Shown here: positions 1-52,536 of the stretch, one piece after another
Numbering within the stretch: position 1 is the stretch's first letter
How the letters are laid out: every line of letters starts with the position of its first letter
Origin: Lachnospiraceae bacterium
GTDB lineage: Bacteria; Bacillota; Clostridia; Lachnospirales; Lachnospiraceae
Length of the DNA: 52,536 bases
Reading direction: 5' to 3'
NCBI GenBank assembly: GCA_024692905.1
Contig: JAILLY010000032.1
Coordinates: 1 to 52,536, forward strand
Notes under the pieces: generated by a model
Seen by the model: only the letters and a program-made list of their open reading frames with translations
What the model was told of the DNA's origin: nothing
Database searches by the model: none
Position numbers and translations under genes: made by a program

Positions 1-929
1 TCATTCACCCATCCGGTATATACACCTATCTGCCCGACAAGTCCGCAGGTGCCCATTCCCGAAGATATCGCCTCGCCGTTCATCTGCATGCGGAATACGC
101 ATGTGGCAAGCGGCCCCGTTATCGCCGACGTTAAGATGGGCGGTATCCATATCCTGGGATTCCTGACTATATTTCCCATTTGGAGCATGCTCGTGCCTAT
201 GCCCTGTGATATAAGACCCGATACTTTATTTTCCTTATAACTCATAAAGGCGAAACCAACCATCTGTGCGCAGCATCCTGCCACGGCCGCGCCTCCCGCA
301 AGCCCCGTAAGTGAGAGAGCAGCGCATATGGCTGCCGAGCTTATGGGAAGAGTCAGCGCAATGCCGACGATCACGGATACCAGTATGCCCATCATGAACG
401 GATGAAGCTCCGTAGCCCACATTATGAGCCTTCCGACTGCGCTCGCGGCGTTTCCTATAGCAGGTGCCAAAGGTATCGCGAGCAGTACGCCGATCCCTAT
501 CGTGACAAGCGGAGTAACGAGTATGTCCACCTTCGTTTCCTTGCTCACCATCTTACCGAGTTCGGTAGCTATTATCGCGATCACAAGGACTGCAAGCGGG
601 CCGCCTGCACCGCCGAGTGTATTTGCCGCGCTTCCGACTGCGAGCATGGAAAAAAGAACCAGGTTCGGAGCCTTCAGGGCATACGCGATCGCAACTGCCA
701 TCGCAGGTCCCGCAACGGCCTTCGCATAACCGCCCATATCCGTCAGTATCCCTATGTTAAGCTGCGTCCCGAGTGTCGAAAGAATGGTTCCTATAAGAAG
801 GGAGGCGAACAGTCCGCTGGCCATCGCCCCCATCGCATCTATAAAATATCTTTTCCATGAAATGACTATGTCTTTTCTTTTGAGAAAGGCCTTAAAGCCG
901 CTTTCATTGTTTACGTTGTTTTCGCTCAT
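1..929 (-). CDS. PTS sugar transporter subunit IIC, PfoR/PTS_EIIC_2 type (3' end beyond window)
   Basis: About 309 N-terminal residues are visible; the stop codon lies off the left edge. After a short hydrophilic start (MSENNVNNESG), the protein is a series of Gly/Ala-rich hydrophobic segments. It reads like the PTS_EIIC_2 permease family that includes PfoR of clostridia: examples are the Gly/Ala stretch with AANTLGGAGGPLAV near residue 110 and the IRNPRIWIPP-like segment (seen as VRNPRIWIPPILTSAI) near residue 260. It is expected to lie in the cytoplasmic membrane and move or sense a small sugar-like solute. The start at 929 has a GGGAGA ribosome site 8 nt upstream. Its ATG overlaps the stop of the upstream EAL gene in an ATGA arrangement (926-929), so the two genes should be translationally coupled. 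No EIIA or EIIB partner is visible. Family-level identification is good; the substrate is unknown. Confidence 0.8.
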   Translation of the reverse strand, partial: MSENNVNNESGFKAFLKRKDIVISWKRYFIDAMGAMASGLFASLLIGTILSTLGTQLNIGILTDMGGYAKAVAGPAMAVAIAYALKAPNLVLFSMLAVGSAANTLGGAGGPLAVLVIAIIATELGKMVSKETKVDILVTPLVTIGIGVLLAIPLAPAIGNAASAVGRLIMWATELHPFMMGILVSVIVGIALTLPISSAAICAALSLTGLAGGAAVAGCCAQMVGFAFMSYKENKVSGLISQGIGTSMLQMGNIVRNPRIWIPPILTSAITGPLATCVFRMQMNGEAISSGMGTCGLVGQIGVYTGWVN

Positions 930-3112
930 TTCATTCTCCCTTTTTTGTAATCCGGTTCGTTTCCGGCATTGTATTCCGATATCATACCACTTTCCTCCGC
1001 CTTAGTCACCATCTTTCCGAATTCGGAAAGCGGGATGGCAGGACTGTACAGATATCCCTGATATAAATGGCAGCCCGCATTCTCGAGGGCCTTACGCTGT
1101 TCCTCGGTCTCGACGTATTCCGCGATGGTATTGATGTTAAGGCCTTCCGTAAGGCGCGATATCGAGTAGATGATCTCGCGGCTGCGCGTATTAAATATAT
1201 CACGGCTGATCCCGCCGTCAAGCTTGACTATATCGAAGATGTTGGACTGAAGATACTTGATCGACGTATTACCCATTGAAAAGTCATCTATGCCGAAGGT
1301 ATATCCGAGTTCCTTGATACGCGTAAGGCGTGAGATAAAGCTCTCATCCACCCTGAGCGTTGCCTGCTCGGTTATCTCGACCATAACGTGCTTGCATTTG
1401 CCCGGATATATGATATGCAGGTTTTTAAGGAACGCCTCGAATTCATCGGTCTGGATCGTGATGCCCGTGACGTTTATGGATATATGGAAGTCATCATCCT
1501 GCTTGTATTTAAGGAGTTCATCAAGATGCCCGAAGACGGTTAGGAATACCTTTTCTTCAAGCTCGGTGAGACGCCCCAGTTCCTCTGCAAGTTCGATCGC
1601 AAGCGGAGGATATATCGCTCCGTATACATCGTGGTTCCAGCGAAGCAGTGCCTCTGCCCCTATGATCTTATGATCATTGTCATACTGGGGCTGGTAATAC
1701 AGCAGAAGATCGCCCTTGTCGATATAATCCGAAAGCTCCGCCGCAAGTGTCCTTGCGGTCTTACCGGGATCGCCGGGAAGAGTCAGCAGCTCCACGGGTT
1801 CGCGGTCACGTTCATGATCCTTGAGTATGGTCTCAAGCAGCGTTACTTTTTCATGCGCGCTTGTCTGTTTGATATGATCGTTTATCTTTACGAACGGCAT
1901 ATATACGAATACGCCGGCTGCTATACATACGATCTGGAGCAGCGATCCCATCACGGATCCGGTTGCCATATATCCTCCGAAGATTACCGGAGTCGTCCAG
2001 TTTACGGCATTGATTGCTACCGGAACGATCCCCGAAGCCATCGCGGAATATGATATGAGTATGTTGACGATGGGCGCAAACAGGAACGGTATGACAAATA
2101 TCGGATTGAATACCACGGGAAGCCCGAACAGTATGAGTTCGTTTATGTTAAAGATCATAGGCACCGATGCAACCCTTGCAAGGAACCTGTCATTCCTCTG
2201 TTTGGAGAAGAGCATGAGCGCTATGACGAGCGACCATGTGGAACCGCATCCGCCAAGAAGCACAAAGACATCTATGAAAGCGCCCGATAATATCGGATTG
2301 GCTCCTTCTGCGGCTCCGCCGGGCATAAGTACCACGTCAAAGAGCTGGTATTTGATCTCGCTTAACGCATCCGAACCGTGTATGCCAAGCGCCCACATGA
2401 TATCCTGAACGATCTCGAGACGTATGAGGTTGCCAAGGCTGTTGAGCGACCCCGAGAACATCTTTATGAGCGTCGAGTTCATGAGCGTATAGAAATTATC
2501 AAACCCGAATGCCATGACAGTGATATCGGCGATCGCGAAGATCTCGAGCACGAGCATCATCGGGAACAGGGAGATCAGTATGGTCGAGAAATTCATGCTT
2601 ATGCCGTCCACATAGCGGCGGCTGTTGAAGACGACCCTGTCAAGCAGTTTGATATATAAATACGAAGAGATCATACCGCATATTATCGCGCACATTATGT
2701 TCTTGGGCCCGAGAAGGTCGAGGTTTACCCCCGCCTCGGACCATATGCCCGATGCGATCATGAAGGATGAAAGCGCAGTGATCATAACAAGCAGCCTGTG
2801 GGACAGCTTGCCGCAGATGGAATTGATATTATCGGCCATCGCCAGAGTCATATAGACCGAGAGCATGCCGTAACTTGCAAAATCGAGGTAGTTTAAGATA
2901 TCGAAGAGCATCCCCGAAAAAGCATCATGTATGAAATTCTGATAAACGGGTATCGGAAAGTACAAAAATACCTGTACGAGCGCACTCATAAGGAAAACCG
3001 GTATCAGTGCTTCAAGGCTGTCGGTTATTATCCGGAACAGTTTGATCTCGGACGCTTTCCTGAAAGAGAGAGTGGTTTTATTCCAAATGTCCCTGCGAAA
3101 AAGACCTTTCAT
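926..3112 (-). CDS. Membrane PTS EIIC-like domain fused to an EAL c-di-GMP phosphodiesterase
   Basis: A 728-residue two-part protein. Residues about 15-415 resemble the lactose/cellobiose-type EIIC permease, with about ten hydrophobic segments and the GIHG motif typical of that sugar-binding fold. Residues about 450-705 are an EAL domain. The EALLRW motif has its Glu at 487. It is followed by the family's other metal and catalytic positions: Asn in SINVTG, Glu in VEITEQ, the Asp pair in IDDFSMG, Lys in VKLDGG and Glu in EYVETEEQ. It should therefore hydrolyse cyclic-di-GMP to pGpG. There is no EIIA/EIIB module, so the permease part may act as a sugar sensor (inference). I chose the start at 3112 because AAAGGAA (plus 3118-3124) precedes it. 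The longer start at 3142 has no ribosome site and sits just after a hairpin. It is coupled to the downstream IIC gene. Confidence 0.88.
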   Translation of the reverse strand: MKGLFRRDIWNKTTLSFRKASEIKLFRIITDSLEALIPVFLMSALVQVFLYFPIPVYQNFIHDAFSGMLFDILNYLDFASYGMLSVYMTLAMADNINSICGKLSHRLLVMITALSSFMIASGIWSEAGVNLDLLGPKNIMCAIICGMISSYLYIKLLDRVVFNSRRYVDGISMNFSTILISLFPMMLVLEIFAIADITVMAFGFDNFYTLMNSTLIKMFSGSLNSLGNLIRLEIVQDIMWALGIHGSDALSEIKYQLFDVVLMPGGAAEGANPILSGAFIDVFVLLGGCGSTWSLVIALMLFSKQRNDRFLARVASVPMIFNINELILFGLPVVFNPIFVIPFLFAPIVNILISYSAMASGIVPVAINAVNWTTPVIFGGYMATGSVMGSLLQIVCIAAGVFVYMPFVKINDHIKQTSAHEKVTLLETILKDHERDREPVELLTLPGDPGKTARTLAAELSDYIDKGDLLLYYQPQYDNDHKIIGAEALLRWNHDVYGAIYPPLAIELAEELGRLTELEEKVFLTVFGHLDELLKYKQDDDFHISINVTGITIQTDEFEAFLKNLHIIYPGKCKHVMVEITEQATLRVDESFISRLTRIKELGYTFGIDDFSMGNTSIKYLQSNIFDIVKLDGGISRDIFNTRSREIIYSISRLTEGLNINTIAEYVETEEQRKALENAGCHLYQGYLYSPAIPLSEFGKMVTKAEESGMISEYNAGNEPDYKKGRMK

Positions 3113-3146
3113 CTGAGTTCCTTTACTGATTGGATTCATCATAATA

Positions 3147-3162
3147 CGTCACGAAAGTGACG
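3147..3162 (-). promoter_or_regulatory. Perfect 6-bp hairpin in the 5' leader of the EIIC-EAL gene
   Basis: CGTCAC and GTGACG flank a 4-nt loop, lying just downstream of the predicted transcription start of the minus-strand operon. It could be a 5' stabilising hairpin or an operator half-site pair. There is no U-tract, so it is not a terminator. Confidence 0.4.
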
Positions 3163-3173
3163 CAATGCTTCAT

Positions 3174-3179
3174 ATTATA
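3174..3179 (-). promoter_or_regulatory. Probable -10 box of the EIIC-EAL / PTS IIC operon
   Basis: TATAAT reads on the minus strand at these positions. No convincing -35 hexamer lies 16-18 bp further upstream, so the promoter may need an activator or another signal. The predicted start of transcription is near 3167. Confidence 0.4.
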
Positions 3180-3379
3180 TTAACATATTTGCTTCACCCT
3201 TGCACGAAAAATCCTTCCGTTGTCCGAAAAGAATTTATGAAATCGTCATAATGTATATAGTTCCTGCAAAAAGCCGTTGTAAAAGATGCATAAAACGGAA
3301 CGGCGGAATGCACCTGTATTTGTGCGAACATACAAAGATGTGGTGTGTTTCGTAAGAAGGAACCACTACATCTTGATTC
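3180..3379. other. Non-coding stretch with nothing recognised
   Basis: The divergent intergenic region between the EIIC-EAL operon and the HPr-like gene is about 350 bp in total. Outside the promoter elements listed separately I see no conserved gene, riboswitch or repeat here. A minus-strand open frame crosses it but has no plausible start signal and no recognisable domain. Confidence 0.5.
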
Positions 3380-3409
3380 TTGACAGGGGTAACATGTTTG
3401 TTGTAAAGT
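3380..3409 (+). promoter_or_regulatory. Sigma-A promoter of the HPr-like gene
   Basis: TTGACA at 3380-3385, an 18-bp spacer, and TAAAGT at 3404-3409. Transcription should start near 3416, giving a leader of about 46 nt. Confidence 0.6.
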
Positions 3410-3461
3410 GCAGTAAACGAATTTCGGGATTCGGGGTATGTACAGGAAAGGGGTGTTTATT

Positions 3462-3689
3462 ATGATGAATGAATGCAGGATCAGGCTGGATCTTGACAAT
3501 GCCGGCGAGTTTGTCAGCAAGGCTTCGAAGTGTGATTTTGACATTGATATTTCATATAATCACTTTATCATCGACGCCAAGTCAATGCTGGGTGTTCTCG
3601 GCCTTGATTTCAGCAAGATACTTACCGTTAAGTACGGTGGAAGAGACTCGGAGTTTGAGGGCATGATCAACCGTCTTGCCGTAGGCTGA
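3462..3689 (+). CDS. HPr-family protein lacking the phosphocarrier histidine (Crh-like)
   Basis: A 75-residue protein resembling HPr, the small PTS phosphocarrier (usual length about 85-88). The segment DAKSMLGVLGLDFSK aligns with the conserved KSIMGVMSL region, keeping the Ser (residue 41) that corresponds to regulatory Ser46. The region where HPr has its GIHARPA active site reads NAGEFVSKA, with no His. Such a protein cannot relay phosphate from Enzyme I, but it could be phosphorylated on Ser and act as a catabolite co-repressor, as Crh does in Bacillus. The start at 3462 is preferred over 3438 because AGGAAAGGGG (3444-3453) lies 8 nt before it. It has its own promoter and terminator, so it is monocistronic. 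The family call is fairly secure; the Crh-like role is inferred. Confidence 0.75.
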   Translation: MMNECRIRLDLDNAGEFVSKASKCDFDIDISYNHFIIDAKSMLGVLGLDFSKILTVKYGGRDSEFEGMINRLAVG

Positions 3690-3704
3690 TAATATATGCG
3701 TTTT

Positions 3705-3738
3705 AAGACCGTGGTTGTAACCGCGGTCTTATTTTTTT
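3705..3738 (+). terminator. Intrinsic terminator after the HPr-like gene
   Basis: A ten-pair stem (3705-3714 with 3721-3730, one G-U pair) with a 6-nt loop, followed by A and seven T. Its loop (TTGTAA, 3715-3720) also reads as the -35 of the next gene. Confidence 0.85.
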
Positions 3739-3743
3739 ATAAT
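3715..3743 (+). promoter_or_regulatory. Promoter of the helicase gene, embedded in the preceding terminator
   Basis: TTGTAA at 3715-3720, exactly 17 bp, then TATAAT at 3738-3743. The -35 is the terminator loop and the first T of the -10 is the last base of its T-tract. The start codon is only 7 nt past the -10, so transcription should begin at or next to the ATG. Confidence 0.6.
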
Positions 3744-3750
3744 CATATCT

Positions 3751-6126
3751 ATGGAAGGTTCAACTCTGAAGAACAATATAACGATATCCGTGCGCGATCT
3801 TGTGGAGTTCATATTAAGGTCGGGCGATATAGATAACCGCAAAAAAGGCGGCCGCCAGGACGTCGCTCTCATGCTCGAGGGCGCCAAGATCCACCGCATG
3901 ATCCAGCAGCGCATGGGAAGCGATTACAGCGCCGAGGTATATCTTAAGAAAGTCATCGAACTTGACGGCTTCGATATCGTCATTGAGGGCCGTGCCGACG
4001 GGATAATAAAAAACGGTGACGGATACGTTATCGATGAGATAAAGACCATGTATATGGACCTTGACCGTATAAAGGAACCGATCCCCGTTCATCTTGCGCA
4101 GGCCAAGTGTTATGCCGCGATCTTTTCGGAGCAGAACGATCTTGAAGAGATCACCGTTCGCATGACTTATGTAAACCAAATCAGTTATGACACCAGATAT
4201 TTCCACGAAACTTATACCAAAAAGGAGATAGCAGCCTGGTTTTTTGCCCTTTTGGAAAAGTATGAAAGATGGGCAAGGTTCCGGTTTGAATTTAAGAAGA
4301 TCCGGGATGAGTCGATAGGCGCCGTGTCCTTCCCTTTTGAGTACCGCGAAGGGCAGAAGGAGCTTACCGCGCAGGTATACAGGACGATATATCATTCCCG
4401 CAAGCTTTTTTTAGAGGCCCCGACCGGTACCGGCAAGACCGTGTCTACCGTATTTCCGTCGGTCAAAGCGCTTGGAGAGTCACTCGCGGACAAGATTTTC
4501 TATCTGACGGCCAAGACGATAACGAGGACCGTCGCGAGCGAATGCTTCGATATATTAAGGCAGCAGGGACTAAGGCTTAAATCGGTGATCATCACCGCAA
4601 AGGAAAGGATATGCCCGCTTGAAAAGCCTGACTGTAATCCCGAGGCCTGCGACAGGGCCAGAGGGCATTTTGACAGGATCAATGATGCGATGTATGACCT
4701 AATCACCTCGGCAGATTCACTGACAAGGGAAGTTATCGAGGAATATGCCGAAAGGCACATGGTATGTCCGTTTGAGCTAAGCCTTGATATGTCCCTTTTC
4801 TGTGATGCGGTCATATGCGATTACAATTATGTTTTCGATCCGAACGTATATTTAAGGCGTTTCTTTGCCGATGCGGTGCAGGGACGTTATATCTTCCTCG
4901 TGGATGAGGCCCATAATCTTGTCGGGCGCGGCATGGAGATGTACAGCGCCGAAATGTATAAGGAAAAGATCCTGGAATTAAAGAGGCTTGTAAAGGGCAC
5001 GGACAGACGGCTTGATACTGCGCTCGGGAACGTGAACCGGAAGCTTCTTTCCTTAAAACGGGAATGTGAAAACGTGCTCGTCCTTGACGGAGCGGATGAT
5101 ATCGTGATGGCGTTAAACCGCCTTATGGGAAGGCTTGAGACCTTCCTTGACGAGCAGGAGAAGTTCGCCCATATGGACGAGGTGTGGGACATGTACTTTG
5201 ACGTAAGGCATTTCCTTAACATGTACGGCAACATGGGTGAGGATGATTACAGGATATACTGCGGTTATTCCGAAGAGGGTGATTTTCTCGTAAAGTTAAA
5301 GTGCATAAATCCGAAAAAGTCACTTAGGGAACGTCTTTTAAAAGGCAGGAGCACGATCTTCTTTTCGGCGACCCTGCTCCCGGTCGGATATTATAAGGAT
5401 ATGCTCGGTGCACAGGAAGGCGATTATGAGGTTTATGCACATTCGGCCTTCGATCCCGGAAAGCTGGGGCTGTTCATAGCCGGAGACGTGAGCACGAAAT
5501 ATACCAAAAGGAACAGGACGCAGTATGGCAGGATCGCCGGTCACATTTCCGCGATATGCGGTGCAAGGCCCGGTAATTATATGGTGTTCTTCCCGTCCCA
5601 TGCATTCCTTCTTAATGTTTACAATGCATATATCGATGATAACCCCAATACGGATGCAAGGATCATAGTCCAGAAGAATGTTATGACGGAGAGTGAAAGG
5701 GAGGATTTTCTTGCCGAATTTGAGAAGGGGGAAGGAACCCTTATCGCTTTCTGCGTGATGGGCGGGATATTTGCCGAGGGTATAGATCTTAAGAACGACA
5801 GCCTTATCGGTGCGCTTGTTGTCGGGACCGGACTACCGATGGTATGCGAAGAACGGAGGATACTTAAGGAAGCCTACGATGAGCAGGGACTTGACGGATT
5901 TGATTATGCGTACAGATACCCGGGAATGAACAAGGTCCTCCAGGCGGCGGGGCGCGTTATAAGGACAGTCGATGATGTCGGGGTGGTCGTGCTCCTTGAT
6001 GAACGTTTTACTCTGGGCGAGTATATACGGATGTTCCCGAGGGAGTGGAAGTCAAGGGAGATGATAAATGTTGATAACGCTGCCGAAAAGATCGGAAGCT
6101 TCTGGGATAAGTGGTACGGATGTTAG
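3751..6126 (+). CDS. DinG/Rad3-like superfamily 2 DNA helicase with N-terminal PD-(D/E)XK nuclease domain
   Basis: 791 residues. The N-terminal part (about 10-150) carries RecB/Cas4-type nuclease motifs: GAKIH, Asp83 in GRADG, the Asp95-Glu-Ile-Lys98 catalytic cluster and QAKCYA. The helicase follows, with Walker A PTGTGKT at 224-230 and a DEAH box at 385-388. A Cys cluster lies between them (ICPLEKPDCNPEAC, then MVCPFEL) like the 4Fe-4S site of XPD/DinG helicases. C-terminal helicase motifs include a QAAGRVIRT-like box (seen as LQAAGRVIRTVDD) near residue 730. It should unwind DNA 5' to 3' and cut it during repair of blocked forks or R-loops (inferred from DinG/XPD). No ribosome site precedes the ATG; the promoter position suggests a leaderless mRNA. 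Nothing downstream appears co-transcribed. Confidence 0.85.
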   Translation: MEGSTLKNNITISVRDLVEFILRSGDIDNRKKGGRQDVALMLEGAKIHRMIQQRMGSDYSAEVYLKKVIELDGFDIVIEGRADGIIKNGDGYVIDEIKTMYMDLDRIKEPIPVHLAQAKCYAAIFSEQNDLEEITVRMTYVNQISYDTRYFHETYTKKEIAAWFFALLEKYERWARFRFEFKKIRDESIGAVSFPFEYREGQKELTAQVYRTIYHSRKLFLEAPTGTGKTVSTVFPSVKALGESLADKIFYLTAKTITRTVASECFDILRQQGLRLKSVIITAKERICPLEKPDCNPEACDRARGHFDRINDAMYDLITSADSLTREVIEEYAERHMVCPFELSLDMSLFCDAVICDYNYVFDPNVYLRRFFADAVQGRYIFLVDEAHNLVGRGMEMYSAEMYKEKILELKRLVKGTDRRLDTALGNVNRKLLSLKRECENVLVLDGADDIVMALNRLMGRLETFLDEQEKFAHMDEVWDMYFDVRHFLNMYGNMGEDDYRIYCGYSEEGDFLVKLKCINPKKSLRERLLKGRSTIFFSATLLPVGYYKDMLGAQEGDYEVYAHSAFDPGKLGLFIAGDVSTKYTKRNRTQYGRIAGHISAICGARPGNYMVFFPSHAFLLNVYNAYIDDNPNTDARIIVQKNVMTESEREDFLAEFEKGEGTLIAFCVMGGIFAEGIDLKNDSLIGALVVGTGLPMVCEERRILKEAYDEQGLDGFDYAYRYPGMNKVLQAAGRVIRTVDDVGVVVLLDERFTLGEYIRMFPREWKSREMINVDNAAEKIGSFWDKWYGC

Positions 6127-6163
6127 ATGCGGTCATATTTATTGTTATATTTAACGGAAATTC

Positions 6164-6192
6164 TTGAATACACCGGCCCGTTATTGTATAAT
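6164..6192 (+). promoter_or_regulatory. Sigma-A promoter of the chemoreceptor gene
   Basis: TTGAAT at 6164-6169, a 17-bp spacer, and TATAAT at 6187-6192. The predicted start is near 6199, about 30 nt before the ATG. Confidence 0.75.
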
Positions 6193-6228
6193 ATTTCTTA
6201 ACATTCTTATGCGATAAGGGGGTAGTAC

Positions 6229-7920
6229 ATGGCTAAGAGATCAAAAGAAAAGAGTGACGTTTCATTCCTTAATTCAATCTGTTTCAAGATCATCATGCTT
6301 ATCGTTGCATCGATGGTGATCGCGGTATTTGTTGTTTTGCTCCTGACCGTATCGAGGTTTAGGAAGTCGATGAATACCCAGACCGAGACCCTTCTTCTCT
6401 ATATGGCCGACAGTGAGAAGAGCGAGATAGATGCCCAGACCGGCGGCGTGGTCCAGATGATCGAGAATTATGCGGAGATACTGGATCCGGTTACGGTAGA
6501 GGGTTATGATACGATAAACTTCATCCTGATGACGGGAGAAGGTTTCGTTAAGTATTCCAAGAACGGTTATCTCCAGGGAGAGGATGTGACCATTCCCGAG
6601 TTCTTCGCCAAACATGAAGAAGGCGGGACCGGGAACTTCGAATATAAGCTTCCGAACGGTGAGCCGCGCATGGCTGCTTACTCGGTACTTAAGTGCGGAT
6701 GGCTCCTTGTAGCGGATGTATCGAAGGCCGAAGTCATGGGCAAGGCCGATTCCATAAGGAATTCCGCAATAATCGTCGGAGTCATCGTGCTCATAATATG
6801 TGTGGCTATAGCCTATGTATTAAGCCTTATGATCGTAAATCCGATCAAGATGCTCACGGATGTCATAAAGAGGACGAGTGAGTTCAATTTCAGAAAGAGC
6901 AAGAGAGCGGATAAGCTTTGCAAGCGCCATGACGAGAGCGGTGATATGGCAAGGGCCGTTGTACTTATGAGGGCCAACCTCGCCAAGATAGTCGGCAGCA
7001 TTGAGAATGCCAGCACGAAGATCGACGGCAACGTAAACCAGCTGCAGGATGTTACAAATGTGGTCAACAACATGTGTACGGATAATTCCGCGACGACCCA
7101 GGAACTTGCCGCAGGAATGGAAGAGACCGCTGCCACGACCGAGAGTATCTATGCAAATATCGGATATATGAAGAGCGGAGCCGATGATATCACGAAGCTT
7201 TCGGAGAACGGAGACGCCCTTAGCATAGAGGTTATGGACCGCGCCAACGCATTAAGGGATAAGACGATCGATGCAACGAGAAGGACGCAGGAAACATATA
7301 ATTCCGTCAAGATACGTTCGGCCAATGCCATTGATGACAGTAAGGCTGTCAGCAAGATAAATGAGCTTACCGAAGCGATCATGTCCATATCCTCGCAGAC
7401 GAGCCTGCTTGCACTGAACGCGAGCATCGAGGCTGCAAGGGCAGGCGAAGCGGGACGCGGGTTCGCCGTCGTCGCTACCGAGATCGGACATCTTGCCGAG
7501 CAGACATCCAAGTCCGTAACCGATATCAACGGAATCGTCGGTGAAGTTAACGCGGCCGTTGCGAACATGACATCATGTCTCGAGGAGACCACGGCCTTCC
7601 TTGAGGATACGGTACTTAACGATTATAAGGAATTTGCCGAGGTCAGCGAGCAGTACAGTTCCGATGCCGTTGAATTCAAGCGCAGCATGAATGATGTACA
7701 TGAATCGATAATTAACCTTGCCGATTCCATATCCAAGATATCGGATGCCATGTCGGGCATCACTTCCACTGTCGGAGAGTCAACACTCGGCGTTACCGAT
7801 ATTGCAGATAAGACCGAGGACATGGTATCAAGGACTTCCGAGACGAACGATCTTGTCATTGAGAGCTTACAGTGCGTAGAGCAGCTTAAGTCCATCGTGG
7901 GTGAATTCATTATTGAATAG
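6229..7920 (+). CDS. Methyl-accepting chemotaxis protein (transmembrane chemoreceptor)
   Basis: 563 residues in the classical layout. TM1 is at about 17-44, followed by an extracytoplasmic sensor of about 140 residues that looks like a small Cache-type domain ([26 protein letters not shown]). TM2 is at about 183-207, then a HAMP segment and a long coiled-coil signalling domain. The highly conserved hairpin tip that binds CheA/CheW is present ([19 protein letters not shown], then GRGFAVVA). It should sense an extracellular ligand and control the CheA kinase, hence motility. The ligand cannot be told. AAGGGGG lies 6 nt before the ATG. The gene stands alone between its own promoter and terminator, and no other che or flagellar gene is in the window. 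Confidence 0.95.
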
Positions 7921-7954
7921 TTACATCCGTTGTTATAAAATATGGTTCATGTGG

Positions 7955-7983
7955 AGCCGTGGAGCTATCCACGGCTTCTTTTT
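7955..7983 (+). terminator. Intrinsic terminator after the chemoreceptor gene
   Basis: A 9-bp stem (AGCCGTGGA with TCCACGGCT) closed by a GCTA loop and followed by a T-rich tract (TCTTTTT). Confidence 0.9.
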
Positions 7984-8037
7984 GCATACCGGGTACGGAA
8001 TTGTACGGACCGGCCTGCGGACCGATAAGGAGGGACC

Positions 8038-8994
8038 ATGACCAGGGTATATATAGACGGCAGTGCCGGTACTACGGGACTGAGGATCAATGAAAGGCTT
8101 AACGGCAGGAGTGATATACAACTGCTTAAGATACCGGAGGAACTCAGGAAGGACAATAAGGCCAGGGCATCATACTTAAACGAAGCCGACATCGCCTTTT
8201 TATGCCTGCCTGATGATGCTGCCCGTGAGGCGGTATCGCTTATGGATCCTTCAAACGATCACACAGTCATAATAGATGCTTCAACGGCCCACCGTACCGA
8301 ACCGGGCTGGGCGTACGGCTTTCCCGAACTTGCTCCTTCGTTCAGGAAAAACATCAGGGAAGGAAAGAGGATAGCGGTTCCGGGATGCTATGCTTCGGGA
8401 TTTGTCATGATGACCTATCCTCTTATTGAAGAAGGGATAATCTCAAAGGATTATCCGGTTACCGTGAGTGCGCTCTCCGGATACAGCGGGGCAGGTAAGA
8501 AGGCGATCGAGGTATATGAAGGAGAAGGTAAGCCGGATTCGTATAATGCTCCGAGAGAATATGCCCTGACGCAGCAGCATAAGCATTTAAAAGAGATGAC
8601 TAAGATATGTTCTCTTTCAAAAGAGCCCGTGTTCGTGCCTGTTGTTGATGATTATTACAGCGGGATGATCGTGACTCTTCCCCTTCATGCGGGGCTGCTT
8701 GAAAAAAAGCTTACGCCCGCAGAGTTAAGGGACGCTCTTTTTGCACATTACGAGGGCGAAGCCTTTATAAAGGTAATGCCTTTCGGGAGCGAGGAGGAGA
8801 CAGGCGGGTTTATAAGCGCCAATTTGATGAGCGGGCGCGATGATGCGAAGATATATGTGACGGGAAATGATGACAGGATGGTCATAAATGCCGTCTTTGA
8901 CAACCTCGGAAAGGGCGCATCGGGTGCTGCGGTCCAGTGCATGAACATAGTCACCGGACTTCCCGAGACGACCGGACTTAATGTAATGCAGTAA
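8038..8994 (+). CDS. argC: N-acetyl-gamma-glutamyl-phosphate reductase, short (type 2) form
   Basis: 318 residues. ArgC reduces N-acetyl-glutamyl-5-phosphate to the semialdehyde with NADPH, a step of arginine/ornithine synthesis in the cytoplasm. The N-terminus shows the nucleotide-binding start (VYIDGSAGTTGLRI). The catalytic Cys is residue 117 in VPGCYASG. The DASTAHR and SGYSGAGKKAIEVYE stretches are typical of the shorter ArgC subfamily (about 310 residues, against about 345 for the common form). AGGAGGG precedes the ATG. No clear promoter separates it from the preceding terminator. Only lgt follows it closely (15 nt), so the other arginine genes must lie elsewhere. Confidence 0.93.
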   Translation: MTRVYIDGSAGTTGLRINERLNGRSDIQLLKIPEELRKDNKARASYLNEADIAFLCLPDDAAREAVSLMDPSNDHTVIIDASTAHRTEPGWAYGFPELAPSFRKNIREGKRIAVPGCYASGFVMMTYPLIEEGIISKDYPVTVSALSGYSGAGKKAIEVYEGEGKPDSYNAPREYALTQQHKHLKEMTKICSLSKEPVFVPVVDDYYSGMIVTLPLHAGLLEKKLTPAELRDALFAHYEGEAFIKVMPFGSEEETGGFISANLMSGRDDAKIYVTGNDDRMVINAVFDNLGKGASGAAVQCMNIVTGLPETTGLNVMQ

Positions 8995-9009
8995 AACGGA
9001 GGGATTTAA

Positions 9010-9804
9010 ATGGCAATAGATCTGTTTTCCATAGGCCCTGTCACAATCCACGGCTATGGACTTATGATAGGACTCGGTTTCATACTTGCGATATATGTGG
9101 GCTGCCGCATGGCGGATAAGCTCGGCCTTTCGGCGGACCACGTTATCAATATGGCGATGTGCATCATCGTTTTCGGTTTCATGGGAGGAAAGCTCCTGTA
9201 TCTTCTTGTCAATTTCGGGGAGTTTATCAGGCATCCGCTCGCCCTGCTCGGATCCTCGGGATTTGTCGTTTACGGCGGCATAATCACCGGTATTCTTTCT
9301 ATCTATATTTACTGCAGGATAAAAAAGCTTGATTTTATCGCCTATATGGACCTTGTGGCCGGACCGGTCGCGATAAACCAGGGGATCGGACGTATAGGAT
9401 GTTTTCTTGCGGGATGCTGCTACGGAAGGGCAACCAATTCGCATTTTTCGGTGATCTTTCCTGACGGCAGTCTTGCACCGGCGGGAGTAAGGCTTATACC
9501 GACTCAGCTTATGTCGGCGGCCTTTGATCTTGCGGTTGCGGTGTTCCTTATAATAATGATAAGGAAAGTCAGATACCGCGGGATCATCTCGGGATTATAT
9601 CTTTTGTTTTACGGCGCGGGACGTTTCGTGATCGAATTCTTCAGAGGTGATACCGAGAGAGGTACCGTAATGGGACTTCCGACTTCACAGTTCATATCGA
9701 TATTCATGATGATATTTGCGGTGGCTTATCTGTATTTCAATATCCGAAGAAAAGAAGAAACGGGATATGCTACTTTATCGGACCAACCTTGCGATAATAC
9801 CTGA
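9010..9804 (+). CDS. lgt: Prolipoprotein diacylglyceryl transferase
   Basis: 264 residues, polytopic. Lgt transfers diacylglycerol from phosphatidylglycerol to the lipobox Cys of prolipoproteins in the cytoplasmic membrane. The N-terminus (PVTIHGYGLMIGLGFILA) and the signature region NQGIGRIGCFLAGCCYG are characteristic of the clostridial form. The segment FVVYGGIITG corresponds to the conserved YGG region, and AGRFVIEFFRGD is the usual C-terminal motif. It has an ACGGAGGGA ribosome site and probably shares a transcript with argC. Its last 35 bp overlap, tail to tail, the 3' end of the signal peptidase gene on the other strand. Its substrates here include the lipoproteins at 12998, 15109 and 19908. 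Confidence 0.93.
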   Translation: MAIDLFSIGPVTIHGYGLMIGLGFILAIYVGCRMADKLGLSADHVINMAMCIIVFGFMGGKLLYLLVNFGEFIRHPLALLGSSGFVVYGGIITGILSIYIYCRIKKLDFIAYMDLVAGPVAINQGIGRIGCFLAGCCYGRATNSHFSVIFPDGSLAPAGVRLIPTQLMSAAFDLAVAVFLIIMIRKVRYRGIISGLYLLFYGAGRFVIEFFRGDTERGTVMGLPTSQFISIFMMIFAVAYLYFNIRRKEETGYATLSDQPCDNT

Positions 9805-10339
9805 ATGCGGCCTTGCCGAGTATCTTGTCGCGCTGAAGGAACGGATGGATCCAGAACCTTGAATCCGCAGATTCGTTCCTGTTATCACCCATCATGAAAT
9901 AGCACCCTTCGGGTATGGTCACGGGACCGTAGTCACCGACGGGATCCACCTTCACATAGGGCTCGTCAAGAGGCATGTCGGCGCCGTCTATATATACGCG
10001 GCCGTCCTTGACCTCGAGCGTTTCGCCGGGCATTCCGATGATACGCTTTATGAACAGCTCGCGTTCATCATCGGGAAACTTGAATATCACTATATCCCCG
10101 CGCTTGGGATCTTTGTTCTTGTATGCAAGGCGGTTGCCGAAGATACGGTCTCCGGTCATTATCGTCGGTTCCATCGATTTGGACGGTATCACTGCGTTTA
10201 CCAGCAGGAACATATTTACGACGACCGCGATGACGACTGCGATCTCAAGGACGAGCACCCACTCCATCACTTCGCGCTTTATTTCGGCCTTGCTCATCTT
10301 GGGAGCGGGCAGTTTTTTGGGAGAATTATCCGATGACAT
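9770..10339 (-). CDS. lepB: Signal peptidase I
   Basis: 189 residues, type I signal peptidase of the short Gram-positive (SipS) form. It has one N-terminal membrane anchor (about 25-50) and a catalytic domain on the outer face of the membrane. The catalytic Ser is residue 55 in PSKSMEPT and the general-base Lys is residue 98 in FIKRIIGMPG. The C-terminal box MGDNRNESADSRFW is also present. It removes signal peptides from secreted proteins such as those at 27048, 40358, 43029 and 51860. GCGAGG precedes the ATG. It is transcribed divergently from the acyltransferase operon through overlapping promoters, and converges on lgt. Confidence 0.95.
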   Translation of the reverse strand: MSSDNSPKKLPAPKMSKAEIKREVMEWVLVLEIAVVIAVVVNMFLLVNAVIPSKSMEPTIMTGDRIFGNRLAYKNKDPKRGDIVIFKFPDDERELFIKRIIGMPGETLEVKDGRVYIDGADMPLDEPYVKVDPVGDYGPVTIPEGCYFMMGDNRNESADSRFWIHPFLQRDKILGKAAFRYYRKVGPIK

Positions 10340-10354
10340 TTTATACCTCGCTGT

Positions 10355-10383
10355 TTGACTACATTTTCCTATTATAGTACAAT
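10355..10383 (+). promoter_or_regulatory. Promoter of the MBOAT/SGNH operon
   Basis: TTGACT at 10355-10360, a 17-bp spacer, TACAAT at 10378-10383. The -10 boxes of this and the signal peptidase promoter lie on top of each other, so only one polymerase can bind at a time. Confidence 0.7.
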
Positions 10384-10399
10384 CGTATGCGAATTACAA
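10371..10399 (-). promoter_or_regulatory. Promoter of the signal peptidase gene
   Basis: On the minus strand TTGTAA (10394-10399), a 17-bp spacer and TATAAT (10371-10376). It overlaps the oppositely directed promoter at 10355-10383. Confidence 0.65.
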
Positions 10400-10418
10400 G
10401 TTAAGCGGAGGAGACGGA

Positions 10419-11867
10419 ATGCCGTTCAATTCACTTCCTTTTTTGATGTTTTTCCCTGTGGCGGTTATGCTATATTTCCTCATACCCCACAGGTTCAGAT
10501 ATATATGGCTCCTGTTTTGCAGCTACTTCTTTTATGCATGCCAGGACACTTCGGCCACCTTACTCCTTATGATATCAACGGTCATCACGTGGTCGGCCGG
10601 CAGGCTTGTCTACAATGCTGACACGGTGAAGCTTAAGAAGATATACACCGCACTAGGCCTCATACTTAATCTGTCGATACTTATCTATTTTAAATATGCC
10701 GGATTCCTGGTATCCGTGCTTACGGTGGATTACGAATTCTCACTCGTTATCCCCGCCGGCATCTCGTTTTATACGTTCCAGTCCCTGACCTATATCATCG
10801 ATTGCTACAGGGAAGAGACAAAGCCCGAGAACAATATCCTTAAATATGCGCTTTTTGTCTCGTTCTTCCCATGCATCCTTTCGGGTCCGATAGAGAGGTC
10901 CAAGCGCCTTCTTCCGCAGCTTTCATGCGAACATCATTTTGATCCGGTACGTGTGAAAGAGGGACTTTTTCTTATGCTCTGGGGTTACTTCCTTAAGATG
11001 GTCATCGTTTCCAGGCTTGATATCCTGACAACGAATGTATATGAACTCTCAAGGTTCAAGGCCGGTCCGCTGATGACCGGTATCCCGATGATCATCGCGA
11101 TGTTTGCATACAGCTTCAGGATCTACGGTGACTTTGCAGGCTATACCTTCATTGCGATCGGAGCCGGAAGAGTCATGGGCTTTGAGCTTATGGATAACTT
11201 CAGGCAGCCATATCTTGCGGTCAGCGTTTCCGATTTCTGGCGCAGATGGCATATATCGCTCTCGACCTGGTTTCGGGATTATCTGTATATCCCGCTCGGC
11301 GGCAGCAGGAAGGGAACGGCAAGACGCTATCTTAACATCATGATAGTTTTTGCAATAAGCGGGATCTGGCACGGAGCGACCCCTAACTTCCTTATCTGGG
11401 GACTGCTATTTGGAATATACCAGGTTCTCGGATATGCTCTTAAACCCGCAAAGGAGCAGGCCGTAAGGCTGTTTAAGCTTGAAGGCCATGACAGGATATT
11501 AAGAGTCATACGCACTGCGTTTACCTTCCTTTTGGTAAGCGTGACCTGGACGTTTTTCAGGACAACGGACCTGTCGCTTGCCCTTGATGAGATAAGACGT
11601 ACCTTCACCGGGGTCAGGCTGTCCTGGCTGTTTGACGGAAGTGCCGCAGGGCTCGGACTCGGCGTGATGAACCTTATCATCGTGATCATTGCGGTCGCGG
11701 TGCTGATAGCGGTTGACATAATGTGCGAGAAGAAAAAATGTGCGGTATATTCGCTTATGGACCGTACGCCCCGGTGGTTAAGATGGTGCGTTTATTACCT
11801 TTTGTTCACGCTGATACTTTTATCCTGCAATCTATCGACCAGGGAATTTTTATATCAGGCCTTTTAG
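10419..11867 (+). CDS. MBOAT-family membrane-bound O-acyltransferase (AlgI/DltB-like)
   Basis: 482 residues with about ten membrane segments. The MBOAT signature regions are clear: SFYTFQSLTYIIDCYR, SFFPCILSGPIER, the SDFWRRWHISLSTWFRDY block and the catalytic His (residue 318) in SGIWHGA. Proteins of this type pass an acetyl or other acyl group across the membrane for O-acylation of exported polysaccharide, teichoic acid or peptidoglycan. The next gene encodes an SGNH-type protein of the kind that completes such transfers outside. AGCGGAGGAGACGGA gives a strong ribosome site. It could act on an exopolysaccharide or on the wall; no dlt genes or glycan-synthesis genes lie nearby to decide. Confidence 0.92.
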   Translation: MPFNSLPFLMFFPVAVMLYFLIPHRFRYIWLLFCSYFFYACQDTSATLLLMISTVITWSAGRLVYNADTVKLKKIYTALGLILNLSILIYFKYAGFLVSVLTVDYEFSLVIPAGISFYTFQSLTYIIDCYREETKPENNILKYALFVSFFPCILSGPIERSKRLLPQLSCEHHFDPVRVKEGLFLMLWGYFLKMVIVSRLDILTTNVYELSRFKAGPLMTGIPMIIAMFAYSFRIYGDFAGYTFIAIGAGRVMGFELMDNFRQPYLAVSVSDFWRRWHISLSTWFRDYLYIPLGGSRKGTARRYLNIMIVFAISGIWHGATPNFLIWGLLFGIYQVLGYALKPAKEQAVRLFKLEGHDRILRVIRTAFTFLLVSVTWTFFRTTDLSLALDEIRRTFTGVRLSWLFDGSAAGLGLGVMNLIIVIIAVAVLIAVDIMCEKKKCAVYSLMDRTPRWLRWCVYYLLFTLILLSCNLSTREFLYQAF

Positions 11868-11905
11868 GACCGCTTTACCGGGCCCGGCCTTTATGGTGAC
11901 GGATC

Positions 11906-12889
11906 ATGAAACGCTATGCTGATTTTGCGTTAAAGTGCATACTGGCCCTTATCCCGCTGCTTGTCATAACGGGTTATACCCTGTTATGCCCGTTTGGATA
12001 TATGGATGAGGAATATCCTTCCTGGCATTATACGAAGATGGTACAGTCAGGCAGGGAGGCAGAGGGCTCCGGGGTTTTGATCCTCGGCGATTCAAGGGCC
12101 AAGGCGGACATCATTCCCGGGATGCTCGGCAAAGATTATGTAAACCTTGGCGTCGGAGGAGCCACTCCGATAGAGATGTATTATACACTTTCCGAATATA
12201 TCGAAAAGAACGGATCTCCGCGGGAAGTTTACATAATGTTTGCGCCTTTCCACTATTCGTACATGGACAATTACCGCACGAGGACGATGTACTTTAAACA
12301 TCTGACTTTTTCTCAGGCTATGGAAGTTTATTCAAAGGGACGCTCATACGGTGCAAAGGTGTTTGACGATCTTGACAGGTTCGACATTATAAGCATGTAT
12401 GCGGGTCTTCCCGACAGTTATCTTCCCGCACTCATAAATGCAAGGATAGCAGGAAGGTATGATAAAAACCGTGCCCTGTATGAAAAGCTTAAGGAAGAAA
12501 GGGGCCATGCGCTGTACGGGCTCGATAACGGGAATGATGATATCAATTACGAGGCCAATTACGAGCATATGAACATGGAAGGAGAGCATCTCCTTATAAC
12601 ATTTTATTTTGACAGGCTGTTAAAGCTGTGTTCGTCAAACGGTATAAAGACGACCCTGCTGCAGCCGCCCATGAACCGCGCATCCTTTGATGCCCTGCAC
12701 GATGATTATGTCAGGGAATACAGGAGCTATATCCGGGGGATGGCAAGGGATAATCCGGGCATCGTGTTTGAGGATGAGATCCCCTGCTATGACAACTCGT
12801 ATTTCGGTGATTCTTCCCATCTTAATGAAAAAGGAGCCGTGGTTTATACGCGTGAGATAATGGACAAATATGTTAAACAAAGCAAATAA
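11906..12889 (+). CDS. Membrane-anchored SGNH-type hydrolase/acyltransferase partner of the MBOAT protein
   Basis: 327 residues with one N-terminal membrane anchor (about 8-30) and an outside domain. ILGDSRAKAD carries the SGNH block I with Ser63 as the likely nucleophile. GDSSHLNEKGA near the C-terminus supplies the Asp302/His305 pair. GVGGATPIEMYYTL fits block II with its Gly. This arrangement matches AlgX/AlgJ- or DltD-like partners of MBOAT acyltransferases, which accept the acyl group and place it on the extracellular glycan. It starts 38 nt after the MBOAT gene, with a weak ribosome site, and is almost surely co-transcribed. The acceptor is unknown. Confidence 0.75.
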   Translation: MKRYADFALKCILALIPLLVITGYTLLCPFGYMDEEYPSWHYTKMVQSGREAEGSGVLILGDSRAKADIIPGMLGKDYVNLGVGGATPIEMYYTLSEYIEKNGSPREVYIMFAPFHYSYMDNYRTRTMYFKHLTFSQAMEVYSKGRSYGAKVFDDLDRFDIISMYAGLPDSYLPALINARIAGRYDKNRALYEKLKEERGHALYGLDNGNDDINYEANYEHMNMEGEHLLITFYFDRLLKLCSSNGIKTTLLQPPMNRASFDALHDDYVREYRSYIRGMARDNPGIVFEDEIPCYDNSYFGDSSHLNEKGAVVYTREIMDKYVKQSK

Positions 12890-12892
12890 AAT

Positions 12893-12914
12893 CACAAAAA
12901 CTTGTGTATTTTTT
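12893..12914 (+). terminator. Weak A/T-rich terminator after the SGNH gene
   Basis: CACAA/TTGTG, a 5-bp stem with a 4-nt loop, followed by TATTTTTT. The stem is short, so readthrough into the next gene is possible. Confidence 0.45.
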
Positions 12915-12916
12915 CG

Positions 12917-12945
12917 GTGACTAATACAATCATTTGTGGTACAAT
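12917..12945 (+). promoter_or_regulatory. Probable promoter of the DUF3048 lipoprotein gene
   Basis: GTGACT (12917-12922), a 17-bp spacer, TACAAT (12940-12945). The -10 is good and the -35 moderate. Confidence 0.5.
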
Positions 12946-12997
12946 ATTGGAAGTGGTGTTATAATCATGGTTAATAAGGAGATTTAGGAGGCATATA

Positions 12998-14128
12998 ATG
13001 AGAAAGAAAAAATATTTCCTTTTGCTCGCTTTATCCGCGGCTATGGTCCTCGGCGGATGCAAGAAGGATACGGCCGATGCACCCGAAGAGACTACGTCGG
13101 ACGAGCCGGTCATCCAGCTTGTTACTGATGATAATACCGAACCCGCTGCCGAGGAGGTTGCCGAGGCTCCCGAAGAGGATGATGAGGTCCGCGAGGGAAT
13201 GTACAGGAGCGAACTTACCAACGAGTGGATCGATGAATCCCTTAAGGATCAGAGGCCGATAGCGGTAATGGTCGATAACGAGAAGACGGCGCTCGATCAT
13301 TACGGATTATCCCAGTCCGATATCGTATATGAGATGACGAACTCTACGGCCAATGACGGTGTTACCCGTTTCATGGTACTTTTCAAGGACTATAACAGTG
13401 TTAAGCAGATCGGAAGCATACGAAGCGTAAGGCCTACGAACCTTCAGATCATTCCCGAGTGGAATGCTGTCATCTGCCATGACGGAGGTCCTTTCTATAT
13501 CGATGATTATCTTGCAAAGGATTATGTAGAGAACTTCAGCGGAACTTTCTCGCGTGTCAATAACGGCAAGTCGAGGGAATTTACCGAATATATTCTTGAA
13601 GGCGATGTGGATAAGAATTTCGCAAGCCATTCCAAGTACAGCAAGACCTACAATGATTACTATCCCGGTCCGCATTATCAGTTTACTTCGGCAAGCAAGC
13701 CCAATGACTTAAGCCAGTATTCCGATGCCAAGAGCGCGACCCATATCCAGATGCCCTACAAGCATAACAAGCCTTATCTTGATTATGATGCCGCATCGGG
13801 AACCTACCTGTATTCCGAGTACGGGATCAAGCATGTTGATGCAGGCAATAACAACGAGCAGCTTTCGTTCAAGAACCTGCTCATCCAGAACTGCCGCTAT
13901 GTACAGTTTGACTCTAACGGATACATGATGTTCCACTCGATCGACTTCAACCGTGACGGATATTATATCACCGAAGGTAAGGTGATCCCCATCACATGGT
14001 CGAAGGAGGATGAGCTTACACCGACGAGATATTATGATAAGGACGGGGATGAGATAGTATTAAATACCGGAAGGACTTATGTTGCACTTGTTCCCGATGA
14101 TATATGGAAGGGTCTTACGATCGAATGA
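12998..14128 (+). CDS. DUF3048 (YerB-like) lipoprotein
   Basis: 376 residues. A lipoprotein signal peptide ends at LGGC (Cys22 approximately), so the protein should be lipidated by Lgt and held on the outer face of the membrane. An acidic, Glu/Asp-rich linker to about residue 75 precedes the DUF3048 domain, recognisable by RPIAVMVDNEKTALDHYGLSQSDIVYE and GSIRSVRP. The C-terminal part has FSYEY-like aromatic blocks and ends in a beta-rich segment. The biochemical function of the family is unknown; members are widespread in spore-forming and related Firmicutes. AGGAGG lies before the ATG. It is monocistronic, ended by a strong terminator. The family call is secure, the role is open. Confidence 0.88.
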   Translation: MRKKKYFLLLALSAAMVLGGCKKDTADAPEETTSDEPVIQLVTDDNTEPAAEEVAEAPEEDDEVREGMYRSELTNEWIDESLKDQRPIAVMVDNEKTALDHYGLSQSDIVYEMTNSTANDGVTRFMVLFKDYNSVKQIGSIRSVRPTNLQIIPEWNAVICHDGGPFYIDDYLAKDYVENFSGTFSRVNNGKSREFTEYILEGDVDKNFASHSKYSKTYNDYYPGPHYQFTSASKPNDLSQYSDAKSATHIQMPYKHNKPYLDYDAASGTYLYSEYGIKHVDAGNNNEQLSFKNLLIQNCRYVQFDSNGYMMFHSIDFNRDGYYITEGKVIPITWSKEDELTPTRYYDKDGDEIVLNTGRTYVALVPDDIWKGLTIE

Positions 14129-14165
14129 TAAGACAGGCCTTACTTGTTAAATAAAGTAAATTATA

Positions 14166-14194
14166 ACCCCCGGACCGGCCGGCCCGGGGGTTTT
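14166..14194 (+). terminator. Strong GC-rich intrinsic terminator after the DUF3048 gene
   Basis: CCCCCGG pairs with CCGGGGG around a short GC-rich loop, followed by TTTT. It lies between convergent genes. Confidence 0.85.
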
Positions 14195-14202
14195 GTATTA
14201 TA

Positions 14203-14260
14203 CCGAAGGTTTTTGGGGATGAAGCTTTATCATACTCCGAAGGTTTTTGGGAGGATGAAG
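14203..14260. repeat. Imperfect direct repeat across the 3' end of the TraX-like gene
   Basis: Two copies of a 22-24 bp unit (14203-14224 and 14237-14260), both beginning CCGAAGGTTTTTGGG and ending GATGAAG. The period is 34 bp. The second copy encodes the last residues of the TraX-like protein; the first lies past its stop codon. It looks like a local tandem duplication. Confidence 0.7.
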
Positions 14261-14988
14261 TATACGACATAATATATAAGGTATATGTGGAGAGGATAGA
14301 AGAGATAGAAGAAATACTTGATCTTCAGTCCTCTTTTTCCGTTATATAAAAGCAGCGGAATGAATGCGGCGGGAGCCCAGTTTTCCCAGGCAAAGGATAT
14401 CGCGCCTCCGAGACAGGAGAGTAAACGGTCGTAACTGAGAAGATATATAAGTGCGATCGAAAATACACCTTTATAGGAGTAGTCCGTTTTAAGGAGCCAG
14501 GCCGTTATCGCGCCCGCACCGATCGCCGCCATGATCCCTACAGATAGCAGTGCGTTCGAAAGACCGGGCGTTTCCTTAAGAAGCTTTATTGCCGCGATCA
14601 CAACAAGGGATATTGCCAGTGTGAACATTACATTCTGCGCATCCCCGTCAAAGTTCTGCCCCGAATGCAGCAGGTTAAACGCATGCTCCGATATAAGTGC
14701 CCCGATGATCAGCAGGGTAAGGTATCTTTTGGGGTTCCTTGTGTGCCTGAAACCTTCAACGAGCAGAAAACAGAAGATAGGAAAGGCGAGCCTTCCTACA
14801 CCTCTCCCGAGCTTATAAAAGAAGTTGAAACGCCTTATGGTCCTGTAATCGAGAGTCGCGATGGGACCGCCGAACCTGTGTCTTATCATGGCTGTCATAT
14901 GATCTATGAACATGAACAGGCATGCTGCGATCTTCAGCGTGCTCCCGCTTAAGCATCTGATTTTTTCGAGCTTGTTTTCGGTAGACAT
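14230..14988 (-). CDS. TraX family membrane protein
   Basis: 252 residues with about seven hydrophobic segments. The stretches LKIAACLFMFIDHMTAM, LGRGVGRLAFPIFCFLLVEG, FRHTRNPKRYLTLL and QNVMFTLAISL are diagnostic of the TraX family. This family is named after the F-plasmid pilin N-acetylase and is related to membrane acyltransferases. In Firmicute chromosomes it has no known substrate; there is no conjugation gene here. It probably acylates a surface molecule (inference). The promoter places the transcription start at or beside the ATG and no ribosome site is present, so it is a candidate leaderless gene. It converges on the DUF3048 gene. Confidence 0.85.
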   Translation of the reverse strand: MSTENKLEKIRCLSGSTLKIAACLFMFIDHMTAMIRHRFGGPIATLDYRTIRRFNFFYKLGRGVGRLAFPIFCFLLVEGFRHTRNPKRYLTLLIIGALISEHAFNLLHSGQNFDGDAQNVMFTLAISLVVIAAIKLLKETPGLSNALLSVGIMAAIGAGAITAWLLKTDYSYKGVFSIALIYLLSYDRLLSCLGGAISFAWENWAPAAFIPLLLYNGKRGLKIKYFFYLFYPLHIYLIYYVVYFILPKTFGV

Positions 14989-14994
14989 AGATAC

Positions 14995-15023
14995 ACTATA
15001 ACACCCTGACTTCGGAAGTTCAA
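14995..15023 (-). promoter_or_regulatory. Promoter of the TraX-like gene, 6 nt from the start codon
   Basis: On the minus strand TTGAAC (15018-15023), a 17-bp spacer, TATAGT (14995-15000), then 6 nt to the ATG at 14988. This geometry predicts a leaderless transcript. Confidence 0.6.
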
Positions 15024-15040
15024 CGACTTACCCCCGCGGG

Positions 15041-15069
15041 TTGTCAAGCGCTTTAAAGTCAGTTATAAT
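15041..15069 (+). promoter_or_regulatory. Promoter of the TPR lipoprotein gene
   Basis: TTGTCA at 15041-15046, a 17-bp spacer, TATAAT at 15064-15069. It is back to back with the TraX-like promoter. Confidence 0.75.
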
Positions 15070-15108
15070 TATCTGGATGTTTATTTTTGTATACAATGTG
15101 AGGATATC

Positions 15109-16155
15109 ATGAAGCATCCGGGTTTCGGGTTCATCTTCATATCGGCTGTCATATTTCTTACGGGCTGCAGAGGCGGCCTGGCGGGAGACGGCAATACCGC
15201 ATCGGGCATGCAGGCGATCGAAGCCCAGGATTACACGACGGCGCTGACCTGTTTTGAGAATGCGCTTTCATCGGGCGAGGATGCCCGTCTTGACCACAGG
15301 GGCATGGGAATAGCGTACATGGGTCTCGGAGAGTACGAGCAGGCCGTAAAGGAGTTTAAGACCGCGCTCTCTTACTCGAACGGGATCGTAAGCAAGGTGG
15401 ATTACGATATCAATTATTACCTCGCCATGGCCCGGTACAAATCCGGCGACATAGACGGTGCGCTTTCAACATATGATGCGATCCTCGCACTTAACGATAA
15501 GGCGGCCGACGCCCATTATCTGCGCGGCAGGATCGAACTCCTTAAGAATGACAAGCAGGCTGCGATAAGTGACTTTGACCGCGCTGTCGAATTAAAGGGC
15601 GGGGACTACGACCTGTATATAAATATTTATGAAGGACTTAAGGCTTCGGGATTTGATTCCGAGGCCGAGGGATATATAAAGGCTGCGCTTGAGAAGAACG
15701 GGAAGATGACCAAGGTCCAGTCGGGGTTGTTCTCTTATTATCTCGGCGATTACGATGAGGCGAGGAACAGCCTTGAGAATGCAAGGAACAGTAACGAATC
15801 CGATATGCTCATACTGTATCTGGGAAGGTCGTATGAGGCGCTCGGTGACGTTAATTACGCATCCAATCTCTATTCGGAATACATCGGTAAGGGCTCGGCC
15901 GGAGCCTCCATATATAACGAACTGGGGCTCATAAACCTTAAAAGGGAAATGTATGATGAAGCACTTGAGGCGTTTGAAGCCGGAATGGCCTTAAACGATC
16001 CGGCCTATACCCAGAGCCTTATGTTCAATGAGGCGGTCACCTATGAATATCTTTTGGATTTCAAAAAGGCCGGAGTGCTCATGAAAGAGTACCTCGAAAG
16101 GTTCCCTGATGACGAGGAAGCCCAGAGAGAATACGTATTTCTCAGCACAAGATAG
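15109..16155 (+). CDS. Tetratricopeptide-repeat lipoprotein
   Basis: 348 residues. A signal peptide ends in the lipobox LTGC (Cys near residue 22), so the protein is predicted to be anchored outside the membrane. From about residue 30 onward it is made of TPR units, for example DARLDHRGMGIAYMGLGEYEQAVKEF, AADAHYLRGRIELLKNDKQAAISDFDRAV and ASIYNELGLINLKREMYDEALEAFEAG. These form a helical scaffold for protein-protein contacts. The partner is unknown. Such lipoproteins often serve envelope assembly or secretion complexes, but nothing nearby proves that. GAGG lies 7 nt before the ATG. It is monocistronic, with a strong terminator about 100 nt after the stop. Confidence 0.9.
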   Translation: MKHPGFGFIFISAVIFLTGCRGGLAGDGNTASGMQAIEAQDYTTALTCFENALSSGEDARLDHRGMGIAYMGLGEYEQAVKEFKTALSYSNGIVSKVDYDINYYLAMARYKSGDIDGALSTYDAILALNDKAADAHYLRGRIELLKNDKQAAISDFDRAVELKGGDYDLYINIYEGLKASGFDSEAEGYIKAALEKNGKMTKVQSGLFSYYLGDYDEARNSLENARNSNESDMLILYLGRSYEALGDVNYASNLYSEYIGKGSAGASIYNELGLINLKREMYDEALEAFEAGMALNDPAYTQSLMFNEAVTYEYLLDFKKAGVLMKEYLERFPDDEEAQREYVFLSTR

Positions 16156-16252
16156 GCTTTTATGTGACTCTCCCATAAAAATCACTCCTCTGATTTGTGC
16201 ATTATTTACAATTGACCATATCGGTCGATCATCATTTGACTGATCCGAAGTG

Positions 16253-16293
16253 ACCTCAGCCCCCATTATTTGGGGGAGTATGAGGTTTTTTTT
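16253..16293 (+). terminator. Strong intrinsic terminator before the nrdD regulatory region
   Basis: Outer stem CCTCA/TGAGG and inner stem CCCCC/GGGGG around ATTATTT, followed by eight T. It insulates nrdD from the TPR gene. The roughly 95 nt between the TPR stop and this hairpin hold nothing I recognise. Confidence 0.9.
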
Positions 16294-16330
16294 GACTTCA
16301 TATTTACGGCCCGGCAGGTTGACATAAAAA

Positions 16331-16346
16331 CCACAACATCTTGTGG
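16331..16346. promoter_or_regulatory. NrdR box 1
   Basis: CCACAACATCTTGTGG is a perfect inverted repeat close to the NrdR consensus (ACACAATATATTGTGT-like). NrdR is the ATP-cone repressor of ribonucleotide reductase genes. The box is paired with a second one 32 bp downstream. Confidence 0.75.
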
Positions 16347-16362
16347 ATGTATCAAAAAAACC

Positions 16363-16378
16363 ACATTATATCTTGTGT
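16363..16378. promoter_or_regulatory. NrdR box 2
   Basis: ACATTATATCTTGTGT matches the NrdR consensus at about 13 of 16 positions. The gap to box 1 is 16 bp, so the two boxes lie three helical turns apart, the usual arrangement for NrdR sites. Confidence 0.75.
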
Positions 16379-16385
16379 TTTGACG

Positions 16386-16414
16386 TTGACTTTTAAAATA
16401 CGCGATGCTATACT
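16386..16414 (+). promoter_or_regulatory. Promoter of nrdD
   Basis: TTGACT at 16386-16391, a 17-bp spacer, TATACT at 16409-16414. It starts 7 bp after NrdR box 2. Transcription should begin near 16421, giving a leader of about 150 nt. Confidence 0.75.
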
Positions 16415-16423
16415 TACCGTAGT

Positions 16424-16462
16424 CGCGGTTTTGACTGATTCAGACTAAGCCGCGGATTTTTT
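16424..16462 (+). terminator. Leader hairpin with U-tract (possible attenuator) upstream of nrdD
   Basis: CGCGG(TTT) pairs with (AAG)CCGCG, with a small inner CTG/CAG stem, followed by A-type bases and six T (16457-16462). It occupies the first 40 nt of the predicted nrdD leader and looks like an intrinsic terminator placed before the gene. Confidence 0.5.
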
Positions 16463-16533
16463 ATCACAATTCACAGCAAAGCATTTCAGCAGCTTTCTTG
16501 GATTGTTTCATCTAATAAAAAGGGGAAGATGAA

Positions 16534-16569
16534 ATGAAAGTCATATCGATGAAAAGGGGAGGGGAATAA
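16534..16569 (+). CDS. Possible 11-codon leader peptide before nrdD
   Basis: A short open frame (M-K-V-I-S-M-K-R-G-G-E, then TAA) has an AAGGGGAAG ribosome site of its own and ends 3 nt before the nrdD ATG. The nrdD ribosome site (GGGGAGGGG) lies inside it. It may couple translation to nrdD or may simply be chance. There is no evidence of conservation from one sequence. Confidence 0.3.
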   Translation: MKVISMKRGGE

Positions 16570-16572
16570 GGG

Positions 16573-18963
16573 ATGCTTAGTGTTATCAAGAGGGACGGCA
16601 GTATAGCCGATTTTAATCTGAGCAAGATAAGCGATGCCATCATGAAGGCATTCGATGCATGCGAGAAGCAGTACAATAACGAGATGATCGATCTTCTCGC
16701 ACTTCGTGTCACATCTGATTTCCAGAGCAAATTAAACGGTGATAAGGTTGATGTTGAGGACGTCCAGGACAGTGTTGAGACCGTGCTTGAGCAGGCAGGG
16801 TACACAGAGGTCGCCAAGGCTTACATCTTATATCGCAAGCAGCGTGAAAAGATGAGGAACCTTAAGAACACCATCCTTGATTACAAGGAAGTCGTCAACA
16901 GCTATGTCAAGGTTGAGGACTGGCGCGTAAAGGAGAACTCCACCGTTACCTATTCGGTTGGCGGACTTATCTTAAGCAATTCCGGAGCAGTGACTGCCAA
17001 TTACTGGCTGTCTGAGATATATGACCAGGAGATCGCGGATGCGCACCGCAATGCGGATATCCATATCCATGATCTTTCGATGCTCACGGGTTACTGTGCA
17101 GGCTGGTCTTTAAAGCAGCTCATAAAGGAAGGTCTGGGCGGGATAAGCGGCAAGATCACCTCGGCTCCCGCATCCCATCTTTCCGTATTATGCAACCAGA
17201 TGGTCAATTTCCTCGGCATCATGCAGAATGAATGGGCAGGCGCCCAGGCGTTCTCTTCATTTGATACATATCTGGCTCCCTTCGTTAAGGTTGACGGCCT
17301 TACATATGAAGAAGTCAAGAAGTGCGTCGAATCCTTTATATACGGAGTAAATACCCCCAGCCGCTGGGGAACTCAGGCGCCTTTCTCGAATATCACTCTC
17401 GACTGGACGGTTCCCAATGACCTTGCCGAACTTCCCGCTATCGTGGGCGGTAAGGAGATGGATTTCAAGTACAAGGACTGCAAGGCCGAGATGGATATGA
17501 TAAACAAGGCCTTCATCGAGACGATGATAGAGGGAGACGCAAACGGACGCGGATTCCAGTATCCCATACCTACCTATTCGATCACATCGGATTTCGACTG
17601 GTCGGATACCGAGAACAACCGTCTCCTGTTTGAGATGACCGCCAAGTACGGTACTCCTTATTTCTCGAACTATATAAACAGTGATATGGAACCTTCGGAT
17701 GTACGCAGCATGTGCTGCAGGCTCCGCCTCGATCTCCGTGAGCTGCGCAAGAAGACCGGCGGCTTCTTCGGTTCGGGCGAGAGCACGGGTTCGGTGGGCG
17801 TTGTAACGATCAATATGCCCAGGATCGCATATCTGTCTGCGAACAAGGATGACTTTTACAAGAGGCTCAACCGCCTCATGGATATATCCGCAAGGAGCCT
17901 TAAGATCAAGAGAGGCGTTATAAGCAAGCTCCTTGATGAGGGTCTCTATCCTTATACCAAGAGATACCTTGGCAACTTTGACAACCATTTCTCCACGATA
18001 GGTCTCGTAGGCATGAACGAGGTCGGACTCAATGCCAACTGGTTGCGTGCCGACATGACGGACAAGGCTACGCAGGAGTTCACCAAGGAAGTATTAAACC
18101 ATATGCGCAACCGCCTGTCGGATTATCAGGAGCAGTACGGGGATCTGTATAACCTTGAGGCTACTCCCGCAGAGAGTACCGCATTCCGTCTTGCCAAGCA
18201 TGACAAGAAGAGATGGCCAAACATAAAGACGGCCGGCAATCCCGGTGATACGCCTTATTATACGAACAGTTCGCATCTTCCGGTCGACTATACTCCGGAT
18301 ATATTCGATGCGCTTGATATCCAGGACGATCTTCAGACGCTCTATACGTCGGGTACCGTATTCCATGCTTTCCTTGGTGAGAAGCTTCCCGACTGGAAGG
18401 CTGCGGCATCGCTTGTACGCAAGATCGCCGAGAATTACAAGCTCCCGTATTATACGATGTCTCCCACATATTCCGTATGCAGGGAACACGGATATCTTAC
18501 CGGTGAGCAGAAGACCTGTCCGCATTGCGGCGCCGTTACCGAAGTATACAGCCGCATAACGGGATATTACAGGCCGGTCCAGAACTGGAACGACGGCAAG
18601 GCTCAGGAATACAAGAACCGTGTCGTATATGATATCGAGAATTCCTCGCTCAAGCGCCCGACGGCAGCAGTCATAAAGCTTTCGGGGACCGACGGAAGCA
18701 CCGAGGTCAGCATGAGCCCGGTCAATGTGAAATATCTGTTCACGACCAAGACCTGCCCCAACTGCAAGCTCGCAAAGGAATATCTCAAGAATGAGAAATA
18801 TGTCCTTATAGATGCCGAGGAGAATATCGAACTTGCAAGGAAGTACGGTATAATGCAGGCACCTACCCTGGTAGAGGTCAAGGGCGACAGCTATAACAAA
18901 TATACCAACGTCTCGAATATCAGGAAGTACGTTGAGGAACATTCGGCGCTGGTGGTCGTGTAA
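16573..18963 (+). CDS. nrdD: Anaerobic (class III) ribonucleoside-triphosphate reductase with C-terminal redoxin domain
   Basis: 796 residues. NrdD makes dNTPs from NTPs under anaerobic conditions using a glycyl radical. Residues about 1-90 are an ATP-cone (VIKRDGSIADFNLSKISDAI), the allosteric nucleotide site. The catalytic core carries the thiyl-region cysteines 381/382 (RSMCCRLRLD). The zinc-site cysteines are 636, 649 and 652, and the radical Gly is 664 in RITGYYRPVQNWNDGK. Unusually, about 80 residues continue past the normal end. This tail (about 720-790) has a CPNC redox motif (Cys728, Cys731) and a cis-Pro QAPTLVEV segment, typical of a glutaredoxin/NrdH-type thioredoxin fold. The fused domain probably re-reduces the active site. 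The activating enzyme gene nrdG is not in the window. pyrF follows at once. Confidence 0.95.
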   Translation: MLSVIKRDGSIADFNLSKISDAIMKAFDACEKQYNNEMIDLLALRVTSDFQSKLNGDKVDVEDVQDSVETVLEQAGYTEVAKAYILYRKQREKMRNLKNTILDYKEVVNSYVKVEDWRVKENSTVTYSVGGLILSNSGAVTANYWLSEIYDQEIADAHRNADIHIHDLSMLTGYCAGWSLKQLIKEGLGGISGKITSAPASHLSVLCNQMVNFLGIMQNEWAGAQAFSSFDTYLAPFVKVDGLTYEEVKKCVESFIYGVNTPSRWGTQAPFSNITLDWTVPNDLAELPAIVGGKEMDFKYKDCKAEMDMINKAFIETMIEGDANGRGFQYPIPTYSITSDFDWSDTENNRLLFEMTAKYGTPYFSNYINSDMEPSDVRSMCCRLRLDLRELRKKTGGFFGSGESTGSVGVVTINMPRIAYLSANKDDFYKRLNRLMDISARSLKIKRGVISKLLDEGLYPYTKRYLGNFDNHFSTIGLVGMNEVGLNANWLRADMTDKATQEFTKEVLNHMRNRLSDYQEQYGDLYNLEATPAESTAFRLAKHDKKRWPNIKTAGNPGDTPYYTNSSHLPVDYTPDIFDALDIQDDLQTLYTSGTVFHAFLGEKLPDWKAAASLVRKIAENYKLPYYTMSPTYSVCREHGYLTGEQKTCPHCGAVTEVYSRITGYYRPVQNWNDGKAQEYKNRVVYDIENSSLKRPTAAVIKLSGTDGSTEVSMSPVNVKYLFTTKTCPNCKLAKEYLKNEKYVLIDAEENIELARKYGIMQAPTLVEVKGDSYNKYTNVSNIRKYVEEHSALVVV

Positions 18964-18964
18964 G

Positions 18965-19894
18965 ATGATAAACAAGCTTATTGAGAACATAAAACAGACC
19001 AATGCCCCCATAACCGTCGGGCTCGATCCCATGATGAGGTTCATACCCGGACATATCAAAAGGGAGGCATTCGAAGAATTCGGCGAGACCCTTGAAGGGG
19101 CCGCCGAAGCTATATGGCAGTTCAACAAGGGGATCATCGATGCAACATACGATCTTATCCCCGCCGTCAAGCCGCAGGCAGCAATGTACGAGCAGTTCGG
19201 CATTCCCGGAATGGCAGCATTCAAAAAGACGGTCGATTATTGCAAGGATAAGGATCTGGTCGTCATAGGCGATATCAAGAGGGGAGACATTGGCTCCACC
19301 TCTGAAGCCTATGCGGTCGGTCATTTGGGAAAAGTGAGCGTGGGCTCATCATTCCATTACGGATTTGATGAGGATTTTGTCACGGTCAATCCTTATCTCG
19401 GTTCGGATGGAGTCACCCCCTTTATAAACGTATGCAGGGAAGAAAAGAAAGGCATTTTTGTGCTTGTCAAGACATCCAATCCGAGCAGCGGGGAGTTTCA
19501 GGACAGGATGATCGCGGATGCCGGCAACCGGCCCCTGTATGAGTTGGTTGGCGAGAAAGTGGCCGAGTGGGGGAGTTCCCTGATGGGAGAGGGATACAGC
19601 TACATCGGTGCTGTTGTCGGCGCGACCTATCCGGAGCAGGGCAGGGTCCTTCGCGATATCATGCCCAATACGTATATCCTGGTTCCCGGATACGGTGCAC
19701 AGGGTGCTACCGGAGCGGATCTTAAGCATTTCTTTAACAAGGACGGGCTTGGCGCGCTGATCAATTCATCAAGAGGCATCATCGCTGCTTATACCAACGA
19801 AAAATATGCAAAGTACGGCGAATCTAATTATGCCGATGCAGCAAGGGCTGCGGTCATCGACATGAGGAAGGATATTGCCGAGAACGCTTTGTGA
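18965..19894 (+). CDS. pyrF: Orotidine 5'-phosphate decarboxylase, subfamily 2
   Basis: 309 residues from the ATG at 18965. PyrF converts OMP to UMP, the last step of de novo pyrimidine synthesis. The length and the motif DIKRGDIGSTSEAYA (catalytic Lys-Asp residues) identify the longer subfamily 2 found in actinobacteria and many clostridia. Other matching parts are VGLDPMMRFIP at the start, AVKPQAAMYEQFG, VNPYLGSDGVTPF and VPGYGAQGAT. A frame extension to 18932 exists but lies inside nrdD and lacks a ribosome site. The ATG is 1 nt past the nrdD stop, so translational coupling to nrdD is likely. pyrE lies separately at 33280. Confidence 0.93.
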   Translation: MINKLIENIKQTNAPITVGLDPMMRFIPGHIKREAFEEFGETLEGAAEAIWQFNKGIIDATYDLIPAVKPQAAMYEQFGIPGMAAFKKTVDYCKDKDLVVIGDIKRGDIGSTSEAYAVGHLGKVSVGSSFHYGFDEDFVTVNPYLGSDGVTPFINVCREEKKGIFVLVKTSNPSSGEFQDRMIADAGNRPLYELVGEKVAEWGSSLMGEGYSYIGAVVGATYPEQGRVLRDIMPNTYILVPGYGAQGATGADLKHFFNKDGLGALINSSRGIIAAYTNEKYAKYGESNYADAARAAVIDMRKDIAENAL

Positions 19895-19907
19895 AAGGAG
19901 TAATATT

Positions 19908-20696
19908 ATGAAAAGATCAATTATCACCTTAATGCTGCTTGTTACTGCGGCTGCGATCCTTGCGGGCTGCGGCGGCAAGTCGGGAAGCAAACGTGTATTT
20001 ACCGTGGGTTTCGATGCGGAATTCCCGCCGTACGGTTATATGGACGACGACGGCAATTATGTGGGATTCGACCTTGAACTTGCCCAGGAGGTATGTAACC
20101 GTAAGGGCTGGGAACTCAAAAAGCAGCCGATCGACTGGGATTCCAAGGATATGGAGCTTTCAAGCGGAGCGATCGACTGTATCTGGAACGGATTTACGAT
20201 CCAGGGACGTGAGGACGCATATACCTGGACGATACCCTATGTCGACAACTCGCAGGTGTTCGTTGTAAAGGACAGTTCCGGTATCGCATCGCTTTCGGAT
20301 CTTGCGGATAAGAAAGTGGGAGTCCAGAAAGATTCATCGGCGCTTGCCGCGCTTCAGGGTGATTCTTCCGCTCTTGCAGATACATTTAAGGAACTTACCC
20401 AGTACGCCGACTATAACACGGGATTCATGGATCTTGAAGCAGGCGCGATCGATGCGCTTGCGATCGATATAGGAGTTGCCAATTACCAGATCGCGAAGAA
20501 GGGCCAGGGATATTCGATCCTTGATGAGCAGCTTGCTTCGGAGCAGTACGGAGTCGGTTTCTTAAAGGGCAATACCGAGCTTAAGGATGAGGTCGAGGCA
20601 GTGCTTAAGGAAATGGCCGACGACGGTACCATCTTAAAGATCGCAAAGGAATATTCCGATTTCGGAATGGAAGAGTCAATATGTATCGGTAAATAA
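19908..20696 (+). CDS. Amino-acid ABC transporter, substrate-binding lipoprotein
   Basis: 262 residues from the ATG at 19908, which follows AAAGGAG; the in-frame upstream ATG overlaps pyrF and would bury the signal peptide. The lipobox is LAGC (about residue 22). The mature part is a family 3 solute-binding protein: VGFDAEFPPYGYMDDDGNYVGFDLELA is the typical polar-amino-acid binder start, and IDCIWNGFTIQGRE and KKVGVQKDSSA follow the usual order. It captures an amino acid, perhaps of the glutamine/cystine/basic group, and hands it to the permease downstream. The three genes form one operon; the exact ligand cannot be read from the sequence. Confidence 0.93.
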   Translation: MKRSIITLMLLVTAAAILAGCGGKSGSKRVFTVGFDAEFPPYGYMDDDGNYVGFDLELAQEVCNRKGWELKKQPIDWDSKDMELSSGAIDCIWNGFTIQGREDAYTWTIPYVDNSQVFVVKDSSGIASLSDLADKKVGVQKDSSALAALQGDSSALADTFKELTQYADYNTGFMDLEAGAIDALAIDIGVANYQIAKKGQGYSILDEQLASEQYGVGFLKGNTELKDEVEAVLKEMADDGTILKIAKEYSDFGMEESICIGK

Positions 20697-20718
20697 CATC
20701 CGGGGACTTGAGGACGAT

Positions 20719-21363
20719 ATGAAGCTTAGTGTGATGCTTACACAATTGGGCCGGGGAATGCTTGTGTCAGAGGAAATCTTTCTTCTGACACTGCTGTTTT
20801 CCCTTCCGCTCGGGCTGCTGGTCGCATTCGGAAGGATGTCAAAAAACAGGATATTGTCGGCAGCGGTCAAGTTTTACATAGCCATTATGAGAGGGACTCC
20901 GCTCATGCTCCAGCTCATAGTGGTTTATTTTGCGCCTTATTATATTTTCGGACTCAACCTGGACGGATTCCGGTTCCCTGCGATAATAATCGCCTTTTCG
21001 GTGAATTATGCCGCTTATTTCGCGGAGATCTACAGGGGAGGCATCGAGGCAATACCAAAGGGCCAGTATGAGGCGGCCAATGTACTTGGATACAGCAGGA
21101 TGCAGACCTTCTTCAGGGTCATCTTTCCTCAGGTCGTAAGGATCATCATGCCGAGCGTGACCAACGAAACGATCACGCTTGTCAAGGATACTTCGCTTGC
21201 TTTCGTGCTTGCCCAGGCGGAGATGTTCACGATAGCCAAGCAGATCGCCGCCAAGGAGGCATCCGTGGGACCGCTCATGGTTGCGGGTCTGTTCTATTTT
21301 GTATTTAATTATATTGTAGCATTTGTCATGGAACGTATCGAGAAGAGGCTCAGTTACTATTAG
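20719..21363 (+). CDS. Amino-acid ABC transporter permease (HisM/GlnP family)
   Basis: 214 residues, about five membrane segments. MRGTPLMLQLIVVYF is the family start motif. The EAA loop that contacts the ATPase reads IPKGQYEAANVLGYSRMQTFFRVIFPQ. NYAAYFAEIYRGGIEAI precedes it, as in GlnP/HisM permeases. It should form the membrane channel as a homodimer. GAGGACG serves as ribosome site, 22 nt after the binding-protein gene. The partner ATPase begins 3 nt after its stop codon. Confidence 0.93.
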   Translation: MKLSVMLTQLGRGMLVSEEIFLLTLLFSLPLGLLVAFGRMSKNRILSAAVKFYIAIMRGTPLMLQLIVVYFAPYYIFGLNLDGFRFPAIIIAFSVNYAAYFAEIYRGGIEAIPKGQYEAANVLGYSRMQTFFRVIFPQVVRIIMPSVTNETITLVKDTSLAFVLAQAEMFTIAKQIAAKEASVGPLMVAGLFYFVFNYIVAFVMERIEKRLSYY

Positions 21364-21366
21364 GAT

Positions 21367-22134
21367 ATGGAAAAGGAAGTATTGCTTGATATAAAGAATA
21401 TGCGTAAATCCTTCGACGGCAAGGAGGTCCTTAAGGATATCTCGTTAAGCGTAAGCCGCGGCGAGGTGGTATCCGTGATAGGACCGTCGGGTTCCGGAAA
21501 GTCGACGATGCTGCGCTGTGCGACTCTCCTTGAGAGGATGGATGCGGGAAGCCTTATATATGACGGCAATGTGGCGGCGCACGATGAAGACGGTGCCATG
21601 ATCTATGCCGACAGGAAAGAACTTAAGAAGATCAGGTCCTATTTCGGGCTTGTGTTCCAGAATTTCAACCTGTTTCCTCATTATTCGGTGCTTAAGAACA
21701 TAACAGAACCCGTGGTGCTCTCGGGGCAGGCCGGAAAGAAGGAAGCTCAGGAACGCGCAATGGCCCTGCTTGAGAGGCTCGGGCTTTCGGATAAAAAAGA
21801 TTCGTATCCGGGAAGTCTGTCCGGCGGACAGCAGCAGAGGGTCAGTATCGCACGGGCGCTTGCCATGCAGCCGAGGATACTGTTCTTTGATGAGCCTACT
21901 TCGGCGCTCGATCCGGAGCTTACCGGAGAGGTGCTTAAGGTTATAAGGTCTCTGGCCGAGGAACATATGACAATGGTCATAGTTACTCACGAGATGAAGT
22001 TCGCCCGTGAAGTCTCCGACAGGATCATCTTCATGGAGAACGGCGTTATCCGTTTTCAGGGAACTCCGGATGAACTTTTCGGTTCGGATGACGAAAGGCT
22101 TGGTGCATTTATAGGAAAACTTACAGCGGATTGA
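21367..22134 (+). CDS. Amino-acid ABC transporter ATP-binding protein (GlnQ/HisP family)
   Basis: 255 residues. It powers the importer formed with the two preceding genes. Walker A is GPSGSGKST, the Q-loop is LVFQNFNLFPHYSVLKN, the signature is LSGGQQQR and Walker B is ILFFDEPTSALDPE, with VTHEMKFAREVSDR as the His switch. The VFQNFNLFPH sequence is typical of polar amino-acid importers. A slightly longer insert (HDEDGAMIYADRKE) follows strand 3. The spacing of only 3 nt from the permease stop shows tight coupling. The HD-GYP sensor gene follows after 67 nt, perhaps on the same mRNA. Confidence 0.95.
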   Translation: MEKEVLLDIKNMRKSFDGKEVLKDISLSVSRGEVVSVIGPSGSGKSTMLRCATLLERMDAGSLIYDGNVAAHDEDGAMIYADRKELKKIRSYFGLVFQNFNLFPHYSVLKNITEPVVLSGQAGKKEAQERAMALLERLGLSDKKDSYPGSLSGGQQQRVSIARALAMQPRILFFDEPTSALDPELTGEVLKVIRSLAEEHMTMVIVTHEMKFAREVSDRIIFMENGVIRFQGTPDELFGSDDERLGAFIGKLTAD

Positions 22135-22201
22135 AATCACCCCGTGAAAAATGTTATTATGTGATTGTGGGTATGTGTTAAGGACCGGGGGATCGGCTGT
22201 G

Positions 22202-24382
22202 ATGAATGATGAGTTCGTAAGTGAAGCGAAAGTTAAAGCCGGAAAGAAGTATCTTGGATTCCAGATGCTTTTTTTTGCGGGGACGATCGCGCTTAATTTC
22301 ATACTTCCGCGTACGGCATCGCATTTTAAGCTCCCGTTGTATCTGGATAATGTAGGAACACTTCTTGCGACGGTGCTCGGAGGATATCTGCCCGGCATAT
22401 TCGTCGGTTATCTCAATAATATAATCAATCTCCGGGGCAATCCCGGAAATGCATATTATGTCGTGCTCAGCACGCTCATAGCCGCCAGCGGATCCTATTT
22501 CGGAAGAAAGGGCTATTTTAAGAAATTTGGAAAGTCACTTCTTACCATACCCGTATTTGCGTTCATCGGCGGCGTACTCGGATCGATCCTCACTTATCTT
22601 TTATACGGTTACGGCATGGGAGAAGGGATATCCGCTCCTTTTGCAAGAGTGCTCTTAAAGAGAGGCAGCTTAAGCATATTCTGGGCCCAGATGTTATCCG
22701 ATGTTGCGATCGATCTTGTGGACAAGACTCTGACTGTTCTTTTGGTATTCGCGATCCTTAAGATGATACCCGAGCGGTTAAAGCCCGGACTGTGGCTCAC
22801 CGGGTGGCGCCAGGCTCCGCTCTCCGACGAGGCCCAGCTTGATGCAAGGCATAACGTGACGAGGTCATTATCCCTAAGGAGCAAGATAATCTCGATCATT
22901 TCCGTTATCATGGTATTCGTTGCCGTTATCACGACCGTGATCAGCTATATCCTCTACCATAATTTTTCGATGAAGCAGTATGCATACAGCTGCACGAGTG
23001 CCGCAAGGCTCGCTGCTTATTCGCTTGAGCCCGACAGGATCGAAGATTATCTTAAGCTTGGCGAATCGGCTCCCGATTATGCGGAGGCCGAGCGGAGGCT
23101 TGCCAATATCAAACGGGGCAATTCCGATATAGAATATATCTATGTATATAAGTTCATGGAGGACGGCGTCCACGTGGTCTTTGACCTTGACACAAAGGAG
23201 GTCAAGGGTCAGGATCCCGGTGATATCATCGAACTCGAGGAATATTTAAGGCCTTACAGGGACGATCTTCTTGCGGGCAGGGTGATCGAAACACTTGTTG
23301 ATGATACGATGTACGGCCGTCTTCTCTCCGTGTTCGAACCGGTGTATGATTCTGACGGTAAATGCGTATGCTATGCGGCCGCCGATATAAAGGTTGAGGA
23401 TATAAAGCTTTCGAGCTTAAATTATATGACCAAGGTATTCTCACTTTTCATCGGGTTTTATGTGTTCATCCTTGCACTGTGCATCTGGCTTGTGGATTAT
23501 CATCTTATCTATCCCATAGCTGCGATGACCATGTCTGCAAGGAAGTTTGCATATGATACCGAAGAAGGAAGGGATAAGAGCGTTGAACGCCTTAAGCATC
23601 TTAACATATCCACGGGCGATGAGATCGAGAACCTTTATGAATCCCTTTCAAAAACGATCGCCGAGACCGTCGGGTATCTTGAGGATGTTGAGGCCAAGGG
23701 CGAAGAGATATCCCATATGCAGAACGGTCTTATCCAGGTCCTTGCCGACCTTGTTGAGAGCCGGGATAAGAACACGGGCGACCATGTACGAAAGACGGCA
23801 GCCTATGTACGCCTTATCATGGACAAGATGAGGGAGAAGGGACTGTATCCGGATATCCTTACCGATGAATATATAGAGGATGTCGCAAATTCGGCACCGC
23901 TTCATGATGTCGGAAAGATAATGGTAAGTGATACGATACTGAATAAGCCGGGACGTCTTACGGATGAGGAGTTTGCGGTCATGAAGACCCATACGACCGC
24001 AGGCAACCGTATAATAGCGGGGGCGATGGCGCTCGTATCCGACAGCGGTTATCTTAAGGAAGCGAGGAACCTTGCCACCTATCATCATGAAAGATGGGAC
24101 GGTAAGGGCTATCCGAGCGGCAGGTCGGGTGAGAACATCCCTCTGTCCGCAAGGATCATGGCCGTTGCCGATGTGTTTGATGCCCTTGTGTCAAGGAGGA
24201 GCTACAAGGAGCCGTTTACCTTCGAGAAGTCGATGAGCATAATCGCCGAGGGGGCCGGTACCCAGTTCGATCCTCAGATAGCGGAGCTTTTTGTGGAATC
24301 GGCCGATGAAGTAATGAAGATAACGAAAGAGCATGAATCCATGGTCGGACAGGAGATAAGGGATCTGAAGGCAGATCCGTGA
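22202..24382 (+). CDS. Membrane HD-GYP phosphodiesterase with multi-TM and Cache-like sensor regions
   Basis: 726 residues from the ATG at 22202. Residues about 15-205 hold five or six hydrophobic segments (LYLDNVGTLLATVLGGYLPG, YLNNIIN, NAYYVVLSTLIAAS) resembling the membrane domain of ECF-type S components. A further TM at about 225-250, an outside region of about 170 residues (Cache-like) and a TM at about 410-440 lead to a HAMP-like linker. The C-terminal HD-GYP domain has His568-Asp569 in LHDVGK and HHERWDGKGYP (628-638), so all core metal and GYP residues are present. It should degrade cyclic-di-GMP (or a related dinucleotide) in response to an outside signal. A longer reading from 22151 adds an unlikely N-terminus. 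It may be co-transcribed with the amino-acid importer. Confidence 0.88.
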   Translation: MNDEFVSEAKVKAGKKYLGFQMLFFAGTIALNFILPRTASHFKLPLYLDNVGTLLATVLGGYLPGIFVGYLNNIINLRGNPGNAYYVVLSTLIAASGSYFGRKGYFKKFGKSLLTIPVFAFIGGVLGSILTYLLYGYGMGEGISAPFARVLLKRGSLSIFWAQMLSDVAIDLVDKTLTVLLVFAILKMIPERLKPGLWLTGWRQAPLSDEAQLDARHNVTRSLSLRSKIISIISVIMVFVAVITTVISYILYHNFSMKQYAYSCTSAARLAAYSLEPDRIEDYLKLGESAPDYAEAERRLANIKRGNSDIEYIYVYKFMEDGVHVVFDLDTKEVKGQDPGDIIELEEYLRPYRDDLLAGRVIETLVDDTMYGRLLSVFEPVYDSDGKCVCYAAADIKVEDIKLSSLNYMTKVFSLFIGFYVFILALCIWLVDYHLIYPIAAMTMSARKFAYDTEEGRDKSVERLKHLNISTGDEIENLYESLSKTIAETVGYLEDVEAKGEEISHMQNGLIQVLADLVESRDKNTGDHVRKTAAYVRLIMDKMREKGLYPDILTDEYIEDVANSAPLHDVGKIMVSDTILNKPGRLTDEEFAVMKTHTTAGNRIIAGAMALVSDSGYLKEARNLATYHHERWDGKGYPSGRSGENIPLSARIMAVADVFDALVSRRSYKEPFTFEKSMSIIAEGAGTQFDPQIAELFVESADEVMKITKEHESMVGQEIRDLKADP

Positions 24383-25044
24383 TGGATAAGTATCCTATGA
24401 ATAAATTCAGATGTATCTTCGAGGGCGGAACCGGGCAGATTGAAGAGAAAAAGTCACGCTTTATCTGCCATGTTTCGGCAGCCGGAACCGAAGAGGAGGC
24501 AGTTGCCTTTATAAATGAGAAGAAAAAGGAATACTGGGATGCAAGACATAACTGCAGCGCCTTTGTCATCGGCAGGAACGCGGAACTGACGAGATGTTCC
24601 GATGACGGTGAGCCTGCAGGCACGGCAGGGCGACCGATGCTTGAGGTCCTGCTTAATGAGGAGATACGTAATGTTGCCGTTGTCGTGACCAGATATTTCG
24701 GGGGTGTCCTGCTCGGTACCGGAGGGCTTGTACGCGCATATCAGGCGGCTGTCAAGGCAGGCCTTGACAACTGCTGTATAATAGAAAAGTGCGAAGGAAC
24801 GATCGCATCACTTACGGCTGATTACACCATCGCCGGAAAGCTCCAGTATGTTTTTGAAAAGAACAGATATACCGTGCTTGATTCCGTATACGAAGAGAGC
24901 GTGACTTTCACCCTGATCATCCCCGGTGATGAATGGGACAGGGCATGTTCGGCCGTAACGGAAGCGACCGCAGGCCGCGCCGGACTTGTTAAGGAACGCG
25001 ACTGTATCTACGGTATCGTCAACGGAGAAGCAATAATTTTTTAG
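24382..25044 (+). CDS. YigZ/IMPACT (UPF0029) family protein
   Basis: 220 residues from the ATG at 24382, whose A is the last base of the upstream TGA (TGATG), so translation is coupled; a GTG one codon earlier is also possible. The domain order fits YigZ: IEEKKSRFICHV, then WDARHNCSAFVIG, RCSDDGEPAGTAGRPMLEVL and VVVTRYFGGVLLGTGGLVRAY, followed by the DUF1949 C-terminal domain. The family is linked to translation control in eukaryotes (IMPACT) and is of uncertain function in bacteria. It was probably placed with the HD-GYP gene by operon growth; no functional link is evident. Confidence 0.9.
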   Translation: MDKYPMNKFRCIFEGGTGQIEEKKSRFICHVSAAGTEEEAVAFINEKKKEYWDARHNCSAFVIGRNAELTRCSDDGEPAGTAGRPMLEVLLNEEIRNVAVVVTRYFGGVLLGTGGLVRAYQAAVKAGLDNCCIIEKCEGTIASLTADYTIAGKLQYVFEKNRYTVLDSVYEESVTFTLIIPGDEWDRACSAVTEATAGRAGLVKERDCIYGIVNGEAIIF

Positions 25045-25070
25045 GGACCGCAGAACCGTCCCCCGGTCCC
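25044..25070. repeat. GC-rich extragenic palindrome between the yigZ-type gene and typA
   Basis: GGGACCG (25044-25050) and CGGTCCC (25064-25070) enclose a loop holding AGAACCGTCCCC. There is no T-tract, so it is a poor terminator. The AACCGTCCCC core recalls a scattered repeat of Lachnospiraceae genomes (from memory), and a related but longer palindrome occurs at 50105. Confidence 0.5.
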
Positions 25071-25103
25071 TTGGCATCTGAGTACTTACAGAAAGGTAAT
25101 ATT

Positions 25104-26936
25104 ATGTTAACCAAAAGAGAAGATATCAGAAATATCGCGATAATCGCCCATGTCGATCACGGCAAGACCACGCTTGTCGATGAACTGTTAAAGCAGAGCG
25201 GCGTTTTCAGGGAGAATCAGGAAGTTGCCGAGCGCGTGATGGATTCAAATGACATAGAGCGCGAGCGCGGCATAACGATATTGTCCAAAAACACGGCGGT
25301 CACCTATAAAAATACCAAGATAAATATCGTTGATACCCCGGGACATGCGGATTTCGGCGGAGAAGTCGAACGTGTCTTAAAGATGGTCGACGGCGCGATC
25401 CTTGTAGTGGATGCGTTTGAGGGAACCATGCCCCAGACCAAATTTGTGTTAAAGAAGGCACTCTCGCTGAAGCTTCCCGTGGTCGTATGCGTTAACAAGA
25501 TAGACAGGCCCGAGGCACGGTGCAGTGAGGTCGTTGATGAGGTGCTTGAGCTGTTCATGGATCTCGATGCGGATGACAGGCAGCTTGATTGTCCCTTCAT
25601 TTATGCATCCGCAAAGAACGGCCAGTCCGGAACGGATCCCGAAAACGTCGGCCCCACGATGGAGCCGCTTTTTGAGGCCATACTTGATTTTATCCCGGCG
25701 CCCGAGGGAGACCCCGAAGCCGGCACACAGGTGCTCATCAGCACGATAGATTATAACGAATACGTCGGCAGGATAGGCGTCGGCAAGGTTTCAAACGGTG
25801 TTATAAGAGTCAATCAGGAGGCGGTGATCGTAAATGCGCATGAGCCCGAGAAGCAGAAGAAGGTAAAAGTCAGCGCCCTCTATGAATATGACGGACTCAA
25901 CAAGGTTAACGTCAAGGAAGCCACTGTCGGTTCCATCGTTGCCATATCCGGTATCGCGGACATACATATAGGAGATACGATCTGCTCGCCCGAAGATGCC
26001 GAGCCGATCCCGTTCCAGAAGATATCCGAGCCTACGATAGCAATGAACTTCATGGTGAATGATTCTCCGCTCGCCGGACAGGAGGGCAAATATGTGACCT
26101 CCAGGCATATAAGGGAGAGGCTGTTTAAGGAGCTTAACACCGACGTTTCGCTGCGTGTCGAGGAGACGGATTCACCCGACTGCTTCAAGGTTTCGGGCCG
26201 CGGCGAGCTGCATCTGTCCGTCCTTATCGAGAACATGCGCCGTGAGGGATATGAGTTTGCCGTGAGCAAGGCCGAGGTCCTCTACAGGCAGGATTCCAAG
26301 GGCCGCAAGACCGAACCCATGGAGATCGCCTACATAGATGTGCCCGATGAGTTTACGGGCACAGTCATTGAAAAGCTGGGCCAGCGCAAGGGTGAACTCC
26401 AGAACATGTCGCAGATAACCGGCGGCTATACAAGGCTTGAGTTCTCGATCCCCGCCCGCGGACTCATCGGATACCGCGGCGAGTTCATGACCGACACCAA
26501 GGGCAACGGTATCATAAATACCATATTTGACGAATACGCTCCGTACAAGGGCGATATCCAGTACCGCAAACAGGGCTCGCTCATTGCCTTTGAAACGGGA
26601 GAATCGATCACGTACGGTCTGTTCAATGCCCAGGAACGCGGCACCCTGTTCATAGGTCCCGGTGAAAAGGTTTATTCGGGCATGGTAATAGGCCAGAACG
26701 GCAAGCCCGAGGATGTTGAGATAAATGTCTGCAAGAAGAAACAGCTTACGAACACAAGGGCTTCGGGCTCCGATGAAGCGCTGCGTTTAACGCCGCCCAA
26801 GATCTTAAGCCTTGAGCAGGCGCTTGAGTTTATCGATGCGGATGAATTGCTTGAGATAACGCCCGAAAACCTTCGCATAAGAAAGAAGATTCTTGACCCC
26901 ACGTTAAGGAAACGTGCGGGCTTCAGAAAGGAATAA
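25104..26936 (+). CDS. typA: Ribosome-associated GTPase TypA/BipA
   Basis: 610 residues from the ATG at 25104, preceded by AAAGG; the in-frame upstream ATG at 25071 has no ribosome site and lies in the palindrome region. The GTPase motifs are AHVDHGKTT (G1), RGITI (G2), DTPGHADF (G3) and NKIDRPEA (G4), followed by EF-G-like domains III and V and the TypA-specific C-terminal domain (ARGLIGYRGEFMTDTKG, TRASGSDEALRLTPP). TypA binds ribosomes and helps 50S assembly and stress adaptation. Length is the usual about 610. No promoter could be placed with confidence. Confidence 0.96.
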   Translation: MLTKREDIRNIAIIAHVDHGKTTLVDELLKQSGVFRENQEVAERVMDSNDIERERGITILSKNTAVTYKNTKINIVDTPGHADFGGEVERVLKMVDGAILVVDAFEGTMPQTKFVLKKALSLKLPVVVCVNKIDRPEARCSEVVDEVLELFMDLDADDRQLDCPFIYASAKNGQSGTDPENVGPTMEPLFEAILDFIPAPEGDPEAGTQVLISTIDYNEYVGRIGVGKVSNGVIRVNQEAVIVNAHEPEKQKKVKVSALYEYDGLNKVNVKEATVGSIVAISGIADIHIGDTICSPEDAEPIPFQKISEPTIAMNFMVNDSPLAGQEGKYVTSRHIRERLFKELNTDVSLRVEETDSPDCFKVSGRGELHLSVLIENMRREGYEFAVSKAEVLYRQDSKGRKTEPMEIAYIDVPDEFTGTVIEKLGQRKGELQNMSQITGGYTRLEFSIPARGLIGYRGEFMTDTKGNGIINTIFDEYAPYKGDIQYRKQGSLIAFETGESITYGLFNAQERGTLFIGPGEKVYSGMVIGQNGKPEDVEINVCKKKQLTNTRASGSDEALRLTPPKILSLEQALEFIDADELLEITPENLRIRKKILDPTLRKRAGFRKE

Positions 26937-26942
26937 TACCGC

Positions 26943-26970
26943 TTGATTTTTCCGGGTGGTCTGATATTAT
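26943..26970 (+). promoter_or_regulatory. Probable promoter of the secreted-protein gene
   Basis: TTGATT at 26943-26948, a 16-bp spacer, TATTAT at 26965-26970. It leaves a leader of about 70 nt. Confidence 0.5.
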
Positions 26971-27047
26971 TATATTGTCGGGCATTTTGTCCTTCGGTTT
27001 ATAATGAATGAGGCAGTAAAGGGAGTTAAGATAAGGAGGTATATTGT

Positions 27048-27887
27048 ATGAAGAAGAAACTGATGACTTTACCATTGGTGCTGCTTTGCACCCTGTTCTT
27101 CGGAACGATGGTATATGCGAAGAACGTAAACGTTATCTTCGTTACTCCGCACGGACCGGTAGTCAAGTCTGCCGCTGCGGGTACCAACATGACCTACATG
27201 GGCCCTTCGGACGTTAATGTTCCCGGGTACATATTCTGCGGATGGTCGGTACCGCTCGCAAACGTTCAGACGGATCTGGTTGCATGGCCGATATATACGT
27301 ATTCGGACGGCTCCGTATCCGCTTCGGTGCTTGCATGTAACGTACTCACGAATGCTCCTTCCGGAGTATTAAGGTATTCAACCGCAAATAAGGACACGCT
27401 CCAGATATCAAATGCGGTAAAGGCCGTTCCGCCCACGCCGATGGCTACGCCCTGCACGCTCAATCCGATGCAGTCCATAGCTTTAAATCCCGTTGGCGTA
27501 CCCGGAAAGACCTGTGTTGTTAAGTGGTATAACGGTTCGAACAGCGAATTATGGAAGACCGATGTCGTTCCTTACGGTGCGACCCTTCCCCAGCCGGCAG
27601 ATCCCTGCATCGCAGGACTTGAGTTCGTAGGATGGGACGGTTCATGGTCAAATATCACTACCGACAGGAACATAATCGCATGCTATTACAAGCTCCGCCA
27701 TATCGACTTTGTCTGCGGTAAGTGCGGTGCCAACTTTGACGAGAGGACTATCCGCTCAACCGATTCACTCGATGCGGCCGCTTCCGAGATCAGCTTATCC
27801 GAGCATAATCACGGACCTTTTAACGGCTGGGATGTTGAGGAATACGATGACGGATATTCGGTCGTAATGACTCTTAAGTTTAAGTGA
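27048..27887 (+). CDS. Secreted protein with InlB/Flg_new-like beta repeats and a CxxC segment
   Basis: 279 residues. A signal peptide ends at VYA-KN (about residue 24). Two stretches resemble the beta-grasp repeat of internalin B (Flg_new): residues about 26-80 (VTPHGPVVKSAAAG...GYIFCGWSVP) and about 155-210 (VVKWYNGSNSELWKTDVVPYGATLP...LEFVGWDGSW), each ending in the hallmark GW. The repeats mediate surface interactions in other proteins. A Pro-rich linker (VPPTPMATPCT) lies between them. The C-terminus holds a Cys-X2-Cys pair (VCGKCGANF) and acidic residues. It has AAGGAGG before the ATG. There is no sorting signal or lipobox, so it should be released or bound non-covalently. Precise function unknown. 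Confidence 0.7.
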   Translation: MKKKLMTLPLVLLCTLFFGTMVYAKNVNVIFVTPHGPVVKSAAAGTNMTYMGPSDVNVPGYIFCGWSVPLANVQTDLVAWPIYTYSDGSVSASVLACNVLTNAPSGVLRYSTANKDTLQISNAVKAVPPTPMATPCTLNPMQSIALNPVGVPGKTCVVKWYNGSNSELWKTDVVPYGATLPQPADPCIAGLEFVGWDGSWSNITTDRNIIACYYKLRHIDFVCGKCGANFDERTIRSTDSLDAAASEISLSEHNHGPFNGWDVEEYDDGYSVVMTLKFK

Positions 27888-27921
27888 TCTTATTATAAGG
27901 ATCAGGTTTAGTTAAACCCAT

Positions 27922-27950
27922 GTGACCGGTGTGACCGGTAAGCATATTAT
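27922..27950 (+). promoter_or_regulatory. Possible promoter of the mgtE leader, with tandem GTGACCGG repeats
   Basis: GTGACC (27922-27927), a 17-bp spacer and TATTAT (27945-27950). A direct repeat of TGTGACCGG runs through the -35 region (27921-27939) and includes ACCGGT-GTG-ACCGGT, able to form a hairpin or bind a dimeric regulator. Moderate support only. Confidence 0.4.
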
Positions 27951-27980
27951 CAAACCGTTTTTTGTAGCGGTATCTGACAA

Positions 27981-27998
27981 CCCGTGATCTTAAACGGG
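27981..27998 (+). promoter_or_regulatory. Hairpin immediately before the leader-ORF ribosome site
   Basis: CCCGT and ACGGG flank an 8-nt loop and lie just ahead of AAAGGAGG. Together with the long-range helix described for the leader it suggests a structured 5' region. Confidence 0.45.
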
Positions 27999-28018
27999 TA
28001 CGAAAGGAGGTGGTTTTT

Positions 28019-28129
28019 ATGAAGAAGATGAAGGTCAAACAGTCATCTGACGTTCCCGGTCGAGCGTACTTAAATAAAAATCACCTCAGGAGGATACCGC
28101 TATGTCTATGGAAGAGATCAGAGAATTAA
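28019..28129 (+). CDS. 36-codon leader ORF overlapping the mgtE start
   Basis: The frame begins MKKMKVKQSSDVPGR, is rich in Lys/Arg, and ends with TAA at 28127-28129. It has a very strong ribosome site (AAAGGAGG, 9 nt before the ATG), so it is probably translated. It runs 28 nt into mgtE in another frame. Bases 28007-28020 (ribosome site and start of the leader) can pair with 28074-28087, the segment abutting the mgtE ribosome site (AGGAGG, 28088-28093): 14 consecutive pairs with one G-U. Leader peptides control the Mg transporter genes mgtA and corA in enterobacteria. Here I infer a similar cis role, by a different mechanism, and I recognise no homologue of the peptide. Confidence 0.55.
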   Translation: MKKMKVKQSSDVPGRAYLNKNHLRRIPLCLWKRSEN

Positions 28130-29439
28130 TTGAAAATAGACAGTATACCCGTCTGCGCCAGGAATTCGCCGAGCTGCAGGAGGCTGATATCGCCGCCGTA
28201 CTCGAGGAACTTCCGAAGGACGAACTGATAAGGGTATTCAGGATTCTGCCGAAAACAATGGCGGCAGATGTTTTTGCGTACCTGTCTATCGAAACCGAGC
28301 AGATGATAATCACTGCCCTGACGGACCGCGAGGCTGCAAACATCATCAATAACCTGATGGCCGATGATGCTACCGACCTTATGGAAGAGATGCCGGCCGG
28401 AGTCGTCAAGAAGCTTCTTGCAAACGCAAATGCCGAGACCAGGAGGGACATAAACCACCTGTTAAGATACCCGGAGGATTCCGCAGGAAGCATAATGACG
28501 GTCGAGTTTGTCGACTTGAAAGTCAACCTGACCGTAGCCCAGGCGATCGAACGCATCAGGAAGACGGGTATCGATAAGGAAACGATCAATATCTGTTATG
28601 TCCTGGATGCCGAACGCCACCTTATCGGAACCGTATCTTTGCGCTATCTGCTGCTCCGCAAGTCGGATGAAGTCATCGGCGACTTCATGAATGACAATAT
28701 CATTTCCGTGAACACGATGACCGACCAGGAAGAAGTTGCGCAGTTATTCTCAAAGTATGACTTTACCGCAATGCCCGTTGTGGATAATGAGAACAGGCTC
28801 GTCGGTATCATAACCATCGATGACGTTGTCGACATCATGCAGGAAGAGGCAACGGAGGATATCGAAAAGATGGCGGCTATCCTTCCCACGGATAAGCCGT
28901 ATATGAAGACAGGAGTCTTCGAAACCTGGAAGAAGAGGATCCCGTGGCTGCTCCTGCTGATGATCTCGGCCACCGTGACGGGCAAGATAATCACCCATTA
29001 CGAAGATGCGCTCGGGACATATATCGTACTGACGTCATTTATCCCGATGTTAATGGATACGGGCGGTAATGCCGGAGGACAGGCGAGCGTTACGATAATC
29101 CGTGGTCTGTCGCTTAATGAGATCGAGTTCCATGATATGATCAAGGTCATATGGAAGGAGATAAGGGTCGCAGCGATGTGCGGAGTGACTCTTGCCGCCG
29201 CCAATTTTGTCAAGATACTGATCATCGATCATGTAACGGTCACCGTTGCCCTGGTGGTATGTTTGACGCTTGTACTCGCTGTCCTGTTTGCAAAGATCGT
29301 CGGCTGCACGCTGCCGATGTTTGCACAGAAGATCGGATTTGACCCGGCGGTCATGGCAAGCCCTTTTATAACCACGATAGTTGATGCACTGTCGCTTGCG
29401 ATCTATTTCACGATCGCCACGCAGCTGCTCCATATATGA
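28102..29439 (+). CDS. mgtE: MgtE-type magnesium transporter
   Basis: 445 residues. MgtE is a Mg2+-gated channel of the cytoplasmic membrane. The order is correct: the N domain of helical repeats (about 1-125), then two CBS domains (about 130-250; YPEDSAGSIMTVEFV and FTAMPVVDNENRLVGIITIDD). The membrane domain from about 285 on has the pore motif MDTGGNAGGQASVTIIR and the final DPAVMASPFITTIVDALSL. The N and CBS domains bind Mg2+ and close the pore when cytosolic Mg2+ is high. An AGGAGG site lies 8 nt before the ATG. The gene sits behind a translated leader ORF, with no M-box riboswitch that I can recognise. A heterodimeric ABC exporter follows 27 nt later. Confidence 0.95.
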   Translation: MSMEEIRELIENRQYTRLRQEFAELQEADIAAVLEELPKDELIRVFRILPKTMAADVFAYLSIETEQMIITALTDREAANIINNLMADDATDLMEEMPAGVVKKLLANANAETRRDINHLLRYPEDSAGSIMTVEFVDLKVNLTVAQAIERIRKTGIDKETINICYVLDAERHLIGTVSLRYLLLRKSDEVIGDFMNDNIISVNTMTDQEEVAQLFSKYDFTAMPVVDNENRLVGIITIDDVVDIMQEEATEDIEKMAAILPTDKPYMKTGVFETWKKRIPWLLLLMISATVTGKIITHYEDALGTYIVLTSFIPMLMDTGGNAGGQASVTIIRGLSLNEIEFHDMIKVIWKEIRVAAMCGVTLAAANFVKILIIDHVTVTVALVVCLTLVLAVLFAKIVGCTLPMFAQKIGFDPAVMASPFITTIVDALSLAIYFTIATQLLHI

Positions 29440-29466
29440 TAAATAAACACAAAAGAAAGACATCCC

Positions 29467-31251
29467 ATGTTCAGAAAATTATTAAGTAAGTTAGGCGAAT
29501 ACAAAAAGTTTGCCCTCATCACACCCGTATGCATGATACTCGAAGTGATAGCGGAGACGATAACGCCAAGGCTGATGGGCCTTCTTGTAGATAACGGCGT
29601 GGAAAAGGGCGACATTTCATATATCATAAGGGTCGGGATCATGATGCTCTTCTGTGCCCTGTTCGGACTCGCGGCCGGTCTTGCCGGCGGCTTCAGTGCG
29701 GCCAAGGCATCCACCGGTTTTGCAAGGAACCTGCGCAAGGCCATGTACGGAAATATCCAGACGTTTTCTTTTTCGAATATCGACAGATTCTCGACGGCCG
29801 GCCTGATCACCCGTCTTACCACGGACGTGACCAACGTACAGAACGCATTCCAGATGGTGATAAGGATGAGCTTCAGGGCTCCCTTCTCGCTCATTTTCGC
29901 GATGACTGCGGCATTCCTTGTATCCGCGCGCATCGCACGCGTATATCTTATAGCTGTCGTAATACTTGCCGTCATCATAGTTACGATCATGCTGTCTGCA
30001 ATGAAGAGCTTCCGCCAGGTGTTCAAAAAGTACGATGAACTTAATGCTACCGTGCAGGAGAACGTGAACGCGATACGCGTCGTCAAGGCATACGTGCGTG
30101 AGGATCATGAAAAGTCACGCATGTACAAGGCCTGCGAGAATATCTATAAACTCTTCGTAAATGCCGAGAGCAAGGTCGTGCTTAACGGACCCGTAATGAT
30201 GACCGCGGTCTATACCTGCATACTTGTGATAAGCTGGGTCGGAGCACATATGATCGTAAGCGATGAACTTACGACCGGAGATCTTATGACCCTTCTTACA
30301 TACTGCATGAACATACTTATGAACCTTATGATGCTGTCGATGATCTTCGTCATGGTATCGATAAGCATGGCCAGCGGCGAGCGTATCGTCGAAGTGCTCG
30401 ATGAAACCCCCGACATAGTAAATCCCGAAAACCCGGTCACGAAGGTAAGGGACGGCAGCATCGAGTTTGAGGATGTTGACTTTTCGTACTATAAGGAGAG
30501 CGAAGCTCCCGTGTTAAAGGATATAACCCTTAAGATAAAGTCAGGCGAGACGATAGGGATAATCGGCGGCACGGGAAGCGGCAAGACCACTCTCGTCAAC
30601 CTTATCTGCCGCCTGTATGATGTAATGCAGGGCAAAGTCAAGGTAGGCGGAGTCGATGTCAGGAAATATGACCTTGAGACGCTGCGCGATAACGTGGCCG
30701 TTGTGCTGCAGAAGAACGTGCTGTTTTCGGGTACGATATATGAAAACCTGATGTGGGGACTTGGGAAAAAAGCCGGATCGGAGATAACCGAAGAGGAAAA
30801 GGAGGAGTGCAGGAGGGCATGCCGCCTTGCATGTGCGGATGAGTTCATCGAGAAGATGCCCGATAAGTACGATACCTATATCGAGCAGGGCGGTACAAAC
30901 GTATCCGGCGGCCAGAAGCAGAGGCTGTGTATAGCAAGGGCACTTCTCAAGAAACCGAAGATCCTTATCCTTGATGACAGTACAAGTGCCGTTGATACGG
31001 CTACCGATGCAAAGATACGCAGGGCATTTTATGAAGAGATACCGGACACGACCCGTATCATAATCGCCCAGCGAGTGAGTTCCATCATGGATGCCGACAG
31101 GATAATCGTAATGGATGACGGCCGGATTGACGGTATCGGAACTCATGAGGAATTATTAAATAACAATGATATTTATCAGGATGTATATGAGAGTCAGATG
31201 GGCGAAAGGGATTTCGACAGGCCCGGAACGGAGGTGATCGCTTATGCCTGA
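29467..31251 (+). CDS. ABC exporter half, degenerate-site subunit (YheI/BmrC-like)
   Basis: 594 residues: six membrane segments (about 15-320) and a nucleotide-binding domain (about 335-575). Walker A is GGTGSGKTTL (Lys373) and the signature NVSGGQKQR. The Walker B is followed by Asp504 (LDDSTSAVD) where the catalytic Glu should be, and the His switch is Gln535 (IIAQRVSS). Such losses mark the non-catalytic site subunit of heterodimeric multidrug or lipid exporters like BmrC/BmrD. The next gene overlaps it by 8 nt and encodes the catalytic partner. The transported molecule is unknown. It begins 27 nt after mgtE with a weak ribosome site and is likely co-transcribed. Confidence 0.93.
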   Translation: MFRKLLSKLGEYKKFALITPVCMILEVIAETITPRLMGLLVDNGVEKGDISYIIRVGIMMLFCALFGLAAGLAGGFSAAKASTGFARNLRKAMYGNIQTFSFSNIDRFSTAGLITRLTTDVTNVQNAFQMVIRMSFRAPFSLIFAMTAAFLVSARIARVYLIAVVILAVIIVTIMLSAMKSFRQVFKKYDELNATVQENVNAIRVVKAYVREDHEKSRMYKACENIYKLFVNAESKVVLNGPVMMTAVYTCILVISWVGAHMIVSDELTTGDLMTLLTYCMNILMNLMMLSMIFVMVSISMASGERIVEVLDETPDIVNPENPVTKVRDGSIEFEDVDFSYYKESEAPVLKDITLKIKSGETIGIIGGTGSGKTTLVNLICRLYDVMQGKVKVGGVDVRKYDLETLRDNVAVVLQKNVLFSGTIYENLMWGLGKKAGSEITEEEKEECRRACRLACADEFIEKMPDKYDTYIEQGGTNVSGGQKQRLCIARALLKKPKILILDDSTSAVDTATDAKIRRAFYEEIPDTTRIIIAQRVSSIMDADRIIVMDDGRIDGIGTHEELLNNNDIYQDVYESQMGERDFDRPGTEVIAYA

Positions 31252-33175
31252 ACAGCGTCCCAGGGAAATAAAAATGGGCAGAGGGGCAAGAGCGATGGGA
31301 CCCCGTCCCAAGCTTGAGAACCCGGGAAAGATCTTTAAGCGGCTGTGCAGTGTAAGCTTTGGCCATTATAAGATACATATGCTGTTTGTGTGTATCGGTA
31401 TCGTGCTGTCTGTCCTTTGCACGGTACGCGGTACCCTGTTCATGAAGGATCTGGTGGATCTGTATATCCTTCCGATGATAGGAAAGTCATCCCCTGACTT
31501 TGAAGCGCTTAAGAAAGCGATCATAGACATCGCGATCGTCCTCGTGGTCGGTATTCTTTCGACCTTCATGTATAACAAGCTGATGATCTATGTTTCGCAG
31601 GGTTCGCTAAAGAGGATCAGGACCACGCTTTTTGAGAAGATGGAGAACCTCCCCATCAGTTATTTTGATACGCACAGTCACGGCGATATCATGTCCGTTT
31701 ATACCAATGACGTTGATACGATGCGCCAGGTGATATCCCAGACGATGCCGCAGCTGTTAAACTCGGTGATCACGGTCGTCAGTATCCTTATAAGCATGAT
31801 CGCCTTAAGCTTTCCCCTCACCCTTGTGACGCTGTCCATGGTAGGGGTGATGCTGCTTGCGAGCAAGGCAGTCGTTAAGAAGAGTTCCTCATTCTTCGTT
31901 AAGCAGCAGTCGGAACTCGGAGCATTGAACGGCTATATCGAGGAGATGATAGAAGGCCAGAAGGTCATCAAGGTGTTCTGCCATGAGAAGCAGGCACTCG
32001 GTGATTTTGACGGACTTAATGACAAGCTGTTCATAAGCGCCAACAACGCAAATAAATACGTGAACGTCATGGGGCCCATAAACGCACAGCTTGGAAATGT
32101 CAGTTATGTTCTGGTAGCGATAGTCGGTGCGATATTTGCGATAAAGAACGTGCTCGGCTTCACGCTCGGAAGCCTTGCGAGCTTCTTAACTTTCAACCGC
32201 AATCTGAACATGCCCATAAACCAGATAAGCCAGCAGTTTAACACCGTCGTCATGGCGCTCGCCGGTGCCGACAGGGTATTCAAGCTTATGGATGAGGAAC
32301 CCGAGGTGGACGAAGGCTATGTTACGCTCGTAAATGCCGTAAAGGATGAGCAGGGCAACCTGACAGAGTCAGAGTCAAGGACCGGTCTTTGGGCCTGGAA
32401 GCATTATCATAAGGCTGACGATACGACCACTTATGTCGAACTTAAGGGCGATGTTGTTTTCAATGATGTCGACTTCGGTTATACCGATGAGAAGATCGTC
32501 CTCCATAATATAGACATTTCCGCGACTCCCGGCATGAAGATCGCCTTCGTCGGTTCGACGGGTGCGGGCAAGACGACCATAACCAACCTTATCAACCGTT
32601 TCTACGATATACAGGACGGCAAGATAAGGTATGACGGCATCAATATAAACAAGATAAAGAAGGCGGATCTAAGAAGGTCGCTCGGGATCGTGCTCCAGGA
32701 TACTCATCTGTTCACCGGGACGATCAAGGAGAATATACGTTACGGAAGGCTTGATGCAACGGATGAGGAAGTCATCGCAGCGGCTAAGCTTGCCAATGCT
32801 CATTCGTTCATACGTCATCTCCCGAAGGGATATGATACGGTCATAACCGGTGACGGAGGGTCTTTGAGCCAGGGCCAGAGGCAGCTGCTTTCGATAGCCC
32901 GTGCCGCGATAGCCGATCCGCCCGTGCTCATATTGGATGAAGCGACGAGTTCGATCGACACGCGTACCGAGAAGCTCATCCAGCAGGGTATGGACAAGCT
33001 CATGAAGGGACGTACGACTTTCGTTATAGCCCACCGTCTGTCAACGATAAAGAACAGCGACTGCATCATGGTGCTTGAGCAGGGCCGCATAATAGAGCGC
33101 GGCACGCATGAACAGCTGCTTGAACAGAAGGGCAGATATTATCATTTATACACGGGTAACCAGATCGCATCATAA
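31244..33175 (+). CDS. ABC exporter half, catalytic subunit (YheH/BmrD-like)
   Basis: 643 residues, the partner of the preceding gene. Membrane domain about 40-340, nucleotide-binding domain about 400-630. Walker A is GSTGAGKTT, the catalytic Glu is 566 (LDEATSSID) and the His switch is His597 (VIAHRLST), all intact. The signature reads SLSQGQRQ, the Gln in place of Gly being usual for this subunit. A charged loop of about 50 residues (about 355-400) before the ATPase resembles the extension of BmrD-type proteins. The start overlaps the upstream stop (ATGCCTGA) and has GGAGGTGATC, so both halves are made together. Confidence 0.94.
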   Translation: MPEQRPREIKMGRGARAMGPRPKLENPGKIFKRLCSVSFGHYKIHMLFVCIGIVLSVLCTVRGTLFMKDLVDLYILPMIGKSSPDFEALKKAIIDIAIVLVVGILSTFMYNKLMIYVSQGSLKRIRTTLFEKMENLPISYFDTHSHGDIMSVYTNDVDTMRQVISQTMPQLLNSVITVVSILISMIALSFPLTLVTLSMVGVMLLASKAVVKKSSSFFVKQQSELGALNGYIEEMIEGQKVIKVFCHEKQALGDFDGLNDKLFISANNANKYVNVMGPINAQLGNVSYVLVAIVGAIFAIKNVLGFTLGSLASFLTFNRNLNMPINQISQQFNTVVMALAGADRVFKLMDEEPEVDEGYVTLVNAVKDEQGNLTESESRTGLWAWKHYHKADDTTTYVELKGDVVFNDVDFGYTDEKIVLHNIDISATPGMKIAFVGSTGAGKTTITNLINRFYDIQDGKIRYDGININKIKKADLRRSLGIVLQDTHLFTGTIKENIRYGRLDATDEEVIAAAKLANAHSFIRHLPKGYDTVITGDGGSLSQGQRQLLSIARAAIADPPVLILDEATSSIDTRTEKLIQQGMDKLMKGRTTFVIAHRLSTIKNSDCIMVLEQGRIIERGTHEQLLEQKGRYYHLYTGNQIAS

Positions 33176-33279
33176 GGCGGCGTATAAACAGGGGCCGCGG
33201 GGTAAATGCACAAAAGCAGGCGCATAAACCGCAGGATTTTGGATAAACCGGATTTACACCGGATCTACGGAGGAAACAT

Positions 33280-33957
33280 ATGGAAGCTTACAAGCAGGAA
33301 TTTATTGATTTTATGGTGGACAGTCAGGTCCTTAAGTTCGGTGACTTTACGCTTAAGAGCGGGCGCAAGTCTCCTTTTTTCATGAACGCGGGAGCCTATG
33401 TGACCGGTACGCAGCTTAGGAAACTCGGCGAATACTACGCCAAGGCTATCCATGACAACTTCGGACTTGACTTTGACGTACTGTTCGGACCGGCATACAA
33501 GGGCATTCCGCTCTCCGTCGCGACGGCGATGGCGATAAGCAGCCTGTACGGCAAGGATGTGCGCTACTGCTCAAACCGTAAGGAAGTCAAGGATCACGGC
33601 GATACCGGGATACTGCTCGGAAGTAAGTTAAAGGACGGGGACCGTATAGTCATGATCGAGGATGTCACGACCTCGGGGAAGTCCATTGAAGAGACCTATC
33701 CAATAATCAAGGCCCAGGCGGATGTTGAAATAAAGGGTCTTATCGTTTCGTTAAACCGCATGGAGGTCGGCCTTGGCGGAAAAACCGGCGCGCTTGATGA
33801 GATCAAGGAAAAGTACGGGATCGATGCATGCGCGATCGTCAACATGAACGAGGTCGTCTCATATCTTTATAACAGGGAAACAGGCGGAAAAGTCATTATA
33901 GATGATAAGATAAAGGCCGCAATTGACGCATATTACGAAGAGTACGGAGTAAAATAA
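33280..33957 (+). CDS. pyrE: Orotate phosphoribosyltransferase
   Basis: 225 residues. PyrE joins orotate and PRPP to form OMP in pyrimidine synthesis. The PRPP-binding motif is MIEDVTTSGKSI near residue 125, LKSGRKSPFFMNAG is the start of the orotate site, and FGPAYKGIPLSVATA follows. Length fits the bacterial form of about 210-225. GGAGG precedes the ATG. It is preceded by about 100 bp with only short CCGGAT repeats and no PyrR-type attenuator that I recognise. The small membrane protein gene begins on its stop codon (TAATG). It sits far from pyrF. Confidence 0.95.
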   Translation: MEAYKQEFIDFMVDSQVLKFGDFTLKSGRKSPFFMNAGAYVTGTQLRKLGEYYAKAIHDNFGLDFDVLFGPAYKGIPLSVATAMAISSLYGKDVRYCSNRKEVKDHGDTGILLGSKLKDGDRIVMIEDVTTSGKSIEETYPIIKAQADVEIKGLIVSLNRMEVGLGGKTGALDEIKEKYGIDACAIVNMNEVVSYLYNRETGGKVIIDDKIKAAIDAYYEEYGVK

Positions 33958-34289
33958 TGCCGAAGCCGAAAAAGATCCGCAAAAAGAAGAGCTTCATGTT
34001 TACCTCGAGGCATTATTCTATGACGAGCATCATTGCCTTTTCCATGGGCGTGTGCTCGCTCGCAGGCCTCATCGGCTCCATAATGCTATCCTTCAGTAAA
34101 AAGGGCCATCCGCCCGTACATATCGGAGGAGTGGGCCTTTTCGGCATGGCAGGCAATATAGTCGGCATTATCGCGGCGATGAACAGCCTTAACGAAAGAG
34201 ATATATTCAAATGGGTCGCCTACGGCGCGCTGGGGCTTAACATAGCCGGCATTGCGCTGTGGCTGCTCACGGTGTTCTGGGGACTTTGA
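33957..34289 (+). CDS. Small membrane protein, three or so TM segments (DUF6142-like)
   Basis: 110 residues: a Lys/Arg-rich start (MPKPKKIRKKKS), then hydrophobic segments at about 25-47, 55-75 and 85-108. The order (short basic tail, GLFGMAGNIVGIIAAMNSL, WVAYGALGLNIAGIALW) resembles a Clostridia-specific family that I know as DUF6142 (moderate confidence). Function unknown. Its ATG overlaps the pyrE stop (TAATG), so it is translated together with pyrE, and it is followed after 4 nt by the aminopeptidase-like gene. Confidence 0.65.
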   Translation: MPKPKKIRKKKSFMFTSRHYSMTSIIAFSMGVCSLAGLIGSIMLSFSKKGHPPVHIGGVGLFGMAGNIVGIIAAMNSLNERDIFKWVAYGALGLNIAGIALWLLTVFWGL

Positions 34290-34293
34290 GACA

Positions 34294-36384
34294 ATGAGGA
34301 GCGAAAGATACGAACTTATAACCGAAAGGATAAAAAGCATAACTACCGAGAAAACGCTGAAAGAGCCTTTTTGCGGATACTTCGCAGATATGGCTCTTTT
34401 ACTGACGGAGCTTGACCGCATAAACAGGATGAAGTCGGACGGAAGTTTAAGCGGACTTGGGATTGACGAACTTAAGGCAATGAATGAGAGGCTTTATTCG
34501 GATATAGCGGGAGAGTCATACAGGACAAGCCATGCCAATCCGGGATATATGTCGGGCCTTGTCGGGGAAGCCGGATACGATCCCGCAACCGGGAAGCTGC
34601 TTTCGTTTGCGGCCGCTGAATTCAGGGCACTCATCCCTTATGCCTTTGAAGGAAATGAGGAGATCCTGCTCATATACATGGAACTGTTTGTGGAGTTATA
34701 CTGCCTTTTCACCCAGGCGTGCGGGGAAGATAAGGATGCGGTCCCCGACAGTGAAGAAATAAGGCAGCATATTTACTGGTTTGAGAGGGATAACTGCGAG
34801 ACGGTGATACCCTTGCGTATAGAGGACCAGCTTAAACCGTGCGGTTCCAACGGGTTTGATGTGATCAGTCAAAGCGATCTCAAAGATTTAAGATATCTTT
34901 ATCTCTACGGCGAATACATAACCGGGGATGAGATAGAGACCGCAAGGTTCTTAAATACGCTGAGCGAAGAACAGATAGCACAAATGGCACGTACCTGGAC
35001 CGAAGGGTACAGGATAGGCTTTGATAAGACAGGAAAAGATCTTAAGAAGAAAAAGACGGTTAACATAAGATTCCCGATCGGTTTTGAGAGAGTCATACAT
35101 GAAGCGGTCCGGCAGTTTAAGGACATGGGACTTGACAGTGTCATATACAGAGCTTCGGAGCTCTCGCTCAATAAGGGAAATCACGGAAGGACCGGATATC
35201 ACGGCGCGATCCCGAACAGGCAGTATGACTACGATCACAGGGAGGATGCCGCTGTATATACCGACAGGGACTTTATAAACCGCAAACTTGATATACTAAA
35301 GTCTGCCTATGAAGATAATAAGGAAGCGGCAGCTGTGCATGCGGGGCCTGCCGTCCTTGAGGCTTTCGGGGAAGAGCCTTTCTGCCCGGAAACGGATCCT
35401 TATGCATATACCTTCTCCGATAAGCAGAAAAAACTCATGGTCGGATATTATGAAAAGGCCGGACGGATCACAAACGAGTATATAAGGGGAGATGAGCGAA
35501 GCTACACGATCATCGCCTATCCAAAGCCCTGCATCGGACCGGATTTCGAGAGTATCTTTAAGGAAACCGTGAAGCTTAATAACCTTGATTACAGAAGTTA
35601 TGAAGACATGCAGCAGAAGCTTATCGATGTTCTTGACAGGGCTGACTTTGTAAAGGTTAAGGGAGGCAGCGGAAATGAGACGGATCTTACGATAGCGCTT
35701 AAGCCGCTTGATGATCCCGAACACGAGACTGACTTTGAAAACTGTGTCGCCGACGTTAACATACCCGTAGGTGAGGTGTTCACGTCACCGCAGTTAAAGG
35801 GCACCTGCGGCCTGCTCCATGTTAAGCAGGTATATCTCGAAGGACTTGAATATAAGGACTTAAGGCTCGGATTTAAGGATGGCGTGACTGCTTCGTATTC
35901 ATGTGCGAATTTTGAGGATGAGGCGCTTAACAGACGTTATATCGAGCAGAACCTGCTGTTTGGACATAAGGCGCTGCCGATGGGCGAGTTTGCGATAGGT
36001 ACGAACACGACGGCTTACTCAATGGCCCGGAGGTTTCATATCGAAAGGCTCCTGCCCATCCTGATAGGAGAGAAGACCGGGCCGCACTTTGCCGTCGGAG
36101 ATACCTGTTACAGTCATGAGGAGGATCTTAAGTCATATAACCCGGACGGAAAGGCGATTGTTGCGCGGTCGAATGATTTTTCCGACTTAAGGGACAGCGA
36201 GCCGGAGAAGGCATATTTTAACTGTCATACGGATATCACGATACCTTACGATGAACTCGGAGCGATAGATGCGCTGATGCCGGACGGGAGCAGTGTACGG
36301 ATAATCGAGGACGGAATGTTCGTGCTTGAGGGACTTCTGGCATTAAATGTCCCGCTTAAGGAACTTACGGAGCGGATGTCATAA
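34294..36384 (+). CDS. M29-type metal-dependent aminopeptidase with long N-terminal extension
   Basis: 696 residues from the ATG at 34294. The C-terminal half matches family M29 (AmpS/PepS). NIPVGEVFTSPQLKGTCG and MGEFAIGTN carry metal-ligand Glu residues. GPHFAVGDTCYSHEED supplies His/Tyr/Asp ligands, and FNCHTDITIPY adds further ones. The enzyme should remove N-terminal residues of peptides in the cytoplasm. Usual M29 enzymes have about 370-410 residues; here about 300 residues precede, with a helical region and a second segment (YTIIAYPKPCIGPDFESIFKE) that belongs to the known fold. I recognise no domain in the first 300. The ribosome site is weak. A longer frame to 34252 overlaps the small membrane protein gene and is unlikely. 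Confidence 0.82.
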   Translation: MRSERYELITERIKSITTEKTLKEPFCGYFADMALLLTELDRINRMKSDGSLSGLGIDELKAMNERLYSDIAGESYRTSHANPGYMSGLVGEAGYDPATGKLLSFAAAEFRALIPYAFEGNEEILLIYMELFVELYCLFTQACGEDKDAVPDSEEIRQHIYWFERDNCETVIPLRIEDQLKPCGSNGFDVISQSDLKDLRYLYLYGEYITGDEIETARFLNTLSEEQIAQMARTWTEGYRIGFDKTGKDLKKKKTVNIRFPIGFERVIHEAVRQFKDMGLDSVIYRASELSLNKGNHGRTGYHGAIPNRQYDYDHREDAAVYTDRDFINRKLDILKSAYEDNKEAAAVHAGPAVLEAFGEEPFCPETDPYAYTFSDKQKKLMVGYYEKAGRITNEYIRGDERSYTIIAYPKPCIGPDFESIFKETVKLNNLDYRSYEDMQQKLIDVLDRADFVKVKGGSGNETDLTIALKPLDDPEHETDFENCVADVNIPVGEVFTSPQLKGTCGLLHVKQVYLEGLEYKDLRLGFKDGVTASYSCANFEDEALNRRYIEQNLLFGHKALPMGEFAIGTNTTAYSMARRFHIERLLPILIGEKTGPHFAVGDTCYSHEEDLKSYNPDGKAIVARSNDFSDLRDSEPEKAYFNCHTDITIPYDELGAIDALMPDGSSVRIIEDGMFVLEGLLALNVPLKELTERMS

Positions 36385-36424
36385 AAACCGTTTAAAGCAG
36401 GGGGATTTATGGTAATTATCACTC

Positions 36425-36453
36425 TTGCAGACGGAGGATATTTTTAATATAGT
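36425..36453 (+). promoter_or_regulatory. Promoter of the pur operon
   Basis: TTGCAG at 36425-36430, a 17-bp spacer, TATAGT at 36448-36453. The leader is only about 20 nt, too short for a purine riboswitch. Confidence 0.7.
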
Positions 36454-36478
36454 ATATTAGGATGTAAAGGAGGGTAAT

Positions 36479-36991
36479 ATGGCAAAGATAAGTATAGTCA
36501 TGGGAAGCGATTCGGATATGCCGGTAATGAGCAAGGCGGCTGAGATCCTTGATAAGTTCGGCGTCGATTATGAGATGACGATAATATCCGCGCATCGTGA
36601 ACCCGATGAGTTTTTTGAATATGCAAAGGGCGCTGAAGACAGGGGAGTAAAAGTCATTATCGCGGGTGCGGGCATGGCAGCTCATCTTCCCGGTATGTGC
36701 GCTGCGATATTCCCGATGCCCGTTATCGGGATCCCGATGCATACCACGTCACTTGGCGGAAGAGATTCGCTTTATTCCATAGTTCAGATGCCTTCGGGCA
36801 TACCGGTAGCCACGGTCGCGATAAACGGCGGAGCAAATGCGGCGCTTCTTGCACTCCGTATCCTTGCGGTCTCGGAACCCGCCATCCTTGCAAAGCTCAA
36901 GGATTATAAGGAGGAGTTACGCGAGGGAGTAAAGAAGAAGGCAGAAAAGCTTGATGAAAAAGGGTATAAGAAATACCTTGAAGATAAGTAA
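36479..36991 (+). CDS. purE: N5-carboxyaminoimidazole ribonucleotide mutase
   Basis: 170 residues, class I PurE. It converts N5-CAIR to CAIR in purine synthesis. The start MAKISIVMGSDSDMPVM, the SAHREPDEF active-site region with its His, GAGMAAHLPGMCA and GGRDSLYSIVQMPSGIPVATVAI fit the family. AAAGGAGG precedes the ATG. It heads a compact four-gene cluster, purE-purM-purN-purD. The usual companions purC, purF, purL and purH are not here, nor is purK. Confidence 0.96.
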   Translation: MAKISIVMGSDSDMPVMSKAAEILDKFGVDYEMTIISAHREPDEFFEYAKGAEDRGVKVIIAGAGMAAHLPGMCAAIFPMPVIGIPMHTTSLGGRDSLYSIVQMPSGIPVATVAINGGANAALLALRILAVSEPAILAKLKDYKEELREGVKKKAEKLDEKGYKKYLEDK

Positions 36992-37049
36992 AGCCCGGGA
37001 TAACACGTAACCGGTACTGAATGTGCATTCTTACAGAGAGGAGATCGGA

Positions 37050-38078
37050 ATGGATTACAAAAGTGCAGGCGTAGATATCGAAGCAGGCTATAAGGCGGTC
37101 GAGCTTATGAAGGAGCATGTCTCAAAGACAATGCGTCCCGAGGTGCTCGGCGGACTCGGAGGCTTCTCCGGAGCCTTCTCACTTGAGAAGTATAAGGACA
37201 TGGAATCACCGACACTGGTTTCCGGAACGGACGGCGTCGGAACCAAGTTAAAGCTTGCGTTTCTCTTGAACAAACACGACACGATCGGCATCGACTGTGT
37301 TGCCATGTGCGTAAACGATATAGCATGCGCCGGCGGCGAGCCGTTATTCTTCCTTGATTATATAGCATGTGGAAAGAACGAGCCCGAAAAGATAGCCTCG
37401 ATAGTAAAGGGCGTTGCCGAAGGATGCAGGCAGGCAGGATGTTCACTTATAGGCGGTGAGACGGCCGAGATGCCCGGTTTCTATCCGGAGGATGAATACG
37501 ATCTGGCCGGTTTTGCGGTAGGCATAGTCGATAAGAAGAAGCTCATCACCGGAAACGATATTAAGCCCGGCGATACGATAATCGGAATTGCTTCATCGGG
37601 TGTGCACAGCAACGGTTATTCACTTGTGCGCAAGGTTTTCCCTATGAGGGAATCCTGCATGATGGAGCAGGTGTCCTCGCTCGGAATGACTCTCGGAGAG
37701 GCACTCCTTACTCCGACGAAGATATATGTTAAGGCTCTAAACGAAGTAAGGGCAGCAGGGGTAAATATAAAAGGATGCTGTCATATCACGGGCGGCGGTT
37801 TCTATGAGAACATCCCGCGTATGCTTCCCGAAGGAACGCGCGCCGTTATCAGGAAGGATTCTTACGATCATCTTCCGATCTTCGATCTTATAAAGACGAG
37901 CGGAAACATAGCCGAGGAGATGATGTACAATACCTACAACATGGGTATCGGAATGATGCTCGCCATCGATCATTCGGATGAAGAGGCGGCCATGAAGGCT
38001 GTCATTGCGGCAGGTGAGAAGCCGTATAAGGTAGGATATATTGAAGAAGGTAAGAAAGGCGTATCACTGATACAGTGA
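37050..38078 (+). CDS. purM: Phosphoribosylformylglycinamidine cyclo-ligase
   Basis: 342 residues from the ATG at 37050 (GAGGAG before it), in preference to the frame start at 37023. PurM closes the imidazole ring to give AIR, using ATP. Motifs: [15 protein letters not shown] at the start, [52 protein letters not shown] and [16 protein letters not shown]. All are standard for the AIRS family. Second gene of the pur operon. Confidence 0.97.
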
Positions 38079-38101
38079 TCCCGGCGTTAAAGGAGGCAGA
38101 T

Positions 38102-38731
38102 ATGTTCAAGATCGCAGTCCTCGTTTCCGGGGGCGGAACCAACCTGCAGGCTGTCATCGATGCAATCGGCGACGGTTCACTGCCCGGGGTTGAGATAGTA
38201 AAGGTGATAAGCAACAAAGAGGGAGCATATGCTCTCAAGCGTGCGGATATCTGCGGTATAGATAACTGCTGCATCAGTCCGAAAGCATATGAGGACAGGG
38301 CAGCGTACTTTGATGCGATGATAGAAGCGATAAAGGGATCCGGGGCGGATCTTGTCGTACTTGCCGGTTTCTTGGTCGTCCTGTCAGCTGAATTCATAAA
38401 TGCCTTCAGGGGCAGGATCATAAATATACATCCATCTCTTATACCGTCGTTCTGCGGTGACGGATATTACGGCCTTAAGGTGCATGAAGCCGCACTTAGG
38501 AGAGGCGTAAAGGTGACCGGAGCGACAGTGCATTTCGTTGATGAAGGTACCGACACCGGGCCGATCATCATCCAGAAGGCAGTATATATCAATAACGGGG
38601 ATACTCCCGAAGTACTCCAGAAACGTGTTATGGAGCAGGCCGAATGGAAGATACTTCCTGAAGCGATCCTGGCAATTGCCAAGGGGCGTGTCCGGATGGA
38701 AGACGGCCGTGCGATAGTGATATACGAATGA
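38102..38731 (+). CDS. purN: Phosphoribosylglycinamide formyltransferase
   Basis: 209 residues from the ATG at 38102 (AAAGGAGG before it). PurN transfers a formyl group from 10-formyl-THF to GAR. AVLVSGGGTNLQAVID is the GAR-binding start. INIHPSLIPSFCGDGYYG holds the catalytic Asn/His pair region, and HFVDEGTDTGPIIIQ carries the catalytic Asp. Length fits the family (about 200). It is 23 nt behind purM, in the same operon. Confidence 0.96.
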   Translation: MFKIAVLVSGGGTNLQAVIDAIGDGSLPGVEIVKVISNKEGAYALKRADICGIDNCCISPKAYEDRAAYFDAMIEAIKGSGADLVVLAGFLVVLSAEFINAFRGRIINIHPSLIPSFCGDGYYGLKVHEAALRRGVKVTGATVHFVDEGTDTGPIIIQKAVYINNGDTPEVLQKRVMEQAEWKILPEAILAIAKGRVRMEDGRAIVIYE

Positions 38732-38809
38732 TGTTTATGAGCGGGAGGCGGTATATTTACCGCCGTCCGCTTAAATGTTGCAGACTGCATAAGATAAAAG
38801 GAGAAAGAT

Positions 38810-40081
38810 ATGAAGGTACTTGTAGTGGGTGGAGGCGGCAGAGAGCATGCGATAGTAAGGAGCGTGGCCGCAAGCGAACGTGTGGATAAGATATACTGTG
38901 CACCGGGTAACGCCGGGATCGCGCAGCTTGCCGAATGCGTTGACATCGGTGTCATGGAATTTGAAAAGCTGACTGATTTTGCATTAAAGGAGAAGATAGA
39001 CCTTACCATAGTCGCTCCCGATGATCCTCTTGTCGCGGGTGCGGTGGATGCGTTCGAAAGCAAAGGGTTAAGGGCCTTCGGCCCGAGGGCAAACGCTGCG
39101 ATCCTTGAGGGCAGCAAGGCATTTTCCAAGGACCTTATGAAAAAATATAACATCCCGACCGCCTCATATGAGAATTTTGACGATGCGGATGCTGCGCTTA
39201 AATATCTTGAGACAGCGAAATTCCCGATCGTCTTAAAGGCAGACGGACTTGCCCTTGGAAAGGGAGTCCTTATCTGCAATACCCATGAGGAAGCCGTAGA
39301 AGGAGTTAAGACCATCATGCTCGACAAGCAGTTTGGAAATGCCGGGAACAGGATGGTCATAGAAGAGTTCATGACCGGGCGCGAGGTATCGGTACTTACC
39401 TTTGTGGACGGAAAGACGATACGTCCTATGACATCTGCACAGGACCATAAGAGAGCGCTTGACGGTGACAAGGGACTTAATACCGGCGGCATGGGTACTT
39501 TCTCGCCAAGCCCCTTCTATACGAAGGAGATAGACGAGTACTGCATGAAGAATATCTATCAGCCTACGGTCGATGCCATGGCTGCCGAAGGCAGGGAGTT
39601 CAAGGGAGTCATCTTCTTTGGACTTATGTTAACCAACGATGGCCCGAAGGTACTTGAATACAATGCCCGCTTCGGAGATCCCGAAGCACAGGTTGTGCTC
39701 CCGAGGATGAACAGCGATATCATAGATGTCATGGAGGCGTGCATCGACGGGACACTTGATAAGATCGAACTTGATTTTGAAGATAATGCGGCAGTATGTG
39801 TTGTACTGGCATCCAAAGGATACCCGGTTAAATATGAAAAGGGATTTGAGATAAGGGGCCTTGAGAAGTTTGACGGAAAGGACGGATATTACGTATTCCA
39901 TGCGGGCACTAAGCTTAAGGACGGAAAGGTCGTCACAAACGGCGGAAGGGTGCTGGGAGTGACCGCACTCGGGGCGGATCTTAAAAGCGCAAGGGCAAAT
40001 GCATATGAAGCTGCCGGCTGGATCGACTTTGACAACAAGTATTCAAGAAGTGACATAGGAAAAGCGATAGATGAGGCGTGA
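38810..40081 (+). CDS. purD: Phosphoribosylamine-glycine ligase
   Basis: 423 residues. PurD joins phosphoribosylamine and glycine with ATP to make GAR. It is an ATP-grasp enzyme: MKVLVVGGGGREHAI at the start, FPIVLKADGLALGKGVLI for ATP binding, HKRALDGDKGLNTGGMGTFSPSPF as the family signature and EYNARFGDPEAQVVLPRM near the active-site metals. AAAAGGAGAAAG provides the ribosome site. It is the last gene of the pur cluster and is followed by a clear terminator. Confidence 0.97.
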   Translation: MKVLVVGGGGREHAIVRSVAASERVDKIYCAPGNAGIAQLAECVDIGVMEFEKLTDFALKEKIDLTIVAPDDPLVAGAVDAFESKGLRAFGPRANAAILEGSKAFSKDLMKKYNIPTASYENFDDADAALKYLETAKFPIVLKADGLALGKGVLICNTHEEAVEGVKTIMLDKQFGNAGNRMVIEEFMTGREVSVLTFVDGKTIRPMTSAQDHKRALDGDKGLNTGGMGTFSPSPFYTKEIDEYCMKNIYQPTVDAMAAEGREFKGVIFFGLMLTNDGPKVLEYNARFGDPEAQVVLPRMNSDIIDVMEACIDGTLDKIELDFEDNAAVCVVLASKGYPVKYEKGFEIRGLEKFDGKDGYYVFHAGTKLKDGKVVTNGGRVLGVTALGADLKSARANAYEAAGWIDFDNKYSRSDIGKAIDEA

Positions 40082-40153
40082 CCGAACCGGTCAATAAAAA
40101 TAGCTGAATTATGTAACTTATCTGCAATAAATTTAATCATGGTTAATTTTCCT

Positions 40154-40182
40154 GAAAGCCCGATATTTCGGGCTTTCTTTTT
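40154..40182 (+). terminator. Intrinsic terminator of the pur operon
   Basis: GAAAGCCCGA pairs with TCGGGCTTTC (10-11 bp) around a short ATT-type loop, followed by TTTTT. Confidence 0.93.
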
Positions 40183-40231
40183 GCTCTCGTAATAAAAATG
40201 TAATAAAATTCATCAAATTTCCACTTAAAGG

Positions 40232-40260
40232 TTGACATAAACGGATCAGGGTTGTATTAT
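40232..40260 (+). promoter_or_regulatory. Promoter of the glucosaminidase / prion-like protein operon
   Basis: TTGACA (perfect consensus) at 40232-40237, a 17-bp spacer, TATTAT at 40255-40260. Transcription should begin near 40267. Confidence 0.8.
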
Positions 40261-40357
40261 TAAACACGAGGGAATGAATAATGCAGAAGGGGACCTCGAC
40301 TATCCTGGTCAATCTACAGTATTCAGAACACATATACTGAAAGGGGAATCGGTAAAT

Positions 40358-43015
40358 ATGCGTTCTCATACGTGCACGGATAATATGCGGTCTGAGGGTG
40401 GCCGCATATTTCGTCATTTAATGCTTCCGGTGCTTGCAGCTTCGCTGATCGTCACCGGTACGCGATCAACATATGCATATACTGCGGTAAAGGGTACCGT
40501 AACCTGCTCGAGCGGTAAGGTCAGAAAGGATGCTTCCACGTCTTCGTCTTTTTCTTTCGGAGTACGCAAGGATGAGGAAGTCACCATCATCGACGAGAAG
40601 AAGGGCAGCGACGGTAAGACCTGGTACCGTATCAAGGTCGGAGAGAGTACGGGTTATATAAGGTCCGATCTTGTGAACAAATCCAAGCAGGCAGTCAAGG
40701 ACGGCAGCGCATCAAAGCAGCCGGCCGAGGCGAAGAGTTCTTCCGCAACGGGTATCGTAGCGGTCGACCTCGCGATCATGAGGGAACAGGCCTCGAAAAG
40801 CGCCGAAGTGACTGTATGTCTTAAACAGAACTCCGAAGTCGAACTTAAGGAATCGGTAACCGGACAGGACGGCAAGGTATGGTATCTTGCGACCTGCAAG
40901 CGCGGTGACTATATATATAAGGGTTATATAAGGTCCGATCTTCTCAAGGTAAACGGTAAGGTTGCGGCGGCTTCAGCGTCACCGGCATCATCGTCATCGG
41001 GAACCACCCCGGCGGCTTCATCGGATGTACAGGTGGGTACCGTCAAGGGCCAGGGCGTAAACGTAAGGGAAACGGCTGTTGACGGCAAGGTAATAGGAAG
41101 AGTTTCAAGCGGACGTGCCGTGACTGTCACCGAGCAGGTGGCCGGAAGCGACGGCAAGGTCTGGTACAAGATATCATTTACAAGTAATCTTACCCCGCTT
41201 GTGGGGTATATACGATCCGATTTCGTGGAGGGCGTGACCGCAAAGATCACGGCGGATGCGTCGTCCCCGGGAACGGGAGGCGGAAGCGATACCGCAAAGG
41301 AGGCGCCAACGTCCGGTAAGATGGGCGCAGTAAACGGTATCAATGTGAACGTCCGAGAGGAGCCCGTTAACGGGCAGGTGGTCGCCAAGCTGAATTCGGG
41401 AAGCACGGTCACGATCCTTAAGGAGACGGATGGATCGGACGGGCGCAAATGGTTCGAAATATCCTTTAAGATAAACGGGTCTGATCGGTCAGGTTATATG
41501 CTGGCCGATTTTGTTAAGGAAGAAGAAAATAAATCGGATTATACCGATGCCCTTGTCGCAACCGTCAGAGGATCGGGAATAAGGATACGTGAGAGTGCCG
41601 TCAACGGAACGGTCGTCGAACAGCTCAACTCGGGACACAGGCTTAACATCATAGGCGAGACGACGGGAAGTGACGGCATGAAGTGGTATTATGCGGACTT
41701 TACATGCAGGGGCGTCGAGAAGAAAGGTTACATCAGATCGGATTTCGTGATCATCACCTCGACCACGGAGAGCGTCAAGGTCAGTTCAGATGCGGAATTT
41801 GAGGAGCAGATCGCCAAACTTCCCGACAGCTATAAGAGCAACTTGAGAGTCATGCATGAGAAGTACCCCAACTGGAAGTTTGAAGTTGTGGAAACCGGGC
41901 TTGACTGGAACGAGGCCGTGGCAGCCGAATGTTCGGTCGGCAAGAACCTTATAGCGAAAAATTCGATCTCATCATGGAAGTCGACGGAACCCCAGGCATA
42001 TAACTGGTCGAGCAATGAGTGGTACGGTTTCGACGGCGGGACATGGGCATCCGCTTCAAGGGAACTCATATCATATTACATGGATCCGAGGAATTTCCTT
42101 GACGAGAGCGGCATTTACCAGTTTGAGACGCTCGACAGCCTCGATTACCAGAACGAGGACGGCGTAAGGAGGATAATAGAGGGTACATTCCTTGATTCTT
42201 CCTTCACCGATAACGACGGTACCGAGAGGAACTATGTCGATGCGATAATGGAAGCGGCAAGAAACGCAGGCATCAGCCCTTACCATCTTACAACGAGGAT
42301 ACTCCAGGAGCAGGGGATCTACGGAAGGTCCCAGAGTATCTCGGGCACGATGTCCGGACATGAAGGCTTCTACAATTATTTCAATATCGGAGCGTATGCG
42401 GCAAACGGCAAACTTCCGGTCGAGAACGGACTCATATATGCGGCCCAGGCGGACGACCAGTTCATGAGGCCCTGGAATACGAGGTTCAGGTCCATATCGG
42501 GAAGCGCACTCTTTGTTGCGGACCGGTATATAAAGAGGGGTCAGAACACTCTGTATTTCGAGAAGTTCAACGTGGTGAACAAGGATAACGGTATCTACTC
42601 ACACCAGTACATGAGCAACCTTCAGGCAGCCTCTTCCGAGTCGGCCAGAATGAGAAAAGCATACACGGATACGAATTCAACACTTGTGTTTAGGATTCCT
42701 TACTATTATAATATGCCTGATGTACCTTGTGAGAAGCCTACCGGTGAATCGAACCCGAACAACTACCTTTCATCTGTAACGGTAGACGGATTTGCGATAA
42801 CTCCGGGCTTCAATGCAGCAACCAACGTATACTATCTTACCGTGGATAATACGGTAACTTCAATAAACGTAAACGCAACTGCGGTTGCTTCAACTTCAAG
42901 CATAGGAGGTACCGGTAATATTAATCTTGAGACCGGTACGAATACCGTGGCGATAGTGTGCAAGGCCCAGAACGGAAACACCAGGACCTATACGCTATAC
43001 GTGCAGCGGAATTGA
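40358..43015 (+). CDS. Secreted SH3b-repeat beta-N-acetylglucosaminidase (autolysin) with C-terminal cadherin-like domain
   Basis: 885 residues from the ATG at 40358, placed 11 nt after AAAGGGG. The in-frame ATG at 40274 is nearly at the transcription start and would put the signal peptide 60 residues in. The signal peptide ends near TYA-YT (about 42). Five bacterial SH3 repeats follow (about 43-105, 125-190, 225-290, 320-385, 400-462), each ending in a GYIRSDL/F-like motif, for wall binding. A glucosaminidase of the GH73/LytB type lies at about 480-760; RILQEQGIYGRSQ carries the likely catalytic Glu651. A cadherin-like beta-sandwich (SSVTVDGFAITPGFNAATNVYYLTV) ends the protein. It should cleave peptidoglycan glycan strands outside the cell. 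The next gene follows after 13 nt. Confidence 0.88.
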   Translation: MRSHTCTDNMRSEGGRIFRHLMLPVLAASLIVTGTRSTYAYTAVKGTVTCSSGKVRKDASTSSSFSFGVRKDEEVTIIDEKKGSDGKTWYRIKVGESTGYIRSDLVNKSKQAVKDGSASKQPAEAKSSSATGIVAVDLAIMREQASKSAEVTVCLKQNSEVELKESVTGQDGKVWYLATCKRGDYIYKGYIRSDLLKVNGKVAAASASPASSSSGTTPAASSDVQVGTVKGQGVNVRETAVDGKVIGRVSSGRAVTVTEQVAGSDGKVWYKISFTSNLTPLVGYIRSDFVEGVTAKITADASSPGTGGGSDTAKEAPTSGKMGAVNGINVNVREEPVNGQVVAKLNSGSTVTILKETDGSDGRKWFEISFKINGSDRSGYMLADFVKEEENKSDYTDALVATVRGSGIRIRESAVNGTVVEQLNSGHRLNIIGETTGSDGMKWYYADFTCRGVEKKGYIRSDFVIITSTTESVKVSSDAEFEEQIAKLPDSYKSNLRVMHEKYPNWKFEVVETGLDWNEAVAAECSVGKNLIAKNSISSWKSTEPQAYNWSSNEWYGFDGGTWASASRELISYYMDPRNFLDESGIYQFETLDSLDYQNEDGVRRIIEGTFLDSSFTDNDGTERNYVDAIMEAARNAGISPYHLTTRILQEQGIYGRSQSISGTMSGHEGFYNYFNIGAYAANGKLPVENGLIYAAQADDQFMRPWNTRFRSISGSALFVADRYIKRGQNTLYFEKFNVVNKDNGIYSHQYMSNLQAASSESARMRKAYTDTNSTLVFRIPYYYNMPDVPCEKPTGESNPNNYLSSVTVDGFAITPGFNAATNVYYLTVDNTVTSINVNATAVASTSSIGGTGNINLETGTNTVAIVCKAQNGNTRTYTLYVQRN

Positions 43016-43028
43016 GAAAGGAGTCTGT

Positions 43029-45644
43029 ATGATACGGACAAGGATGAAACTTTTGGGCGCAGCCTTAACTGTGGCGGCATTGCTCGTTATCCCGGGGGTA
43101 CGTGCGTTTGCAGCCGGCAGTGTTACCGTCACGGCCGATAAAGAGACGGTTCCCTCAGGGGAGAAGTTTGTGGTTTCATATAAGGCCGAGAGCGACGGAG
43201 ACGGAGGGGAAGCTCCCGAGATTTCCGTCGAATACGATGAGAACAGGCTGGTCGTTATGGAGTGCGACAAGGAATACGGCGGAGGCGGCGGCAAGCTGAC
43301 CTTTACCGACACCGAGGCAGCCATCACATTCGGAACGCTTTCGGGCGGTCCGGCTGAAGTATATGTAACGGCGATACTTGACGGCGATGGCGGTGAACCC
43401 GCTACCGGAAGCGTTACCGTGACTGTTGACGGTGAAGATACCGTTGCGGCGGCGGATGCGGGAGAGTCAGCTCCGGCAGCATCATCAACCGGTGTTGCGG
43501 CAGGTACCGTAATGTCGCTTGACGGGACCAAGGTCATCTCTACGGTCTTCCCGGACGAGATGATGCCCGAGCTTTTCCATAAAACGACTGCATCATACAG
43601 CGGAACGACAATAGAAGCCGCGCAGTTTGATATGAAGGAAGATATCATGCTCGTTTACGTTACCGATGAGGCAACGAATACAGGCAGTTTCTGCATAATC
43701 GATCCGCAGAGCGGTGAACTCAGTGATTTCAGAAGGATAAGCGGCATTGAGAACAGGTTCATAATTGTCTTAAAGGCTCCCGAAAATGTTGAAGTACCGC
43801 TCAATTTCACGAAGGCGACCCTTCAGTGGAATGACCAGACGCTTGAGGCATACAAGATCGTTTCGGAAGATTCGGATGAATCCGCCGAAGCATCACTTGC
43901 ATATGAAAATAACGGAGTATCGTCGGAGCAGTTCTTCTTAGTATATGCCATAAGTTCTGACGGCAACCAGGGCTGGTATCTGTATGATTCTGCCGAAGGC
44001 ACTTATCAGAGGTACCTGCAGGTCATAAGGGCGGCGATAGATGATGACGGCGATAAGATGCCGATAACCGAGGCAGTTGCCAAGGCGGCCTCAGAGAAGT
44101 ATGAGAAGCCTCTGTTCATAAGGCTCATAATCATCGGCGTGCTCGGACTCCTTGCACTCATCCTGATAATCGTTGTGATCGTACTGGCCGTGAAGCTCAG
44201 CCATGCGGAGGATGCAGCATACGATAATGATGAGGAATATGATGATTATCCCGAACCCGTCCCGGTAAGACGCAGGAGGCGTTACGAAGAGGACGAGGAG
44301 GAAGATGAGGACGAAGAGGACGACGAAGAAGACGAAGAGGATGAAGAAGACGACGAAGACGATGAAGATATAGAAGACGACGAAGAGGATGAAGAAGACG
44401 AGGAAGAAGAGGAGGAGCCTGAGGATGTGAAGCCTAAGGCACCCGCAAAGCCCGCTCCGGGATCAAAGCCCGTGATCAAGGCCAAGGATATAGCCGAGTG
44501 GCAGATGAACAATGATTCCGATGATGTCTTCAAGCCCCGCAAGAAGAAGAAACGCAAGGACGAGCCGTTCAGTGAGCCGCAGGCGATAGACTGGTCCGAG
44601 ATGGAATCCGTTGTAAGGAATGCGGCTTCCGACTCAAGACGTCCTACCGGAAACAATACGAGCAGCCTTCCTCCGAGATACAGGGGAGAAGAGCCGGACG
44701 CCGACGAAGAAAAGAAGGGCGCAGCTGAAGAAAAAGCAGCCGTGACTCCGAAGATGGCACCCGTTCCCGAGAAGAAAGCGCCTGCCGCAGAGGCAGTCCG
44801 GGGTGAAGCAGGTGCAAACAGAGTCGCACCTTCGGTATCGATCCCCACGCCGGAAGCAGTACGTCCGGTAATGAAGGCTACACCGATCGTTCCCGCAAAT
44901 ATGCCCAAGAAGGCCGGATTCCCCGGTGAAGAACCCGAACCCGCGCCCACTCCCGCAGAGGAAGTCAAGGCCGAGAAGAAGGGTCTCTTCGGAAGGAAGA
45001 AGGGTCTGTTCGATATAGACGAAGACGAGCTTGAGGATGACGATAAGGACGAAGGCTTCAGCTTCTTCAGGAGGGACAAGAAGAAGGTTCCCGAGCAGGT
45101 TCAGAAGCGTTCCGAGGAAAAGGCTCCCGAAACGCCTGCACATGACGGCGGATACGGTTACGGCCAGGGCTACCAGCAGCAGGGATACGGCAATAACGGC
45201 CAGTACCAGAACCAGTATCCCGGCCAGGCTCAGCAGGGTTATGTAAACCAGGGCTATCAGCAGCAGGGCGCTCAGGGTTACCAGCAGCAGGGATATTACA
45301 ATAATCAGTATCAGGCGCAGGGCCAGAATCAGGGACGTCAGGGTTATGTAAACCAGGATTACCGTCAGCAGGGCGGCCAGGGATTTGCAAACCGCGGATA
45401 CGATCAGGGTTATACAGGTCAGGGTTACCAGGGTTATAACCAGAATTACCAGCAGGGTTACGGCCAGGGCTACCAGCAGGGTTATCCTCAGGGCTATGAC
45501 CAGGGTTATCCCGGAAACGGTTACCAGGCAGGCGGAATGAACATGGCAGGCGGTCTCCAGTATCAGGAATATCCGCAGCAGACCATGTATAACACAGCGG
45601 ATTTCGATGAGGATTTTGAATTCGAGTTCCTGAATGTTGATTGA
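43029..45644 (+). CDS. Single-pass membrane protein: cohesin-like outside part, acidic tract and prion-like cytoplasmic tail
   Basis: 871 residues. The signal peptide ends at AFA (about 29). An outside beta-rich region, cohesin-like in look (SVTVTADKETVPSGEKFVVSY), spans about 30-135, and a second outside region about 160-355. One TM is at 366-390. Then, inside, come an RRRRR cluster (414-418), a Glu/Asp run of about 50 residues (420-469), a Lys/Arg patch (KPRKKKKRK), Pro/Ala/Glu linkers, a repeated KKGLFGRKKGLFD motif and a long G/Q/Y/N-rich region (706 to about 850). An acidic-aromatic end (FDEDFEFEF) closes it. I know no function for this whole. The composition of the tail is that of proteins that form condensates. 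It is co-transcribed with the glucosaminidase, so a wall-linked role is plausible. Confidence 0.8.
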   Translation: MIRTRMKLLGAALTVAALLVIPGVRAFAAGSVTVTADKETVPSGEKFVVSYKAESDGDGGEAPEISVEYDENRLVVMECDKEYGGGGGKLTFTDTEAAITFGTLSGGPAEVYVTAILDGDGGEPATGSVTVTVDGEDTVAAADAGESAPAASSTGVAAGTVMSLDGTKVISTVFPDEMMPELFHKTTASYSGTTIEAAQFDMKEDIMLVYVTDEATNTGSFCIIDPQSGELSDFRRISGIENRFIIVLKAPENVEVPLNFTKATLQWNDQTLEAYKIVSEDSDESAEASLAYENNGVSSEQFFLVYAISSDGNQGWYLYDSAEGTYQRYLQVIRAAIDDDGDKMPITEAVAKAASEKYEKPLFIRLIIIGVLGLLALILIIVVIVLAVKLSHAEDAAYDNDEEYDDYPEPVPVRRRRRYEEDEEEDEDEEDDEEDEEDEEDDEDDEDIEDDEEDEEDEEEEEEPEDVKPKAPAKPAPGSKPVIKAKDIAEWQMNNDSDDVFKPRKKKKRKDEPFSEPQAIDWSEMESVVRNAASDSRRPTGNNTSSLPPRYRGEEPDADEEKKGAAEEKAAVTPKMAPVPEKKAPAAEAVRGEAGANRVAPSVSIPTPEAVRPVMKATPIVPANMPKKAGFPGEEPEPAPTPAEEVKAEKKGLFGRKKGLFDIDEDELEDDDKDEGFSFFRRDKKKVPEQVQKRSEEKAPETPAHDGGYGYGQGYQQQGYGNNGQYQNQYPGQAQQGYVNQGYQQQGAQGYQQQGYYNNQYQAQGQNQGRQGYVNQDYRQQGGQGFANRGYDQGYTGQGYQGYNQNYQQGYGQGYQQGYPQGYDQGYPGNGYQAGGMNMAGGLQYQEYPQQTMYNTADFDEDFEFEFLNVD
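44280..44430 (+). repeat. Purine-rich GAA/GAC/GAG codon run encoding the acidic tract
   Basis: About 150 bp made almost only of Glu and Asp codons, giving a strong purine bias on the plus strand. It is inside the membrane-protein gene and could vary in length by slippage or form a triplex. Confidence 0.8.
45150..45530 (+). repeat. Degenerate CAGGGYTAYCAG-type tandem repeats encoding the prion-like tail
   Basis: Many copies of CAGGGTTAC/CAGGGCTAC and CAGCAGGG units in a row, out of strict register. They encode the GYQQQ/GQGY repeats, which suggests growth by unequal crossing over. Confidence 0.75.
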
Positions 45645-45666
45645 CCCTAAAAAGCACATAAATAAT

Positions 45667-45730
45667 AAAAAATGGCTCTCATGCCTGCGATATGCAGTCA
45701 GTCCTTCGGGGCGCGGAAGAGTCATTTTTT
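45667..45730 (+). terminator. Terminator between the membrane-protein gene and clpC
   Basis: AAAAAATG-CTCT pairs with AGAG-CATTTTTT (45667-45679 with 45718-45730), enclosing an inner CTGC/GCAG hairpin; a run of six T ends it. The symmetrical A and T tracts would allow termination in both directions. Confidence 0.7.
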
Positions 45731-45769
45731 ATATATATAAGTACCGGACTTATACAGGGAGAGCACAGC

Positions 45770-48217
45770 ATGAATTACACCGAGAAAGCAGACGAGGTAT
45801 TAACTACCGCCCGTAAGATATCCGACTCATATGACCACGGGTATATAGGAACGGAGCATCTTCTCCTGGCATTTATGGAGGAGGGGACTTCGGTCGTTGC
45901 ACAGATACTTAAGAAAAACGAAGTCACCGCAGCTGCCATAAGGGAGCTTATCGATAAGCAGATCGCTCCCGGCGGAGGAGTCATGACGATGGACCGGGGC
46001 GGGTTTACGCCCAAATTAAGCGAGATAATCGACATCGCTTACGAAACGGCGACAGGCATGAACGAAAGCCGCATAAGCACGGAGCATCTTCTTATTGCCC
46101 TCATAAAGGACGGCGATAATCTTGCGGTCAGGATATTGAATACAATGGGTGTAAATATCCAGAAGCTGTTTGTTGACATCCTCATGGCGATCGGAGAGGA
46201 CGTAAACAAATACAAGGAACAGATACAGGGATCCCGCCAGAGTGCGGGCAAGGGCGTTCAGAGTCAGATGCTCATAGAAAAGTACTCAAGGGATCTTACG
46301 GAACTTGCGCAAAGGGGCAGGCTCGATCCGGTCATCGGACGTGAGGTCCAGATCCAGCGCATCGTCCAGACATTAAGCCGCCGCACGAAGAACAATCCGT
46401 GTCTCGTAGGCGAACCCGGTGTCGGCAAGACCGCGATAGTAGAAGGTCTTGCAAGGAGGATAGCGGAAGGGAGCGTGCCCGAGAGCGTCCAGGGCAAGCG
46501 TCTTCTGACTCTCGATATGGCATCGATAGTGGCAGGCACCAAGTACAGGGGCGAGTTTGAGGAACGCATAAAGAAGATAATAAATGAGGTCATAGAGAAC
46601 AAGAATATCATACTCTTCGTTGACGAACTGCATACGCTCATAGGAGCCGGCGGAGCGGAGGGGACCCTCGATGCTTCGAATATACTAAAGCCCTCGCTCT
46701 CACGCGGTGAGATCCAGCTTATCGGTGCAACGACGCATGATGAGTACAGGAAATATATCGAGAAGGATGCGGCGCTTGAGAGGCGTTTCCAGCCGATATC
46801 GGTAGAAGCACCCGGCCTTGAGGAATCAGTTGAGATACTTAAGGGCATAAGAGGGGTATATGAGGAGCATCACGGTGTTGTCATACCCGATGAAACGGTC
46901 GAAGCCTGTGTAAGGCTGAGTGACCGGTATATAAGCGACCGTTTCCTGCCCGATAAGGCGATCGATCTTATGGACGAGGCTGCGGCCAAGTTAAGGATAA
47001 GGGATCTCCCTTCGCTTGATGCCTTAAGGGAGATCGAGGATGAGCTTGACGGAATAGAGGAAAAAAAGGAAGAAGCCTTAAGGCTTGATGATCTTGAGGG
47101 CTATGCCGCTCTTAAGACAGAGCAGGAAAGGCTCGAAAAGGAATATATACGGACCAGGCTTAAGAACAGGGTGAAGGCGCGCAGGAACTGCACGGTCACT
47201 CCCGACCTGATCGCCGATGTCGTTTCCGAGTGGACGAAGATCCCGATAAAGAAGCTGACCGAGGGTGAGAATGCAAAGCTTAACCGTATGGAGAAGACTC
47301 TTAAGAAGCGCGTGATAGGCCAGGACGAGGCCGTATCCGCGGTCGCAAGGGCAGTAAAGAGGGGAAGGGTAGGCCTTAAGGAGAAGAACAGGCCGATAGG
47401 ATCTTTCCTTTTCCTCGGACCTACGGGCGTAGGAAAGACCGAACTCAGCAAGGCCCTTACAGAAGTCCTCTTTGGTACCGAAAATTCGATGATAAGGGTC
47501 GATATGTCCGAATACATGGAGAAGCACACCGTCAGCAAGCTCATCGGCTCGCCTCCGGGATATGTTGGCTTTGAAGAAGGCGGCCAGTTATCGGAGAAGG
47601 TAAGGCGCAATCCTTATTCGGTAGTTCTTTTCGATGAGATAGAAAAGGCCCATCCCGATGTTTTCAATATACTCCTTCAGGTGCTTGATGAAGGAAACAT
47701 CACTGATTCGAACGGCCGCAAGGTATCCTTTAAGAACTGCGTGATAATAATGACGAGCAATGCGGGCGCGAACCGTATCATAGATCCCAAACATCTCGGA
47801 TTTTCCACGCAGGTGGATAAGGAAGCGGACCATAAGAAGATGAAGGACGGCGTCATGGAGGAAGTCAAGCGGATATTCAGGCCCGAGTTCATCAACCGTA
47901 TCGATGAGATAATAGTCTTCAGATCGCTCGACCAGGATGATATGCAGAAGATCGTGACCCTGCTCACGGACCAGCTTACGGCAAGGATGAAGGAGGAGCT
48001 TAATGTGACTCTTACCGTGACCGCATCCGTCAAGAAACATATCGCACTTAAGGGGACGGATAAGAAGTTCGGAGCAAGGCCTTTAAAGCGCGCGATCCAG
48101 ACGATGCTTGAGGATAAGCTTGCCCAGGACGTGCTGGACGGATACATAACGGAGGGCAGCAAAGTACGCGTTACCCTTAAAAAGGGAGAGATAGTGACAG
48201 AGGTTTCAGAGGACTGA
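45770..48217 (+). CDS. clpC: ATP-dependent Clp protease ATP-binding subunit ClpC
   Basis: 815 residues from the ATG at 45770 (GGGAGAG before it). ClpC is a Hsp100 AAA+ unfoldase that feeds proteins to ClpP. The N domain has two Clp repeats (about 1-145). AAA domain 1 has GEPGVGKT and the FVDELHTLIGAGGAEG loop. The short M segment (about 395-460) is a coiled coil. AAA domain 2 has LGPTGVGKTELSKAL, SEYMEKHTVSKLIGSPPGYVG and DEIEKAHPDVFNILLQ. The mcsA, mcsB and ctsR genes that often precede clpC are absent, and no CtsR- or CIRCE-type operator is visible. Placement before radA is common in Firmicutes. Confidence 0.96.
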   Translation: MNYTEKADEVLTTARKISDSYDHGYIGTEHLLLAFMEEGTSVVAQILKKNEVTAAAIRELIDKQIAPGGGVMTMDRGGFTPKLSEIIDIAYETATGMNESRISTEHLLIALIKDGDNLAVRILNTMGVNIQKLFVDILMAIGEDVNKYKEQIQGSRQSAGKGVQSQMLIEKYSRDLTELAQRGRLDPVIGREVQIQRIVQTLSRRTKNNPCLVGEPGVGKTAIVEGLARRIAEGSVPESVQGKRLLTLDMASIVAGTKYRGEFEERIKKIINEVIENKNIILFVDELHTLIGAGGAEGTLDASNILKPSLSRGEIQLIGATTHDEYRKYIEKDAALERRFQPISVEAPGLEESVEILKGIRGVYEEHHGVVIPDETVEACVRLSDRYISDRFLPDKAIDLMDEAAAKLRIRDLPSLDALREIEDELDGIEEKKEEALRLDDLEGYAALKTEQERLEKEYIRTRLKNRVKARRNCTVTPDLIADVVSEWTKIPIKKLTEGENAKLNRMEKTLKKRVIGQDEAVSAVARAVKRGRVGLKEKNRPIGSFLFLGPTGVGKTELSKALTEVLFGTENSMIRVDMSEYMEKHTVSKLIGSPPGYVGFEEGGQLSEKVRRNPYSVVLFDEIEKAHPDVFNILLQVLDEGNITDSNGRKVSFKNCVIIMTSNAGANRIIDPKHLGFSTQVDKEADHKKMKDGVMEEVKRIFRPEFINRIDEIIVFRSLDQDDMQKIVTLLTDQLTARMKEELNVTLTVTASVKKHIALKGTDKKFGARPLKRAIQTMLEDKLAQDVLDGYITEGSKVRVTLKKGEIVTEVSED

Positions 48218-48250
48218 TTTTTGATGTTTTTTATGGTAAATATCCATGAT

Positions 48251-48280
48251 TTGGTTTATACTTTAGATAGGTGTTATTAT
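48251..48280 (+). promoter_or_regulatory. Possible promoter of the small conserved protein gene
   Basis: TTGGTT at 48251-48256, an 18-bp spacer, TATTAT at 48275-48280. The -10 is fair, the -35 weak. Confidence 0.4.
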
Positions 48281-48302
48281 CTTTTCCAAGGAGGAAGATG
48301 AG

Positions 48303-48713
48303 ATGTCTGTTGTTAATGAACTTATTAAGTCGGAACCGGACGGTGCACTTAGCTTCGGTAATTACGAACTTAGCGAAAAGACCAAAAAGGAAGACTTTGA
48401 AAACGCCGGAAATCTGTATAAGGTCAAGACGTTTAAGGAGATCACAAAGCTTGAAAGGGACGGAATGTTCGTTTATGAATCCGTACCGGGGACCAGCGTC
48501 CACGGTTTTCGTGCAACGGGTGACGGGGTCAGCTTTACGGTCAGCGGCGCCGAAGATGCCCAGCTGACTGTAGGTGTTAAGGAAGATACCGAATATGAGA
48601 TATTCGTTGATGGCAGGAGTACGGGCAGGGTCAAGAGTAATCTTGGCGGCAAGCTTAGCATAAGTGTTGAGCTTGCAGGCAACGGGGATGTTCCCGTGGC
48701 CATTAAATTATGA
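48303..48713 (+). CDS. Small conserved Lachnospiraceae-type protein (often labelled endosialidase)
   Basis: 136 residues with no signal peptide or membrane segment. The pattern VVNELIKSEPDGALSFGNYELSEKTK...LYKVKTFKEITKLERDGMFVYESVPGTSVHGF...SFTVSGAEDAQLTVGV...YEIFVDG matches, from memory, a small family usually named endosialidase in clostridial annotations. The name is probably wrong: I see no glycosidase catalytic motif, and the sequence looks like a small beta-sandwich. AAGGAGG lies 9 nt before the ATG. It lies between clpC and radA, and radA begins 17 nt after its stop, so it may be co-transcribed with radA. Function unknown. Confidence 0.65.
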   Translation: MSVVNELIKSEPDGALSFGNYELSEKTKKEDFENAGNLYKVKTFKEITKLERDGMFVYESVPGTSVHGFRATGDGVSFTVSGAEDAQLTVGVKEDTEYEIFVDGRSTGRVKSNLGGKLSISVELAGNGDVPVAIKL

Positions 48714-48730
48714 TTTGAAGGACGGATCTG

Positions 48731-50104
48731 ATGACTAAGGCTAAGTCGGTTTTTTACTGCTCCGAGTGCGGTTATGAATCCGCCAAGTGGATGGGCCAGT
48801 GCCCCGGATGTCATTCGTGGAATACGTTTGTGGAGGAAGCCGTGAGAGCGGCTTCCGCGCATTCGGGGGCAGGAAGAGTCAGGAGCGCTGCATCTGCGGC
48901 AAGGCCCGAGAAGCTTAAGGATATATCGCTTGAGAGCGAAGATAAGATAAGTACGCATATGGGGGAGCTTGACCGTGTTCTCGGAGGAGGCATAGTCAGG
49001 GGCTCGCTCACCCTCGTGGGCGGAGATCCGGGTATCGGCAAGTCAACGCTGCTTCTGCAGGTCTGCAGGCTGCTTTCGCTTGATAATGTGAAGATACTCT
49101 ATATCTCGGGCGAAGAATCGCTCAAACAGATCAAGATGAGGGCCGGGCGGATCGGTGACTTTACCGATTCGCTTCTTTTGTTATGCGAAACGGATCTTGA
49201 AGCGATCGAGGATGTCATACAAAAGGAAAAGCCTTCGGTAGTCGTGATCGACTCGATCCAAACGATGTATTCTTCTGATATATCATCGGCACCGGGTTCG
49301 GTCTCCCAGGTCAGGGAGGCGACCGCCGTGCTGCTTAGGCTTGCCAAGGGTTTATCGACCGCCATTTTCATAGTAGGCCATGTCACCAAGGAGGGAACGG
49401 TTGCAGGTCCTAGGGTGCTTGAGCACATGGTCGATACCGTATTGTATTTCGAGGGCGATCGGAACGCCTCCTACAGGATACTGCGCGGCGTCAAGAACCG
49501 TTTCGGCTCTACCAATGAGATCGGTGTGTTTGAGATGAGAAACGAGGGGCTTGTCGAGGTCATGAACCCCTCCGAATATATGCTGAACGGACGGCCCAAG
49601 GACGCGAGCGGTTCGGTCGTCGTGTGCGCGCTCGAAGGTACGAGGCCGCTGCTGATAGAGCTTCAGGCACTTGTCTGCAGGAGCAGCTTCGGTATACCGA
49701 GGCGCCAGACCACGGGTGCCGACTTAAACCGCGTGAACCTTCTTATGGCCGTGCTCGAAAAGAGGATAGGTCTTAAGATGGCCGAGTGCGATGCCTATGT
49801 GAACGTTGCGGGAGGACTTAAGTTAAATGAACCTGCGGCCGATCTCGGTATAGTTCTTGCGCTTGTATCAAGTTACAAAAACCTCGTGATACCGTGGGAT
49901 GTCATAGCCTTCGGAGAGGTGGGCTTAAGCGGTGAGGTAAGGAGCGTTAGCATGCCCGCACAGCGTATCAAGGAAGCGCATAAGCTCGGTTTTACGACAT
50001 GTATCCTTCCCGACAGCGTGCTAAAGAGCGTCGGGGAAGTACCAAAAGGAATGACTCTTATAGGAGTGGGCTCGGTGGTCGATGCGCTCAAGGCGCTGCA
50101 ATGA
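48731..50104 (+). CDS. radA: DNA repair protein RadA
   Basis: 457 residues. RadA is a RecA-like helicase that helps extend D-loops in recombination. It has the N-terminal zinc finger (CSECGYESAKWMGQCPGCHSW, four Cys), Walker A GDPGIGKST, the RadA-specific KNRFGSTNEIGVF motif and a C-terminal Lon-protease-like domain (about 300-457; VYVNVAGGLKLNEPAADLGIVLAL). Length is standard. AAGGA precedes the ATG. It is ended at once by a long palindrome. Confidence 0.97.
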   Translation: MTKAKSVFYCSECGYESAKWMGQCPGCHSWNTFVEEAVRAASAHSGAGRVRSAASAARPEKLKDISLESEDKISTHMGELDRVLGGGIVRGSLTLVGGDPGIGKSTLLLQVCRLLSLDNVKILYISGEESLKQIKMRAGRIGDFTDSLLLLCETDLEAIEDVIQKEKPSVVVIDSIQTMYSSDISSAPGSVSQVREATAVLLRLAKGLSTAIFIVGHVTKEGTVAGPRVLEHMVDTVLYFEGDRNASYRILRGVKNRFGSTNEIGVFEMRNEGLVEVMNPSEYMLNGRPKDASGSVVVCALEGTRPLLIELQALVCRSSFGIPRRQTTGADLNRVNLLMAVLEKRIGLKMAECDAYVNVAGGLKLNEPAADLGIVLALVSSYKNLVIPWDVIAFGEVGLSGEVRSVSMPAQRIKEAHKLGFTTCILPDSVLKSVGEVPKGMTLIGVGSVVDALKALQ

Positions 50105-50170
50105 CCCCTAAACCCCGTCCCCGGGGTCCACATTTTGACCCCCCGGGACGGGGTTTGGGGTTCATTTTTT
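50105..50170 (+). terminator. Very long GC-rich hairpin with T-tract after radA (terminator, repeat-like)
   Basis: Arms of about 24 bp (50105-50128 and 50137-50160) match except for two central positions, with an 8-nt CACATTTT loop, then TTCATTTTTT. The length far exceeds a normal terminator, and the CCGTCCCC/GGGACGG core resembles the palindrome at 25044, suggesting an extragenic repeat used as a terminator. Confidence 0.8.
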
Positions 50171-50182
50171 CACACATATACA

Positions 50183-50220
50183 GGAGAGAATGCCGCGATG
50201 ATGGTCGCGGCATTCTCTCC
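50183..50220. repeat. Perfect 16-bp inverted repeat
   Basis: GGAGAGAATGCCGCGA and its exact complement flank a 6-nt loop (TGATGG). No T-tract follows on either strand. It could be a transcript-end structure or an inserted palindromic element. Confidence 0.8.
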
Positions 50221-50394
50221 ATATAGACCCGTAATGAATTATGACCATGAGATATTTAATTTCTTGCTGGAATGCGCACAGTCACTCAGATAAAGATTAA
50301 TTAGCGATTGATACGGTATACCGCTCTCGCCGGACTGCTTTTTGAAGTTGTGGTCTCCGGGGGACGAGGTTTCGGCAAAAACAACAATTAGATG
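50221..50394. other. Non-coding stretch, nothing recognised
   Basis: 174 bp between the palindromes and the promoter of the ATPase gene. It has a lower GC content than its neighbours and no open frame of note. It may be decayed sequence at the edge of an insertion (inference). Confidence 0.4.
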
Positions 50395-50422
50395 TTGAAA
50401 TTGCCGCAGGATAGTTTATAAT
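50395..50422 (+). promoter_or_regulatory. Promoter of the AAA/DUF4143 ATPase gene
   Basis: TTGAAA at 50395-50400, a 16-bp spacer, TATAAT at 50417-50422. Confidence 0.7.
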
Positions 50423-50454
50423 ATAACTAAGAATAATTACAAGGAGAATATGGT

Positions 50455-51702
50455 ATGTATTATCATAGACAGCTGGAGCACAAGATCAAGGAATCAGCAG
50501 GAGAATATGCTTGTATAACCCTGTATGGCGCCAGGCAGACAGGAAAATCCACAATGGTAAGAAACCTGTTTCCCGGCTATGAATATGTCTCATTGGACAG
50601 TAGCAGGGAGCGTATGCTTGCCACAGATGATCCTGCGCTTTTTTTGGATGCACACGGCACTCCGCTGATAATAGACGAGATACAGAAGGTCCCTGACCTG
50701 ATGGAGGAGATCAAGATAAAAATAGACGAAGCAAAATTGAAGTGCGTGAAAGAGGGAACGAGCATTTCTTTGATGTATATTCTTACCGGTTCAAACACAC
50801 ATGAAATCCGAGAAAGGGCGTCAGAGACATTAGCGGGAAGAACTGCGCTGATCGAAGTGAATTCGTTTTCGGAATGTGAGAAACAAAAAAAGGAAGGAAG
50901 CGAATTTGTACCTGATATCGACATATTAAAGAAAAAACAGATTGATCTGAAGCCTAAAAACAGGTATGAGATTTTTGAAGAAATATTTCTCGGAGGCATG
51001 CCTGAATACTGGATAATGCGGCCTGATCGGGATACCTTTTTTGAAAGCTACATCGCCACGTACTTGGAAAAAGACGTAAGCAGAATGATAAACATCGGAA
51101 GACTTGATGATTTCAGAAGGTTTATGCGTATTGTAGCGCTCCGGACATCGCAGCAGCTTGATTACACGGAGATCGGTAATGCAGTAGGAATTGACGCAAG
51201 AACGGCGAAAACGTGGCTTTCGATCCTGGAGGCCTCCGGCATAATCATAATCCTGCAGACATATGCAAATAACCTCTCAAAACGTATAATTAAATCTCCT
51301 AAACTGTATTTTATGGATACAGGACTGTGTGCTTTTTTGTGCGGATGGACGGATTTTAAGATATTGGAATCATCTCCGATGGCAGGTGCTTTCTTTGAGA
51401 CTTATGTTGTGAGTGAGATAGTTAAAAGTATACGCAACGCAGGCAAGCGAATCGAAAACACGTTGTACTATTACAGGGACCGGGATCAGAAAGAGGTGGA
51501 TCTGATTTTCGATATCAACCGGACACTGTACCCGATAGAGATAAAAAAGGGAGTGGGAAAAGATAAGGCAGATAAAAACTTCAAAATCCTTAAGCAGTAT
51601 AAGATGCCTATAGCTACAGGGCTGGTAATTGATACATCGGACAGAGTCTTTCCTCTTAACAAAGAAACATATTACTGCCCGGTAGGAATGATTGGATTAT
51701 AA
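50455..51702 (+). CDS. AAA_14 / DUF4143 ATPase
   Basis: 415 residues. Walker A is GARQTGKST near residue 25-33 and Walker B is LIIDEIQK near 72-79; SLDSSRERMLATDDPALFL between them is the AAA_14 pattern. ILTGSNTHEI is sensor 1-like. The C-terminal part (about 200-415) is DUF4143, with YFMDTGLCAFLCGW, FETYVVSEIVK and a PD-(D/E)XK-like DLIFD...YPIEIKKG. The family is common in anaerobes, often in many scattered copies, and its role is unknown (toxin-antitoxin or DNA-linked roles have been suggested). Codon use is A/T-richer than neighbours (many AAA, ATA, GAA codons). It has its own promoter and AAGGAG site, which fits recent acquisition. Confidence 0.85.
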   Translation: MYYHRQLEHKIKESAGEYACITLYGARQTGKSTMVRNLFPGYEYVSLDSSRERMLATDDPALFLDAHGTPLIIDEIQKVPDLMEEIKIKIDEAKLKCVKEGTSISLMYILTGSNTHEIRERASETLAGRTALIEVNSFSECEKQKKEGSEFVPDIDILKKKQIDLKPKNRYEIFEEIFLGGMPEYWIMRPDRDTFFESYIATYLEKDVSRMINIGRLDDFRRFMRIVALRTSQQLDYTEIGNAVGIDARTAKTWLSILEASGIIIILQTYANNLSKRIIKSPKLYFMDTGLCAFLCGWTDFKILESSPMAGAFFETYVVSEIVKSIRNAGKRIENTLYYYRDRDQKEVDLIFDINRTLYPIEIKKGVGKDKADKNFKILKQYKMPIATGLVIDTSDRVFPLNKETYYCPVGMIGL

Positions 51703-51755
51703 GGGAAAGCTCGGGAATGCAATGCCCCCGAGGGCGGGGTTGACGGCCTGTTTTC

Positions 51756-51784
51756 TTGAAAAATACGGTATTTTGTGTTACAAT
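51756..51784 (+). promoter_or_regulatory. Promoter of the secreted protease gene
   Basis: TTGAAA at 51756-51761, a 17-bp spacer, TACAAT at 51779-51784. The leader of about 70 nt contains CCTCTCCGGAGGA, able to form a small hairpin. Confidence 0.7.
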
Positions 51785-51859
51785 CAATATTCAACGTGAT
51801 CAACTGTTTTATCCTCTCCGGAGGACATTTGAACTTTACCTGACAGGAGGTATTTTCGG

Positions 51860-52536
51860 ATGAATAAAAGACTTATGCGGAGGATAACCGGACTCTTTCT
51901 TGCGGCGCTGCTGGCTGTGGTGCAGCCTGTGGGCGTATTTGCAGAAGAAATCGATATTCCGTATGGATCCTATGAGGACATATCCATAGAAGAAGCCGTA
52001 CAGGAAGCCGGTGATGGATATACTGATGAGGTTGACATAACTTCGGAGCAGGCCGGTGAAACAGATGATATGTCTGAACCGGCGACTGCCGATGAGACTG
52101 CGGGTGAGACCGCGATCGAAGACGAAGCCACCATCCCTGAAGAAGGTGAAGATCCGTCCGTTACGTATGAATTATCCGATGAACTTCCTTACGGACTTAT
52201 GGGAATGCCTGACGGATACACGGTAAGTGCTTCCGAGATGGAGGATAAGCTTGAACTTAACAGTCACGGGATCGGGGCTGCTATAGCTTCCATGGAGCCC
52301 GGTACCGACTATGTTGAGGATGAGGTCATATTCCTCGCTGAGGACGAAGGATATGCGGACGATGTCGCTGCGGCATATAACGGAACCCTTGAATCATTTG
52401 AATACGGTGTTGCCGTTGTAAAGCTTGACGAGGAGATAACCGTGGTGCAGGCAGTCAGTGCCGGTATGGATACGGGGCTTAACCTGCCTCCTGTTGAACC
52501 CAATTATCTGACCTATCTTGAGCCTGTGGAAGATGT
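51860..52536 (+). CDS. Secreted protein, probable S8 (subtilisin-like) protease pro-region (3' end beyond window)
   Basis: About 225 residues are visible; the frame stays open at the right edge. A signal peptide ends at VFA-EE (about 28). A long acidic Glu/Asp/Thr-rich pro-region follows. Then a segment of about 75 residues reads like an inhibitor-I9-type prodomain: DEVIFLAEDEGYADDVAAAY, a GTLESFEYGVAVVKL strand, and LPPVEPNYLTYL. This pattern precedes the catalytic domain in S8 proteases of Lachnospiraceae. The catalytic triad itself lies outside the window, so the call rests on the prodomain. AGGAGG lies before the ATG. It has its own promoter. Confidence 0.6.
   Translation, partial: MNKRLMRRITGLFLAALLAVVQPVGVFAEEIDIPYGSYEDISIEEAVQEAGDGYTDEVDITSEQAGETDDMSEPATADETAGETAIEDEATIPEEGEDPSVTYELSDELPYGLMGMPDGYTVSASEMEDKLELNSHGIGAAIASMEPGTDYVEDEVIFLAEDEGYADDVAAAYNGTLESFEYGVAVVKLDEEITVVQAVSAGMDTGLNLPPVEPNYLTYLEPVED

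Follow-up and report, generated by a model that had tools for sequence, protein, structure and literature searches.

An unnamed, widespread Lachnospiraceae family of membrane proteins with cohesin-fold ectodomains probably anchors a wall hydrolase

In Staphylococcus aureus, SpdC, a homologue of CAAX proteases, has been described as the membrane scaffold of a SagB glucosaminidase within the peptidoglycan release complex (PMC10581084), and dockerin-containing wall hydrolases have already been reported from Ruminococcus, together with the idea of a "lyticome" (PMC6403190). SpmX and PodJ of Caulobacter and Rv1747 of Mycobacteria are integral membrane proteins described as condensing via disordered or regulatory cytoplasmic regions (PMC10906006), while for the prion-like protein FUS the effect is set by the number and not by the position of Tyr changes (PMC5704491). 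Additionally, Cohesin occurs together with Ig domains in the human TMEM132 family of membrane adhesion proteins (PMC6030884). A sequence-only reading of the locus presented below had known of no characterised bacterial protein of its layout; this claim has to be softened, because SpmX, PodJ and Rv1747 are described precedents for condensation at the membrane.

The gene described here, called X, lies in a window of 52,536 nt (Lachnospiraceae bacterium, GCA_024692905.1, contig JAILLY010000032.1, positions 1 to 52,536, forward strand), which is the whole stretch of DNA that was analysed. Lachnospiraceae rank among the major bacteria of gut and rumen and, to our knowledge, the control of wall hydrolases in them has been little studied. 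The layout proposed by the sequence-only reading (signal peptide, beta-rich ectodomain, one TM, RRRRR, acidic run, Lys/Arg patch, G/Q/Y/N tail and acidic-aromatic end) was borne out, with the TM placed at residues 363-390, 45 D/E among the 50 residues of the acidic run and a tail of 144 residues (Table 1). The topology, with a cytoplasmic tail, is assigned from sequence features with moderate confidence. Neither Pfam nor NCBIfam gave X a name: all their matches stayed below cut-off, most of them in the TM and the acidic tract.

Table 1. Features of gene X and its neighbours in the window
Feature	Position	Strand	Description or basis
Wall hydrolase	40274..43015	+	five SH3_3, SagB/autolysin-like glucosaminidase region, C-terminal Cadherin-like; domain matches
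Gene X, whole ORF	43029..45644	+	871 aa, single-pass membrane protein
Signal peptide, residues 1-28	43029..43112	+	sequence, AFA|A at end; modelled helix 2-23
Cohesin-fold domain, residues 29-136	43113..43436	+	AlphaFold and Foldseek
Core ectodomain, residues 159-330	43503..44018	+	alignment A1, AlphaFold
TM helix, residues 363-390	44115..44198	+	sequence and AlphaFold
RRRRR, residues 414-418	44268..44282	+	sequence
Acidic tract, residues 419-468, 45 D/E of 50	44283..44432	+	sequence
KPRKKKKRK patch, residues 502-510	44532..44558	+	sequence
Short conserved motif DWSEMESVVRNAASDSRRPTGNN, residues 521-543	44589..44657	+	26-member alignment
GFSFFRRDKKKVP, residues 676-688	45054..45092	+	conserved within the window's own clade
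Prion-like G/Q/Y/N stretch, residues 703-846	45135..45566	+	composition, pLDDT, spacing
Acidic-aromatic C-terminal motif DFDEDFEFEFLNVD, residues 858-871	45600..45641	+	invariant residues in genus
ClpC-type AAA+ ATPase, directly downstream of X	45692..48217	+	domain match; putative role only

A profile of the X ectodomain matched 238 of the 397 genomes of Lachnospiraceae, the family of the window, and an order-level scan matched 20 of 196 genomes (13 in the same family and seven in three other families); part of the 238 matches and several of the order-level ones covered the N-domain or the TM end alone. One match, in genome G021, was left uncounted, being of low complexity and with stops, and its locus (L067) yielded no X. 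Members follow the same order of a cohesin-fold domain, an unclassified core domain, a TM and a disordered tail, usually with an acidic-hydrophobic C-terminus. No earlier description of the family was recognised in the titles, abstract starts and passages of the open-licence PMC literature. Taken as a whole, the X family is widespread in Lachnospiraceae and unnamed, and it probably anchors a wall hydrolase. Outside the genus of the window, the G/Q/Y/N stretch and the gene neighbours were compared in 40 loci hand-picked among the 238 matches, mostly high-scoring ones; within the genus, 6 of 32 loci are cut at contig ends and were left out of the tail counts, which cover the 26 complete members.

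Concerning the ectodomain, AlphaFold models the N-terminal domain of the window's X with a pLDDT of 82-96 in most blocks. It is assigned to the cohesin fold on the Foldseek result, in which the cohesin-like 2jh2 occupies ranks 2-4 (TM-score 0.58-0.59 of target) behind an antibody at rank 1 (TM-score 0.30), five of the 50 rows being cohesins and nearly all others antibody chains. A solved-structure search with alignment A1 yielded just a weak cohesin match (E = 0.035). Pfam Cohesin (PF00963) found no match over cut-off in the window's X and did so in distant family members (L108, L131, L130 and L140), and relatives' ectodomains gave both Cohesin and Cadherin-like matches. All 26 columns that are invariant in alignment A1, in which four members lack the N-domain, fall within the core ectodomain; neither Pfam nor NCBIfam matched this domain above cut-off in the window's X or its relatives.

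X starts 13 bases after the end of the glucosaminidase gene. Co-transcription of the two is argued from this gap, because promoter-like sites (8 vs 8.7) and terminator-like sites (8 vs 7.7) are no commoner than in shuffles. The window's hydrolase matches the SagB model NF052642 weakly (56 bits; cut-off 425) and has no match to dockerin PF00404. A wall-related gene is found upstream of X in 59 of 72 loci, specifically 40 glucosaminidases, 14 LytR-CpsA-Psr genes, three SH3-only genes, one ChW-glucosaminidase and one sulfatase-domain protein; the 13 loci with no recognised wall gene there comprise five PurD (three in the genus), one contig end and seven other or unidentified ORFs.

Dockerins and cohesins were surveyed in 51 genomes chosen by hand, and a block of 80 genomes (G061-G140) was taken by handle number, which overlaps the hand-chosen genomes and includes five already known positives. 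In this block a dockerin was matched in 32 genomes, 31 of them over cut-off; the dockerin pattern used in scripts was composed after members had been inspected. In 19 of the 80 genomes the dockerin precedes X on its strand. The distance to the X match is at most 160 bases in 18 of them and 1.4 kb in G133, where the dockerin falls within a 716-aa open frame reaching towards X. The dockerin was not beside X in 13 of the 32 dockerin genomes, and where a genome has a single dockerin it adjoins X in 15 of 24 cases. In all 16 loci inspected (G170 by coordinates) the dockerin sits on the glucosaminidase, from which we infer, with strong support, that X probably docks a wall hydrolase in many genera that have a dockerin. 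Cohesins point the same way: eight of 13 genomes searched have one over cut-off, which is located in X in six (G380, G281, G077, G065, G381 and G382), and in G380, G281 and G077 the sole over-cut-off cohesin is in X and the sole dockerin next door. At E 0.01, Pfam Cohesin matched 9 of 16 X proteins with a dockerin partner vs 2 of 13 beside a dockerin-less glucosaminidase (Fisher p = 0.052), a contrast at the edge of significance; even at E 0.1 it matched 4 of 32 genus members (p = 0.004 vs dockerin-partnered X).

A surface adhesin or wall-binding anchor, having no dealings with the hydrolase and using its cohesin fold for other ligands, would also account for part of these data, as both cohesin and cadherin-like folds are in wide use and cohesin-bearing X occurs beside LytR-CpsA-Psr genes in G065 and G382, genomes in which no dockerin was found. 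We consider such a role improbable in view of the dockerin encoded beside X in those 15 single-dockerin genomes and of the wall gene upstream in 59 loci. The genome of the window has two dockerins, both on other contigs, and the same partnership of X and enzyme, here without a dockerin, is proposed with moderate confidence.

At the opposite end of X, residues D860, D862, F863 and F865 are invariant in 26/26 complete genus members. A related acidic-hydrophobic ending is present in 64 of 83 complete X members vs 9 of 1163 other ORFs, again by a pattern composed after inspecting members and with L207, which is cut, excluded; 19 of the 83 miss the pattern, five of these by any reading. Within the tail, D521 of DWSEMESVVRNAASDSRRPTGNN is invariant in the 26-member genus alignment and FSFFRR of GFSFFRRDKKKVP occurs in 7 of the 26. 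Binding of a putative partner by the acidic-aromatic C-terminus is suggested with moderate confidence. ClpC, downstream of X in 26/26 genus loci with a continuing contig and directly so in 9/40 loci from other genera, is one candidate: X might be a membrane-tethered client or adaptor whose C-terminal motif or tail engages ClpC, coupling wall state to regulated proteolysis, and AAA+ engagement is typically via disordered C-termini. This seems unlikely to us, as the 14 LytR-CpsA-Psr-adjoining loci, which are from other genera, show no ClpC match in 12-13 kb, yet carry a related C-terminus; moreover, the linkage of X and ClpC may be positional, because clpC-radA is a common Firmicutes block.

The stretch at residues 703-846 contains 37 G, 42 Q, 13 N and 26 Y in 144 residues (82% G/Q/N/Y), with just 4 D/E and 3 K/R. 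One criterion for prion-like composition is 30 or more Q/N per 80 residues, and the best 80 residues of the tail hold 37; the densest 80 residues hold 70 G/Q/N/Y, with a runner-up of 29 among the 36 forward-strand ORFs of >150 aa in the window. The PAPA-type score, within a disordered stretch, is 0.135 and so exceeds the threshold of 0.05, and AlphaFold places 391 of the 461 residues between 400 and 860 in segments with pLDDT <50, the remainder mostly at 50-60. On two points that the sequence-only reading had named for checking the tail, the outcome went its way, with no confidently predicted fold and with high Q/N and PAPA-type scores. The last 62 residues of X found their best other match in the genome at E 0.38; the four QGYxQGY-coding sites of the genome all lie inside the X tail, and neither these nor the C-terminal pattern were found outside gene X. 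A plain DNA-repeat artefact was rejected as the sole cause of the stretch, since TRF arrays within it match at 70-76% (no clean DNA repeat), Gly and Tyr codons are mixed and the composition is common to 15 genus members, though all 42 Gln codons are CAG.

Across relatives, the G/Q/Y/N stretch was found in 15 of the 26 complete genus members and in 0/40 members examined from other genera (18 later loci, L207-L224, stand outside the tail-composition scoring). It is therefore an add-on and not the core device of the X family, the more general parts being the cohesin-fold and core domains, the adjoining wall gene and the extreme C-terminus. At least 30 Q/N in 80 residues are reached by 5 of the 26, and a PAPA-type score >0.05 by 12/15 members with the G/Q/Y tail vs 0/11 without. 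All 15 tails contain 13-18% Tyr at a mean aromatic spacing of 4.2-5.9 residues, and in 14 of them the spacing is evener than in at least 97.8% of shuffles. Even Tyr spacing could also arise by repeat growth alone. Conservation of the layout, another check named by the sequence-only reading, holds for composition and Tyr spacing in part of the genus and fails for the stretch in other genera. Charge-driven coacervation, also suggested from the letters, is weakened: the acidic tract and the basic patch exist, but the tract (at least 29 D/E in 50 residues, in 17/26 complete genus members) comes and goes on the tree independently of the G/Q/Y stretch.

The tail might alternatively be an inert soluble spacer, its composition drifting freely under a demand for length and solubility and its G/Q/Y stretch having no clustering role. 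Compared with the tails of four deep relatives, that of the window shows an identity inside the shuffled range, in one clade of 10 members a charged tail replaces the stretch, and its absence from other genera fits as well. A spacer, however, has no need for so much Tyr so evenly spaced in 15 members, features that persist despite shuffled-level identity and across ectodomain identities of 41-49%, and we regard it as a possible, minority explanation. A tyrosine-phosphorylation platform for BY-kinases appears most unlikely. Capsule kinases carry Tyr clusters, the tail offers 26 Tyr in 144 residues, and TIGR01007 is over cut-off in 27/37 genus genomes, that of the window included; nevertheless, the kinase family is over cut-off in 10/15 genomes with the G/Q/Y tail and in 8/11 without it, showing no association, and a link to the tail was rejected.

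Our preferred reading, to which we give a probability of about 0.55, is that X is a membrane adaptor whose ectodomain holds the adjoining wall enzyme and whose tail C-terminus docks a putative cytoplasmic partner. It draws on what was seen directly: the order of the domains, the predicted disorder, the pattern of conservation, the linkage of the genes and, in other genera, that of dockerin and X. Outside the cell, the cohesin-fold and core domains would hold the product of the adjoining wall gene, in many genera by cohesin-dockerin docking of the glucosaminidase; inside, the disordered tail would lead to the acidic-aromatic motif docking the partner, and the position of the partner would set the place of wall cleavage. 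In the window's genus the enzyme shows no dockerin, which may have been lost or never gained, and the Tyr-rich stretch may add multivalent self-association and so cluster the adaptor. The membrane-tethered condensate first proposed for X keeps a disordered, prion-like and Tyr-spaced tail in its favour and loses generality, the stretch being restricted to 15 of 26 genus members; condensation by the tail is plausible, unproven and weakly held. Doubtful is the fuller version of a transmembrane clustering device, in which a family-specific receptor, in many genera a private pair of one cohesin and one dockerin, holds the glucosaminidase and a Tyr-sticker tail condenses beneath the membrane with the C-terminus-bound partner, setting the site of the wall cut. 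An odd low-complexity tail has in this way led to a family with testable parts, and the 15 complete genus members with the stretch and 11 without offer a natural experiment on what a bacterial prion-like tail adds.

Among known systems, TMEM132 is an architectural parallel only. Like SpdC with SagB, X is a membrane protein whose gene adjoins that of a SagB-like glucosaminidase and which is its probable partner; unlike SpdC, it crosses the membrane once and combines a cohesin-fold ectodomain with a long disordered tail. The SpdC family has several TMs, and X has one besides the signal peptide and no Pfam match to a CAAX-protease-like multi-TM domain. Like FUS-type prion-like domains, the X tail is Gly/Tyr-rich with evenly spaced Tyr; unlike FUS, X is bacterial and membrane-tethered, with few Arg and no RNA-binding domain matched. 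X shares with SpmX, PodJ and Rv1747 an integral membrane protein with a predicted disordered cytoplasmic region, which is long as in SpmX (its topology read from the protein sequence), and differs from them in its domains, condensation being only proposed for X. A cellulosome scaffoldin consists of several cohesins and carbohydrate-binding modules; X has one cohesin-fold domain and no carbohydrate-binding module match over cut-off. It differs from cohesin-dockerin systems in two ways: the locus has no scaffoldin array, and X carries a single cohesin on a membrane protein whose tail is cytoplasmic, often encoded next to the one dockerin that its genome yielded. It resembles those systems in its cohesin fold and, in other genera, in the dockerin on the adjacent hydrolase, and the X-glucosaminidase pair points to probable cohesin-dockerin docking outside plant-fibre degradation.

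The family of the 871-residue single-pass membrane protein of the window (here X) appears to provide wall enzymes with a membrane adaptor whose cytoplasmic end serves for docking, and the prion-like stretch is a replaceable module at the genus level. The layout described in the sequence-only reading (signal peptide, beta-rich outside part, one TM segment and a tail with acidic, basic and G/Q/N/Y-rich parts) was found in the open frame. A composition scan gave 37 Q/N and 70 G/Q/N/Y in its richest 80 residues, the runner-up among the 36 forward-strand ORFs of >150 aa in the window having 29 G/Q/N/Y. Residues 703-846 (144 residues) contain 37 Gly, 42 Gln, 13 Asn and 26 Tyr, and all four QGYxQGY-coding sites found in the whole genome lie within them. 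AlphaFold, fed with 26 full-length homologues, predicts no confident fold for the tail, as 391 of the 461 residues of 400-860 fall in segments with pLDDT <50; the sole helix of any length there (522-534) is short, with a pLDDT in the mid-50s. The ectodomain and TM were modeled with a mean pLDDT of 82 (32 sequences).

A protein search matched X in 33 of the 36 other genomes of the genus (one match, in G021, is spurious), and the records matched in a separate search bear Lachnospiraceae titles. Using the ectodomain profile, matches were obtained in 238 of 397 Lachnospiraceae genomes (204 of 334 genera), some spanning just part of the profile, and in 20 of 196 genomes sampled from the order. The core domain (159-330) accounts for every one of the 26 columns that are invariant among the 32 aligned members; scans of the window protein and 10 relatives gave this domain no over-cut-off match in Pfam or NCBIfam. 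The N-domain (29-136) has a cohesin fold, matching 2jh2 at ranks 2-4 with a TM-score of 0.58-0.59 of the target; cohesins account for five of the 50 listed rows, and nearly all others are antibody chains (≤0.33). Pfam Cohesin exceeds its cut-off in distant members, and a Cadherin-like domain occurs in other members, cohesin recognised or not. Four genus members (L056-L059) have no N-domain.

Features around X and related matches in two genomes
Feature	Position	Strand	Remarks
X	43029-45644	+	871 residues
Glucosaminidase	13 bases upstream of X		913 aa; five SH3_3, SagB/autolysin-like region, C-terminal Cadherin-like domain
ClpC and RadA	downstream of X in the window		
DW..ME...RRP.G	44589-44657		second conserved short tail motif
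Cohesin match, window genome (G000)	C77:1138-1695		shares an open frame with a dockerin
Cohesin match, window genome (G000)	C50:5955-7072		in a frame close to a dockerin
Second dockerin of genome G090	C17:136079-136831		next to it, the N-terminal part of profile A3 is matched

Within the genus, the upstream gene encodes a glucosaminidase at 26 of 32 loci, an SH3-only protein at three and PurD at three, and ClpC follows in 26 of 26 loci where the contig continues. At 40 loci of other genera, hand-picked mostly from top-scoring matches, the upstream gene is a glucosaminidase (14), LytR-CpsA-Psr (14), a ChW-glucosaminidase (1) or a sulfatase-domain protein (1), the remaining 10 showing PurD (2), a contig end (1) and other ORFs (7). 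Members directly 3' of LytR-CpsA-Psr (L104, L107-L110, L113, L114, L116, L123, L131-L133, L137, L138) frequently have glycosyltransferase and GlmS genes close by, and many carry a variant C-terminus such as DDTFKVDFIDLD. At L041 and L048 the upstream glucosaminidase match is split across two open frames, which could stem from a frameshift or an assembly error, or mean that two genes are present.

A clue to docking came from a C-terminal dockerin on one glucosaminidase neighbouring X. Dockerins were detected in 25 of 51 hand-chosen genomes and adjoin X in 16 (dockerin positions against ectodomain-profile match positions), being the only dockerin found in 13 of these 16. An 80-genome block picked by handle number, including five of the 16 (G077, G079, G108, G110, G123), has dockerins in 32 genomes, adjoining X in 19, and in 15 of 24 single-dockerin genomes that dockerin adjoins X. 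It is carried by the glucosaminidase at all 16 inspected loci, with G170 assigned via coordinates; the other 14 X-adjoining dockerins of the block were placed from coordinates and strand alone. In G380, G281 and G077 the sole over-cut-off cohesin sits in X. Pfam Cohesin was recognised in 9 of 16 X proteins that have a dockerin partner. For X next to a glucosaminidase lacking a dockerin the figure is 2 of 13 (p 0.052), and among genus members, with a laxer threshold applied, it is 4 of 32 (p 0.004). We strongly infer that X physically docks the glucosaminidase in the dockerin genera. However, dockerins lie elsewhere than beside X in 13 of 32 dockerin genomes, and in G065 and G382, which belong to the LytR-CpsA-Psr group where some members retain the cohesin domain, X has a cohesin yet a dockerin was not found. 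Docking in the window's own genus is suggested by common descent and linkage; against it, no dockerin was detected on the window's hydrolase or at the other genus loci (pattern scan; Pfam for L042). The window genome has two dockerins with cohesins nearby, on contigs C50 and C77 away from the X locus, possibly a small scaffoldin system unrelated to it. Genome G090 also carries an X-linked pair.

At the other end of the protein, the alignment of 26 members shows full conservation of D860, D862, F863 and F865; elsewhere in the tail only the D521 column is invariant. Acidic residues and then spaced hydrophobics make up the C-terminal pattern, with which 64 of 83 complete members terminate, as do 9 of the 1163 other ORFs in those stretches (spurious frames counted). 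With an earlier pattern the figures were 56 of 72 members (truncated ones included) and 5 of 1697 others, one being a family fragment. Among the 19 misses, eight end like DDTFKVDFIDLD or DDYQVNFVDI and four like IMDLNDL, L215 and L220 are near, and L140, L141, L216, L217 and L218 do not fit. Of the 26 complete genus members, 22 contain a hit to a loose DW..ME...RRP.G pattern, the one in L058 being probably fortuitous; 4 of 40 members in other genera are also hit, but those sequences look dissimilar.

The prion-like stretch is present in 15 of 26 complete genus members (53 to 73 G/Q/N/Y per 80), the other 11 having 13 to 20; at least 30 Q/N per 80 are reached by five of the 26. A PAPA-type score >0.05 was obtained for 12 of 15 with the stretch and 0 of 11 without. 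On a 34-row ectodomain tree, built by a quick method and with several weak branches, the stretch needs two changes and the acidic tract likewise two, on different branches. The stretch is absent from all 40 hand-picked loci of other genera, which reach at most 38 G/Q/N/Y per 80. The 15 genus tails have 13-18% Tyr and a mean aromatic spacing of 4.2-5.9, and in 14 of the 15 the spacing surpasses at least 97.8% of the 2000 shuffles in evenness (for the exception, L043, 1920 of 2000 were equally even). The window's tail is 33-40% identical to those of four deep relatives, inside the shuffled-tail range, with 41-49% for the ectodomain; in the six closer pairs tried, tail identity exceeds every shuffle. 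Composition and spacing were thus preserved where the sequence was not. Since repeat growth could add to the even Tyr spacing, selection on the tail is likely, short of proof; the preserved features are compatible with multivalent self-association. A clade of 10 (L045, L048-L053, L055, L059, L061) has a charged tail with QQQRIE replacing the stretch and the same C-terminus, and offers a ready-made experimental comparison. Contigs break inside the TM or tail at 6 of 32 genus loci (L039, L060, L062, L063, L065, L066), so low-complexity DNA here may disrupt assembly, leaving tail types potentially under-sampled.

Paper searches covering open-licence PMC literature brought up no recognised prior description of the family. 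Wall hydrolases with dockerin are already known (PMC6403190). SpmX, PodJ and Rv1747, membrane condensate cases in PMC10906006, are the nearest precedents found for a putative membrane condensation of X. SpdC-SagB, presented in PMC10581084 as a membrane protein partnering the SagB enzyme, is the nearest functional precedent found for a membrane protein acting as partner to a SagB enzyme.
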